The notes beneath the pieces were generated by a model that saw nothing but the letters and a program-made list of their open reading frames with translations, was not told where the DNA came from and ran no database searches. A stretch of DNA of 64,000 bases from Atrina japonica (Eukaryota; Mollusca; Bivalvia; Pterioida; Pinnidae): contig BROG01000527.1 of NCBI GenBank assembly GCA_030159075.1, positions 268,501 through 332,500 on the forward strand, given 5' to 3'. A program made the translations under genes and the position numbers. Below, piece by piece: positions 1 through 64,000 of this stretch (its first letter is position 1; each line of letters opens with the position of its first letter).

Positions 1-962
1 TCCTGTCAAAAATGAATAAATAAGTTGAGTATAGTATATCTACTAAAAATTGTAGTAAGTACGCAAACATTTTTTTTATATTTTTTAATATCTTCAAATG
101 AGCGATAATTTTCATCATTACTTGCATTTGTTTGCCATCAGTGTACAAACATATCTAATTGCAGCAAAAATATATTTGATATGTTCAAGTAACCACGAAA
201 CATTAAAAGTAAGTTGAACTTGAGTACTGAGTAAACAGTGGTGACTTCGGGTTCCAGAAGCTATAAAAGACAGGAGATCGAGAAATCTCATATTCGGACT
301 CGGGCTCACGCTGTAACATTACCCTTAAATCAATTAGCAGCGCTAAATCACGAAAATCAGCTGATGTTTACATTTTTCAGCTCATTACCATGCCAAAACA
401 TGACTTGATATTGGACGACCAGACAGATTAGAAGAAAGATTATTCACATGCTATGATTGTGAGGGATACAATCAATATCAGGGCGTCAAATGTAAGAGCG
501 GGGAGTATGAGATAGCCGAGTGTAGTTATCCAATTGAGTGTTTTGATCTTTTCAACAATTCATATGTGTTTTCATCATAAAGCAGCTTTAAGTTATATGT
601 TCTATTGACCGTTAGAGAGTTATTGATTGAATTATCTTCATATGATGCCATGCATTTAGAAAAGAACGGTTGTAGTAACAATCTGAATGCAGTAAATATA
701 ATACATTTTCCGTTGAAGTCGGAAATATCTACTTTTTATTGTAAGGCTTAGGTCACACTGTTTAGCGGGCACCTGTACAAACTAATCTCTTTGCCTTTTG
801 AGATTCTGTCGTGTTTCTCCTTCCATAGTATATGTACATGTATTTTTTTTAGCACCATCATTCTTGTAGAGGGTTTTTTCTTCGTCTGTGGTGTATTGAT
901 AATTAATGTCATTGCAGGTAAATGTCATACAAACATGCTACATGTATGTACATGTAACATTA

Positions 963-1141
963 TACAGTGGAACCTCGCCTAAAGACCACATGGCTTAGGA
1001 GACCACCTCACATTTCATACCTCACTCTTTCAGTTTCTTGATAAATATTTAAAAAGTACAGAACTTCACTTAAGAGACCTCACTAATCAGACCACCTTGA
1101 GTCAGTTAGATAGGTGGTCTTAATAGTGATTTTCCACTGTA
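963..1141. mobile_element. TA-flanked MITE, TACAGTGGAA family
   Basis: It begins TACAGTGGAA and ends TTCCACTGTA, so the short terminal inverted repeats include a TA, as in Tc1/mariner-type insertions. The interior is rich in phrases such as GACCACCT and TGGTCTTAA that recur at 11520-11663 and 11749-11914. There is no coding capacity. The superfamily is an inference from the TA flanks. Confidence 0.6.
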
Positions 1142-1765
1142 CGTGTCAGCTGATACATGTGATATAAATCTTGTGTATTGTATAATGAAATGTGGAACAT
1201 GGAACAATAAAAAAATACCATTTTGCTTTTGAAAATATAAATTTTCATCTCTAAAACCTTTCTTGATGAATAGTAATAAAGAGTCCGGACCCTCACTTAA
1301 GTGACCACCTTGCTGATCAGACCAATTTGAGTCAGTAACATGGTCTTGAATGAGTGGTTCAACTTAAAATTGATGGTGACCTATAGCGATTGCTGTTTAT
1401 CTGTCAATGTGCGTCTGTTAACTTTTTAACATTTTCGACTTCTTCTCAAGAACCGCTGGGCTGATTTCAACCAAACATGGTCAGTAGCTTTAGTATCTGA
1501 AGGGGCATCAAAATTGTAAATTTCTTGGTCCCACCCCCAGGGGCGCCAGGAGTAGGGTCAAAACGATGAAAAAACTTGTTATTTTAAAAAATATTCTCTA
1601 CTCCAGAATCACAGAGAGGCAAACACTATATCAGTATATGTGGTTGTGATGTCCTCGATGTGCTCTACCTAAATTGTAAAATTCATGGCTCCTGGATGTA
1701 CTCAGCCTCCAGAGGTGGGACAATTTCGGGGGATTGTCAATATCCTGAAAAAGCGAGAAAGTGTC

Positions 1766-2487
1766 AATTTGCATGAGAACCATCAACTTTTTGTATAATC
1801 ATATGCATTTGAAAGTTGCAGGGACTGAAGCAAAGGTTAATTTGAACTTGGAAATTTTGTTGGTCCCTACTCCCCAGGGTCCCAGGGGTGGGGTCAAAAC
1901 CATAGAAAAGCAATATAATGTCAATTTCCTGAAAAACAGTTCACTTTTTGTATAGGAATATACATTTGAAACTTGCAGGGACTGAAGCAAAGATTATTTT
2001 GGACTTGAGAATTTGATAGTCCCCAAAGGTCCCAGGGAAAGGGTACATCAAATCCATAGAAAAGCGATATAATGCCCAATTGCTAAAAAACTGTTAACTT
2101 TTTGTAGTGGGCAGATGCATTTGAAAGTTGTAGGAACTAATGCAATGTTTATTCTGGCAAAGTTTCAAGGTCACTGAGTTAAAGGTGAAAGGTCATCAGC
2201 ACTTAGAAGCACTAACATGGCCAATTTGCACAACAACCGTCAACTTTTTGTATAGGCAAATGCATTTGAAAGTTGTAGAAACTATGAAGAGGATTATTTT
2301 TGCTAAGTTTCAAGGTCATGGGGTCAAGGTCATCTGTACTTAGAAGTACTAAAACTGCCAATTTTTCTCCAAAATCGTAAACTATTTGTGTAGGCATATG
2401 GATTTAAAAGTTATAGGGACTAATACATGTATTTGTTTTGCAAAGTTTCAAGGTCAAAGATCATCAGCACTAAAATTACTAAAACTG
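1766..2487. repeat. Five-unit tandem repeat, about 130-157 bp period
   Basis: Five diverged units each start with a GTCAATTT or GCCAATTT-like string. They continue through AACTTTTTGTATAGG and ATGCATTTGAAAGTTG to a G/C-rich or AAGGTCA-rich tail. The last three units carry TTTCAAGGTCA, which contains the extended nuclear-receptor half-site TCAAGGTCA. No protein is encoded; the short open frames across it are incidental. Confidence 0.7.
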
Positions 2488-3455
2488 CCTTTTTTCATCT
2501 GACCCTCTTTTCCAATGAACTTTTCCCAATTGTACATTTCCCTCAGTTTACTGTTAAGGCTCTTTGGGCCTCTTGTTTTTATTACTACACTGTTGCTCTA
2601 ATGTTTAACATTTCTCTAAAAGAAAAAAGGTTTCTCCTGGATTCTGGAAATTTGTCAAAATAAAGACTCAGAGGCCACAGACCTTTGTGGTATAATTATA
2701 ATATTCGAATTAAATCTCGTACATGTACATGTGTCTTCTGCTAATTGAATTACTCAACGATTAAGACATTTTAAAATTTTTGTATTGAACTCAGTTCTGA
2801 TGTGTTAAAACATAAAACCTCATCAATATCAGTGAGCTGTTGACTTGTAGCACATCTACACAACTTAAAAGTCCTGTTGACATTTGTACATGTAAATATT
2901 ATTTCTATGTTTATTCCAATGGCTTTTGTTTAATTAAGATGTTTTTTCTGACACAGTTTATATAAGAGAAAGTGTGTTTATTCTTGAGTTTTTCATTTGT
3001 ACCAAATTATCACCCTTTAATCTCTTTTTTAACTAATCAGCCCTTGTGGTCGTATTTAGACTCACCCATACCAATACACTGTATGGTCTATTGTCATTAT
3101 TAAGGGGTGAACAAGTCAGTATTGTGTGTAAAAATTGTTTCAGCATGTTGTAAAATATGGATTCTAAATTATACACTCGGGTATACTGACAGTGGACTTA
3201 ACCATTCTTTGAAATAGATGAGTCCAAATGTGGCTACAGGGGGTCAGTGTTTTAAACATGGTGTACTTCTTTATGAAAATGTCATATAAGTCACAGACCC
3301 TAATTAATTCTTTGTAAAATGGTCACAAGTCGTAGGTGTGGTCCTAAGACTAAGTCTCAGACTTTCGACCTTTCGTAAAACGTGTTTCTGATTCACTACA
3401 ATAATTTTTACTGATACATTTTTATTTTTCGTTGTAGGAATTTCTTGATTTCAAC

Positions 3456-3461
3456 ATGTGA
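3456..3461 (+). promoter_or_regulatory. Start-stop element (ATG-TGA) just upstream of the metallopeptidase start
   Basis: ATGTGA lies two bases before the inferred start codon at 3464. It is a minimal upstream ORF of a start codon followed at once by a stop. Both this ATG (AAC before it) and the main ATG (ACG before, G after) have A at -3. In other eukaryotes such start-stop elements can stall ribosomes and reduce downstream initiation. A role here is inference. Confidence 0.45.
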
Positions 3462-3463
3462 CG

Positions 3464-6400
3464 ATGGTTATCCGTGTGTACAATGTCTTTGATGAACAAA
3501 CATTATGTCTTCATATGCCAATGCTTATTGGTGACATAGATTCTATGTCAAATGATGGTCACATAGATGTTTGGAATGCATCACTGTCTGACTGTGTTAG
3601 TTTAAGATGGCCAGTGATAGAAGGGGCCTTCAAAGTCTTTGTGAGGTTAAAAGTTGGAGAAAATGTCATAAACATAAAATTTCAGAACGACATACTTACT
3701 CTTAAGCTGATCCGAGATGTGCCAAATTTTAAACATTTTGTCCGTCCTATTTACATTATCTGCTCTGATGATGATGGTAGTTTCCAAGGACCAGAGGAAA
3801 TGGACTGTTCAGTTCAGAGTGCAAAAGATAGAATTCTTCTTGGGGCCATGTTGATTCAGACATTTACTGCAGAAAAAATGAAAGAGCATAGATTTGGTCA
3901 TAAATCATTCCAATTAGAAACAGATGAAGAATATGAACCAGTGTGTCACACATTTAAAAGTTCATTAACAATGGCAGAAGCACACAGTATGTCTGGACAC
4001 AGTTTATGGACACATTTTGCAAGGGAACTGATGAACTCAGACTTTTCAAACAAAGAATTTTGTAAATGGTATTGTTTTATGTCGTTTACGAGATATTTTC
4101 CACCAGACAGTGAGCAGATGAAATCACCCAAAACACATGGCGAGATTCTAAAGCATACACGAGGCCATACTGCTTTAGGTATAAATTCTGTTTGATGTTT
4201 GTTTATATGAACAATTTACATGTACAGTCAAACTTGTATATAAAGACCCCCTTATGGACACAACAAAACCTGTCTTTATAGGGAGGTGGTCTTTATATAG
4301 AGGTTGATTTGTACACAAATGGTACTATTGGGGACAGCAAAAACAGTTTTTATGACCAGGTGGTCTTCATACACAGGTGGGCGCTAAAGCAAGTTTTGCT
4401 GTACATATGTATATACAAATGTACTGGTACATCACAACCGGGTAAGAACCAACAGTGGTAGAGATGGTGTGGGTGGAGATAGCAGTGTGGCATGGCTAAA
4501 AACTGATTTAATAATACAGTGGAAACCACTCTCATGAAAGCCCACATGTCTTTTGAGACCATAAAATTGAAAACCATTCAGTTAAATAATCCTTTAATTA
4601 AAACCTCTTTTCAGAGACCACCTGTCTTGAGAGACCACATTTCAGTGGAAGAAAGGGTGGTCTATCAAGACAGGCTCCACTGTATAAACTATATATATGT
4701 TACGACAATTAACGTACAAGTTATACAACTTGTATTAATGTCTCTGATGTTGGCCTAAGGGGGGTCCTTACTGTGTGAGTAAACTTGAGTACCCGGAGAA
4801 AACCCACATGTCCAAGCTGGTGACCACCATACCATCTCGCGTACATGTACTTCCCTATCTACACCGAGGATCAAACCAAGTATAACTCGTGAGGTTTTCA
4901 TATTTTTCAAATGTGAGATCACTGCTAATGCATTGAAGCATACAAATGTAAAATGAAGATTCCTTTAGAATTGACAGATTTTGGTTGTTTACAATGTATA
5001 TTTTTAATACATTCAGATGTAATCTGTCCAACATGATGAATATTCATTATGATTTTGTAGGGGGCGGAGGTTTGGCACTATTTGGAACAGGAAATTTACA
5101 TACATGGGCAAGAAACATTGAGGGCATCTATACCTCATTTACGGACTACAGGAGAATTGACCGCTCTAAATTTATGGATGACAGTGCATACAGGTTAGAT
5201 AACTCTGTCAGATTTAATTCAGTTTCACCAGATGTTACATTTAGACTAGTCCACATCATAGATTGGAAGAGTCCATCACTGTAGAAATATGTATGTTTTG
5301 TTATTTTATATCCGATTAAGTGTTTTTGACTTATATAGGGATATTACCAGCTCAGGGCCCACCCTGGTCTCTGAAAACTGAGTGCCAAAATATTAACCAG
5401 CCAAGATTTTTCTTAGCCAATTTTAATTTTGATTTAACAGGTTAATGGATTTTGATTTTATGCAAGATGGCAAAAAAGTGCAAACTATAAATGCATGTTA
5501 CACACTATTAGCAAGGCTGGAGGTTTAGTTGACTGGGAAAATTTTTCAGACAGCAGGGCTCACCCTGGACTTGGAAAACTATGGGCCAGAAAACTTAGTC
5601 AACCAAGATATTTTTTAGCCAATTTTGAATGAAAGTGTGAAACACACAAACCATGTATCCAAAATGACAAAAAAAAAATATTAGCCAGAAAATTAGCCAA
5701 TCACAATATTTTCTAGCCAATCTAGAAAAAAATTAGTCAATGGCTACATTGGCTATTGACAGTGTGAGCCCAGAGACAAATCTGCTTTTACCAATCAGAC
5801 AAGCCTTTACTCATGCTGTGTGTATTATTGAATGCAATTGTGACCATGCTGTATTTTCACTTTTGAAATGACAGTATCTGAATGGTTCACATGAAACACA
5901 CCAAACATAAATAAAAGAAAATTAGCCAATCAGAACTTCTTTAGCCAAAATGAAAATATTGGCTAATGGCAGGGTGAGTCCTGCAACTACAGGTAAAGTA
6001 CCACAATTTTTTACCTGCGCTATGGACTTATGCCAATGCAGAAAGGTTTTCTTTAACATGTCTTGGCTTCCACATCACGGAACCTCAGTTTCAAGTCTCA
6101 TCCAGAAGACTCGCTTCTTGTACATAGGGCTTTTGGAAAAAAGATAGTTACCACCGTAATAAAAAGTCCCAAAGGTATGACATGACCTGATACCAGGTAG
6201 ATTTTCAGATCTTCAACATGAAGGTCCCTGGTTCCATCTCCAGTCAGATTTTGTTAATGAGGATGGTGGGGCACACATTGGGGAACAGCAGAAAATATAC
6301 AGTTATACAGTAAATCATGGTGATCTCAGAGTTGATATTCTCCCATGGTTCACAGATTTTTCATTTTATTTACAGGAAATAATTTCTTTGTCAACCCCTA

Positions 6401-9400
6401 GGGTATTGACAAGCTACACCTGTTATGACATCACAATACAATTTATATGACTTAGAGCTTCTATGTAATGAGATTGCATTGCATAAATACTACTTTCAGA
6501 CTGTGTTTGCATGCATAAACATGAATTTTAAGCATGGGAGAAAAGTAATCAAAGATGGGTGTGTTGAGTAAAAACAGAAATCTCATCCTTTGTGATAAGA
6601 ATCAGAAAGTCAATCCTCGGGAGACACAGGGATAGGACAACCTGATTCATACCACTCGAGTAGAAATTTCCTTATTGTACATGGGTTGTAATTGTTATGT
6701 TTTCCTGTCTTTTGAAACAATCACGGTTTTTGAATTTGCAGATTGGAAGTAGCTTAAAAGAACATTAAGTCCTGCAAAGATAACCCATAATATATATAAC
6801 GTACATATGAAGTTTTATTAAAACTTATTTACTGTTTGTTGAACTCACGAATTCATCAACATCGTGAATATAGCGCATATTAACACCGCATGTTATTTTT
6901 CACCTGTACAGTATCAACTTGACACACCCATGTAAGATACAATAAATTAAAAGGTACATTAAGATTTCATGTGTTTAATACAAATGAAACAAATGTTGTT
7001 GTTCTACAGGGAATATTACTGGGCTAACTATGCAACAGGTCTGGGAGCTTCGTTACATGAGCTTGGTCATACGTTTGATCTTGGCCACACTCCGTGTGGT
7101 ATAATGTCAAGAGGATTTGATGACATAAATCGGGTCTTCATAGCCCAAAGGTCAAAGGTTAAAGAGAAAAATAGACAACATACCAGAAGTTCAAGCAGCA
7201 GCAGAGATTGTCTTCCAAGAACCTCATCTAACAGCAGCGTTGACAGTATGACAGGAAGTATGTCCTCCGATACCAGCCAAAGTAAAAAATCCAAAGATGT
7301 CTGCTTTGGCAGTCCGATGAAAAAGGTGTGTTTTTCTTAATCTTATTGTGTTGTGACTCAGACTAACTCTAGATGTAAATGTACAGGTGTATATAATTCT
7401 TATTGTACAGATGTATGATAGGCTAACTCTAGATGTAAATGTACAGGTGTATATAATTCTTACTGTACAGGTGTATGATAGGTGTATTTGAATTTTGAGA
7501 TCTATGTTTACGTACTGGGTACTTTTCTTGTAATATATATTGTATGGATAGAAAAATATGTTGATTAAAATTTTTCAGTTATCTCGAATTCTGGATAGCT
7601 TCAGATTATAAGGAATCCTGTGAATTTTGAGATAATGAGATTTCATTGTATATCTAATTGTACCGTTAGAGCGATCGTTCAGGTTATGTTGAGGTTATGA
7701 CAAATTCAAATCACATAACCTCCTTTTCGTTCTTGATGATATTTGTCATTTCATTTTTTTTCATTTTTATATATATTTTTAGGACTTTGTTATTGTTAAC
7801 GTAACCTGTAGGTTACAATCATTCCTTTTAGTGTAACCTCTAAATGGATTACAATGATTTCTGTAAATTTGTGGCCTGCGTTATATACACATTAGATGCT
7901 CTGCTACCCTACATACCAGTGGTCATACAAGTTTCATTATTTTAGAAAAATCACCAAATTGATTGATTGTCTTCAAATTTAGTAGGTAGCAACTGATATT
8001 GTTAGGGAGACCAAATGTGAATTTCTTGACTCCTAGGTTAGGTATGTTCTGTAGGTAGGCTGGGCACACATATGATTGATAAAGTGGCTGTTTGTAGTTA
8101 ACATGTAATCCTTGCATTTGTACAGAATGCACTGTAATTCATGGTTTCTGATTTTGTTACAGTCAAACTCAACAGGCAGCACATGCTATATTGCACCAGT
8201 ACCAGTGAAGGTGAATCTAGAGTCCAGCTTCCAAGTAAAGGTGCCATCAACATTAACTTTTAGTGTGAAGAATTACGATGGAACGGAGCGTCATCAGACA
8301 GTTTTAGAGGGACCTGGGCACGAAACTGTCACAGATATGTTGCTAGGGACAGATGGAAGATTGCTAGCAAAGAAACAGACTTGCAGAGGTACAAAATGAT
8401 GGAATAGAATCATTATACAGTACAAGCATATTTATTTGTTTTAACTTTTTTTAATTTCTTTTTTACTTTTCATTGTTTGGGGGGGGGGGAGTAAACATCA
8501 TATTGGAAGTATAAATTAACCTGATATGCGGTCAGCCTTATTAAGCAGTCATCTCCTCTAAGTGGCCAGATTGAATTCCTCCTAAACGTTTTCCTTATAT
8601 TATACCCAAATAAGCAGTCACCATCTTAATGCGGTCAGCGGTCACCCTTTTCACATCCGACATAAAAAGTTGACCCAATTAATCGGCCATTCAAATTTCA
8701 ATGTGCCTCTCACTTTTGGTCCAAATATATATTTGTCCAATAATTATTGGGTAATTCTAGTATAAACATGGAAATTCTATATCTTTAAAATACCTTGACA
8801 AATATCAATATATTACAAAAATGATACATGCATGATAGGTGTATGAAATTTAACCCTAGCGTCCAAAAACGTCTGCTAAATTCGCTGTTCTCTACTCATG
8901 GTAATGTCCACAATCACCCAGTTGAAGTACAACACCTGATTACGAGAACATCAGAAACCGCCTCGTGTTTCTCTTTTACTTTCAATGGGGGTTTTCCCAG
9001 TTTTAGTTTATGACCGGAAATCATGATTAAAACAAAGAGTTTAGACGAGACTTTAATTTGTATTATCACGTGTACATATAATGGATGTTGTTAAAAATAA
9101 ACAAGTTACGGCGAATATAAAAGTGCTGGTATTTTGAAATCGGTGAATGAAAGTTGTTGAAAAATGGCTGTCTCTTATGCATCTAAGATTCCTCCAAGAT
9201 GTTTTAGATATTTTCAACTCTGTTCTGACTCTAAAAATGACTTTTTAGGATTTTATTTGAATGATGAGTCTGCATGTGAACAACCTGTAAACCCTATTTC
9301 TACAGAAACAGAATTCGATAGATATTGATTCTGAATCAGATGTTAGCGGTGACAATGATTTTACGAACAATTTCAATGCAGAAACCTCCTTCACAGAACT

Positions 9401-12164
9401 TGTGTTGACAAATAATTTAAATCAAAGCATTAAATTTAACACATTTACAGCTAAAATTGTTGGTCCAACTTACAATTTGGATTTTTTATTAAGTGAGTTA
9501 GCATATTTTCATCTCCTTTTCGATGATGAGTTTATACATAACATTTGTCAGAGAACAAACGAATATGCAATTTTTGATATGGAACACAAAGGAAAGATTG
9601 TGTCTACAATAAAAACTATACATGTATTTAGAATGTATTGATTTATTCGCATATTTCATTCAGAAGTTCTTTTTGTACATTATTAAAATAAGATCATATT
9701 CTTAAAATTGCTCTCACAAATTTATTCACTCCACACCCATAAAAATCAGACTGCATAGCAAAACAACATCATGATGAAAATATGGTACCGTGAGCAGACT
9801 GCAGAATATGTAAAACTGCTACAGTATATATTGTCACTATGCAGCTGTGATGTTGCAGTATTGAAAGGGTTAATATACATGTTTGCACACATTATAACCT
9901 GACTATTTTTAGACCCTCCACTAAGAAGTCACCTGTTAAGAGGTCAATTTCATGATTTCCCTTTGGAAGCCATTTATTACATGTTAGACTGTATTGCTCT
10001 TACTGTATCATTCAGAGGAAAGTTTATCATTCCAACATATGTAGGTGGAACAAAGTTTTATAGATTTTGTTTGAGATCACCTGTTCAAAATGTACCTGTG
10101 AGAAGATGGTCGGCCCTTTATAAGTAAATTGGCAACCACTACACACTATCAGCTTAGTTTAATTTACCGGTACAGTGAGGCTGACAAAAGTTAGAGTTTA
10201 AAGTGTGATGCGCTAACCACTTTCCCACACTGGTCATTCTTAGATTTACAGATCATCCAATACAGGGTTTGTTTGCTTTTGGTTTGATTTAACGAGCGGC
10301 ATGTCTACTGAAAGCCCTTAACACTCATCCCTGTGAGGCAGGGAGAGAGATGTCTAGTGGGGTTTGTGTCCTTCTTATGTGGCACTACACTTGTACAATC
10401 TGACAAATGAATCAAACTGCACGTCCTACGCTGTTTAACCTTCATCTAGGCATACAGTTGTGCTGACAGGAGATGAAAACTCCCCTCTGAAAATCTGGCA
10501 TGATCTGGGATCAAACCAGGGACCTTTTGAAGATCAGGCGCTCTACCAGCTGAGCTATTCTGTCAGCTAAAAAGATTTAATACAAGTTTATTTGTTGATA
10601 TAAAGCCACATACTCCGAAAACGAGGAAATATTGGTCATATATTTACAGTGTGTAAGTTATTATGGTTATGAGCTAAAAATGCTGAATATTGAAAAATGA
10701 CAGTTTTGTCCACTTTTGTGTTTGTTTTTCACATAGGCTAGTGTATATGTTTACAGTGTGTTATACAAACAGATTTTCTTGTGAGTTGTGTTTCTGTTCA
10801 TAAACCCGCTGTCTGTTTTGATCAGCATGGTCCAGATAGCACACTTGCTTCTCAACAGGGTTCACTGGGGTTCAATCTTTTGATTGGACAGGGGAGTATG
10901 GGAGATGGTATGGCAATCGCCAAGTAGGACACATGGGTTTTCTCTGAGCACTGTGGGTTCTCTACAGAGCAAGGACCCCTTATGCCAACACTAGAGCCAA
11001 TGAGAGACATTTATATAAGTTGACATAACTTTTTTGCTAATTTTCGTAAAACAAATTGAGGTTAAACTTTAAACTTTAAATTGTGGACTGGGGAGAAAAC
11101 AGGAAAGGCATTATTGTCACAGAATACATGTATGAAATATAATTTGGTGTCTCAACCTTTTTTTCAGAAAGAAGTAGCTCTGCCTCATCTGTAAGTTCAA
11201 CATCATCACCCCCATCACCATTGACAACAGGGCCTTTAACACTTCCTAATTCACCCGAAGAGCCAATCAAAATTCCTGACGTTCCTTTTAATGATGGCGG
11301 AGCATACTGGTATAGATCGTCTGCCATCCTGTTAAATTTTCACAAGTAAATATAATTTTATATCAGTCTAATAGAAATTTATTACATTTATGTGACAATT
11401 AACTTTTTTCTCTGTAAACATGGATATTTGGATGGGGGGTGTTATATTGTGATTTTTGTATGCAAAACCTTTCACATGAGATTAAATTATGTAGAGGTGA
11501 AAGAGAAAAAATATCTTGATACAGTGTAATGTTGCCTAATGACCACCTTAAGGAGACCACCTCCAATTCAGTCTCTTGAAAATTTTAGTAAGTCTAGACC
11601 CTCACTAGTCAGATCAAATGAATTCAGTCACTTAAGTGGTCTTAATAGCAAGTTTTCACTGTATTAGGTGGTGGTCATTTTTGTGGATTTTCTCTCAGTG
11701 CAACGATCACAAATATTAACCCACACACAAATATTTCCATGTTTGCAGTACAGTGGAACCTGTCTTAATAGACCACCACTTCTGTCACTGAAATGTGGTC
11801 CCCCAAGACAGGTGCTCTCTCAAAAGAGGTTTTATTTGAGGGTTTATTGAATCATAAGGTTTTCAGAATGTGATCTCGGAAGACAGGTGTTCTTTCAAGA
11901 TAGGTTCCACTTTACTTTATTAGGTCACAGGGGTCACCCAGGTGTGTGGATTAATCTTTATGATTTGTGGGGTAGTTGTTAGAGCATTGTTTTTTGATAC
12001 CTTGAAGTCTCTGACCTCGAGTCTGTGGGCATTTGGGCCCAACTGGAGCCTCAGTTGATTTTGTTAGATTGTTTCCCAGTTTGTTTGCAGAAGGCTGCTG
12101 GTCTCTTCTAGGGTATATTCTAGCCACAATTAAAAATTGGTTGCCGCCTTGTTGAGTATGGTGT

Positions 12165-12218
<54 letters not shown>

Positions 12219-13807
12219 GTAGTCATTGCTCAACACTGGCTTTCTTTTATTATCCTTTTATAAATTTGATCTTTACCAAAGTTATTTGGTAATAATTACT
12301 TTTCTTTTTTAATTCAACAGGTGGTTCAATAAATCAAATGGATGTGACATGAAAAAGCAGCCAGCCATCTCAGGGTAAGCAACATTTTCGTATTTTGTAC
12401 ATTCTTACTATTTTCCTGTATGTAGAGTCAACAGAAGGTAGACTTGTACCCATTTGAAGAGGTTGACCTGTGATAGCCTGGTATACCATACAGGGATTAT
12501 TGAGAGTGGGCAAAATGGTATCCAATAAATAGATAATTAACTTATGATAAAATGGTATTTCATAGAAAGTTGATTAACAATCAATGAAATTTAACCTATA
12601 TAACGATAACTTATCTTAGATAAAATGATATCTCACACAGAGAAAATGCTGTTCCATACACAAATAAGTAACTTTTGGATAGACCAGGAAAAAATGTCCT
12701 GGGCCCAGCACCGTAAAACTTTAGAAGTATGTAAGTCAGAGGATATTCTCAACTTGGCCTGCTCAGCCTATCAAATTTCAGGATAACCCAAATTTGAGTA
12801 AAATTTTCAGACTTTAGTAATTCTCAACTTTATAGTGCCAACCCCTGGTGTTATACCTAAAGAGTGTTACACTGTGAAGCTGAATATTGAAATATGTTTT
12901 GATTTAGTGTTTCGGATTACATAATCAATAAACTGCATCCTGTGCTTCTATGTGTACCATTTTGATGTAGTTAGGGGCCTCCGTGGGCAAGTGGTTAGTG
13001 CATCATGGTTTGAACCATGAAGTCTCTTACTTCTTCTGGTCAGCGCAGGTTCATGCCCCACTGGAACCTTAGCTGATTTTAGTGAGAAATTTTTCCAGTT
13101 TTCTTGCGAAAGGCCGGTGGTCTCTTTCTGGGTACATTGTAACCGGGTTCTCTCCTCCACCATTAAAAGTGGCATAAAACATTATTTAAAATTCAAAATC
13201 AAATTATAAAGTGAAGTAAGAGTTAATTAGTGTTGCTCTCTATAACAATTTAAGTTCAATGCTATGGATGATAAATTTAAATTCATTCTCTGCTTTGCCA
13301 ATAACTCCTCCATTTTCATTCATCTAAAATATCTCACTGAATAAAAGGGGAAACACCATGGTCAAACAGTTAGAGAATTGCACTTTAAATCAAAATGACA
13401 TTCATTTCTATTCAGCATGTAAGTGTATGCTATGATTAAAGCTTCTCATTTGAAGAAAATTTTCTGGCCCTTATCATCATTTAAAGATGGAAAAAATGGC
13501 GTCATTTTTACTGTTGACTGGTACTCTGGAATAAGATTTACAGTAATATTGTTTGATTATTATTATTTTCAGGGGAATAATAAAATCAACTTACGGTTTA
13601 CGACTTGTGGAACTGAGATCAGATCCAGAGGGCATTGTGTTTCACCACTGGGAGTTTATACAGGATACACCACCATGTTACTTTGTTCTCAAATTATCAT
13701 CTGTCAAAAACCTTCCAGAGAATGCCTCCACCATCATGGTGTTAGCAGAAGACAACTATGGGAACATTGCCAAGAGAAAAATCAAACTACAAGATTTCCA
13801 AAAGTGA
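3464..13807 (+). CDS. Putative zinc metallopeptidase (Metallopep / YIL108W-like), 7 exons
   Basis: Coding exons are 3464-4178, 5061-5193, 7010-7325, 8163-8388, 11168-11345, 12321-12374 and 13573-13807. All introns are GT-AG with matching phases, giving 1857 nt and 618 residues plus stop. The start is the first in-frame ATG of its exon; an in-frame TGA lies at 3446-3448 and the exon opens after an acceptor ending at 3437. The N-terminal 240 residues, with strings such as DVWNASLSD and FGTGNLHTWARNIEGIY, match the eukaryotic 'putative peptidase' family from memory. The zinc site HELGHTFDLGH falls at about residues 299-309 (H299, E300, H303, H309), followed by a Met-turn-like GIMSRGFDD. A Ser/Lys-rich linker and an extra segment of about 75 residues (exon 4) precede the conserved C-terminal part (GGAYWYRSSAI, GLRLVEL). 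No signal peptide or membrane segment is obvious. The substrate is unknown. Family size is roughly 600-770 residues, so the gene looks complete. Confidence 0.88.
4223..4403. mobile_element. MITE, TACAGTCAAACTTG family, intronic
   Basis: It starts TACAGTCAAACTTG and ends CAAGTTTTGCTGTA, giving inverted termini with TA at both edges. It lies in intron 1 of the metallopeptidase. Related copies are at 40550-40733, 54188-54292, 60517-60752 and, decayed, 30380-30519. It has no coding capacity. Confidence 0.65.
4515..4684. mobile_element. MITE, TACAGTGGAA family, intronic
   Basis: It begins TACAGTGGAAACC and ends GGCTCCACTGTA. Internal phrases (TTGAGAGACCACAT, CAAGACAGG) match the elements at 11749-11914, 29490-29642 and 42876-43040. 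It is a non-coding, TA-flanked TIR element. Confidence 0.65.
4722..4885 (-). mobile_element. SINE fragment, minus strand
   Basis: The tail-like text (TTAATGTCTCTGATGTTGGC, GAAAACCCACATGTCC) and the block before it (ATCAAACC, a decayed B box in reverse) match the better-preserved element at 41722-41925. It is in metallopeptidase intron 1. Confidence 0.5.
5345..5975. repeat. Dispersed/tandem repeat with TTAGCCAATTTT units
   Basis: Two or three diverged copies of a module of roughly 180-220 bp carry CAGGGCTCACCCTGG-like ends and repeated TTAGCCAATTTT strings. The order partly inverts near 5700-5780, where a GTGAGCCC end appears. It lies in metallopeptidase intron 2, and no coding sequence was seen. 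Confidence 0.45.
5985..6255 (-). mobile_element. SINE fragments, minus strand
   Basis: 5985-6130 resembles the body of the SINE at 36290-36836 (CTATGGACTTATGCCAATGC, CACGGAACCTCAGTTT). The piece at 6185-6255 (AGATCTTCAACATGAAGG, CCTGGTTCC) resembles the tRNA-like head of the family at 18153. Both are fragments in intron 2. Confidence 0.4.
7360..7482. repeat. Two-copy tandem duplication of about 63 bp
   Basis: CTAACTCTAGATGTAAATG and the following 45 bases occur twice in succession just downstream of the exon 3 donor. The copies are nearly identical, so this is a recent tandem duplication. No function is inferred. Confidence 0.7.
7680..7895 (+). mobile_element. CAG-ended MITE with GTAACCT motifs, forward copy, decayed 5' end
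   Basis: The body contains AGGTTATGTTGAGGTTATG, CATAACCTCC, GTAACCTGTAGGTTACAATC and TTAGTGTAACCTCTAAATGG. The same order occurs at 43754-43948 and, inverted, at 25600-25800 and 45611-45810. The best copy shows CAG...CTG termini with TIR CCACAAAATAACA. It lies in metallopeptidase intron 3. Confidence 0.6.
8540..8720. repeat. Decayed TIR-type repeat (GCGGTCAGC / AAGCAGTCA)
   Basis: TATGCGGTCAGCCTTATTAAG recurs in altered form as TTAATGCGGTCAGCGGTCACC about 100 bp later, with AAGCAGTCA strings between. This resembles other short 'TGGTC' elements in the window, but the ends are not clear. Confidence 0.3.
8850..9873 (+). mobile_element. Internally deleted piggyBac-like transposon with TTAA target sites
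   Basis: TTAA at 8850-8853 is followed by CCCTAGCGTCC, and GAAAGGG at 9863-9869 is followed by TTAA at 9870-9873. This is the TTAA-CCC...GGG-TTAA arrangement of piggyBac elements. About 1.0 kb remains, well under an autonomous element of 2.4 kb or more. It encloses the N-terminal part of a broken transposase gene (9164-9641). It is inserted in metallopeptidase intron 4, in the same orientation as the gene. Confidence 0.65.
9164..9641 (+). pseudogene. Truncated, frameshifted piggyBac-type transposase N-terminus
   Basis: An ATG near 9164 opens a short frame (MAVSYASKIPPRCFRYF...) that stops near 9327. A shifted frame then continues through an acidic stretch (SESDVSGDND) into GPTYNLDFL, YFHLLFDDEFI and TNEYAIF. 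The last blocks resemble the start of the piggyBac transposase domain (GP..., yFellfdd..., eTNrYA). The catalytic Asp region is absent: the frame stops at 9641 and leads straight to the element's 3' end. It is non-functional as a transposase. Confidence 0.6.
10290..10568 (-). mobile_element. tRNA-derived SINE, minus strand
   Basis: Read on the minus strand from 10568, it has an A-box-like AGCTCAGCTGGTAGAGCG and a B-box-like GGTTTGATCC, then a body. That body shares strings such as CTGTGAGGCAGGGAGAGAGA with the plus-strand copy at 18153-18490 (there CCTCACAGGGACAAG, inverted order). The head cannot fold as a full tRNA acceptor stem, so it is a SINE and not a tRNA gene. It is in intron 4. Confidence 0.6.
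10826..11030 (+). mobile_element. SINE, plus strand, same family as 41722-41925
   Basis: The strings GGGGTTCAATCTTTTGATTG, GACAGGGGAGTATGGGAGAT, ACATGGGTTTTCTCTGAGCA and GAGAGACATTTATATAAGTT match the reverse complement of 41722-41925 in the same order. It lies in metallopeptidase intron 4. Confidence 0.6.
11520..11663. mobile_element. MITE related to 963-1141
   Basis: It begins TACAGTGTAATGTTGCC and ends GTTTTCACTGTA, with an internal ACCACCTTAAGGAGACCACC and AAGTGGTCTTAATAG as in 963-1141. It is in metallopeptidase intron 5. Confidence 0.6.
11749..11914. mobile_element. MITE, TACAGTGGAACCTGTCTT type
   Basis: The left end TACAGTGGAACCTGTCTT and right end AAGATAGGTTCCACTTTA are inverted copies. 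The interior carries GGTCCCCCAAGACAGG and CTCAAAAGAGG. It sits directly after another family member and before a SINE, in metallopeptidase intron 5. Confidence 0.65.
11962..12209 (+). mobile_element. tRNA-derived SINE ending in a (CA)n run
   Basis: The head GGTAGTTGTTAGAGCATTG (A-box-like), the string GAAGTCTCTGACCTCGAG and the shared body (AGGCTGCTGGTCTCTTCT, TTGAGTATGGTGTAAA) match 12973-13207 and 45075-45334. The tail is a (CA)n microsatellite at about 12169-12209. It is in metallopeptidase intron 5. Confidence 0.6.
12973..13207 (+). mobile_element. tRNA-derived SINE, plus strand
   Basis: The head is CCGTGGGCAAGTGGTTAGTG (A box) with a B-box-like GGTTCATGCCC. The body is CTGGAACCTTAGCTGATTTT, then AAGGCCGGTGGTCTCTTTC, then CTCCTCCACCATTAAAAG, with an AT-rich tail. 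At least six relatives occur in the window. It is in metallopeptidase intron 6. Confidence 0.7.
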
Positions 13808-14689
13808 AGATGTGGCTTTATTTTCATATCGCACGCTGTAATTCACAGGCAAACAAATTATTTATGCTTGTTCTCCTCCTTGTTCTTTTTATTAGATCAA
13901 GACGTCATCTGTGACATATTTATGTGCAAATTTTAATTCATTTATTCTATAAATATCTTGTTTCCAATTTTCTGGAAAGAATTTAAATATGTCGTAAATC
14001 CAGGCTAAAAATCAATGAGGCAAGGAGGCTTCTATTTTGTTTTTGTTAGTCACACTTCATCAGTCCAAATACACCATCCTTCTACCCCCTCCCCCCAAAA
14101 ACGCTAACCCTAACCTTCCCCTCCACTGGAAATCTCTCATATACACTAAATCATAAATTTTTGTTTTTAGAATTGATACAAAATTTTTGAAATCGACTTT
14201 TAATTGACTCCAAATCATACACAATTTCAAATTACTTTTCCTCCATTATAAAAACATGGCTGATATGGCAGCAGAATGGGACAGTGGCACTGTTCAAGGA
14301 GTTAATACATTTTAAGAGCATTATCCAAAGTTGTAGTGAATCTTAGACTAAATCTATTTCATATTGTATAAATGTATGATTATTTATACAGATTTCTTCT
14401 ATTTCGCGGATACTCAATGTTGGTATCTTTGGTGCAGAAGTGTTTGAGATATCTATTTTTTCAATTATCTTCAGGTATTTTTACCTATACTTTTTATATT
14501 ATATCAACATCTTTATTTTCTGCAAATTAAAAGAATAGTTAATGGATCTATTTTTAACTTTCACTGACTAGATTTTCTCTAATTCGTGTACTTTTTTAAA
14601 CTTACATCTGACGTTTGTTTTCTACAGATATAATGATAGTTTGACTATACCCTTGTCTTAGTTTGACTATTCCCATTTGTTTATTTTCC

Positions 14690-14880
14690 CTGAAACCCTC
14701 TGGAACCTAAGCTTATTTTTTTAGGAAGTTTGACAGTTTACTTGTTGAAGGCCAGTGGTCTCTTTTCCCCGCTTACAGTGTAATTGGGTTCTCTCCTCCA
14801 CCACTTAAAATTGGCTGCCACCATTTGACTGAAAAATTATTGAGTGTGGTGTAAAATAACATTCATTTTCAAATTTTGTC
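14690..14880 (+). mobile_element. 5'-truncated SINE, plus strand
   Basis: It lacks the tRNA-like head but carries CTGGAACCTAAGCTTATTTT, GAAGGCCAGTGGTCTCTTTT, TCTCTCCTCCACCACTTAAA and the tail CTGAAAAATTATTGAGTGTG followed by GTGTAAAATAACATTC. This tail motif is reminiscent of conserved SINE tails described in bivalves, which is from memory. Confidence 0.6.
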
Positions 14881-15359
14881 TAATCTTTTCATACTGTATG
14901 TTTGTTTTGGTTGATAGTGATAAAGTTTGAAATAAGACAAGGGCAAATGTGCTGGGCAATGACCACTGTTATTATTTTAAAATGAACCAGTAAAACACTA
15001 ATGTTGCATCTCTGAGTAAGGCTAACAAAACTTTTGATATGCCCATGAGTCAGATTTTGCTGGCCTTTAATAGGGTGAGAGTGGCAGTGTGGGGGAGCGT
15101 GTGCTGCCATCCCGACATCATGTCAGTGTCGCTGATTGATTGAGATTAGGTTTACCTGCTTTGACTAGTCATACATCAACTAAATTTTCGTGACATACAA
15201 TCTTATGATAATGGATTACTCCTGTATGTTTTTGCAAAATTGACCCTGTTTTGGACTTGGACTATTTTCAATTCCCTGGTTAAGAGATTGGTTGAGGCCA
15301 GGTTATTTGGAGAATGTAAAATGTGTTGGAGTACTTTGTAATCTTTGATTTCTCTGCGT

Positions 15360-16045
15360 CTAAATTTTACAGTACACAATGAAATGTTAAATACCTTAGG
15401 CTTCTTGCTATATTGATAATGGCATCATTATGAAATGATATAATTTGACATGGGCATTCAGCACAGTTGACAAATTGGATTGACATGATCTGACATGGGT
15501 ATTCATCATAGTTGCCATTTTGAATCGACATGATCTGATATGGAGATTCAGTATAGTTCTCATTTTGGATCGACATGATCTGATATGGAGATTCAGTATA
15601 GTTGACATTTTGGATCTGTATCTAGATTTGACAGTACACAATGACATGTTAAACACTCTGGGCATCTTGCTATATTGATAATGGCATCATTATGAATAAT
15701 ATAATTTGACATGGGCATTCAGTACAGTAGACATTTTAGATCAACATGATCTGACATGAGCATTCAACAAAGTTGGCATTTTGGATCAATATTATCTGAT
15801 ATGGGCATTCAATATAGTTGATATTTTGGATCAAAATGATCTGACATGGGCATTCAACAAAGTTGGCATTTTGGATCAATATTATCTGACATGGGCATTC
15901 ATCATAGTTAAAAATTTTTGGATCAACATGATCTGACATGGGATTTCAACAAAGTCAACAAAATTGATCAACATGATCTGATATTGTGGTTCAATAGTTG
16001 ACATTTTGGATCACCATGGTCTGACATGGGCAATAAGTAAAAATA
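15360..16045. repeat. Minisatellite, about 46 bp unit inside a larger duplication
   Basis: Units share GATCTGACATGGGCATTCA, then AAAGTTGGCATTTTGGATC. A larger block beginning ACAGTACACAATGAAATG (15371) recurs at about 15632, with TTGCTATATTGATAATGGC in both, so a segment of about 260 bp was itself duplicated. Short minus-strand frames across it are repeats, not genes. Confidence 0.75.
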
Positions 16046-16455
16046 AACATCTTTACTATCGGTCATAAAAGTTTTTTCTTTTATAAATATAAGTTACTAC
16101 TATAATTTCTAAAGGTTTGAATTCAGTAAATCAATTTTTTTTCTATAGTAAATCAAAAGTTTTTACATTAATTTATTATGGTAATTTTTGGTTAAGATTT
16201 TCATGCAGATGATGATGAATTTTGGGCTTTTTGGTAATTTGTATTGATTAAAGTCTATAAATTGATAAGTAATTACTGAAAACAAAAGTGATCTCCAGAT
16301 TTAACTTTTGGCCTTACTGACAGCAATCTGTAAAAGCACATCTTGTAGGATGCTTTGCACTGTAGATGGATTTCAGTTAGAAGTAGTTTAAGAGAGTTAT
16401 TCCCCTTTGATGGCCATATCATATTGTGGGTTAATGTGATAAGTTTTCTTCTTTA

Positions 16456-17024
16456 AAGCTGAACTACGGAGATAAAAAGCTTTTGAACTTTTATTACAAA
16501 AAAATGTGTTAAAAAAATGTTTTAAAACATTCCCACTTCATATCCCCATATAGCTGCCATATTTTTAATTGTTTCTCCAGAAAATCAAGTCCCACAGCAG
16601 GTATAAAAGGCGGATTAGTTATATTGGTCGTCATTGTATATCTGTACTCAGAACGCGAAACCTGCAAAGTCCCAGAGGCTGAACAAAACTTATCGATTCT
16701 TACCTGTACTTTTGTGTATACCATGTCTACAGACGCTTCAACAGAAATATACATCTGTGCATCCAGTGAAGTTTTCAGCAACGTACAAACAGCAACAAAC
16801 AGAGAAATGGTTAGTTCATCCATAGTAAATCCAAAAGTTATTCCATTTTTCCAAAGATCAAGCCCCTTCCAAAACATAAACAAAGCGATCTGCTTCCTAC
16901 TGTCATTCGGCCAGTGAGCCATGTTTGTTCTTCCAATAAACAGCAAGGTGTTCCGAAAGAACATTTTCAACACACACTTTTTTTATTAAAAGTTCAAAAG
17001 CTTTTTATCTTTGTAGTTCAGCTT
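16456..17024. mobile_element. 569-bp element with about 50-bp terminal inverted repeats and TTA target duplication
   Basis: The left end (AAGCTGAACTAC then GATAAAAAGC and TTTTGAACTTTTA) is mirrored at the right end (TAAAAGTTCAAAAGC, then TTTTTATC, GTAGTTCAGCTT). Only a few mismatches occur over the outer 40 bases or so. TTA flanks both sides (16453-16455 and 17025-17027), compatible with a 3-bp target duplication of PIF/Harbinger type. The superfamily is uncertain because no transposase is present. Its interior is almost entirely one minus-strand open frame. Confidence 0.65.
16509..16964 (-). CDS. Unrecognised 151-residue ORF inside a TIR element
   Basis: Reading from the ATG at 16964, the frame is open for 151 codons and ends just inside the left inverted repeat. 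I do not recognise the protein. An internal Met about 40 residues in opens a hydrophobic stretch (MDELTISLFVAVCTLLKTSL) that could be a signal peptide or membrane segment, followed by a polar region with few cysteines. A strong donor-like CAG/GTAAGA lies inside the frame near 16700 on the same strand, so the piece might be a captured host exon or simply chance coding potential. Overlapping plus-strand frames exist, so coding status is unproven. Confidence 0.3.
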   Translation of the reverse strand: MFFRNTLLFIGRTNMAHWPNDSRKQIALFMFWKGLDLWKNGITFGFTMDELTISLFVAVCTLLKTSLDAQMYISVEASVDMVYTKVQVRIDKFCSASGTLQVSRSEYRYTMTTNITNPPFIPAVGLDFLEKQLKIWQLYGDMKWECFKTFF

Positions 17025-17859
17025 TTAGCAACCAAATTGGATTAAATGATATCAGTGAAGGGGACATTATTTTTTCCAAAATTAGCTGTCTAGATTAATG
17101 AAGACCTGAAATAAATATTTCTGTCCAAAAAGATTTTTGTCAAACTATTTATTTACAAGAACATTTCATCTTATTTGGTTGATTTACTAAGGAAAATATA
17201 TCTGCTGCCACACAGTGTGGCCAGTGAAGGGAAATAACTCTTGCAAACTACTGCTTACTGAAACCCATCTTATGACCTTTTTCACTAACATTGCAGATAT
17301 AGATCCATTGATTTCCAAATTTTGTATTTGTATTACATCATAGTGTTCTACAGTACTAATTGACCTATCGCCATGTGTCTGACACATGGCTGTCCATGTG
17401 CTTTTTTGACATCATTCAATTGTCATGGCTAGCGTTTGATGAGCAGCTTGATTATGATGTCATAATGGAAAAGTTTGCCATAAGGTGCAGTGTGGGCATT
17501 TGATGATGGGTCAGTTGTACATCTCTGTATATTGCTGTAACAATGGTAGATTGTGATGATAACTCCTTGTTTTTTATTTGTTCATATTGAAGTCCTTTAT
17601 TGACTTTACTACAATGTATTTACAAAACCAATGAAGATATATCTCATGCTTTAAATAATAAATGAAGTATAAACTCAGTAGGACAGTCATGGCTTTATAT
17701 AAAATTGTTGTAAATGTATATATAAGTATAAGTATTATAATATACATTAGTGTAAATGAATGCTATAGGTTACAGGTGCTTTTTGTACATAAATCTGTGT
17801 GTATGGTGCTTCTAGCTTTGATTTTCAGTATGTGGATATTTTCTTATAATTTTGTCTTG

Positions 17860-17950
17860 TACATTGAAACCTGTCTTGAGAGACTGTTTTTCTGGCCATA
17901 GAAATGTGGTCTTCTAGTACAGTGGTCTCTCAAGACAGGTTTTCCTGTTT
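17860..17950. mobile_element. Short TIR remnant, GAAACCTGTCTTGAGAGAC
   Basis: The left part GAAACCTGTCTTGAGAGAC and the right part GGTCTCTCAAGACAGGTTTT are inverted copies separated by about 40 bases. It is a minimal, palindrome-like member of the TACAGTGGAACCTGTCTT family. Confidence 0.5.
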
Positions 17951-18152
17951 TAAATACTGAGTAACAGTTAACATAAATACATTTTATGGAAAATTTTTAA
18001 TCATGCACCCGTCATTTTATCTTTTTTTTTAACTTTATATTTACTCAACATGTAAACATTACATCCTAAGATATAGGATCACAAATTGTACCTTTTAGAT
18101 TTTGTCCTTGTTTATAACCATACCAACTCTTTTATCCTCATGTCAATCACCA

Positions 18153-18490
18153 GACAGAGTAGCTCTGTTGGTAGAGTGCCTGATCTTCAACATGGAGGTC
18201 ACTAGTTCAAACCCCAATTGTGCCAGTTTTTTTAGGTGGGATTTCATCACCATCTGCACAGCTCTATACCTAGATGGAGGTTAAATTGTTCTAGGGTGTA
18301 CAGTTTGATTCGTTTGTCAGAGAGTACAAGTGTAATGGCACTTAAAAAGCTGTTGTAAATAATGACAACTTTAGAAGGATGCAAATCCACCCACCAGACA
18401 TCTCGTCCTCCCTCACAGGGACAAGTGGGAAGAGTTTTAGGTAATCATGCCACTCATTAAGTCAAGCCATAGCAAGCAAACTTCCAATTA
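18153..18490 (+). mobile_element. tRNA-derived SINE, plus strand
   Basis: The head has GTAGCTCTGTTGGTAGAGTG (A box) and GTTCAAACCCC (B box). The body contains CTATACCTAGATGGAGGTTA, TGATTCGTTTGTCAGAG and CTCCCTCACAGGGACAAG, matching the inverted copy at 10290-10568. Lack of a pairing acceptor stem argues against a functional tRNA gene. Confidence 0.65.
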
Positions 18491-19387
18491 AAATTGGGTT
18501 CTAAAAAGGTCACGGCTAAATGAAGACCAAACAAAATAGTTTCAACTATAGCATCTTATATGTATTTAATATTTCTACACGGTATGTCAAAGTTAATACC
18601 AGTATTGGATTCCAAAGGTCAAGGCCACATTATGACCCACAAAAATAGTTTTTGTGTCCATACCATTTTAGCAGCAGACTTGTTTTATAGCAGAATACTT
18701 ATCCACCTTGAAACTGAAGAAATGACCTTTCATGATCAGCAAAGGTCAAGGTTTTGTTAATGACCTTTCATGATCAGCAAATGTCAAGGTTATGTTAAGG
18801 ACCCTTCATGATCAGAAAATGTCAAGGTTATGTTAAAATGTGAATTTCTTGGGATGAATTAGAATTCAGTCATATTTCTACCACTAGGTCATGTATTTTA
18901 AGAAGTTTTAAACAGAGATAAAAATCATAATTTTATGTAAATAGAATGATGAAGTGAATAATATGTTTATGCTTTTTTATTCCAATTATGCTAAATTTAT
19001 CAATTTGATTTACATATCAAGAGTATTTGTGATATGATCTAAATGTTTTTAATAATTTATGCTAATTTTGTATCCTAATTTGCATATAAGAAATGTTTAT
19101 ACTTGGACAATATGTGGCTAATTTATACCATTTGATTAGCATATTAATAATGTTAACATGTTGACATTGTCATCAGTTTGTACACACAAGGCCATGATCA
19201 TCAAGGTTAATATGATCACCAAGGTCAAGATTGCCAAGGTCACAATTACCAAGGTTGCGATCAAATGTGTTCAGTATACTTGATCTCTGATTTATACAAG
19301 TTTTGTTGTTAATGTTGCGTTTTGTTTTTTTAATTATGAAATATTTTATCTATATATGTAAAATAACTATATATTTTAGATTTCAGA

Positions 19388-19411
19388 AATATATATATAT
19401 ATATATATATC
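19388..19411. repeat. (AT)n microsatellite
   Basis: A run of about eleven AT dinucleotides in otherwise AT-rich intergenic DNA. Confidence 0.9.
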
Positions 19412-19682
19412 ATATACTGGTATAATTTCATCGATATATTCTATTTATGTATGTAACTATATGAGAAAATATATCGGTGATGACATACAGTCTTGTTTGG
19501 GCATTGATTGTTTATACATAACTATGGTGTGTTATTGTGTATTGTTATACAAAAATATTACACTTTTTTAAATGTGATTTGCATGTTGCCATAACAACAG
19601 TACAAACTATTTTGAACCTCTTCGATTTGAAATACTCACTGATGAAAAGTGATTTTTTTTCAGATCTGCATGTTACAATGTA

Positions 19683-20372
19683 TGTAACCTGAAATCAGGT
19701 AATTATCTTTATGTAAAGTCACTACTGATATCAGGTAATTATCTCTATGTACTGTCACTACTGATATCAGGTAATTATCTCTATGTATGGTCACTACTGA
19801 TATCAGGTAATTATCTCTGTACGGTCACTACCGATATCAGGTAATTATCTCTTTATGTACAGTCACTACCGATATCAGGTAATTATCTCTTTAGGTACGA
19901 TCACTACCGATATCATGTAATTTTCTCTTTATGTACGGTCACTACCGATATCGGGTAATTATCTCTTTATGTACAGTCACTACCGATATCAGGTAATTAT
20001 CTCTTTATGTACTGTCACTTCTGATATCAGGTAATTATCTCTTTATGTACAGTCACTACCGATATCAGGTAATTATCTCTTTATGTACTGTCACTTCTGA
20101 TATCAGGTAATTATCTCTTTACATACAGTCACTACTGATATCAGGGAATTATCTCTTTATGTATGGTCACTACTGATATCATGTAATTATCTCATTTTTT
20201 CTGGTCACTACTGATATCAGGTAATTATCTCTTGATGTACAGTCACTACTGATATCAGGTAATTATCTCTATGTACAGTCACTACTGATATCAGGTAATT
20301 ATCTCTTTATTTAAAGTCACTACTGATATTGGGTAATTATCTCTTTATGTACAGTCACTACTGATATTAGAT
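19683..20372. repeat. Minisatellite, 35-41 bp unit, about 18 copies
   Basis: Each unit reads ACTGATATCAGGTAATTATC, then TCTTTATGTACAGTCACT. Early units lack the TTT before ATGTA, making them shorter. On the plus strand every unit contains CAG/GTAATT (donor-like) and TATGTACAG (acceptor-like). No gene is recognised around it. Confidence 0.85.
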
Positions 20373-21349
20373 ACAAACGAGAAATTTTTTGTCAGATATA
20401 AAATTGATCTCTATCTTCTAACTGATCTCAAATTTTTAGTCACAAATTTTGTGATAAAAAAAAAACTCAAATATATAATTGATTTTTATAAGTTTGATTC
20501 AACATGTACAGTAATATTTTTTTAAATGTAAAAAAATCAGAATGAAATCTTACATCACAGGTGACTCTTGATGGTTTGATATTCTGACTCTCCAGTTAAG
20601 TATTTCTATTTCAGATTAAAAAAAATAATCTGTTTTTCTCACAGATATCAAGATATCAAGCTTTTTAGGTCCCTGAAGTAAATTCTCATATCTGTTGTGT
20701 AAGTAACTGCATATTTCACTCCAAAAAATTTGAAGCCCATACTCTGTCATCAGTTAGGTGTAGATGGTTAAAAAATAATGTTTTCAAAACCTTGATATAT
20801 GCAGGCTCTCAAAATATTTTAAAGTTTTTATGAGATACTTTCAATGTTTAGCTATGAAGAGTCACCTGCACGTTGCTACATGTAGGAAAAAATATTGAAA
20901 AAGAAATTCTTTCAGTTTTTAAAAGCAAAAATTGATATAGCGTGACCTTGCCTTCAGATAGCTATATTTAGTATTATATATTTTATGATTATAATGCAGA
21001 AAGTATCCTACTTATTATTACAAATATTATATGATGTAGCCTTAAAAAAAAGTCAGGTAGCTACTGTTTATGTCGTAATATTATGGGATAGTTGTTGTAA
21101 GTTATTGTGGAAACTAGGTACAGCTAGTCCTTTGAAAGCATTTTGATGCTGATATCAAAATTGTATTTTACGTACCTCATGATTTTCAGTTTGGTCACAA
21201 CATAATTTGTAGAGTCTTGCCACCATTGATCTGAGTTTGTTGTTCGTTTGATTTTACCACCTTTATTATAGACATATTGAAGATTTGAAAGGATTGTTAT
21301 GAGATTGTTTTGAAGTTACTCTCCACTCCAATCCCAACAGAATTTAATA

Positions 21350-21539
21350 TACAGTAAAACCTTGTTATACTGCCACCTTTTGTTCGGCCCAAATTTGACA
21401 TTATAAAGGGATTTGGCAATAGGTTGAGAGAAACCTTAAATGAATTTATAGGGAAAATTAGAAAAGTGGACTTTCAAAAATTGTGGCATTAAGTGAGGTG
21501 GCAAATGAAACGGTGGCATTATAAAGAGGTTTTAGTGTA
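21350..21539. mobile_element. MITE, TACAGTAAAACCTTGTTATA family
   Basis: The left end TACAGTAAAACCTTGTTATA and the right end TATAAAGAGGTTTTAGTGTA form imperfect inverted repeats. A second copy lies at 35397-35585 with the same internal order (CCCAAATTTGACATTATAAA, CTTTCAAAAATTGTGG). Confidence 0.65.
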
Positions 21540-22306
21540 CACTGTATACAATAGAACTAGTCTAATGAATGAGGCTTAACATTCTACCTGACCCTAATTT
21601 TACTGCCATAGTTTTTTTTTGTTCAATTATAGATCCTTTTATAAATACCAGGGGTTTTTTCATCCTTTTGGAAAGGTAGCCCATGGCAATGTCATTTTGA
21701 ATTTTATTGACATTTTTTTTTTTTAATTTGACCTTTTTACTTGTTCAAATTTACATTTTTAATGTCAGTTTTTCTGAAAAACATAATTTTCTCTAAGATT
21801 TTATGAATTTTTTTAAAGCAGATGTGTATTTCTTGGAAGGAAAAAAAAATTGTATTTTTTAATTTAATTTTTTTTTGGAACACAATCAGGATTAATAAAA
21901 GATTCCTAATCATTTTCAAATTTTCTAGACAATTTTATTGCCAAAGTGTGTATGAGATACTAAGGCATTTATTTAGCCTGGAATTCAGGTGCTAGCTCAC
22001 TTTTTACGTATATATACATGTATTCAGAGATATATATACAGGGTATATAATATGTATATTTTGTTATATATTTGATTTACGTTTATGTCTTGTGCATACA
22101 TTCCAGTTTTATTTAATTGACTTTGTCTTGTTTCACAAAGATTTATAAGTTAATCTTTTTTTAATTTTTCATTGTACCTGTAGAATCTTCAGAGAAGACA
22201 TTTCTCTAGGATTTAGACTTTGTTAGACTAAACTTGAGATTGATTTACTGTTTTCGACATATACATAGCTCACAATGTTGTCTGCCATTCTGATACAGCT
22301 AAAGAG

Positions 22307-22487
22307 GAGCCTCTGTGGCTGAGTGGTTAGAGCATAACTCCTTAAACCATGAAGCCTCTCACCTCCTGCCAGTATGGGTTTGAGCCCATCTGAAACCTAA
22401 GCTGATTTTTTTAGAAAGTTTTAAAAATGTATCTCCTCACTATTAAAAACTGAACACATTGTGTGGCATGAAACAAAATTAAAAAAA
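22307..22487 (+). mobile_element. tRNA-derived SINE, plus strand
   Basis: The head CTCTGTGGCTGAGTGGTTAG (A box) and GGGTTTGAGCCC (B box) are well preserved, followed by CTGAAACCTAAGCTGATTT and a shortened body. The best tRNA-like head in the window is here, but the flanks do not form an acceptor stem. Confidence 0.65.
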
Positions 22488-22934
22488 AAGAAAAACCAGC
22501 TAAGGACTTTGAGTTAGAGAAAAGTATAAAAGAATGTTTACTTTCATTTAGATAAATGATCAGTGTAAATCTCATCTAGTTCTGGGAAATTAACTTTTGC
22601 ATAAATTTGTGAAAGGACCTGTTCACAAATTCAAATATCTGTCAAATTTTTGTAAGAAAGTTTTTGTCTTTAAACCTTTGTCCAAGTATATAACAACAGT
22701 GTGGTGTGTTGTCAAAGTGTTAATACAAAATATTTTGTATACGCAGATTGTTGCAAGCATCCTTCTGTATTGAAAGACATTACTTCTGATAATATCTATA
22801 AATACATGCTCGTAAGATGAAAATCATGTTATCATAATGGAGACATATATACCTCAGTATCATTGTTCAGTACTGTAGCTGCAACTTGCCTAATTGAGGT
22901 TTTTTGCACCTGTAACATAGCAAATTCATGTATT

Positions 22935-23172
22935 TGCGAATACTGTATACATGTACTTGGAAATTTTCACTCCTGGGTATTTTTGCCCCTTTACTATAGA
23001 AAACACATCTACCTTGTCTTAAATTCTCCCTAAGTCACCAAAGTCTCATGGTTGGTATGTATGTCCATGCTTTATTTGTTTCGCTTGAAAATTTTGCCTT
23101 CGTTTTGAAATCGTCCCTCTCATCTAAGGGCAAAAAATAAAAAAAAGGGGGGGGGGGAATTTCTAGGTATAC
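22935..23172. repeat. Dispersed repeat, TATTTTTGCCC family
   Basis: ACTTGGAAATTTTCACTCC, TTTTTGCCCCTTTACTATAG, TTCGCTTGAAAATTTTGCC and TTTCTAGGTATAC occur in this order. The same order is seen at 35025-35260 and, split by an insertion, at 45515-45945. Confidence 0.6.
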
Positions 23173-23499
23173 AATTTGTCAGAAACAGTAAGTGCACTAA
23201 ATAAAATCCCCTCTTGTACATTTGTATCCTGAAAGGACAATGCAATCTCCTAAGAAGGTATTCAGTTCGAATTTTTTACATGTACAAAACTAGAAAAGCC
23301 TATGCGGCAATTTATCTGTTAGAGCTGGCATTTTTGTTTTACAGAAATGTACATGTGTATCGTTTATAATTATTGCATGCATCTAATTACTAGACAGCAG
23401 TCCATATAAATTTTTTCTCACGAGCAACGAAATCTGTTCTAAAAAGATCATGTAAAATTATAATGCTTTCCGTTGCATTCTAATGAACAACTGAACCCT

Positions 23500-24265
23500 T
23501 TTTACAACTAAACCGTGTTGTTTTTATTTTATCTTTAATCATAAATGTCACCGTGTTTATTGCTGTTAACTTTGTTATGCAGATGTAAACAACTGAACCT
23601 CGTTTTTTTTTTATCAAAATTAGCACACCATTTTTATTACTGTCAGCTTTGTGTGTTTGGATGTAAACAACTGAACTTTGTTGTTTATCAGAATTTTTGT
23701 GTTTTCTGATGTAAATGACTGAACCCTGTTGTTTTTTTTATCAGAATTGTTGTTTTCTTACATAAACGACTGAACTGTTTTATTTATAAGAATTACATTA
23801 TCATGTTTACTACTGTCAGCTCTGTGTTTTCTACCGTAAACGACTGAACCTTATTTTTTTTATCAGAATTACAACGTCATGTTTACTGCTGTCAGCTCCG
23901 TGTTTTCTGATCTAAACAATTGAACCCTGTTTATTTTTATCTGAATTACCACACCATGATTACTGCTGTCAGCTTTGTGTGTTCTGTCGTTGTAAATGAC
24001 CAAATGTTGTTTTTTTTTATTGGAATTGTCTTGTTTTCTGATGTAATTGACTGAATCCTTATTTTTCTGATTGGAATTGCCGCACCATGTTTATTTCTAT
24101 CAGCTGTGAGTGTTGCAATGTAAACAACTGAACACTGTTGTTTTTTATTGGAATTGTGGTTTCTGATGTAAACGATGAAAGTCTCATTTTTTTATCAAAA
24201 CTGCACCATGTTAACCACTGCCAGCATAGTTTTGTGATGTAAATGACTGGTTTTTGTTGTAAATA
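23500..24265. repeat. Diverged tandem repeat, roughly 75-100 bp unit
   Basis: At least eight units carry GATGTAAACAACTGAAC (or a variant), then a T-rich run with TATCAGAATT, then CACCATGTTTACTGCTGTCA and GCTTTGTGTGTTCT. Divergence is high, so the array is old. Confidence 0.7.
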
Positions 24266-25599
24266 TTTCACGGAACTGAAGTCATATGTGTTGTTTTGAT
24301 TTAAACATCTTTTCTGGTCAATTTAAAAACATTTTTATGTCGTTTATATTGTTTTAAGTTAATCTACATGGTTTAGTTACGTAGAAATTACAAAAAAATG
24401 TGAATATCAACAAACTTAACGGCAACAATCAGTGAAACAGCATTTAAAAATTGTCCATTTTAAGGAGAAATAGTTTTGAATTTTATTTGTTGCTATCCTA
24501 TATGTGTTACTTTAAATGAACAAAGGCAAAGCCTTGAAAGCAAGTGAAACTTGGATCATTGTTCCATCTTGCATCATTGAAATAGCGAATTCTTGTATTT
24601 GAAAATGCACCTGAAAAAGTGAGTGCAAGATATTAAGTCGATGTGAAATATAAGTGATTTCTTAGTAATTCAGGGATGGGAAATTTCCTCCAGTTGGATG
24701 AATTCCTCCTTTTTCAAAATTTTACTGCAATGTTAAAACCTTATTTTCCCCATTAAACCCTACATATGAGGCATTTTCCTAATTTTTCACCAATATGGAA
24801 TCACATCCCTAGTATTTTATACATCCAGAAGTTATGATAATCAGATGGTTATTTTATTTCCTGATCACAAGGACCCTGTGTCATTGTTGGTGTTTGTTTT
24901 TTGTTTGCATGTCAAAATATTGCAAGTGAAAGCTTATATCATTGGTTGAGTATTGTTAAAACAATAACTGGCTATCGTTCTCACACAGAGTTAATGTCCT
25001 GATGCCTTTGAAAAAAACCATGATGCCGGGGTTGTCATAAGTGGATGTAATTATGTTAACTCTTCAAGTAATTACCGTAAACACAAGTTTACGCGAAAAA
25101 ATTAAACTGACCTGAAGAATTTGTGGAAAACCTCCTTACTTCCTAATGTAGATGTATTTAGTATTAACGTTACAATATATACTCATATGGCTGTTCACAA
25201 GAGCGACAGCTGGAAATTCGGCCTACAGTTGATTTCAATTTTGGCTTGTTTTGAATACTTCTGTTCTACAACTGAGTTTAGGCTCTGATCATTTTAATTA
25301 AAGAAAAAATATCTCCCCACCTGTTTTCTGATATGTTCCGTAGAGGATCTAATGCAATCCACTATGGGGTCAGGTGCAGATGACCTCTGGTAGTTAATAT
25401 TTGACCAATGAAAATATGACTTACAAAATTTTGATAGTATATGGAATGGCAAAGAAATGTCATTCATTTTAAAATAAAGAAACTGACAGTCCACAGAGTT
25501 CATTCAGAATCTCCTTGGTGATTTGACCCTATCCAAGGTTATGAAATTATTTTTTTTTCCATATTTGGTGTGTTCAATGTTATTTGTTTTGTTAAAAAC

Positions 25600-25800
25600 A
25601 GGACACAAAGTAACAGAAATCATTGTAACCCATTTAACAGGTTACACTAAAAGGAATGACCATAACCTGCAGGTTACGATAGCAATAATGAAGACTTAAA
25701 AATGAAATTCATCCAGAACAAAAAGGAGGTTACGTGATTTCCATTTGTTGTTACCTCCATGTAACCCAAACAATCACTCCAGTGTTATTTTATGGTCGGT
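25600..25800 (-). mobile_element. CAG-ended MITE, inverted copy
   Basis: Starting CAGGACACAAAGTAACAG and ending TGTTATTTTATGGTCG, with internal GGTTACACTAAAAGGAATG and AAAAAGGAGGTTACGTG. It is the inverted counterpart of the copies at 7680 and 43754. Confidence 0.6.
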
Positions 25801-26127
25801 AAAAATGTTTACATCTCTTTGCCATTTGATAAACTTACAATATCATTTAAGTTGCATTTTCATTTGTCCAACATTAGACACCTACAAGGTCATCTACGTG
25901 TGAAACCATAGTGGATTGCGTTAGATCTTATACGCTATATGTCAGATCAGATCAGATTAGTTTTCAATTAGATTGGGGTGCGATCGATAAATCTTCTCTG
26001 CTGTATTTGGTTTTGTCTCAGGGATGTTGAACTTTGGTTATTTTTAAGTTTTAACATGTTATGACAGCATTAGGTAGACAATAAATCTATATGTTGATGT
26101 TGGTTTTATGTTTTCATTATATTGTGT

Positions 26128-26450
26128 GACCACTTGCGGTGTTCTAGTGGGAGAGCATTTCGACTTGCATGCGGAATGTACTGGGTTCCATGTCATACCA
26201 AAAACTTTAAAAATGGTAGTGAATGTTCCTTCGTCAAAAGCTTGGCATACAAAGTGAAAGTCATGGGTCTTTCGGACGAGACTTAAAACTGACGTCCTGT
26301 GTCACGGTAGGCATGGCATGTCAATGAACCCTCACTGTTTTGGGGTCAGTCCCTAGCACAGGTCAAATTTGTGGTGCCTAAACTAAAGCTGGCGACATCT
26401 CAATAAAATGAAAATTCTTGACAGGATGTAAAACAACAAACAAAATTTAT
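26128..26450 (+). mobile_element. tRNA-derived SINE, second type, plus strand
   Basis: The head TGCGGTGTTCTAGTGGGAGA and ACTGGGTTCCATG are A/B-box-like. The body holds GTCTTTCGGACGAGACTTAA and GACGTCCTGTGTCACGG, a pattern also seen in decayed form at 44930-45074. The tail is CAAAATTT-like and AT-rich. Confidence 0.6.
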
Positions 26451-26560
26451 CGTGTGCATTCATTGTTAAGCACAGAAATACACAGTAACCACTATGGCCG
26501 ATATGTTAGGACATTTGCACTTTGAACTATGATGGTTCTCACGGCTAGTTTTTGTTTTGG

Positions 26561-26790
26561 AATGGTGTTTATGACACACAACAATATTTCATTTACATGT
26601 ATATGCTGATGGTTAGTTGTAATGGTGTTTATGACACACAACAATTTTTCATTTACAATGTATATGCTGATGGTTAGTTGTAATGGTGTTTATGACACAC
26701 AACAATTTTTCATTTACATGTATATGCTGATGGTTAGTTGTAATGGTGTTTTCATTTACATGTATATGGTGACGGTTAGTTTTAATGGTG
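26561..26790. repeat. 60-bp minisatellite, 3.5 copies
   Basis: TGGTGTTTATGACACACAAC, then AATTTTTCATTTACATGTAT, then ATGCTGATGGTTAGTTGTAA repeats with few changes. The last copy lost its middle third. Sixty is a multiple of three, which explains short open frames on both strands. Confidence 0.85.
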
Positions 26791-27225
26791 GAGGAGAGAA
26801 CCTGTTTACATTGTACCAGGGAAGAGAATATTAGCATTCCACAAGTAAACTCCAAACTGATGTAAGTTTACTTACTTTGAAGTAAGTACTCAGAACCAGT
26901 AAAGATTTACTTCTAGAAGTATCCAAACCTATAAGTGGTCAGACCTGACAAACATTACACCCAGTAGACTTCTGCAAGGGTCCAAATTTATAAGTGGTCA
27001 GAATTGATGACTTCTGTTAGAGTCAAAATCTACTAGGTGGTTAGACCTGATGAATTCTGTAAGAGTCAAAATCTACTAAGTGGTCAGACCTGATGACTTC
27101 TGTAAGAGTCAAAATCTATTAAGTGGTCAGACCTGATGACTTCTGTAAGAGACCACCAGCCTTCCGCAAGTAAACTGGCAAACTTCCTCACAAAATCTGC
27201 TTAGGTTCAAGCGTGAAGTCAAACC
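26785..27225 (-). mobile_element. SINE split by a 43-bp minisatellite, minus strand
   Basis: 26785-26850 (GGTGGAGGAGAGAACC, CACAAGTAAACTCC) and 27150-27225 (GACCACCAGCCTTCCGCAAG, TGCTTAGGTTCAAGCG) are parts of the SINE family at 12973, inverted. Between them, at about 26960-27150, a 43-bp unit containing GACTTCTGTAAGAGTC and AAGTGGTCAGACCTGAT is repeated about five times. The unit may have grown from SINE sequence, since TCTGTAAGAGACCAC is shared. Confidence 0.5.
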
Positions 27226-29105
27226 TCTGAACTGTATATACAGAAATAATTTCTAATATGGTTTCACAATAAAAACAAGATTTTGTACTGGTTCAAGATT
27301 CTGTTTATTATGAAATGAAACATTTTGCCGACACTGCTCTGAAAATTATTCTAAGAAATAACTTTTCGTTTCATATAAATACATTCTAATTTGGTAATTT
27401 TGGTAAACCAATTAATGGTTTTGACAGGGTTTTAATGAAAATTATGAGTATTTTACTTTGACATATAGAGCTGCATGCCTTAAAATTTTCACTACCATTT
27501 AAAATTCACCTTTTTTGCCCTTAAATGTAAAGGGATTTTTAAATGTAAGTGAACATTTTCAAACACATCTACATGTATAGAAATCCTTCAAAGACTTTTC
27601 ATTATTAAAGGTATTTCTACATCTTTTTGGCCTTACTTGAAAAGTGTTAAATAAAATGTGTGCCTGTGAAAATAAAAATACAGAAATTCGGGTGCCCAGT
27701 ATGGAAAATTACGGTGATTTAACAAACAATCTTCACATGAGATTAAGCATGAATTGCCCACTTCCTGGGTACACAGTTAATAAATATCTTATTAATGACT
27801 AGTGAGGTATTCATGTAGGTAATATCAACACATGGACAGATTCTATAGGACTAAAAAAATTTAAAGGTTACAGGTAGGTTTATTTGAAATCATTAATACA
27901 TACATATGAACTAGGCCTTCCAGGTAATATTCAGAGTGGAAAGATTCAACAGACAAGATCAATATTGTGACTTATTTCTTGTACATGTTATCTACAAAAC
28001 AAAACATTCCGTCATAGCACCCCATATGTTTAAATATAAAGATCCATGCAAAAAAAAAGTTGTAAAGAACTGACACAGGAAATCTGATCCTTGAGCCTTG
28101 AGGCAGATTTGCACATTTCCAAACAAAATATTGAATACTTATGCCCTACAAGGCATAATACATAAGGTGTTCATACACTGTCTTAACAAAAAAGAAATAC
28201 ACTCGTTGATTACTGAAATTCGGTTATGTTCGTGAGAATATTTTTTATGTGTAATTTTGTGAGACTTTTCGCTCACAAATATAAAATTCTTACTTAATTT
28301 TCTAACCTGATACTAGAGGTGAAACTGAATGGCATAATGCAACGTTCTTGGGCTTGATTTTAGCTAAAAGAAGAGGGCAAGTTTTAGAAAAATCCTGCAA
28401 ATAAATTTCACAAAAATAAAGTCCTGCAAATTCCGGATTTACAGTAGGCCCTAATTATTACAAAAAATTCTTACAATCATCATAGCTTTAAGATCAGAAA
28501 TCATGATTCAAATTCTATAGAAATCATGATTCAAATTCTACAGCAGCATAACTACAACAACTATAATCACTCATAATCATGATTCAAAATGCCAAGGTTA
28601 ACATCGCACTTCAAACAATGAATCATAGTAATTCATATTTTAATCATGATTTTCAAAAAAAAAATACATGAAACAAAAATAATTTCTTTTTTCCAGAATA
28701 GTTACCCTGAGATGTCAAAGTCTTTTGAAGGGTGTGAAAACATCTAGCCTTTTTTAAAATTAACAATTCATGTTATTTTTGTAATTCACATGAATAATTA
28801 TCATGAGAATGCAGTACACTGATACCTACGATTTGAGAAACCCAGTTTGGCAATTATTAAGTTGCAATTGATTACTTCAACCTTACAATTTGTATATGCA
28901 TACTACACTGAACCTGAATTTATCTTCACAAAATATATAGGAATATAAGAAATTTTATGACTGTATATATATATGTCTCAGTTTTTATTGCATATCAATC
29001 TAACTTGTAAAAATCAAAATATTTTGGAAAACACAGCTAATGTCCCTGTAACAATCATAACAACAACATTAGTCATCACAGCAAAATTGACTCCATGATT
29101 CATGT

Positions 29106-29205
29106 ACTCACACACATAATCATCATAAAAACACCTTAGCACTGATTAACATTGTACTCACAATATACATAATCATCATAAAAACACCTTAGCAATGATT
29201 AACAT
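29106..29205. repeat. Two-copy tandem duplication of about 53 bp
   Basis: TAATCATCATAAAAACACC then TTAGCACTGATTAACATTGT occurs twice in succession with one or two changes. Confidence 0.7.
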
Positions 29206-29489
29206 TGTAGAATCCCAACAAATCCCAATACCAATATACAGTAATCCTGATTTTGAGGACAATTTTTAGGATTGAAAATTCAATCGCCACTATCACATGA
29301 TGACCTAATATTCTGATTTACACGGTCAGCAAAAATAAGGTCACATTATTATTACATGCAAAAATCATCTTACATGTAATTCAAGACAAAACAAAAATGA
29401 TAATACAGCAAAACAAAGTGATAATAAATTTTGTGTACATGTACAGTAGATGACCTATTCTGATTTTGTAAGTCAACATTCTCATGAAC

Positions 29490-29642
29490 GACAATAATAA
29501 CCACCTGTCTCCTGAGACCACATTCTGAAAACCACATGATTAAATAATCCTCTAGAGAAAACCTCTTTTGAGAGACCACCTGTCTAAAAAAACCACATTT
29601 CAGTGGCAGAAGGGGTTGTCTGTCAAGACAGGTTCCACCGTA
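29490..29642. mobile_element. MITE, TACAGTGGAACCTGTCTT type, decayed left end
   Basis: The right end GTCAAGACAGGTTCCACCGTA and the internal CTCTTTTGAGAGACCACC and CATTTCAGTGGCAGAAGGGG match the copies at 4515-4684 and 42876-43040. The left terminus has diverged. Confidence 0.5.
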
Positions 29643-30379
29643 TTTATACTTAAATTGGTCTATAGTAAAATAAAAGAGACTGGTAAGTTGTCTGATTATA
29701 AAGACGCATGTGATATATTTGGAGAAATAAGTTGGACGTCTGAAATACTGATATGAAGATAAGGACAATGTTAAGAACTACAGTGAAATGCCACATTTAT
29801 GAAACTTTTTATCTCTATATCTTATATTAAACAACATTTTAAAAAAACTATTACAAAATCATTTACTTTTCAAGTTCAATACAGTTTTCACTATAATGTT
29901 TTGACGTTTCTGTGTTTATTTTGTAATAAATTTCCATCTTTTTATTACATAGTACTGATGCAGGATTCAAATTGCTAAAGTCTCTTTTTATTATGTATAA
30001 AAAAAAGGGAACTGATTATAAAGGCATAAGTTGGATTTTCTGTAAGGAAAATTGCTACAGTGAAATGATCTTTTGAATACACACCAATAAATTTCACAAT
30101 GAAACTGAGATATTTTGAGTTTTATGTTATAAGTTTTGTCAGAATTGATTTAGCAATGATATTCCATGAATAATTTGGAAAATTGTGAATTTATATGAAC
30201 ATAGACAGAAAAATAAAAATTTGCATTAATATTAGCAGATCACTTTACAACTGATTGTAAATTTCTAGGTAATAACACTCTTGCTAATGCTAGTATTATA
30301 AAATTTGAAATTTGGTTTAACAAGACAACCTTAATTAACTACTCTGTCCAAAAGTTTGTGAGTAGATTTCTATATTAGG

Positions 30380-30519
30380 TTCATATAGTCACACTTGTCT
30401 ATAAAGGTCACTCTTGGGAGATTTATACATTATAAAATAGTTAACAAAGTTTATGTCTGAATGAACTTAATTGCAGGTGCCCTTTATGCAGAGGTGGCCT
30501 TTAATGCAAGTTTGACTAT
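30380..30519. mobile_element. MITE, TACAGTCAAACTTG type, decayed
   Basis: Near-terminal CACACTTGTCTATAAAGGTC at the left and GGTGGCCTTTAATGCAAGTT followed by TGACTA at the right match 40550-40733. Confidence 0.5.
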
Positions 30520-30973
30520 CCAATTAGTCCCAGCAATGACTGTAGATTTTCTGTTTTGAATTAAAAAGCAAGTTTCTGTGACATCTGATTAAACCGTCAT
30601 ACATGCACCTGAGGTTGAGATCTGAAATGAATAAAGTCACTCTATTACTATTTATACAGACAACACCTTTGTCATTAATAAGAATGCCTTTAATTGTTCC
30701 CAAGCTAAAGTGGCACATCAGAAACCCATTTTATCAAAAAGTCCTAACTCGAAAGTGTTTAGGTTTGTTGCCCTTAAAGTAAAGCTTAGGACCATCAACA
30801 CTACATGTACCTTAACTCAAGTCTAAAGGCATATTTGCAAATGAAATATTCAGGACCTGATTTAGTCGAAAGTCACAAAATACTTTGTAAAGTGGCTGTG
30901 ACTTGTAAGTGTGGACCTAGGACCTTTTGTAAAACTGGTCCAAGTATCATGTCTGAAATATTAAAATGTTATT

Positions 30974-31911
30974 TACAGTAGAACTTCGATGAGTCGAACT
31001 TCAATGAGTCGAATTTCTTGTTGTTTCGAACTTTTTACAAAGTCCCGTTTTATTTCATTATATATTCTTACTAAAAAACTATTTATAAATCTAACTTTCA
31101 TGAGTCGAATTTCTCGGTGTGTCCCATCGCTGTAAAAACATTGAAAATTCATACAAATAAATCAAAGTCGAAGTTTACCTGTGTACAAGATGTAAATTAC
31201 CCCGTGGGGATTTTCACACCTATCCGATTACGTTGAACAATGGACACGTGTTTATTGATAAATACCCAGAACAGTATAAGAATAACAACATGATTTAAGT
31301 AATTAAAAGTAATAAGCAGATGCTAATTGATTATTGATTGTTTGCGACTGTGTCAGACTCAAATATGCAAATTACCAACGAATGTGTTGGTTGCTTACCA
31401 TCTCGTAGCTTGGGTCATTATAAATTACTGATTTGTAAAAACAAAACGAAATGACCCTGTATTATAGAGCAAGCATTTTCTACTAAAACTCAACTTGTCA
31501 CTTGTCAAAAAAATAGCATAAAATGAACGGTATCGGCAATTTAATATCAACTCTTCTACTGATTGTGATCTGTCTAGTGAAGGACCCGTTATCCGACCTT
31601 GGGGGGGTAGCTAGTCAGTCGTATAGGCGCTTGGATTACGATTTTTTCTGCAGAATGTTTGGATTTTTTCTCTGAATACAAAATAAATACAATGTATCTA
31701 CATTTTCAGTCGATTAGATTCTAAGTCATGATCCCAGCACCTATACGTTTACACAGTAATGTACAATAGAATTTTTGTGTGCATGTTGTTATAGGGGTAG
31801 TGCACTGAGTAAATTTTAGATTTCTCGATCACCATTCATGAGTCGAAGTCCCGATGTTTCGAACTATTTTAGGTAGTCCCTTGAACTTCGACTCATCGAA
31901 GTTCTACTGTA
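30974..31911. mobile_element. 938-bp TIR element with GAGTCGAA subterminal motifs
   Basis: TACAGTAGAACTTCGATGAG (continuing TCGAA) at the left is perfectly inverted at the right (ends CATCGAAGTTCTACTGTA), 24-25 bp. Several extra ATGAGTCGAA copies sit just inside both ends, at 30995-31105 and 31838-31850. TA at both borders suggests a Tc1/mariner-type insertion. No transposase frame was seen. Confidence 0.7.
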
Positions 31912-32302
31912 CTATACAATTGGTTTGTATTATGCGACTCCCTGTCTTACCTGACAAGTGACCATGATTTTACATGCCCTAACTGTACATAAGTATGCAT
32001 TAAATGACTTTCAGACAACCACTGATACCTGACAATAAGCTTCAATTACATAAACAATAATCCTAATCAAAATTAACACCTACCAGCTTAACTCATTTAT
32101 ATTATATATATTTTATCTACATCTTGCTGTATGTGTAGATTAGTAACACATTGACATGAAGAGCTATGCAAATTGATGAGGTCGAAAGACTGAGGTCTGT
32201 GTTAAGTGACTCCCTGTCTTATGTGACCATCATTGATCAGTCCCATAGAAAGTCACATAAGACAGTCTCGACTGTATATTGATATGTTAGTGGACATTAT
32301 AC

Positions 32303-33050
32303 AATTATTGACTTCAGTTGAGGGTGACATTATACAATTATTGCCCTTGTTTTGGGTGACATGAATATTTGTCCATCCGAGAGGTGTTATGTCACCAGAG
32401 GGTGAAATAACATCTCGAGGGTGGGCAAATATTCATGTCATCCCAAAACAAGGGCAATAATTGTTTTATTATACTGAAAGGCAATAAAACTTAACTAACA
32501 AACTGACCTACGTAAGTTCATAACGATTGTAACACATGTGACAGAGTGCCTTCGATACTCAACACTATCGATATGTTTTATCGTTCTTTGTGTCGTTTTA
32601 ATCTTAAGCTTCCATCAAGGCTGACTCCAGCAAATATATTTGACAACAATGTATCAATGCTGTCAAATCATTAATTTCGGCTGTTGTTTCACTCCATTCC
32701 AGTCTGCATCAAGTAATTTATGAGTTATGAAACAGACATTTTATGTGCTAGATGTTACACCTAATTACCACATAGCCTACTAGGAAAAAAAAAATGAACC
32801 ATACAGGCATCCATTTCTGCACATGAGAGGGTGACATAAATCGCCATAGAGGGTGCCATAAATGTTTCAGGGTGACATGAAAAAATGTTTTAGATCACAT
32901 GATACGATTTTGACTAAACAGAGGTAAAGATATATATCAGAGGTATAATACAAGGATTTATCAGTCCAAAGAAGCTTGCTTCGCCTCGGTCAATATCAGG
33001 TTATTTTGTCTGATAAATCCTTATGTCACCCTCAACTAAAATCAGTAACT
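32303..33050. mobile_element. TIR element with GTTGAGGGTGACAT ends containing a nested hairpin
   Basis: The left end ATTGACTTCAGTTGAGGG continuing TGACAT is inverted at the right as ATGTCACC, then CTCAACTAAAATCAGTAA. The same termini bound the compact foldback element at 33480-33622. Near the right end the strings AAGGATTTATCAGTCC and CTGATAAATCCTTATG form another inverted pair. Confidence 0.55.
32336..32466. repeat. Near-perfect inverted repeat, about 62-bp arms
   Basis: The left arm CAATTATTGCCCTTGTTTTG, GGTGACATGAATATTTG, and GAGAGGTGTTATGTCACC is answered by the right arm GGTGAAATAACATCTCGAGG, CAAATATTCATGTCATCCC and AAAACAAGGGCAATAATTG. Almost no loop separates the arms. It is likely the core of a foldback transposon and not a gene hairpin. 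Confidence 0.7.
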
Positions 33051-33479
33051 GTTTTATTATATGACTATTTCCAGATTTCAACACAAAAAACAACCCCAAT
33101 GTAAAGCTTAACAAAAGTATTTATCATATAACTCGTGGACTTTCCATCTGCTGATTGGTTGTAACTATGACAATTTGTATTGATAAATCGGAATATTAAT
33201 CATAGAAGTACTACTTTCATTAATTTGACTGTCCAGAGGGCCGTGGATTCTTATCTCGCCTTCTCATGCTTCCATTCTTTCCTGATTTGTATAAGCGTAT
33301 ATGATTTGATGAATCAAATTCATAAACCAATGAAAAACCGGCTATCATTTAATTATTGCTCTTAGTCATTCATGAAAAAGGCTAAACATTTTGAAAATCG
33401 TTCTGTGCGGGAGTTAAGCATTACATTTGAACTGAGATTGTTTTTCGTTTCGAATTTTGAAATAGTCATATAATAAAAA

Positions 33480-33622
33480 AATTACTGACTTTAGCTGAGG
33501 GTGACATAAGGATTTATCATTCCAAAAAACATGATATTGACCTTGGCTTCACCTTGGGCAATATCATGCTTCTTTGGACTGATAAATCCTTATGTCAACC
33601 TCAACTAAAGTCAATAATTGTA
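33480..33622. mobile_element. Foldback MITE, about 143 bp
   Basis: ATTACTGACTTTAGCTGAGG at the left is mirrored by CCTCAACTAAAGTCAATAAT at the right. Inner arms (TAAGGATTTATCATTCC / GGACTGATAAATCCTTA and CATGATATTGACC / GGGCAATATCATG) meet at a loop of about 10 bp. It lies about 230 bp beyond the UPB1 stop codon. Confidence 0.7.
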
Positions 33623-33851
33623 TATTGTTATTGTATCATAATGACCACTCATGCTACTATGATAAAATTTCTGTGCCAATTTATCTTGAATGTAATATTC
33701 AAAACAATATTTGACAACATTAATGATAATTTTAAATCATGCTTTGAGTTAAATGCTTTTGATCAGAATAACATGATTATGTTGTACTTCACTTCTCTGA
33801 CTTACATATTTACTTCTCTAACTTACTGACTTACATGATATAAGTTGTAAT

Positions 33852-36800
33852 TCACTTCTCTGTTACAATATCTGGTTTAAAATCTGGCTTTACAGCTTGA
33901 GACAGTGACTCTGCATACATGTCAAGTCTTTGTGTCATCTGAAATAAACACAAACACGATGAAATCTCAAATGACATATATATATATCTGATATACATAT
34001 TTTGAATTGTTCTAGACCTATTGTATCAGATTTATTATAATTACTTTTATGTATAACTTATATCTTGGTTAATGTCTATAGTATTAAATCCCTGGAGAGG
34101 AATAACAAAAGCTAGATCAAGGGTATGTCAGAAGAATCTCCATCTAACACATATGATTCTTGAATGCCGAATTCAAGACAGAGGCCTAATTTGTCATTCA
34201 AAAATCTTACCTTGAGGTTTGACATTCTTATGTCATTCCCGCAAGTAAGGGGTTGATTTTTTATTTTCATTTTTATTTCAATTCATAAACAAAGAAAGGT
34301 GGTTAAAAAAATACTTTTAATGTGGCATGTCCTATTTGGGAAATTTTCTTGTATGGGATAATCCTGTGAATGATAAGAGACAAATATGTAGACAAAATCA
34401 CTCACTCTAAAACACCAGACATCCTTGATCTGTCTACATAAATTCAAATCCATCTCAGCTACAAGAAGACCATCTTGAGTTCTGGAGAGGCCCTGAAAAG
34501 AGTTAAGATTAGAAAATTACAAAAATTCATAAAATAATATTTCTAAAAATTATCAGTAGGCCGTGTATTTACTGTCAAAATTGCCTCTATATTCATGCAA
34601 TTCTCTATAAAAGAAAGTCTGCTGGATTATATAAATAGTGCCCTTGGTTGAGGGGAAAATTGAAGAGAATGTTCTCAAGAGGAGACAATCATTATTATAC
34701 CTCATAGATGACAAACAGTCAGGAGTTGGTTGAGAGCCGTCACATGCCAGGGATACAACACTTCAAGTCGCCCTCTAATGTCTCCCCCAGGTGGAGCCCA
34801 TTGTGAATTTTAAACAGAGTTGTCATTCATGATACAGAATTCAAATTATCCTACATATACCATTGCTCTACTTATCAAAGACACATAGTGTCATACTGTA
34901 ATGAATGCCTTGTATACAACACAAAACATTTGATTGTTCTATTATTGGCAGACATGTTGTATTACTGAACCTTTATAATTGATGTAAGATGGTCAGTTCT
35001 ATGTGTACAGCATAGATAAAATTACTGTATACTTGGTAATTTTTGCCCTTGGTTATATTTTGCCATTTTACAACAGAAAACATATTCGTGACCTTTAAAA
35101 TTTGCCCTCAATCACCGTAAATTCGTGGGCGGCATGTATGTTCTTGCTTCAATTATTTGGCTTGAAAATTTCGCTTTCATTTTAAATTTGCCTTCTTATG
35201 TAAGGACGAAAATGACGAAAATTAATCTTGAGCGTAAATTGCTTAGGTACACAGTATACTCACTGGAGTACGACTTCCGTCAGGAGCTGCTACGTAACTT
35301 GAGCCTGAAAAAATAAATATAAACATGAGGAACACAGGTTTATGTCAGGATAGTGTACAATTAATTACTACATTAAGTGTAGGTAGATACACAAAGTACA
35401 AACCTTGCTATACTGCCATCATTTGTTCAACCCAAATTTAGCATTACAAAGGGTTTGGCAGTAAGTTGAGGGAAACCTTAAAAGACATTATAGGGAAATT
35501 TGTTAAAAGTACCGATAGACTTTCAAAAATTGTGGTATAAAGCAAGGTGGCAAATGAAATGAAGTGCATTATAATGAGGTTTAACATGACCTAACATAAG
35601 TCAAACTCTTTTGCTAGTTAACATGAGTAAACTAACTTGTGCTTGCAGTTATGTCTGCAAGATATATGTGTTTCTTGAAGACCCAAAATCAGACACTTTT
35701 CACACACTGAAATTGTTGTCTAAATTACAATTTATTTCTTTATACATGTAAAGGCATAGAAACCAGAAATCACCATGGTTAACAAAGTTGAAATTGTGAA
35801 CGAAAAATCCTGATCCAAAGTGGATTACACAAAAACCTGAAAAACTGCTATTGAATATAAGCAAATGTATATATAACTCACCATAGAAATGGCCAAAATC
35901 TTTGTGTGCTGAAAGATATGAATATAAAAAAAAAAATCACAAATAAAATATGTATAAATATAGAAAGGGAAAATCAATCATATGAATACAAAAAGAAATT
36001 ACAAGTAAAATATGTATAAATATAGAAAGGGAAAATCAATCAGTTCATGTTTAATGTCTCTATTTAACATCCGTTAGAGTTTAACTTCAATAATCACAAC
36101 TGCTTGTGTTTAACTCATCAACCCCCGAAAAAATGGACTCTTCTGTAAATCAATGACATAGACCAGTCCAAATGTGTCTTAAGAGGTAAAAGCCTCCATA
36201 ACTACATTTATCCTATTTTGGTGGTAAATTTCTATAACCCAACTTTGGTCATAATTTTTTATTTTTCTGTTTGTTTGTTATTTTACATCCCACCAAGACA
36301 TTTTCACTTATATGGAAATGTCACCAGATTTAGGTTACTTACTTACTTCACTTAATGCCAATGGCAAGAAGGGAAGCACAACCTTAAAGTGGAGTACCAC
36401 AAATTTTGACCTGTGCTATGGACCAATGCCAATACAGTGAGGGTTCTTTTACATGACATGCCTTCAATCACACAGGACCTCAGTTTGGTCATTATAAACA
36501 TCTGTATTAAGCATGTATTTATGGAAAATGTTTGTTTTTTGTTTTTTGTGGTTTTTTTTGTTTATTTTTGGTTATGTCCCTTTCAAGAATATTTCACTCA
36601 TATGGACATCACCAAATGCCGGTAAAGGGCTTCAAATTTTGGCCTATGCTCGGCACTTACGGCCATTGAGCAGTGAGGGTTCTTTAACGTGCCGACACCT
36701 ACTGTGACACGGGACCTAGGTTTTTACTGTCTCATCTGAAGGACAGGAAACCAACCTGCCGCCGGCTGGACCCGAACACACGACCTCATGATCAAGAGTT

Positions 36801-39800
36801 GAGCACACTACCAACTGAGCCAAGCCAGTTCTAAATGTTTGGTGATACAGTCAACTCTTGTTATAATCGCCAGGTTGGGATCCAGTAAAATTGCTGTTAT
36901 ATCAAATATCCTGTTATATCAAATTTCCAGGCTTGACGCCAAAATAAGAATGTGAACATAATTTGTTGTTATAATACCCCCATTAAATGTTAAACATCTG
37001 CTGAATATGGTTGCATGTATGAAATAGAATGACTACAACAAATATAATTGTTTTTATTGTTCTTTTTATTCTATCAATGTAACAAATCAGGGCAACAATT
37101 TTTCATTTTTGATACTTTGCCATTATAACAAGCTAATTCTAGAAGTAAAATGCATGTTTGTTGCCAAAAATCACTGCCGGTTCCGGAAAGCAAATATGCC
37201 GTTATATCAAACAAATTAACATGGATGTAAATTCTTTCCATGAAATTTCTACTGTTAACCAAAAATGCTGTTATATCAAGTGCCGTTATAACAAGAGTTG
37301 ACTGTATATGTAAGTGTAAGTGTAAGTGGTAAATGCAAGTACTTTACCTGGTTTTCCATTTGCAGATGTGAATTCATTGGGAAATTCTTCCTGCAAGGAA
37401 AATAAAAACAGTGATATATAATAAAATTTGAGTATCAATGTGATTCATTCTTATCATGTGTTTATGTTTATTATAATCATTATGATTTTCTTTTTTTTGT
37501 CAAAAGTGAATCTGATGACATCAACTTTCCTTGATTTTGAGTCAGAGTTCCTACTATGTTTATATTTGAATAACTTACAGTTCCCACTCTGTTTATGTTT
37601 GGACAACTAACAGTTCCTACTCTGTTTATGTAGGACTACTCACAGTTCCCACTCTGTTTATGTTTGGACAACTTCCAGTTCCTACCCTGTTTATGTTTGG
37701 AAACTTCACAGTTCACACTCTGTTTATGTTTGGACAACTTACAATTCCAACTCTGTTTATGTTTGAACAACTTACAGTTCCTAATCTGTTTATGTTTGGA
37801 CAACTTACAATTCCTCTTCTGTTTATGTTTGGACAACTTACAGTTCCCACTCTGTTTATGTTTGGACAACTTACAGTTCCCACACTGTTTATGTTTGGAC
37901 AACTTACAATTCCCACTGTTTATGTTTGGACAACTTACAGTCCCCACTGTTTAAGATTGGACAACTAACAATTCCTACTCTGTTTATGTTTGGACAACTT
38001 ACAATTCCCACTGTTTATGTTTGGACAACTTACAGTTCCCACTGTTTATGATTGGACAACTTACAGTTCCTACTCTGTTTATGTTTGGACAGCTTACAAA
38101 TCCTACTCTGTTTATGTTTGAACAGCTTACAAATCCTACTCTGTTTATGTTTGAACAGCTTACAATTCCCACTGTTTATGATTGGACAACTTACAGTTCC
38201 CACTGTTTATGATTGGACACTTTACAGTTCCTACTCTGTTTATGTTTGAACAGCTTACAATTCCCACTGTTTATGTTTGGACAACTTACAGTTCCCACTG
38301 CTTATGATTGGACAACTTACAGTTCCCACTGTTTATGATTGGACACTTTACAGTTCCTACTCTGTTTATGTTTGGACAACTTACAGTTCCTACTCTGTTT
38401 ATGTTTGGACAACTTACAGTTCCTACTCTGTTTATGTTTGGACAACTTACAGTTCCTACTCTGTTTATATTTGGACAACTTACAATTCCAACTCTGTTTA
38501 TGTTTGGACAACTTACAATTCCAACTCTGTTTATGTTTGGACAACTTACAATTCCCACTTTTTATGTTTGGACGACTTACAGTTCCCACTGTTCATGTTT
38601 GGACAGCTTACAATTCCTACTCTCTTTATGTTTGGACAACTTACAATTCCAACTCTGTTTATGTTTGGACAACTTACAATTCCAACTCTGTTTATGTTTG
38701 GACAACTTACAGTTCCTAATCTGTTTATGTTTGGACAACTTACAGTTCCTACTCTGTTTATGTTTGGACAACTTACAGTTCCTACTCTGTTTATGTTTGG
38801 ACAACTTACAGTTCCTGCTCTGTTTATGTTTGGACAACTTACAGTTCCTACTCTGTTTATGTTTGGACAACTTACAGTTTCTACTCTGTTTCTGTTTGGA
38901 CAACTTACAGTTTCTACTCTGTTTCTGTTTGGACAACTTACAGTTCCTGCTCTGTTTATGTTTGGACAACTTACAGTTCCTACTCTGTTTATGTTTGGAT
39001 ACTTACAGTTCCTACTCTGTTTATGGCACAAGTAAAGTAACTGTTAGCAATGGCTGCACATCTAGCTTCAATTGACCACATTGGTTCACTGAAATTAAAA
39101 ACACATATGCACAGTAAGCAACTGTAAAATTGACAAAACAAATCTATGGTACTTCAAGAACTCATTAAGTTATCACTACAAATTTAAAACTTTTTATGTG
39201 CCCTCAACCAGGATTTTATAGATGCAGGGTTTTCCCACAAATTTTTAATTATGGGATACAATAGACCCCATCTAAATTGAAAATGGGGTTCATTGGGAAA
39301 ATTTGAAGGTTATTGATTCTTTCCATATGTTTTCAAAAAATTACTTACTTATTTAAAAAAACTTTTTTCAAATGTTAATTTTAAGTGTAAAAATTAATCA
39401 TGATTTCAGACTTACAACCTTATCTCAGGATGTTGTTTTCAGACTAAAATCTTTTTTCAGGATGCTGTTTTCAGACTAAAATCTTTTTTCAGGCTGCTGT
39501 TTTCAGACTAAAATCTTTTTTCAAGATGCTGTTTTCAGACTAAAATCTTTTTTCAGGCTGCTGTTTTCAGACTAAAATCTTTTTTCAGGATGCTGTTTTC
39601 AGACATACAATCTGATCTAAGGATGCAGTTTTTAGACTTTCAATCTTATCTTAGGACACTGTTACCAGACTACAATCTTATCTTAGGATCCTAATTTCTG
39701 ACTTTAAATCTCATCTCAGGACACTGCTTTCAAACTTACAATCTTATCTCAGTATGCTGATTTCAGATTTTCATCCATACCTCAGGACGCTGTTTTCAGA

Positions 39801-42800
39801 CTTACAACCTTATCTCAAAATGCTGTTTTCAGACTAAAATCTTATCTCAGGACACTTTTTTCAGACTTTCAACCTTATATCAGGATGCTGATTTCAGACT
39901 TTCAATCTTATCTCAGGACACTTTTTTTAGACTGAAATCTTATCCCTGGACATTGATTTTAAATTAACAAAGGAAACTTAATATGGCCAAGTTTGAGATT
40001 CTTGTTTTCTTCTAAGAAAACATACATTAGTTTAGGACAAGATTTCTTTTTTTGTGATGTAAAGCTGTAATGATAAACTGTCACTGGCTGATGTTGTAAT
40101 AAAAGAGGTCAAATACTGGAAATAAAAACTCTTAACAAGCATTAAATCAGGAATCACATGAAAACAAGTCATAATCAACTACAACTACAAGACCTTTAAT
40201 ATTTTCTAAGTGCTTTCCGAAGCTTTTGTATTACCTCAATGCCCCTACAGTTGCGGACGGGTTGAAAACAATTTCTGCACCATTAATACCATACATCATC
40301 CAATTTTGGGGATGGTGGCGGCCATAGCAAATGTTAATAGCAATTTTACCTGCAAAGAATTCAAGTTTCTGAGTTTTGCTTGGTTCTGCCATGCATATAG
40401 AGTAAAAATTCTGTTTAACACAGAAAGCATGCATGCAGTTTTACTTCCTGATTTAATCTAAAAAGGTCTGGGCATCCGTAACTTAAAGGGGAGAAAAGCT
40501 GGGGTTGAACTTAGCAAACTTATCAACGAACAGTAATTACTAATACATTTACTGTCAAACTTGTCTATAAAAGTCATTAAAGGGAACAGGTAAAAATGGC
40601 CATTATAGACAGGTGGCCTTTATAAAGAGGTTTATTTATCAAAAACAAAATAATGAAGTATACAATTGAATGGCCTTTACAGGCAGGTGTCTTTTATACA
40701 GAAGTAGCCTTTAATAATGCAAGTTTGACTGTAATCTGTCTAACAAATAAAATGTGATAAAAAAAAACGTAGATAAAATATTATTACATTTTGTATTTTC
40801 ATTATAAGACCCATATCCTTAAGGTAACCTTGATTGAGAGACCACCTATCATATGTAACCATATTGTAATTTCCCTTGAATGGTCTCTTAATACAGCTTA
40901 GACTGTTTTTATTGTATGTAAAGATCTCATTAGATCTCTAAATACTGAAAAAGAGGACTGTAAGTAAATGTCAGGTCACAACTGTTAAATAAAAAAAAGA
41001 ACTAACAACAACAGCAAAATCAAAAAAATAACAGAAAAATTAACAAACTGCCACAATGAAAATAATAATAAACCACTAAAGTACTCACCAAACTGGGTTT
41101 GGAATACTTTATGACCTGTGTTGCCTTCCAAATAATATGTAGACTACAACATAACAAGTTTAATATTAAAAGAGGATATATCTTTTTATCACTGACATTA
41201 ATATGAACTCTTGATTTCTTCAATAACATCCCTATGTTTATCAATTTGAAAAAAAATAACCTGTAATCGCATTTGAACTCGCCCATTTCAAAGAATGGTA
41301 GATTCCACTGGCAGAATTCAGGAGTTTTTATTTAGCATCCAAAATTTACAATACATAAATATGCAAAATTAACCTGTTCATTCCTGATTTATGACAATAG
41401 ACTATACCTTTTATTGATTTAGACGAGTCTAAATGTAACTAAAGGGGTGAATAAGTTACGAGTTTTAGTGGATCATTCGTTTGTCTTTCTATAAACAAAA
41501 ACTATTCCCAAATGTAACAAACTGTTGTCATGACAACACACATCACTCTGTGAAACGCAAGACAACATTGTGTGCATTTATCTCCCTCCAATACCTTGTA
41601 TTTTCAATGACATTTACAGTGTTATAAAACATGGCCAGAGTATCCAGCTGACATATTCTGTGCTTAGTTTAAACTTTAGTTATTTTACAACGATTGACAA
41701 ACAAGTTACGGTATGTCAACTTATATAAATGTCTCTCACTGGCTCTGATGTTGACATGCCGGGTTCTTGCTGTGGGAGGAAACCGGAGCATCCAGAGAAA
41801 ACCCACATGTCTGACTTGGTGACCACAACACTATCTCACATACTCCCCTGTCAAATCCAAGAATCGAACCCAGGTCAAATTGGTGAGAGGTGAGTACGCT
41901 AACCACTGCACTACTTGGACACCCTTAATGTAATTCTGTGCTAGACTCTCCCGAGATGAACCTCTGTTAAAAATTGTAAATCATATAAAAATACTGTATG
42001 TCTAGTTCCAACCTACATACAATCCTGAGAGTCAAAATGTTTTTACTTGGTTCTTCATAAATATTCAATAAACGTACCTCATTAAAATCTCCAACCCTTG
42101 GAATATGGTTTTTCCTGGATTTTCCAAGGACTTTTCCGGTGTTGGAAATGACCACTGAAATTAGAATATGCATGATATCAAAATATATTAAAATAAAAAT
42201 AATGGTATGTATCAAAAATGACAAAAAAATTATGAAAAGTGGTACTTACATGCATGTAAGACTTTCCAACATTAAAAACTTAAACAACACTTGAAATCAA
42301 AAGTAACTTATGAGTCATTACCCATATGTCTTTCCAAGTCAGTGATATTGTTTGCCTTTAATTATCTCTAGAGTTCAGCTGTTTCTGTCAAAATATGGCC
42401 TAAAATTATCTCAGATGAGATGTACAATTTTCCAAGTTGGTGATAGTCTTGGTAGTAAAAGTACGTGAAAATTCAAAATGTTATTTTTTTATATTATGAA
42501 AGTGCTTTTGAGATTAGGACTTAAGAGACTCAACCATGTATTCAGTTTCCCTTCAGAATATAACACTTCAAATTCAGTTTCAGTACAATTAATTCATTAT
42601 TCAAAATTTCTCAATTTTCAAAAAAAAACAACAAAAAAAACATATATTCCCAAACAAAATTTGCGGAGGTAATTTTGAAAAAAAGTCAACAAAATCACTG
42701 CATGTGTTAATACTTCTAACGTAATATATGATTGTGGTGTTATAACATAATGATGTTACTATTTTATAAAGGTTACTATTGATGTGTAAACTAGTGTATC

Positions 42801-45800
42801 TATATTTCCTCACGATGAAAGGTTTTTTTAAGAATTAATTAAAGGAAAAAAAGGGATAATCAGGACCCTCCATGTTACAGTGGAACCTACCATGAGAGAC
42901 CACTCTCATGAGAGAGCACCTGTTTTTTGAGACCACATTCTGATAACCACTCAGTTAAACAAATATTTAAATAAATTCTCTTTTAAGACAGACCACATTT
43001 GAGTGGCAGATGGAATGATCTCTCAAGAGATGTCCATTGCACTTCCTATATATAGGTACTAGAAATGTATACAATTTAACAGATGGAGACAAAGTTGGTC
43101 TGGAATTCCAAACAAAAAGATGTAATTATCAAAATCTGGAATTCCAAACAGAAAGATGTAATTATCAAAATCTACCTTTCAATATTACGTCAGTTATACT
43201 TGTTGTATTTCAAATATCACCATAATACATCAGGAATTCTAAGTACAAAGATCTACCCAATACAGTATGGCTTATGTATTGTTACTTTTCAATATAACGT
43301 GATCTTTACCCAGTGTCCACTAAATTATCACCATGAAACACCAGAAATGTTGTGTAAAAAAAAATATCTACCTAACTCATCAACCCCCAAAAAACAAATG
43401 ACTCTTCTGTAAATCAATTACTTAGACCAGTCCAAATGTGTCTTTAGGTGTTAATGAGTTAATACCTTCTGGCTGATGTAATGTAACTTTCCAATAATTT
43501 GTAATCCATACCTGCAGTGTTTGCTAAGATTTCCCCATGATCGTCATCTCGCTCCAGAATTGGTGACACTATCACCATATTGTACTTTTTAGCCAACTGA
43601 AAACAAAAAAGAAAAAGAAAAATTAGATCTTCATAGTCAAAGAAACAACACAAATATTACAGTCACTGCCAGCTGTATACTGATCACACTATCATAAAGA
43701 GAAATCTCCATGACCCCACTGTTAGAGTATTGTACAAGGGGAAATAACTTGTTCAGACCACAAAATAACACAAAAGCAAATCACGTTACTACCTTTTCGT
43801 TCTCGATGATAATTATCACTTCATTTTTTTTTTCATTTTTATATATATTTAAGGGTGTTCATAACTGTTATTGTAACCTGTAGGTTGCGGTCATTTCTTT
43901 TAGTGTAACCTCTAAATGGGTTACGATGATTTGTTATTTTGTGGCATGCTTGTTGCATGTTAATATATGCTATATTCACTGTGTTAATACATACATGTAT
44001 GTGAATTTAAAGGGGCATCAGCTGTGTTTACCAAAAAAAAAAAAACGCCAAAAGAATTCAATTCTTTTCTTCTTTTACTATTTGTACTTGATGTACAATT
44101 ACAAACAAGAGCTATACTCTGGCAAAACAAATGTTATAGTCCTATATACTTTGTGAAAATAAGGTCAGATCCAGTGTAGTATTCACATAAAAATAGTAAG
44201 GTTGAGAAAATCAACCTCGATTGAAAAAGTGCCAAATCTGGGTTTCTCAAGCAGTTTTCACAAAGTATATAAAAATATAAAAAAATGCAGCTAAGAAACA
44301 GTGAATATTTTAAATGAAATCATATAAATATAATACATAAGTTAACAGATTGTCTTTGCAGGACCTGATGTTAGTATTATCTTCTCTAACCCAGTGACTC
44401 AGCTCACCGTTCTTTGCTTTATTTAAAACTAAGCATGTAAAGTTGATTTTACCTCTTGCATAAGTTTGGTTGTTGGTCCATCCTCTGCTGACTCAGCAAA
44501 TTCACACCAAGGGTATTTCTCTCTGGTACAAAATGCAAAAGGCATTGCTGAAAATTATAAGGAAATTAATATACATCTTGAATGACACAATTTTGTTATA
44601 TAAGTTCTAAACCTTATCTGATGATTGTTTTTTCACATTACTTGATAAATACATTTACAATACAAAACTGTTTAATGCTCATATTACCCATGGATTTTTG
44701 AAACTCCTTTGGAAATGAGGCTCAGGGCTTTTGAATTCAATTGGGAATTTTAGCATCATTCTATTGAAATTGTGAAATTTAAAGATACACAAAACTTTTT
44801 GAAAATTCAAGAATGTCTTCAAGTCATTTGAGTTTGATTGGGGATGTTGACTGCGAATTTGGGGAAAATGCATTTTATTTTATTTGCATCTGGGAATAGG
44901 GCCTTATTTCTGCTCCTATGATATGGTGAATGAGTATTCGATTTGCAAGCAGGTGGTCCTGAGCCTGATTCTCTGTCCTTTAAAACACTTAAATGATAAT
45001 GACTGACTCTATGACAATGGTATCATGGTATTGCAAATGAAAGCCATGTGTCTTCTGAATGAGACTTTCAGTTGGGGGGGGGTTGCTCCATGGCCAAGTG
45101 GTTAGAGCATCACGCTTTAAAACATGAAGTCTCTCACTTCTGGTCAGCACAGGTCTGAGTCCTGCTAGAACCTAAGCTGATTCTTTTGAGAAAGTCTGCC
45201 AGTTTACTTGCGGAAGGCCAGTGGTTTATTCCCCGTTAACAAAGTTCTCTCCTCCACCATTAAAAACTAGCCACCACCATATAACTGAAAAATTGTTGAG
45301 AGTGGCATAAAACACTATTCAAAATCAAAATCAAATACATCTGAGAGTCGTTGCCACGGTATATGACTCTTCAACTTTATACCAGGTAAAATTGTCATGT
45401 ACATTTTGGTAGGACACATAACAATGGTAAAACATAACAGACTGCTATCACTATGTCTGTAGATTCCAACGGAATATAAGTATTCTATAAAATGTAAAAA
45501 CACACAATCCTAGCTGTAGTGTTTGCCCCTGGTTATTTTTGCCCTTTAACAACAGAAAGCGCATTGACCTAGTCTTAAATTTGCCCTAAATAACCTGTCT
45601 CGTGATTAACCAGGCCACAAAATAACAGAAATCACCATAACCCATTTACAGATTATGCTAAAAGGAATGACCATAACCTGCAGATTACAATAGCAATAAT
45701 GAAGATTTAAAAATGAAATTCATCGAGAATGAAAAGGAGGTTACATGATTTGTATTTGTCATCACCTCCACATAACCTTAACGATTGATCCTGTGTTATT

Positions 45801-48742
45801 TTGTGGTCTGTTAACATGTATGCCCATGCTTCTATTATTTTGCTTGAAAATTAGGCTTATTTTTCCAAATTTGCCTTTCCACCTAAAGATGAAAATGGGG
45901 AAATTGAATGGGAGCGAAAATTTCTAAGTATACTGTACCTGTATAAGCTTACTTTTGTTGGATACTGAACAACTGATAAAGTTATTATGTACATAAATAC
46001 TGGATACTTACTCCATGCTTCCTGTAAACACATGATATTCACTCCACATTTTGCAGCCACATCAATTATTTCTGTAATTCTCTGATGAAGAGACTCCAAC
46101 TAGTAAAATGAAAAAAAATATGTAACAAAGTGTAGATTCATGTACATGTAACACTGTTAGATCATCAACCCCTGAAAAACAATGGATTCTTCTGTAAATC
46201 AATGACAGACCAGTCCAAATGTGTCTTTTGGAGTAAATGGGTTATACAAAATGTATGTACATGTATGTGCAACAGGGATTTTTCTAGGCCTATTTTGGGT
46301 CCAGTTACAGGACCCTTCCCAATGCAAAAATGGCTTATTTTCCCCAAAATATGCAAAAATTCCCAATTTGGAATTTCAAAATAAATAAATAGAGTATTTT
46401 CAAACAAATGTTTCAAATTAAGTACAATGTAGTTCTTTTCTAGTAAAAATGTGTATTTTCCCAATTTTTCCAGACCCTAGAAATTTGGAGGCAGGAAAAT
46501 CCTTGTGCAATATTTCAAAATGATATAAATATTTACAAGTACATATACCGCATAGGAAAATATTTTGACCCATACCACAAGTATCTAGAAGTTAATAAAC
46601 TAACAGGCTAAGCTCTAGTATATGAGAATTACACCTATAAAAAAAGCACAGATAAAATGTGTAACTATTAATTCACAAGTTTATTTGACTTATGATACAC
46701 AATGTATCTAGTACTAACTGAAGAGATAAGTCTTCTCCTATTCTGATGGTGTACATGTATCTAATTTAAAAAGCCCAGGGCCTACATGCATAAAACTTAT
46801 GGTGAAAAAATGTTCTCATTAAATCTGAGAATATTTTTAAGTTCGGTGCAGCAAGTCGAATTAGGAATATTCATGTACATGTACTTCAGAAAGTTTTGAA
46901 GATTTATGGATAGGCCTTTGCCTGTGTAATACTCCTCACAAAAAATAAGCTTTAGTATTTATTCTGAGACACGCAGACAAATAAAATACCTGCTTTGAGA
47001 TGGGTTCTGTTGTTGGTATGACAATTTTATTCTGAATCACGCCAACTCTTACAATCCTGGCTGATCTCTGGCTCTCTTCACCTGCGGAAAAGCTGTAACC
47101 TTTCAACTCAAATTTCTTACAATCAGCTTCCTTTTTCAACTCTGATGAGAAATCCAATGCCCTGAAATATAGACATTTGTTTTAGCTATGTTTTACATCC
47201 CTCAAAAAATTGTTTGAACAATTACTAGTACATTGTACATGTACAATGTAATTATTCCACTGGTCTTCATCGGTCATCTATAAACCATTTGACTCTTTTA
47301 ACTCTCTGAAAATTATGTATATACTTCAGCAATCATGTTCAAATTTTGTAAGAAGATTCATTAGGATATGGAGAAGATAAATTGTGAATTAAGTTATTCT
47401 GGTACCCCTTGATACCTTTGTCAGTTTGAGCTGGACCAACAGTGAAAAAAAAAATTATTTTCTTTACCTCTGCACATCAAGGATAAAAACTGAAGAGGAT
47501 AAAGCTCTCTACAAAAATTGATAAATTTATCACCCTGGGAGAAAGGGTTCAAGGTCTGGGGAGGGGCCAGTTATCCACATATTATACCTGGTAGTGACAT
47601 GTACATGTAAATATACATTATACATGCTAAGTTAATTTTAGAAAATCTTCTTTACATCTATGAATTGTAAGGAAAATCTTAATAGTAAATTTTTAGAAAA
47701 AGCATGAAGTCTTCTGCCTAAATTGTAAAAGTTATTACCCTGGGAGCAGGAATTCAAGGTCTTGTGTGGGGTAAATACAGTACTCTTAGATTTTGGCTAT
47801 ACGTTTAGATATATTATTATTTGGCCTGGTCTGATACCACTTTCTCTTTAGATAAACTATTTTAAATTGTAGCTCAACTGATGAAGTCTAAATGACAGAA
47901 ACGATCGTCTTGAGCATTATAACTTTGGTATCATGTTTATAATATTTAGTTTCTGTGACGATTAACTTCATTTTAGAAAATCTTTGGTGGTCCATGGCCA
48001 GCATGGGTTATGGCAATGTGCTCAAGTCTAGGACAATAGTAGTCTCCTCCATGTCTATGTGCCATTTTGTCTCAGGTGACTATCAAGGCCCATTGGGCCT
48101 CTTGTTTAAATAATACAATGAATAATTTTTTTTTTTCATTAAATAGAAACATTTATGATATTAAAGAAATAAATTGTATACTGAATACAATAATTGAATA
48201 AAATTTTATGAAATTTTGTGAAAACACCCTTAAAATGTAGATGGTTTTAAATCCTGGGGCTGGACAGTGGATGTAGGCCTAAGATGAAATAATTTGATTG
48301 GCCCTAATTCCCTAATAGGCCCCAACAATCAGTGGGTGAATCACAACTGACAATGACATGACACAAGAAAATGAAGGCATTTCCTATTTACTTTTCATTG
48401 GAAAAATTTGCTAACAATATTTTAACTGATTAGGCTTAGAAAACCCAGCACAAATGTGCAAAACGTGGACGCATAATGATATAAATCTCATGGCAGATTC
48501 AGTTAGGCAGATGCCAAGGTGCGTGTTACTGATACAGAGGCTGAGAGTGAGAGATAACTCCGGAAAAGATGGACAGTGATAGCGGTGTGAACACATTAAC
48601 TGATCTAGTTACTGCTATCTAATTTGAACGTTAATACTCACTTTAGTTCCTTTCCATACAGAATTCGTTTTACTTCAGCTAGCTCAGAAGCAGGCAAATG
48701 CTTCTCCAATGAGCTTTCAACGCTTTCGATCTCTCCTGACAT
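33852..48742 (-). CDS. UPB1: Beta-ureidopropionase (UPB1), 14 exons, complete
   Basis: This enzyme performs the last step of reductive pyrimidine degradation, hydrolysing N-carbamoyl-beta-alanine (or the beta-aminoisobutyrate analogue) to the beta-amino acid, CO2 and ammonia in the cytosol. It is a carbon-nitrogen hydrolase (nitrilase fold). Exons, 5' to 3' on the minus strand: 48742-48642, 47161-46990, 46099-46012, 44547-44453, 43596-43512, 42154-42078, 41143-41089, 40349-40235, 39088-39007, 37390-37348, 35908-35882, 35304-35264, 34492-34406, 33938-33852. The sum is 1155 nt, 384 residues, equal to the human enzyme. The start ATG is the first in its frame and has A at -3. The catalytic residues are present: E118 (LQEAW), K195 ([13 protein letters not shown]) and C232 ([10 protein letters not shown]), one less than the human numbering 119/196/233. 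E206 is also kept. Exon 11 is only 27 bp. Intron 9 holds the exon-derived splice-donor array at 37544-39025. Confidence 0.97.
35025..35260. repeat. Dispersed repeat, TATTTTTGCCC family, in UPB1 intron 12
   Basis: CTTGGTAATTTTTGCCCTTG, GGCTTGAAAATTTCGCTTTC and TTGCTTAGGTACACAGTA match the order at 22935-23172. It ends a few bases before the donor of UPB1 exon 12 on the opposite strand. Confidence 0.55.
35397..35585. mobile_element. MITE, second copy of the 21350 family
   Basis: TACAAACCTTGCTATACTGCC, CCCAAATTTAGCATTACAAA, CTTTCAAAAATTGTGGTATA and CATTATAATGAGGTTTAACA follow the 21350-21539 copy in order and spacing. It lies in UPB1 intron 11. Confidence 0.6.
35920..36040. repeat. Two-copy tandem duplication of about 63 bp
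   Basis: AAAATATGTATAAATATAG then AAAGGGAAAATCAATCA occurs twice in a row in UPB1 intron 10. Confidence 0.7.
36290..36836 (-). mobile_element. tRNA-derived SINE pair, minus strand
   Basis: Read on the minus strand from 36836: CTTGGCTCAGTTGGTAGTGT (A box), TCATGAGGTCGTG, GTTCGGGTCC (B box), then GGCACGTTAAAGAACCCTC and a tail near 36560. A second, 5'-truncated copy follows at about 36290-36490 (CCAATGCCAATACAGTGAGG). It lies in UPB1 intron 10, in the sense orientation of that gene. Confidence 0.6.
36846..37306. mobile_element. 461-bp MITE with perfect 20-bp TIR
   Basis: TACAGTCAACTCTTGTTATA at 36846-36865 is exactly inverted at 37287-37306. Internal motifs CTGTTATATCAAA (left) and GCTGTTATATCAAG with GCCGTTATA (right) recur near both ends. 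TA borders suggest Tc1/mariner-type insertion. It lies in UPB1 intron 10, about 40 bp from exon 10. Confidence 0.8.
37544..39025 (-). repeat. 33-bp tandem array made from the UPB1 exon 9 end plus its splice donor
   Basis: On the UPB1 sense (minus) strand the unit is CATAAACAGAGTAGGAACT (19 bases) followed by GTAAGTTGTCCAAA (14 bases). The 19-base part is identical to the last 19 coding bases of exon 9 (39007-39025), and GTAAGT matches the real donor at 39001-39006. About 45 units of 31 or 33 bp fill the intron from the exon boundary to about 37544. By eye I count 32 intronic copies with exact GTAAGT; most others have GTAAGC, GTAAAG or GTTAGT. Units with exactly INRVGT coding text cluster next to the exon, and units are more diverged far from it. 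The 33-bp period keeps several frames open on both strands, which are not genes. Confidence 0.93.
39001..39006 (-). promoter_or_regulatory. Authentic 5' splice site of UPB1 exon 9
   Basis: GTAAGT follows GTAGGAACT on the minus strand. The next exon (37390-37348, EEFPNEFTS) resumes in phase 0, so this is the site needed for the full-length protein. The unit beginning here is one base shorter (GTAAGTATCC versus GTAAGTTGTCC), so skipping to any later copy reads into a TAA within a few codons. Confidence 0.85.
39415..39960. repeat. Minisatellite, about 32-37 bp unit, in UPB1 intron 8
   Basis: Units read GGATGCTGTTTTCAGACTAA, then AATCTTTTTTCA, with older units carrying CTTACAATCTTATCTCAGG. About fifteen copies are visible, the central five nearly identical. 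It is unrelated to the exon-derived array on the other side of exon 9. Confidence 0.8.
40550..40733. mobile_element. MITE, TACAGTCAAACTTG family
   Basis: TACTGTCAAACTTGTCTATA at the left and ATGCAAGTTTGACTGTA at the right are inverted; the interior has ATAGACAGGTGGCCTTTATA twice in related form. It lies in UPB1 intron 7. Confidence 0.7.
41722..41925 (-). mobile_element. tRNA-derived SINE, minus strand
   Basis: From 41922 on the minus strand: GTAGTGCAGTGGTTAGCGTA (A box), CTGGGTTCGATTCTTGG (B box), GACAGGGGAGTATGTGAGAT, ACATGTGGGTTTTCTCTGG, GAGAGACATTTATATAAG. It is the best-preserved member of its family here, with further copies at 4722 and 10826. It lies in UPB1 intron 6. Confidence 0.7.
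42876..43040. mobile_element. MITE, TACAGTGGAACC family
   Basis: TACAGTGGAACCTACCATGA at the left and CTCAAGAGATGTCCATTGCA at the right, with AGACCACATTCTGATAACCA inside, match 4515-4684. It lies in UPB1 intron 5. Confidence 0.55.
43094..43175. repeat. Two-copy tandem duplication of about 36 bp
   Basis: CTGGAATTCCAAACAAAAAG then ATGTAATTATCAAAAT occurs twice in a row in UPB1 intron 5. Confidence 0.75.
43374..43460. mobile_element. Mini-MITE of about 87 bp, AACTCATCAACCCC family
   Basis: AACTCATCAACCCCC at the left is mirrored by GGTGTTAATGAGTT at the right. The interior TCTTCTGTAAATCAATTACT and GACCAGTCCAAATGTGTCTT recurs at 36115-36190 and 46160-46245, and inverted near 41395-41455. Confidence 0.6.
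43754..43948 (+). mobile_element. CAG-ended MITE, forward copy, in UPB1 intron 4
   Basis: CAGACCACAAAATAACA at the left and TGTTATTTTGTGGCATG at the right are inverted. The interior has GTAACCTGTAGGTTGCGGTC and TAGTGTAACCTCTAAATGGG. CTTGTT is found on both flanks or nearly so, which may be a target duplication. The second internal palindrome of other copies is deleted. Confidence 0.65.
44930..45074 (+). mobile_element. Truncated SINE of the 26128 type
   Basis: GAGTATTCGATTTGCAAGCA, GGTCCTGAGCCTGATTCT and CATGTGTCTTCTGAATGAGA follow the order of 26128-26450. It is cut off by the next SINE at 45075. Confidence 0.45.
45075..45334 (+). mobile_element. tRNA-derived SINE, full length, plus strand
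   Basis: The head CTCCATGGCCAAGTGGTTAG (A box) and GGTCTGAGTCC (B box) precede AGAACCTAAGCTGATTCTTT, GGAAGGCCAGTGGTTTATTC and CTGAAAAATTGTTGAGAGTG, ending in an AAAATCAAAATCAAA tail. It inserted into an older SINE in UPB1 intron 3. Confidence 0.7.
45515..45945. repeat. TATTTTTGCCC-family repeat interrupted by a younger MITE
   Basis: The left half 45515-45610 (GTTATTTTTGCCCTTTAACA) and right half 45811-45945 (TGCTTGAAAATTAGGC, TTTCTAAGTATACTGTA) together match 22935-23172. The break is filled by 45611-45810. Confidence 0.65.
45611..45810 (-). mobile_element. CAG-ended MITE with TTAAC target duplication
   Basis: It begins CAGGCCACAAAATAACAG and ends CTGTGTTATTTTGTGGTCTG, a TIR of about 17 bp. 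TTAAC stands at 45606-45610 and again at 45811-45815. The surrounding host repeat is continuous without it, which defines the insertion site. CAG termini hint at a hAT-like group, but a 5-bp duplication is not the usual 8 bp, so the superfamily is open. Confidence 0.75.
46160..46245. mobile_element. Mini-MITE of the AACTCATCAACCCC family
   Basis: ATCATCAACCCCTGAAAAAC, TCTTCTGTAAATCAATGACA and AGTCCAAATGTGTCTTTTGG match 43374-43460. It lies in UPB1 intron 2. Confidence 0.5.
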
Positions 48743-49026
48743 GGTTTCAGTATACAGTGCAAGCTCTGCAGAATGACCTCGACCATATATAAACACGGAC
48801 GATACCAACTGTGAAGTCAGCGATAGGTTCCGCAGATTGGGGTGTTCTACCTTTTTAATGTTTAAAACATGTGTTTCAATGTTAAACAAATATGATAAAA
48901 CAAATTTGTAATAAAATACGTCAAACTATAAATAGATAAAACAATTAATTTTATTTTAGGGGAATTAAACAAGACTTACAATATCCTTATCTCCCCTCAA
49001 CAAAGTCGCTACTGTCAATAAACAGA
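48743..49026. promoter_or_regulatory. 284-bp divergent intergenic region between UPB1 and ZSWIM7
   Basis: The UPB1 start codon (48742, minus) and the ZSWIM7 start codon (49027, plus) are separated by only 284 bp, which must hold both 5' UTRs unless upstream exons exist. No clear TATA box or CpG-rich core was seen. A shared bidirectional promoter is the natural inference. Confidence 0.55.
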
Positions 49027-52000
49027 ATGGCTGACGGGATTGAATCAACTGCAAGAAGTGGACATTCAGCGGGAAAATTGAACCAAAATGAAATGGGTAT
49101 AGTTAAAATAAGTTATATAATAGCTCTATTCGAGTTCATAAGTATGCTGGTACATCATATATAAGATTTGCTTTATTTAGAATAGATGACCATTTGCCAC
49201 ACAGCAAGTCAGCAAGCATCACCTTCCAAACATACTGCCCCCCCTCCCCCACCCCCTCCCCATTGCCATTGGCCATTGGCATTACAATGATAGAAACAAG
49301 TACTTGTGTCATGCAATATGGCGTTTCTGAGATCCGGAACGGTTCAGAAAATACATTGCGCTGATCATGTGACTGTTAACAAATTCTAGGCACTATTGTC
49401 GCAGGAAATATGAAGTGAACAAAGGCATCGGGATGTATCATAAATTAAAAAAGAAAGTGTTGATGCATGATGCAATGTTATAAATTGGATTCCAGGAAGA
49501 AAAATAAGTCAGATAAATATCCGTTGATTTCATTTAAAACTGTTTCCCCGATGATGAACATATGACTGGAGTTTGGAACGTTTTCCTATGATACGCCATC
49601 CAAGCCACTATAGACCCTTTCACAATAACTGTGGTCCTGTAACTTTGAGGGGATAAATGATACAGATTCCCGGAAAATGACGTCAAGAAACAAAGAGTTA
49701 CTATAACGACGTCTATATTTTTGCGGGTACCTGTATCATTTATTCCCTCAAAGTTACAGGACCGCAGCTATCGTGAAAGGGTCTATTATGAGTTTCTGCC
49801 TCATCATATGGATTGTGACCAATATTTTGTAGGAAATTATAGATTGAAAATTAAAATTTTAATTGTTGGAACTCAATTTAATATTTATACATGTATCTAA
49901 ACTTTATTATTTAATTATCAGCTTATATGGGGACTACTGCAGTATGTATCCGCCGTTTTGTCCAAAATATGCCTAGATTAAGGTCACGTGGTGATGAAAG
50001 TCACATGACAGAAGTGGGTTTGTTGAGGGATCTCAACATATCCCCATGGGACGGGGATGGGTGTTATCATTATGATTGGTGGATTGCATGACGCCTGTGC
50101 CTACGTCCTCTTCTCTTTGACTTTTCTTAGCCTTGGTCAAGATTGCAAAAATAGTTTTTTGTCAAAAGTTAAGTCTATCACTGTATGTTTCATATTTTTT
50201 TAATAAACAGTGTTGTATTTTTTCCAACTGAATTTTGTTTTCGACCAGTGTTTTGCATTGTGCATCAACTTTTTTCGTGTTGTTCCATTTCATCATGATT
50301 CGTCATAATAGTATGCACTTTCAAATAAAAAAGTAGGGCAGCATCACTTCCAGTTAAGCAGGTTATGGTATTTATTCTCGTGGATCGTAAGTTTGTGGGG
50401 TTAACCAATTTAACGTTGTTATTGCTGAAAACTAAATGCTTACTCTTTTCAACTTTAAATTTTATCTGTTATTCATCATACAATGCTGCAGCAAAAATAA
50501 CAGTTATAATTTATAGCCAAAATTTATTCTGTAATAGAATTAAAATGTTTGTTTTTATTGGCAGTGTTCATCTTGTCAAAGGGTTGTAAGTTCGTGGGTC
50601 ACCTACCGCAGCACAATTGACTTGTATTCAGGCTCTGTTCTCAAATGTTGTTCATATATATATGTCAAAGGTACTTGAAACAGATGATACAATTTTGTGT
50701 CAGATAGTTTACCCATTATGTTGAAATTTGGTTGTTGGTGTCTCTAAATCTTTGGTACTAACAAAATAGTGATAATTTTGACTACTTTAATTGATTTTTA
50801 TTCAATCTACCTGTCGTAGCTCGTATGTCTTCCACATTTCAATACATCCTAAATAGGTAACCTGAAATGTTCCAGAAAGCATCAAATCTAATCAGATATG
50901 CGATTTTAATGAGATATCAGGGAAAAACAAATACCACAAACTTGCAACCTTCATGAAGTTACAACCTTGACGATATACATCAGGGATAGAAATTAGCAGG
51001 GGCCCAGTAGCCCATTGCGAGTAAAAACTGAGCTGGGCTAGTACATGTAGATTACACAGTGTTGCCCAGGTGGCTACTGAAAATTTGGGGGTATATCTTG
51101 CACTTTCACAAACTTCAACTGTTGTTCTTGTAAACTGAGTATACCTTGCTACATGTAGCTAATGTAGGCTATGAACTACTTTTAAATGTGTTTTCATATA
51201 TATGAAGTAAGATTTTTTAAACAGCATGTTATATGAAGAGTAAGATTCTAGGCTTCCAGACATGCAACTGGGCTTCAAAAAATCCTGACATAGGAGCCCA
51301 GATAGCTCCTTAATTGCAGAGTTTAAACTTTAATTTCTATCCCTGTACATGTACATGACCTGGAATATGGATATTATGTAGTAATGTCAGAATTGAACAG
51401 TACTCAGCAGCCAACAGGAGAGTGATATCACTTGAACAGTACTCAGCAGCCTATAGGAGACTGATGCCACATGAACAGTACCCAGCAGCCTACAGGAGAG
51501 TGATGTCACATGAACAGTACTCAGCAGCCTATAGAAGAGTGATGCCACTTGAACAGTACTCAGCAGCCTACAGGAGGGTGATGTCACTTGAACAGTACTC
51601 AGCAGCCTACAGGAGAGTGATGTCACTTGAACAGTACTCAGCAGCCAACGGGAGAGTGATATCATTTGAACAGTACTCAGCAGCCTATAGAAGAGTGATG
51701 CCACATGAACAGTACTCAGCAGCCTATAGGAGAGTGATATCACTTGAACAGTACTCAGCAGCCTACAGGAGAGTGATATCACTTGAACAGTACTCAGCAG
51801 CCTATAGAAGAGTGATGCCACATGAACAGTACTCAGCAGCCTACAGGAGAGTGATATCACTTGAACAGTACTCAGCAGCCTACAGGAGAGTGATGTCACT
51901 TGAACAGTACTCAGCAGCCTACAGGAGAGTGATGTCACTTGAACAGTACTCAGCAGCCTATAGGAGAGTGATGTCACTTGAGCAGTACTCAGCAGCCTAT

Positions 52001-55000
52001 AGGAGAGTGATGTCACTTGAACAATACTCAGCCACCTACAGGAGAGTGATGTCACTTGAACAGTACTCAGCAGCCTACAGGAGAGTGATGTCACTTGAGC
52101 AGTACTCAGCAGCCTATAGGAGAGTGATGTCACTTGAACAGTACTCAGCCACCTACAGGAGAGTGATGTCACTTGAACAGTACTCAGCAGCCTACAGGAG
52201 AGTGATGTCACTTGAACAGTACTCAGCAGCCTACAGGAGAGTGATGTCACTTGAACAGTACTCAGCAGCCTACAGGAGAGTGATGTCACTTGAGCAGTAC
52301 TCAGCAGCCTATAGGAGAGTGGTGTCACTTGAACAATACTCAGCAGCCTACAGGAGAGTGATGTCTTTTGAACAGTACTCAGCAGCCTACAGGAGAGTGG
52401 TGTCACTTGAACAGTACTCAGCAGCCTACAGAAGTGAGTCCAGTGATGTCACTTGAGCAGTACTCAGCAGCCTATAGGAGAGTGGTGTCACTTGAACAAT
52501 ACTCAGCCACCTACAGGAGAGTGATGTCACTTGAACAGTACTCAGCAGCCTACAGGAGAGTGATGTCACTTGAGCAGTACTCAGCAGCCTATAGGAGAGT
52601 GGTGTCACTTGAACAATACTCAGCAGCCTACAGGAGAGTGATGTCACTTGAACAGTACTCAGCAGCCTACAGGAGAGTGATGTCACTTGAACAGTACTCA
52701 GCAGCCTACAGGAGAGATATCACTGATGTCACTTGTGATGCACATGAACAGTACCCAGCAGCCTATAGGAGAGTGGTGTCACTTGAACAATACTCAGCAG
52801 CCTACAGGAGAGTGATGTCTTTTGAACAGTACTCAGCAGCCTACAGGAGAGTGGTGTCACTTGAGCAGTACTCAGCAGCCTACAGGAGAGTGATGTCACT
52901 TGAGCAGTACTCAGCAGCCTATAGGAGAGTGGTGTCACTTGAACAGTACGCCGCACTCAGCAGGAACCTACAGGAGAGTGATGTCAGGACTTGAACAGTA
53001 CTCAGCACTTGAACAGTACTACAGGAGAGTGATGTCACTTGAACAGTACTCAGCAGCCTACAGGAGAGTGAGAGTGATGTCACTTGAACTTGAACAGTAC
53101 TCAGCAGCCTACAGGAGAGATTGATGTCACTTGGAACATGTACTCAGCAGCCTACAGGAGAGGAGAGTGTGTGTCACTGAACAATACTCACTTGAGCAAG
53201 TACTCAGCAGCCTCAGGAGAGTGGGTGTCACTTGAACCTACAGGAGAGTGATGTCACTTGAACAGAACTCAGCAGCCTACAGGAGAGTGGTGTCACTTGA
53301 ACAGTACTCAGCAGCCTACAGGAGAGTGGTGTCACTTGAACAGTACTCCGTCACCTACAGGAGAGTGATGTCACTTGAACAGTACTCAGCAGCCTACAGG
53401 AGAGTGGTGTCACACCTACTCACACAGGAGAGTGATGTCACTTGAACAGTACTCAGCAGCCTATAGAAGAGTGATGTCACTTGAACAATACTCAGCCACC
53501 TACAGGAGAGTGATGTCACTTGAACAGTACTCAGCAGCCTACAGGAAAGTGATATCTTTTGAACAGTACTCAGCAGCCTACAGGAGAGTGGTGTCACTTG
53601 AACAGTACTCAGCCACCTACAGGAGAGTGATGTCACTTGAACAGTACTCAGCAGCCTATAGGAGAGTGATGTCAATTGAACAGTACTCAGCAGCCTATAG
53701 GAGAGTGATGTCACTTGAACAGTACTCAGCAGCCTATAGGAGAGTGATGTCACTTGAACAGTACTCAGCAGCCTACAGGAGAGTGATGTCTTTTGAACAG
53801 TACTCAGCAGCATACAGGAGAGTGATGTCACTTGAACAGTACTCAGCAGCCTACAGGAGAGTGATGTCACTTGAACAGTACTCAGCAGCCTACAGGAGAG
53901 TGATGTCACTTGAACAGTACTCAGCAGCCTACAGGAGAGTGATGTCACTTGAACAGTACTCAGCAGACTACAGTGGTGTCACTTGAGGAGTACTCTGCAG
54001 CCTACAGGAGAGTGGTGTCACTTGTCATCCTTACAAGAAAGGACATTTATCTAAAGTTAAATTAAAATTGTAGGTTAGAATCATACATCTATAAACCTTA
54101 ACAAATTTCAAATCAATATTGTCTGGGAAAAAATCATTGTTTTTCTAAAAAAAAAATGAAAATATTTGATGTATAATTTCTTTTTTGTACAGACAAACTT
54201 GCATTAAAGGCCACATCTGTATAATAAACACCTGCTTATATTTATAAAGGCCAATAAATAATAATTGGCTATTATAGACAAGTTGGACTGTACGTGTAAA
54301 TTTTTACACTTTTGTTTACTAACATTGATCAACCCAAATAGGATTTTGGTATGAGTTTTACCAAGGCTCAAGATTTATATGTCATGTATTATATGTTGAT
54401 TCACATAACCTGGTTTGGGAGGAGGATCCTTTTGATTATGGTACAGACATGATACTACATGTACTCAATTTTCCATTTTTGGTCAAGACACTCTTTTATT
54501 CCCCTCTGGATACCCCTAGGCATAGTGACAAGAAGGAACAATTATTATTGCCAGCGTTATTTTAATATCATTATTCTGCATTACCTAAAATTTAAACTTT
54601 AAACTCGTCCAGGTCAAGAAAGGGTTCGCAAGACTCTACCTGGCAGGTTACGTTATGTACTACATGTAAGTCGTGTATATGAATTAGATTACTGGTACTT
54701 GATCATACAATTTTGTATTTACAGAGGAGGATCTTGTAGCTGTTGCTGAACAGTTATTTAAAGAAGTTCGTGAAGTTCACTCTTCCACAGGAAAATGTAA
54801 GTAACACTTTTTTTAGTCCAATTTTTAAAAGAGATTAAAGATCCCATAGCAGGAAAGTATTAAGGACTTTTGGAGACTCGATAACATACATGTACATGTA
54901 TTATCTGCTGTGTAATTACATGTATTGAGAACTGTTTATGCTTGCTTTTTTTGTACATCCAGCTGACCTCCTATATTTCTGTATCCTATCCTCACAAACC

Positions 55001-58000
55001 CATGTACTTTATCCTATTGAAGATTTCAATTATTAGTCTCCAACCGGTTCTCATGCTGGAAAAGGTCTTAATATTATAATTCAACATCTAAATAAACTTT
55101 TATGTAGCAAATTACAACGGTTGAAAGTATCGATAGTCTAACTCACTCTCGCGATCGTCTAACTCACTATGGATAGTCTAACTCACTATCATGATTGTCT
55201 AACTCACTATGGATAGTCTAACTCACTATCATGATTGTCTAACTCACTATGGATAGTCTAACTCACTATGGATAGTCTAACTCACTATGGATAGTCTAAC
55301 TCACTATCATGATTGTCTAACTCACTATGGATAGTCTAACTCACTATGGATAGTCTAACTCACTATGGATAGTGTAACTCACTATCATGATGTCTTACTC
55401 ACTATGGATAGTCTTACTCACTATGGATAGTGTAACTCACTATCATGATGTCTTACTCACTATGGATAGTCTAACTCACTATGGATAGTCTAACTCACTA
55501 TGGATAGTCTAACTCACTATGGATAGTCTAACTCACTATGGATAGTCTAACTCACTATGGATAGTCTAACTCACTATGGATAGTCTAACTCACTATGGAT
55601 AGTCTAACTCACTATGGATAGTCTTACTCACTATGGATAGTGTAACTCACTATCATGATGTCTTACTCACTATGGATAGTTTAACTCACTATGGATAGTC
55701 TAACTCACTATGGATAGTCTAACTCACTATGGATAGTCTAACTCACTATGGATAGTCTAACTCACTATGGATAGTCTAACTCACTATGGATAGTGTAACT
55801 CACTATCATGATGTCTTACTCACTATGGATAGTCTAACTCACTATGGATAGTCTTACTCACTATGGATAGTGTAACTCACTATCATGATGTCTTACTCAC
55901 TATGGATAGTCTAACTCACTATGGATAGTCTTACTCACTATGGATAGTCTAACTCACTATCATGATGTCTTACTCACTATGGATAGTCTAACTCACTATG
56001 GTTTAGGATAGTCTTACTCACTATGGATAGTGTAACTCACTATCATGATGTCTTACTCACTATGGATAGTGTAACTCACTATCATGATGTCTTACTCACT
56101 ATGGATAGTCTAACTCACTATGGATAGTCTTACTCACTATGGATAGTGTAACTCACTATCATGATGTCTTACTCACTATGGATAGTGTAACTCACTATCA
56201 TGATGTCTTACTCACTATGGATAGTCTAACTCACTATGGATAGTCTTACTCACTATGGATAGTGTAACTCACTATCATGATGTCTTACTCACTATGGATA
56301 GTGTAACTCACTATCATGATGTCTTACTCACTATGGATAGTCTAACTCACTATGGATAGTCTTACTCACTATGGATAGTCTAACTCACTATCGCGATCAT
56401 CTGTTGTATTGCTTTTATACTTTTGTGATAATCTACTTATACTATTGGAATCTAGAAGACCTTATATCATGGTAACACCATTACAATTTCGTCTGTTTAA
56501 TATTGACTGTGCTGAATGGTACAAAATTGTTATGGTATGTTTAAACTTTAATGTTGACTATGCTCTGTGTTTCAGTGTCAGAAGAAATCCTCTCAGCGTA
56601 AGTAACTAATATTGCAATTGCTTTTTCAAGGACTAGTTTAGCGTTTTAATGCCCTCACCTAACATGCACCTAATTGTTGTTTGATCTGAAAGAATAAAAA
56701 ATCATCAAGCTGCACATTTGCAAGGGTTGCTTCATCAGTGAGCTTAATTCTTGTTTTCTCAGTTCGCAGTTAATCAACCCTTCAGTTTTTGATAATTTAA
56801 TAATTGTACAATGTAGTTTGAAATGCAGGCTATTATAGGTCTTAATTTAGATGGATCAATTTTCCTTGTGTGATGTGATACAATGTACAACTAATTTCGA
56901 TTTCAGCATGGGTACTTCAAATTTGGAGGCACTTTCATGCATAACGAGCAGTAGTCATTATCAGTAATTTAACGCTTCTCGTGATCTTGAACACCAAAGA
57001 CTCGTATGATTGCAGCTATGTCAGTTATACGGGTGAAAGTGTTTATTTTCAATAGGTAAAATGGGACATTTGTTTATCCACAATTTTCTCTAGTTTGCAA
57101 ATTCTTGACTGCAAATATCATCCTGTTGTTGGGATGGAGATCATGGGCAGTATTGATAAGCTTGTTGTGAAAGATTTTGGACATTTTCTTTGGCCTGGGT
57201 TGTTGCACCTGATATCAGTTATGGCTGGGCATTGTTATTGAGAGAGGACCTGTTCACTTAAGCCAGTACCCTATACATCATTGTTGTGTATTGCTTTTTA
57301 TAAAGCTGAAGTGAAGATGGAGATGGTTCACTGAAAGATAATAAAGATGAAGATAAATGTTTAAGTTTAGTAACAGGGGTATCACTTATAATATACAGTG
57401 TGTATGGCCTAATGTTGGAGATTTATATGTACTAGTGAAAAATGTTTAATATGGTCATTGCAGATACAAATTATAAAAGTTCCCTACCGCAATATACAGT
57501 TATAAAAATTTAAGACATCCAAATTACTATATTTATTTGTTCCACTCACTGCAGTGCACTTTTAAGGTTTTCTAAGAGTGTTTATAAAGGTTTTATACGT
57601 GAGTTTCAATGCGCTTACTTTTTGTGCCTGTGCTTTCTAAGACAAGTGCATTTCTTAATTGTTTTAGTTTTAAACAGACATTTCTCCTAGTTCTTTACTA
57701 GGATGGTTGTTTGGTCAGTATATCCTCAAGATCTTCACTATTACTATACATATAAATAGAAATTGCTTTAATTTACAGTCATTTAAAGGCTGTCAGGTGC
57801 TTGTGTTATTTTTCCGAAAAGTATTTATATTTTCCTAATTTTTTGTAACATCAAAATTTTAACAGTTTAGAAGGCAAGGGACACTTCAGAATATGGACAA
57901 GAAAACAGTTTAAATATCAAGTCAATTGAAATACTATTAGATAGAGTTAGAAAAACTAAAAAGAAATCAGGTCAATTGAAATACTGTTAGGTAGGGTTAG

Positions 58001-61000
58001 AAAAACTAAAAAGAAATCAGGTCAATTGAAATACTGTTAGGTAGGGTTAGAAAAACTAAAAAGAAATCAGGTCAATTGAAATACTGTTAGGTAGGGTTAG
58101 AAAAACTAAAAAGAAGTCAGGTCAATTGAAATACTGTTAGGTAGGGTTAGAAAAACTAAAAAGAAAATCAGGTCAATTGAAATACTGTTAGGTAGAGTTA
58201 GAAAAAACTAAAAAGAAATCAGGTCAATTGAAATACTGTTAGGTAGGGTTAGAAAAACTAAAAAGAAGTCAGGTCAATTGAAATACTGTTAGGTAGGGTT
58301 AGAAAAACTAAAAAGAAGTCAGGTCAATTGAAATACTGTTAGGTAGGGTTAGAAAAACTAAAAAGAAATCAGGTCAATTGAAATACTGTTAGGTAGAGTT
58401 AGAAAAACTAAAAAGAAATCAGGTCAATTGAAATACTGTTAGGTAGAGTTAGAAAAACTAAAAAGAAGTCAGGTCAATTGAAATACTGTTAGGTAGGGTA
58501 GGTTAGAAAAAACTAAAAAGAAATCAGGTCAATTGAAATACTGTTAGGTAGGGTTAGAAAAACTAAAAAGAAATCAGGTCAATTGAAATACTGTTAGGTA
58601 GGGTTAGAAAAACTAAAAAGAAATCAGGTCAATTGAAATACTGTTAGGTAGGGTTAGAAAAACTAAAAAGAAATCAGGTCAATTGAAATACTGTTAGGTA
58701 GGGTTAGAAAAACTAAAAAGAAATCAGGTCAATTGAAATACTGTTAGGTAGGGTTAGAAAAAACTAAAAAGAAGTCAGGTCAATTGAAATACTGTTAGGT
58801 AGGGTTAGAAAAACTAAAAAGAAATCAGGTCAATTTGAAATACTGTTAGGTAGGGTTAGAAAAACTAAAAAGAAGTCAGGTCAATTTAAATACTGTTAGG
58901 TAGGGTTAGAAAAACTAAAAAGAAGTCAGGTCAATTGAAATACTGTTAGGTAGGGTTAGAAAAACTAAAAAGAAGTCAGGTCAATTGAAATACTGTTAGG
59001 TAGGGTTAGAAAAACTAAAAAGAAGTCAGGTCAATTTAAATACTGTTAGGTAGGGTTAGAAAAACTAAAAAGAAATCAGGTCAATTGTAATACTGTAAGA
59101 TAGAGTTAGAAAAACTAAATTAGGTCAATTGAAATACTGAGAGATAGAGTTAGAAAAACTAGAAAGAAATTAGTTCTTTTTAGACAACACAAAACACCCA
59201 GGAACTACAAAAATAGGGAAAAGTGGTAGTTGCTTAATGGAACCAATTAATAATCCAATTAACATACATGTAAAACAGTTCATTTTTTATGAGGCAAGGT
59301 GGTATTGTTGTTGGGGGCTAGAGATAAACTGCTACATTGATTTTTGGTCCACATTTCCTCATCAACTGGCTAGAAAAGATACTCGATCATGTGTAAAAAA
59401 GTTGAGTAAATCTGAACTGTCGGGGGAGGTGTGCTTATTGGGTCAAATACAGTATATCAATCTTCTATTGTTGTTTTGCATTAAAATTATGATAATACAA
59501 AGATTTGTATCCAGCCTTTATTTCTTGCAGGTTAAATTTTGTATTTCAAGCGCCACTCTTGTCAGCTCTGGATCTTATTGACAACAGACATGTTACTCTC
59601 ATTAAATCTCCGAGTGGACGTAAAGTTTATCAGGTAAGATTTCTCGTCATCAGAATCATATCTGATTTGTTTTCTTTTGTTTTTAAATTTGAATGGTGTT
59701 TTACATTACACTCAACAATTGTTCAGCTATTTTGTGGCAGCCAGTTATTAGTGGTGGTAGAGAGAACTTGGTCACAATGTTTCTGAGAAGAGACCACCGG
59801 CCTTCTGCAAGAAAACTGGCAAAATTTCTGACAAAAAACATGCTTAGGTTCCAGCATGGCTTGAATCTGTGTTGACCAGAAGTGAGAGATTTCACAGTTC
59901 AAACGTCATGCTCTAACCACTCGGCCATGGCAGCACCTGTCTGATTTGTAGATGTTGTTGATGAATTATTGATATTTGCAGAGATATTTAAAGTTCACGT
60001 GAATGTGAAAGCAACACAATACTTAATTCACATTTTTTGGCCAAAAAACAAAAAAAACAACAACAAAAATGATTTGTGTGATGTGATGTGACCAATCCAC
60101 CTTGTGAGTCCTGGGCCAAACATTTTAAAGCAGTTTTAACAACTTTTTTCACTTATGAAAAAATTGAATTATATTTTATTTAAATATCAAAATTGAAAAG
60201 AAAATAAACAAAAATTTTTATTTTACTGCCATATCAAATCATATTCATGATGGCCTAGTTGTTATTTCATTTGCAAATTCCTTAATGTCTGATAAATCCA
60301 ACAAAATCCAGCTTTTTTTATTTACCCAACCAAAGATTGATGAAACGGAACTGAACAAATCATAACAATCAAAATAGGTTACTGGTAATTCATTTGTCAG
60401 TAATGTGAAATGCAAATATTTTCTTAGGATTTCTAATTAATAATATATTATCATTATATAATTATCATTATATTATATCCAGTGTACATAATACATGTAA
60501 GGGATTTTGTAAGATATACATTCAAACTTGCATTAAAGGCCACCTCTATATAAAGGGCACTCTGCCTATAAAGGTCATTCAAACATTACCTTTGTTAATT
60601 TTTTTATAATAAATAAACCTCTTTATAAAGGACACCTGTCTATAAAAGCTACTTTTGCAATTTGCATGTTCCCTTGATTCATGAAGGCCACCTGTCTATA
60701 ATGGCTACTTTTTGCATGATATGAGTGGCCTTTATATACAAGTTTGACTCTACTTCAGTATCAAGTTAAATCCAGTTACATTCTTATCATGATTATTATT
60801 CAGGTACTCGGAAGCTCTGGAATACCTTACTTCTGTCTGACTTCAAGTTTATACTGTTCATGTCCAGCTTACAGATACTCAGGTAGGTGCATGGTACACA
60901 ACAAAAGTTTTATCTGTTTTATTGGTGCTTTTGCCACACTTAACAACTTTTCTGTTATATGGTGGCAGCCAGTTTTAATGGTGAAGTGGTTACAATGTAC

Positions 61001-62835
61001 CCGGGAAGAGACCACTGGCCTTCTACAAGTAAGCTGGCAAATTTTATCACAAAACCAGTTTAGGTTCCAGTGTGAGGTGAAACCTGATTTTACAATGGTT
61101 TTACTTTAGAGAAATCTCAATGCCATGATTTAAGGTAAATCTGAAGGTGCAAGAACCCTGTTGTATACTTTAGGTATGTAAACAAAATCTATCCTTTCCA
61201 TAGTAATGATTGTATGTTTGTTTTTATTTTCAGTTTTACTTAAGAACGAACACATGATGGTAAGTGGTATTAAATATTATCCAAATTTTTATTTATTTGT
61301 CACCTATCAGTGTACGGTGGATGTGGGGGTGGGGGTTGGTTTTGCCTGTGTCAGAATTTCTATTTGTCAGGTAAGAGTTTTGTAATTGCTCAACAGTAAG
61401 TAATGATTCACAAGTAGGGGCAGGGGGCTTGTATTGATTCATCGTTGCTCTCAGAATGCTTGTTTATAATGGTTTCATGGGTAGGGGATATATATTGATT
61501 CATTCATACTCTTAAAATGCTTGTCTATAATGGTCTCACAAGTAGGGACATGTATTGATTCATCAACACTCTCAAAATGCTTGTCTATAATGGTCACACA
61601 GGAGTCATGTATTGATTCATTATGGTCACACAGGTAGGGGACATGTATTGATTTACCAACACTCTCAAAATGCTTGTCTGTAATGGTTTCATGGGTAGGG
61701 GTCATGTATTGATTCATCAATACTATCAGAATGCTTGTTTATAATGGTCTCGCAGGTAGGGGACATATATTGATTCATCCATACTCTTAAAATGCTTGTC
61801 TATTGATTCATCAATACTATCAGAATGCTTGTTTATAATGGTCTCACAAGTAGGGACATGTATTAATTCATCAATTGATAACCTCAAAATGCTTGTTTAT
61901 AATGGTTTCACAGGTAGGGGACATGTATTGATTCACCAACACTCTCAAAATGCTTGTCTGTAATGGTTTCACAGGTAGGGGACATGTATTGATTCACCAA
62001 CACTCTCAAAATGCATGTCTGTAATGGTTTCACAGGTAGGGGTCATGTATTGATTCATCAATACTGTCATGTATTGATTCATCAATGCTTTCAGAATGCT
62101 TGTTTATAATGGTCTCACAGGTAGGGGACAAATTGATTCATAAAAATTCTTCGAATGCTTACTATATTTGAGTCATGTCTGTTATTGGAAAAAGTTTGAA
62201 CTCTTAAAGGGTTAGATTGATATGCATTGGGTCAAGATATAAATAGAATCTAAGGTAGATGATTTTTAGATCATATTTTTATCTTATCTCATTTTTTACA
62301 AAAGAACTTCCTTTACAGGATTTCATAAGATTCTATTTATTGTAATCATCTAAACTCTTGCAGAAAATTGCCAAAGTTGAGACTTTTTACTTATTTATAT
62401 TATTCTAAGTCGATGTTGTTATTTTCAACTTACCAGGTAATTAAGAAAAACATAATTTTACACAAAAAAATGAATTTTTTACCTACATGTACTTGAAACT
62501 ACCTAACTATCAATGAAAGAGCACCTCAATCTAAGAATCAAATTTGATTTCATTGACATTAACCAAATGAAAATGAGTCAACCCTATAATTGTATTGTTG
62601 AAATAATACAGTATTTTAAGCTCACCTGGCCCAAAGGTAATTCCCAGTACTCTTTACCCAGAAGGCCTTTTGTACGTAACATGATAAATGTAATAAATAA
62701 ACATACTTTTCTCTTTTCATTTGTTGACAGTGTAAACATACTTTGGCCATAAAGTTGGCGGATGCTATGGATCTGTGTAAAGTTCAGGAAGTTTCAGATG
62801 AAGAAATCAGCAATATGCTGTCCAGTATAGAGTGA
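49027..62835 (+). CDS. ZSWIM7: ZSWIM7 / SWS1 SWIM-domain protein, 7 exons, complete
   Basis: SWS1 works with a RAD51 paralogue-like partner (SWSAP1) in the Shu complex, promoting RAD51-dependent homologous recombination in the nucleus. Exons are 49027-49096, 54725-54796, 56576-56597, 59531-59633, 60804-60882, 61234-61259 and 62731-62835. Phases close at every GT-AG junction, giving 477 nt and 158 residues. The SWIM zinc motif is complete: C107-x-C109 (YCSCPA), then C125-x-H127 (CKH). Conserved text includes SALDLIDNRHVTLI and SPSGRKVYQVLGSSG. The start at 49027 has A at -3 and G at +4. A second in-frame ATG at 49093 (MEEDLVAV) aligns with the start of the 140-residue human protein, so the first 22 residues may be optional. 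Two exons are tiny (22 and 26 bp). Introns 1, 2, 3 and 6 each contain a different tandem array. Confidence 0.95.
49610..49786. mobile_element. Foldback/TIR element, about 56-bp arms, in ZSWIM7 intron 1
   Basis: ATAGACCCTTTCACAATAAC then TGTGGTCCTGTAACTTTGAG at the left is mirrored by CTCAAAGTTACAGGACCGCA then GCTATCGTGAAAGGGTCTAT at the right, with about 60 bp between the arms. No coding sequence. Confidence 0.75.
50981..51345. mobile_element. 365-bp TIR element with TACAT target duplication, ZSWIM7 intron 1
   Basis: CAGGGATAGAAATTA at the left is inverted as TAATTTCTATCCCTG at the right. TACAT precedes the left end and follows the right end, a 5-bp duplication. The interior has GGGGCCCAGTAGCCCA and TAGGAGCCCAGATAGCTCC. 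The CAG ends and 5-bp duplication parallel the element at 45611-45810. Confidence 0.7.
51399..54025. repeat. 39-bp tandem array, about 67 units, ZSWIM7 intron 1
   Basis: The unit is GTGATGTCACTTGAACAGTA then CTCAGCAGCCTACAGGAGA. TGATGTCA differs by one base from the palindromic CRE (TGACGTCA), and units with GTGGTGTCA or GTGATATCA also occur. Thirty-nine is a multiple of three, so long frames of 200-340 codons are open on both strands; the repetitive peptides (EQYSAAYRRVMSL on plus) have no start, domain or splice context. 52940-53250 is unusually rich in indels. Confidence 0.9.
54188..54292. mobile_element. MITE, TACAGTCAAACTTG family, short copy
   Basis: TACAGACAAACTTGCATTAA at the left and ATAGACAAGTTGGACTGTA at the right are inverted; the interior TTATAAAGGCCAATAAATA matches 60517-60752. 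It lies in ZSWIM7 intron 1. Confidence 0.6.
55129..56400. repeat. 19/20-bp tandem array, about 65 units, ZSWIM7 intron 2
   Basis: The main unit is GGATAGTCTAACTCACTAT. Variants with TCTTACTCACTAT, GTGTAACTCACTAT and a 20-base CATGATGTCTTACTCACTAT form higher-order blocks. The outermost units at both edges carry CGCGATC (near 55149 and 56392), which interior units lack. It is not CRISPR: there are no unique spacers. Confidence 0.9.
57918..59165. repeat. 50-bp tandem array, about 25 units, ZSWIM7 intron 3
   Basis: The unit is AGAAATCAGGTCAATTGAAA, TACTGTTAGGTAGGGTTAGA, AAAACTAAAA. Interior units are nearly identical; the first and last two are diverged, as in an array grown from the middle. 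GTAGGGTTAG includes a telomere-like TAGGGTTAG in each unit, which I take as coincidence. Confidence 0.92.
59745..59937 (-). mobile_element. tRNA-derived SINE, minus strand, ZSWIM7 intron 4
   Basis: From 59937 on the minus strand: TGGCCGAGTGGTTAGAGCAT (A box), GAACTGTGAAATCTCTCACT, then GTTCCAGCC... The plus-strand text GAGACCACCGGCCTTCTGCA is the inverted body. It is the same family as 12973-13207. Confidence 0.65.
60517..60752. mobile_element. MITE, TACAGTCAAACTTG family, longest copy
   Basis: TACATTCAAACTTGCATTAA at the left and TATACAAGTTTGACTCTA at the right are inverted. The interior has GGCCACCTCTATATAAAGGG and ACCTGTCTATAATGGCTACT repeated in altered form. It ends about 50 bp before the exon 5 acceptor of ZSWIM7. 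Confidence 0.6.
60935..61105 (-). mobile_element. SINE fragment, minus strand, ZSWIM7 intron 5
   Basis: GTTATATGGTGGCAGCCAGT, GAGACCACTGGCCTTCTACA and GTTTAGGTTCCAGTGTGAGG match the inverted body and part of the head of the 59745 copy. Confidence 0.55.
61395..62150. repeat. About 61-bp tandem array, ZSWIM7 intron 6
   Basis: Units read TCATCAACACTCTCAAAATG, CTTGTCTATAATGGTCTCAC, AGGTAGGGGACATGTATTGAT. About eleven copies occur, some shortened by deletion. Most carry CACAG/GTAGGG or CACAA/GTAGGG on the gene's sense strand, a weak donor-like string. Confidence 0.8.
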
Positions 62836-62913
62836 GAGAACTGATTCTTACAGTGAGAAAACTGATTCTTACCATGAGAGAATTGATCCCCAGAGTGAGA
62901 GAATTGGTTCCTA
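62831..62913 (+). repeat. 21-bp repeat, four copies, starting at the ZSWIM7 stop codon
   Basis: AGTGAGAGAACTGATTCTTAC is followed by three diverged copies (62852, 62874 and 62894). The TGA stop at 62833-62835 lies in the first copy, so the 3' UTR opens with copies of the stop-codon context. Confidence 0.7.
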
Positions 62914-63029
62914 GAAGAAGAAAGAAACACCAAGTTTTCATTACAAAGCATGGATATTAAAGAAGGAGCCATCAAATGATAATTAATTTGAGAGGAATAC
63001 TTCACACTAAAAAGTTCGTGTTGGATGAA

Positions 63030-64000
63030 GTGCCACAGTCTATAGAGAAATCCCGGGTGAACATGGCATCACAATCTTCACTGAAATATACAATCCAGGG
63101 TTGACATTCAGTTACAGACCACAGTGAAGTAGACAGTCCAGGGTTGACATGGAGCCATAGTCTACAGTGAAATATACAGTCTGGGATAAACATGGAGTCA
63201 CAGTGAAGTAGACAGTCCATGGTTGACATGGAGTCAGTCTACAGTGAAATATACAGTCTGGGGTAAACATGGAGTCAGAGTGGAGTAGACATTCCAGGGT
63301 TGACGTAGCCACAGTCTACAGTGAAAATATACAGTCTGGGATAAACATTGACAGTGAAGTAGACAGTCCATGGTTGACAAGTCTACAGTGAAATATACTG
63401 TCTGGGGTATAAAGTCAGTGAAGTAGACAGTCCACATTGAAATGGAGCCATAGTCCAGTGAAATATACAGTCTGGGATAAACATGGAGTCACATTGAAAT
63501 AGACAGTCCATGGTTGACATGGAGTCAGTCTACAGTGAAATATACAGTCTGGGGTAAACATGGAGTCACAGTGAAATAGACAGTCCATGGTTGACATGGA
63601 GTCAGTCTACAGTGAAATATACAGTCTGGGGTAAACATGGAGTCAGAGTGGAGTAGACATTCCAGGGTTGACATGGAGCCACAGTCTACAGTGAAATATA
63701 CAGTCTGGGATAAACATGGAGTCACAGTGAAGTAGACAGTCCATGGTTGACATGGGTCAGCCACAGAAATCTACAGTGGGGTAAACATGGAGTCACAGTA
63801 GAAAGTCCAGGATTGACATGGAGCCATAGTCTACATGAAATATACAGTGGAAATATGGAGTCACAGTGAAGTAGACAGGGTGACATGGAGTCAGTCTACA
63901 GTGAAATATACAGTCTGGGGTAAACATGAAGTCAGAGTGGAGTAGACAGTCCATGGTTGACATGGAGCCACAGTCTACAGTGAAATATACAGTCTGGGGT
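63030..64000. repeat. Dimeric tandem array, about 79 bp per dimer, running off the window
   Basis: Two related half-units alternate: AGTGAAATATACAGTCTGGG plus GTAAACATGGAGTCAC, and AGTGAAGTAGACAGTCCATG plus GTTGACATGGAGCC, then ACAGTCTAC. Both derive from one ancestral monomer. About eleven or twelve dimers are seen, several with deletions (63340-63450 and 63750-63880). The ZSWIM7 3' UTR may extend into it. Short minus-strand frames are repeats. Confidence 0.85.

What the first reader, a model, noticed from the sequence alone, without database searches (positions are those of the whole stretch)
37544..39025. UPB1 intron carries about 45 tandem copies of its own exon end plus 5' splice site
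Seen: on the UPB1 sense strand the repeat unit is the last 19 coding bases of exon 9 (CATAAACAGAGTAGGAACT) joined to 14 intronic bases starting GTAAGT, and the array begins exactly at that exon. I count 32 intronic copies with exact GTAAGT plus near variants. Known: this exon end encodes INRVGT, conserved in UPB1 (human has INRVGTE), so the exon is ancestral and the array derived from it. Inference: the intron offers dozens of decoy donors in native exon context. The first unit is 32 bp, not 33, so using any later donor adds a frameshift and an early TAA, giving a nonsense isoform. Either the spliceosome picks the first of many equal donors, or a measurable share of transcripts is lost. I know of no described case of a minisatellite seeded by an exon-donor junction at this scale.
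Basis: partly seen in the sequence, partly recalled or inferred. Interest (0 to 1): 0.9.

Follow-up and report, generated by a model that had tools for sequence, protein, structure and literature searches.

The report
Splice-site minisatellite in a UPB1 intron
In a mollusc-like genome, the end of one exon of a common enzyme gene plus its splice signal has been copied about 45 times into the next intron, a kind of repeat already described as a mirage, and further cases turn up in other genes of the same genome.

Summary
UPB1 exon 9 (39088-39007, minus strand) ends in a 32-bp junction unit followed by 45 tandem intronic copies; 32 of the 45 keep an exact GTAAGT. Any later donor adds VSIQT-stop. 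The claim that no such case is described is wrong: repeats spanning exon-intron boundaries are "mirages" in amphioxus (PMC3087553, PMC3902484), and human CBS and ABCA7 VNTRs have the same layout. New here: the genome holds more. Of 17 fetched loci with periodic GGTAAGT, 3 start at a homology-supported coding exon (neutral ceramidase with two arrays, Ig domain, WD40), one more weakly; an IP3-receptor exon has an acceptor version. Contigs C1-C5 list 19 GGTAAGT arrays against 2 for the reversed word, but GGTGAGT (9) and the acceptor word TTTCAGG (8) show no genome-wide excess over their reversals. Prevalence is therefore only suggested. Best mechanism: tandem duplication across the junction, with splicing staying at the first, exon-adjacent donor and leaks giving nonsense transcripts. 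UPB1's first donor pairs better with U1 than the other copies, but 10 other exon-end arrays compared do not show this, so position is the likelier rule. No RNA data were available.

The parts
39007..39088 (-). UPB1 exon 9 (82 nt), ends ...CATAAACAGAGTAGGAACT
   Evidence: exon model; protein homology
38994..39025 (-). founder unit: last 19 exonic nt + first 13 intronic nt (32 bp), holds the real donor ACT|GTAAGTATCC
37540..38993 (-). 45 intronic copies (44 full, 1 partial) of the exon-end + donor unit; 32 with exact GTAAGT
37391..39006 (-). intron 9 (1616 nt), GT...TTCCTTGCAG
37348..37390 (-). UPB1 exon 10 ([14 protein letters not shown]...)
33852..48742 (-). UPB1 coding region, 14 exons, 384 aa plus stop
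39404..39961 (-). separate 32-33 bp minisatellite in intron 8; starts about 270 nt after the exon 8 donor, so not junction-seeded

Best explanation
This is a mirage-type minisatellite. A tandem duplication across the exon 9 / intron 9 junction of UPB1 copied 19 exonic and about 14 intronic bases, and later rounds of unequal exchange or slippage expanded it to 45 intronic copies. The copies are decoy 5' splice sites. The spliceosome is expected to use the first donor because it bounds an ordinary 82-nt exon (exon definition); use of any later donor adds 32 nt or more and a stop after five codons, so leaked transcripts should go to nonsense-mediated decay. The array is thus tolerated, not functional. 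The tandem structure, exon origin and reading-frame consequences are shown; the birth mechanism, first-donor choice and decay are inferred, partly from the precedents.
For: Array anatomy. Intact 14-exon gene with human and fly homologues at E below 1e-180; E follows directly in 119 of 119 homologues holding INR[V/I]G[T/S/M], of 120 listed. Stop after VSIQT. Decoy hexamers differ from the consensus at 16 of 264 positions (6.1%) against 82 of 836 (9.8%) for the exon-derived part and 17 of 352 (4.8%) for the rest of the unit, so no sign that decoys are purged or kept. [quoted passage not shown] PMC3902484 passage). In ABCA7 canonical splicing coexists with one-unit retention, frameshift and decay (PMC5954066 passages). 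Further exon-end arrays in this genome: neutral ceramidase (two), Ig domain, WD40, weakly a MOR2-PAG1_C-like exon.
Against: No RNA data, so first-donor use is not shown. In ABCA7 the alternative transcripts together exceeded the canonical one in 90% of BA10 cases, so such arrays need not be inert. Assembly of the array was not checked with reads. No related species' intron was available to date the array.
Confidence: 0.75

Rival explanations
1. The first donor wins by strength, not position: A and T at +7 and +8 extend U1 pairing to eight intronic bases, while decoys have T and G there.
For: Model duplex energy with the U1 5' end -7.3 for the first donor, -5.4 for the GTAAGT decoys. GTAAGTAT occurs once in exon end plus array, at the real donor. 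The U1 5' end, typed from recall, was then read as ATACTTACCT in 7 of 8 U1-like loci of this genome.
Against: One GTGAGT decoy scores -7.1. Of 11 exon-end arrays compared, the first donor is stronger than the next one only in UPB1, equal in 8, and weaker in 2 (L015, L055). Of these 11, five exons (L015, L045, L052, L053, L055) have no homology support and L039 only weak support. So strength is unlikely to be the general rule.
Confidence: 0.15
2. The array is a regulated poison switch: donor choice among the copies tunes UPB1 output through decay.
For: Every later donor gives an early stop. In ABCA7 exon 19 skipping rises with array length.
Against: Donor hexamers are not kept better than the rest of the unit. 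In ABCA7 retention of one unit was not affected by array length. An in-frame stop in the first added unit is seen in 9 of 11 exon-end arrays examined, not above the roughly 62% expected for 13 codons at this base composition (p 0.15).
Confidence: 0.07
3. 5' splice sites are hot spots for minisatellite birth in this genome, beyond random placement of a very active tandem-repeat process.
For: GGTAAGT x3 matches 3955 against 1563 for the reversed word; 19 against 2 arrays on contigs C1-C5, although single GGTAAGT words are fewer, 83,975 against 119,350. Acceptor word TTTCAGG x3: 1440 against 1714.
Against: GGTGAGT x3, also a donor word, shows no excess, 1935 against 2120. Arrays with 3 or more copies and period 15-100 cover 17% of the window, so random overlap with donors is expected. 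The number of real GGTAAGT donors is unknown. Acceptor arrays may simply be selected against. Strict homology support, 3 of 17 against 0 of 16 control loci, is not significant (p 0.12).
Confidence: 0.3
4. Assembly artefact.
For: None found; reads were not available.
Against: Units differ by many point changes and 31/33-bp subtypes, and exon-end arrays with unrelated units occur on other contigs.
Confidence: 0.03

Closest known systems
Mirage minisatellites of amphioxus (Adh3, globins BflGb6 and BflGb9, troponin C; similar imperfect repeats in PGBD5; PMC3087553 and PMC3902484, passages read)
   Different: here 45 copies of 31-33 bp (globin BflGb6: 3 and 6 units of 150-160 bp; Adh3 units 10-72 bp); mollusc-like genome; several unrelated genes found in one scan; splicing untested
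Human CBS 31-bp VNTR, c.1444_1467+7(16_21) (PMC2630376, passages read; Lievers 2001 not held)
   Same: by its name the unit is exon end (24 nt) plus intron start (7 nt), so each copy should hold a donor; similar unit size
   Different: 16-21 copies and known population polymorphism; here 45 copies, polymorphism untested
Human ABCA7 intron 18 VNTR (PMC5954066, passages read)
   Same: array begins at the exon's own donor; using the next donor adds one unit, shifts the frame and leads to decay
   Different: as described, the unit starts at the GT, so copies are not said to carry exon sequence; 12-427 copies
Internal tandem repeats at exon-intron boundaries of human duplicated genes (PMC2812944, passages read)
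   Same: minisatellites of about 30 bp at exon-intron boundaries that affect splicing
   Different: about 4 copies on average, in segmental duplications, found as paralogue differences

Membership tests
[quoted passage not shown]
   19 exonic + 13-14 intronic bases in the common unit
mirage minisatellite | authentic boundary retained at the array edge | tested here: met
   exon 9 intact, frame open through 14 exons
mirage minisatellite | does not disturb regular splicing | not testable with these tools
   no RNA data
mirage minisatellite | length instability between haplotypes or cells | not testable with these tools
   the array is found once in the assembly; no reads
exon-donor VNTR (CBS, ABCA7 type) | units carry a 5' splice site sequence | tested here: met
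   32 of 45 intronic copies with exact GTAAGT; use itself not shown
exon-donor VNTR (CBS, ABCA7 type) | copy-number polymorphism | not testable with these tools
   one assembly only
transposed or dispersed repeat | same unit found at many loci | tested here: not met
   only 3 other matches, partial and 66-68% identical, in arrays with different units

The most novel reading that the evidence does not exclude
Exon-end minisatellites are a widespread class in this genome, perhaps hundreds of loci with the GGTAAGT donor alone, more common at donors than at acceptors, so that splicing in this animal must pick the exon-adjacent donor among dozens of near-equal ones by position, giving a natural series of duplicated-donor experiments.
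Probability: 0.4. Interest if true: 0.75.

Novelty: new member of a known kind. Interest (0 to 1): 0.5.

Why it matters
Arrays of near-identical donors in native exon context are a natural test of how the spliceosome chooses among equal 5' splice sites (first, strongest, or nearest the acceptor). If many genes of one animal carry them, RNA-seq from that one species would answer the question across many copy numbers and spacings, and would show whether such arrays feed new introns, as proposed for amphioxus.

Tried and rejected
U1 strength as the general rule: judged unlikely after the other arrays were compared. Dispersed-repeat origin: rejected. Selection on decoys: no sign. Species name by COX1: no match in the assembly. 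Protein search with the translated array: 2 hits, P0121 with an unrelated 11-residue repeat and P0122 left open.

Controls that did not separate: length of open frame upstream of the array start, 16 donor-word boundaries (L056 dropped by the script because its first array starts near the locus edge) against 29 control boundaries, p 0.22. Acceptor score with open frame: median 4.3 in 17 donor-word against -1.4 in 30 control boundaries, p 0.08; against 1320 random positions p 0.016. Scores of 8 or more: 5 of 17, 2 of 30 and 46 of 1320 (p 0.049 and 0.0003); the cut-off of 8 was set by me without prior calibration. Strict homology 3 of 17 against 0 of 16, p 0.12. The 10 of 17 used in two Fisher tests counted L056 twice (9 loci) and included open-frame-only loci, so those two p values are not relied on. 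Control check: 23 of the 24 open frames listed were sent to Pfam (one of them cut to 97 residues); three matches, E 0.047 to 0.095, all below the families' cut-offs. Acceptor set: 7 peptides from 6 of 15 loci were sent to Pfam; besides L071 one sub-threshold match (E 0.075).

A more donor-specific triple pattern (CAGGTAAGT) did not complete. Literature: nine searches. Lievers 2001, the paper tried as Canestro 2002, and Zhuo 2007 are not held.

Full report
What is there. On the minus strand the window carries UPB1 (beta-ureidopropionase) in 14 coding exons, 384 aa, matching human and fly enzymes of the PDB at E below 1e-180. Among 120 listed homologues the named ones with the highest identity are bivalves (Sinanodonta 82%, Dreissena 81%, Mytilus trossulus and edulis 80%), followed by Ylistrum and the annelid Owenia at 79%; the best hit, 85%, has no name. 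So the genome (832 Mb, 2347 contigs) is probably a bivalve; no species name was obtained. Exon 9 (39088-39007) ends CATAAACAGAGTAGGAACT and its donor reads GTAAGTATCC. From base 39025 a minisatellite runs to about 37540: one junction unit of 32 bp and 45 intronic copies. 32 intronic copies keep GTAAGT exactly; the GT itself is kept in 43 of 44 full intronic copies. Exon 10 follows at 37390.

Direction. The exonic 19 bases code for INRVGT (with one base of the codon before), present in 112 of 120 listed homologues, and E follows at once in all 119 that hold INR[V/I]G[T/S/M]. So the exon is the source and the array the derivative. (A first, narrower pattern parsed only 71 of the 120.)

Consequence of later donors. 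Reading on past the real donor gives VSIQT and a stop inside the first added unit, so this holds for every later donor. With a first unit of 33 instead of 32 bp the first dozen or so units would stay open (they read [11 protein letters not shown] in the 165-aa frame); this is inference from the sequence. Loss of such transcripts by nonsense-mediated decay is inferred.

First donor against decoys. 23 decoys share all nine bases from -3 to +6 with the first donor, but the first donor has A,T at +7,+8 while T and G stand there in 42 of 44 full intronic units each, giving modelled U1 pairing of -7.3 against -5.4 for GTAAGT decoys; one GTGAGT decoy reaches -7.1. The U1 5' end used was recalled and then read in 7 of 8 U1-like loci. 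This looked like a neat answer, but of 11 exon-end arrays compared the first donor beats the next one only in UPB1; it is equal in eight and weaker in two. Five of the 11 exons lack homology support and one has only weak support. Position is therefore the likelier general rule.

No selection seen on decoys. Differences from the unit consensus are 16 of 264 in the donor hexamer, 82 of 836 in the exon-derived part and 17 of 352 in the rest.

Is it alone in this genome? The three other matches to the array are weak (66-68%) and lie in arrays with other units. A pattern of three GGTAAGT words 16-45 bases apart gives 3955 matches, against 1563 for the reversed word, although single GGTAAGT words are rarer than the reversed word (83,975 against 119,350). 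Matches overlap within arrays, so they are not array counts. On contigs C1 to C5 (about 25 Mb; the GGTAAGT listing stops at C5 position 3,747,771) I count by hand 19 arrays for GGTAAGT, 2 for the reversed word, 9 for GGTGAGT and 8 for the acceptor word TTTCAGG. Genome-wide GGTGAGT (1935 against 2120) and TTTCAGG (1440 against 1714) show no excess over their reversed words, so the excess is tied to one donor word, not shown for donors in general. I fetched 17 of the 19 GGTAAGT loci, leaving out a simple-repeat one and an irregular one; one of the 17 (L054) turned out to have no TRF array.

Reading the starts of these 17: three loci begin at coding exon ends with homology support. L056 has two exon ends of neutral ceramidase (Pfam 5e-15 and 7e-15, PDB 2e-25); one of its two arrays carries TGTAAGT and was found by luck. 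L057 is an Ig domain (I-set 4e-7). L047 is WD40 (best Pfam 1e-6 but below that family's cut-off, best PDB 9e-11). L039 has a weak match (MOR2-PAG1_C, 0.0023, below cut-off). L015, L045, L052, L053 and L055 show an open frame with an acceptor-like site upstream but no homology (L053 one match at 0.03 below cut-off). In the other eight I saw no exon at the start. In 15 acceptor-word arrays one, L071, ends at an exon of the IP3 receptor (PDB 2e-26), with six exact copies of the acceptor word upstream of the real one in the stretch fetched. In 16 control arrays no exon was recognised; 23 of the 24 open frames listed were tested by Pfam without a match above cut-off. Statistics are mixed: strict homology 3 of 17 against 0 of 16, p 0.12; open-frame length not different, p 0.22; acceptor score with open frame p 0.08 against control boundaries and p 0.016 against random positions. 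So recurrence is shown, prevalence is only suggested. Scaling 19 arrays in about 25 Mb to the genome gives roughly 600 GGTAAGT arrays, of which an unknown share, perhaps a fifth (3 of 17) to a half (9 of 17), sits at exon ends.

What is known. Tandem repeats spanning exon-intron boundaries are called mirages in amphioxus Adh3, globins and troponin C, with similar imperfect repeats in PGBD5; they are reported not to disturb splicing and are proposed as a source of new introns (PMC3087553, PMC3902484; passages). The human CBS VNTR is named c.1444_1467+7(16_21), that is 24 exonic and 7 intronic bases in 16-21 copies (PMC2630376 passages). The ABCA7 VNTR starts at the exon 18 donor, has about 12 to 427 copies, and use of the next donor was observed (PMC5954066 passages). 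The UPB1 array belongs to this kind. My nine literature searches showed no mollusc case in their listings; those listings were capped and judged by title, abstract start and, for a few, passages, so this is no proof of absence.

Verdict. A real feature and a new member of a known kind. What lifts it is recurrence in one genome and the chance to use it as a natural test of donor choice.

Noticed in passing
L056 (G000:C5:3082200-3084200): Two exon ends of a neutral ceramidase gene each carry their own exon-end plus donor array (44-bp and 50-bp units).
   Followed up: yes
L071:1-396 (G000:C10:1525800-1527000): Acceptor version: 47-bp unit of intron end plus exon start repeated upstream of an IP3-receptor exon, giving a run of decoy acceptors.
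   Followed up: partly
L055:1079-1189: An array of CAG|GTAAGT units whose first copy reads CAG|GCAAGT after an open frame, so the true donor may be a GC donor or a later copy; the exon has no homology support.
   Followed up: no
window 15446-64000: The window is very rich in minisatellites: 16 merged arrays (period 15-100, 3 or more copies) cover 17% of it.
   Followed up: partly
window 62831-62910: A 21-bp repeat follows an open frame ending ...CKHTLAIKLADAMDLCKVQEVSDEEISNMLSSIE; coding repeat or small exon-end array, not decided.
   Followed up: no
window 6963-7337 (+): Exon of a putative metallopeptidase gene (Pfam Metallopep PF12044, 2.8e-20).
   Followed up: no
P0122: A 116-aa predicted protein from a 661-bp contig with an 11-residue repeat containing NINRVGT; possibly a readthrough of a similar array in another animal, or chance.
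   Followed up: no
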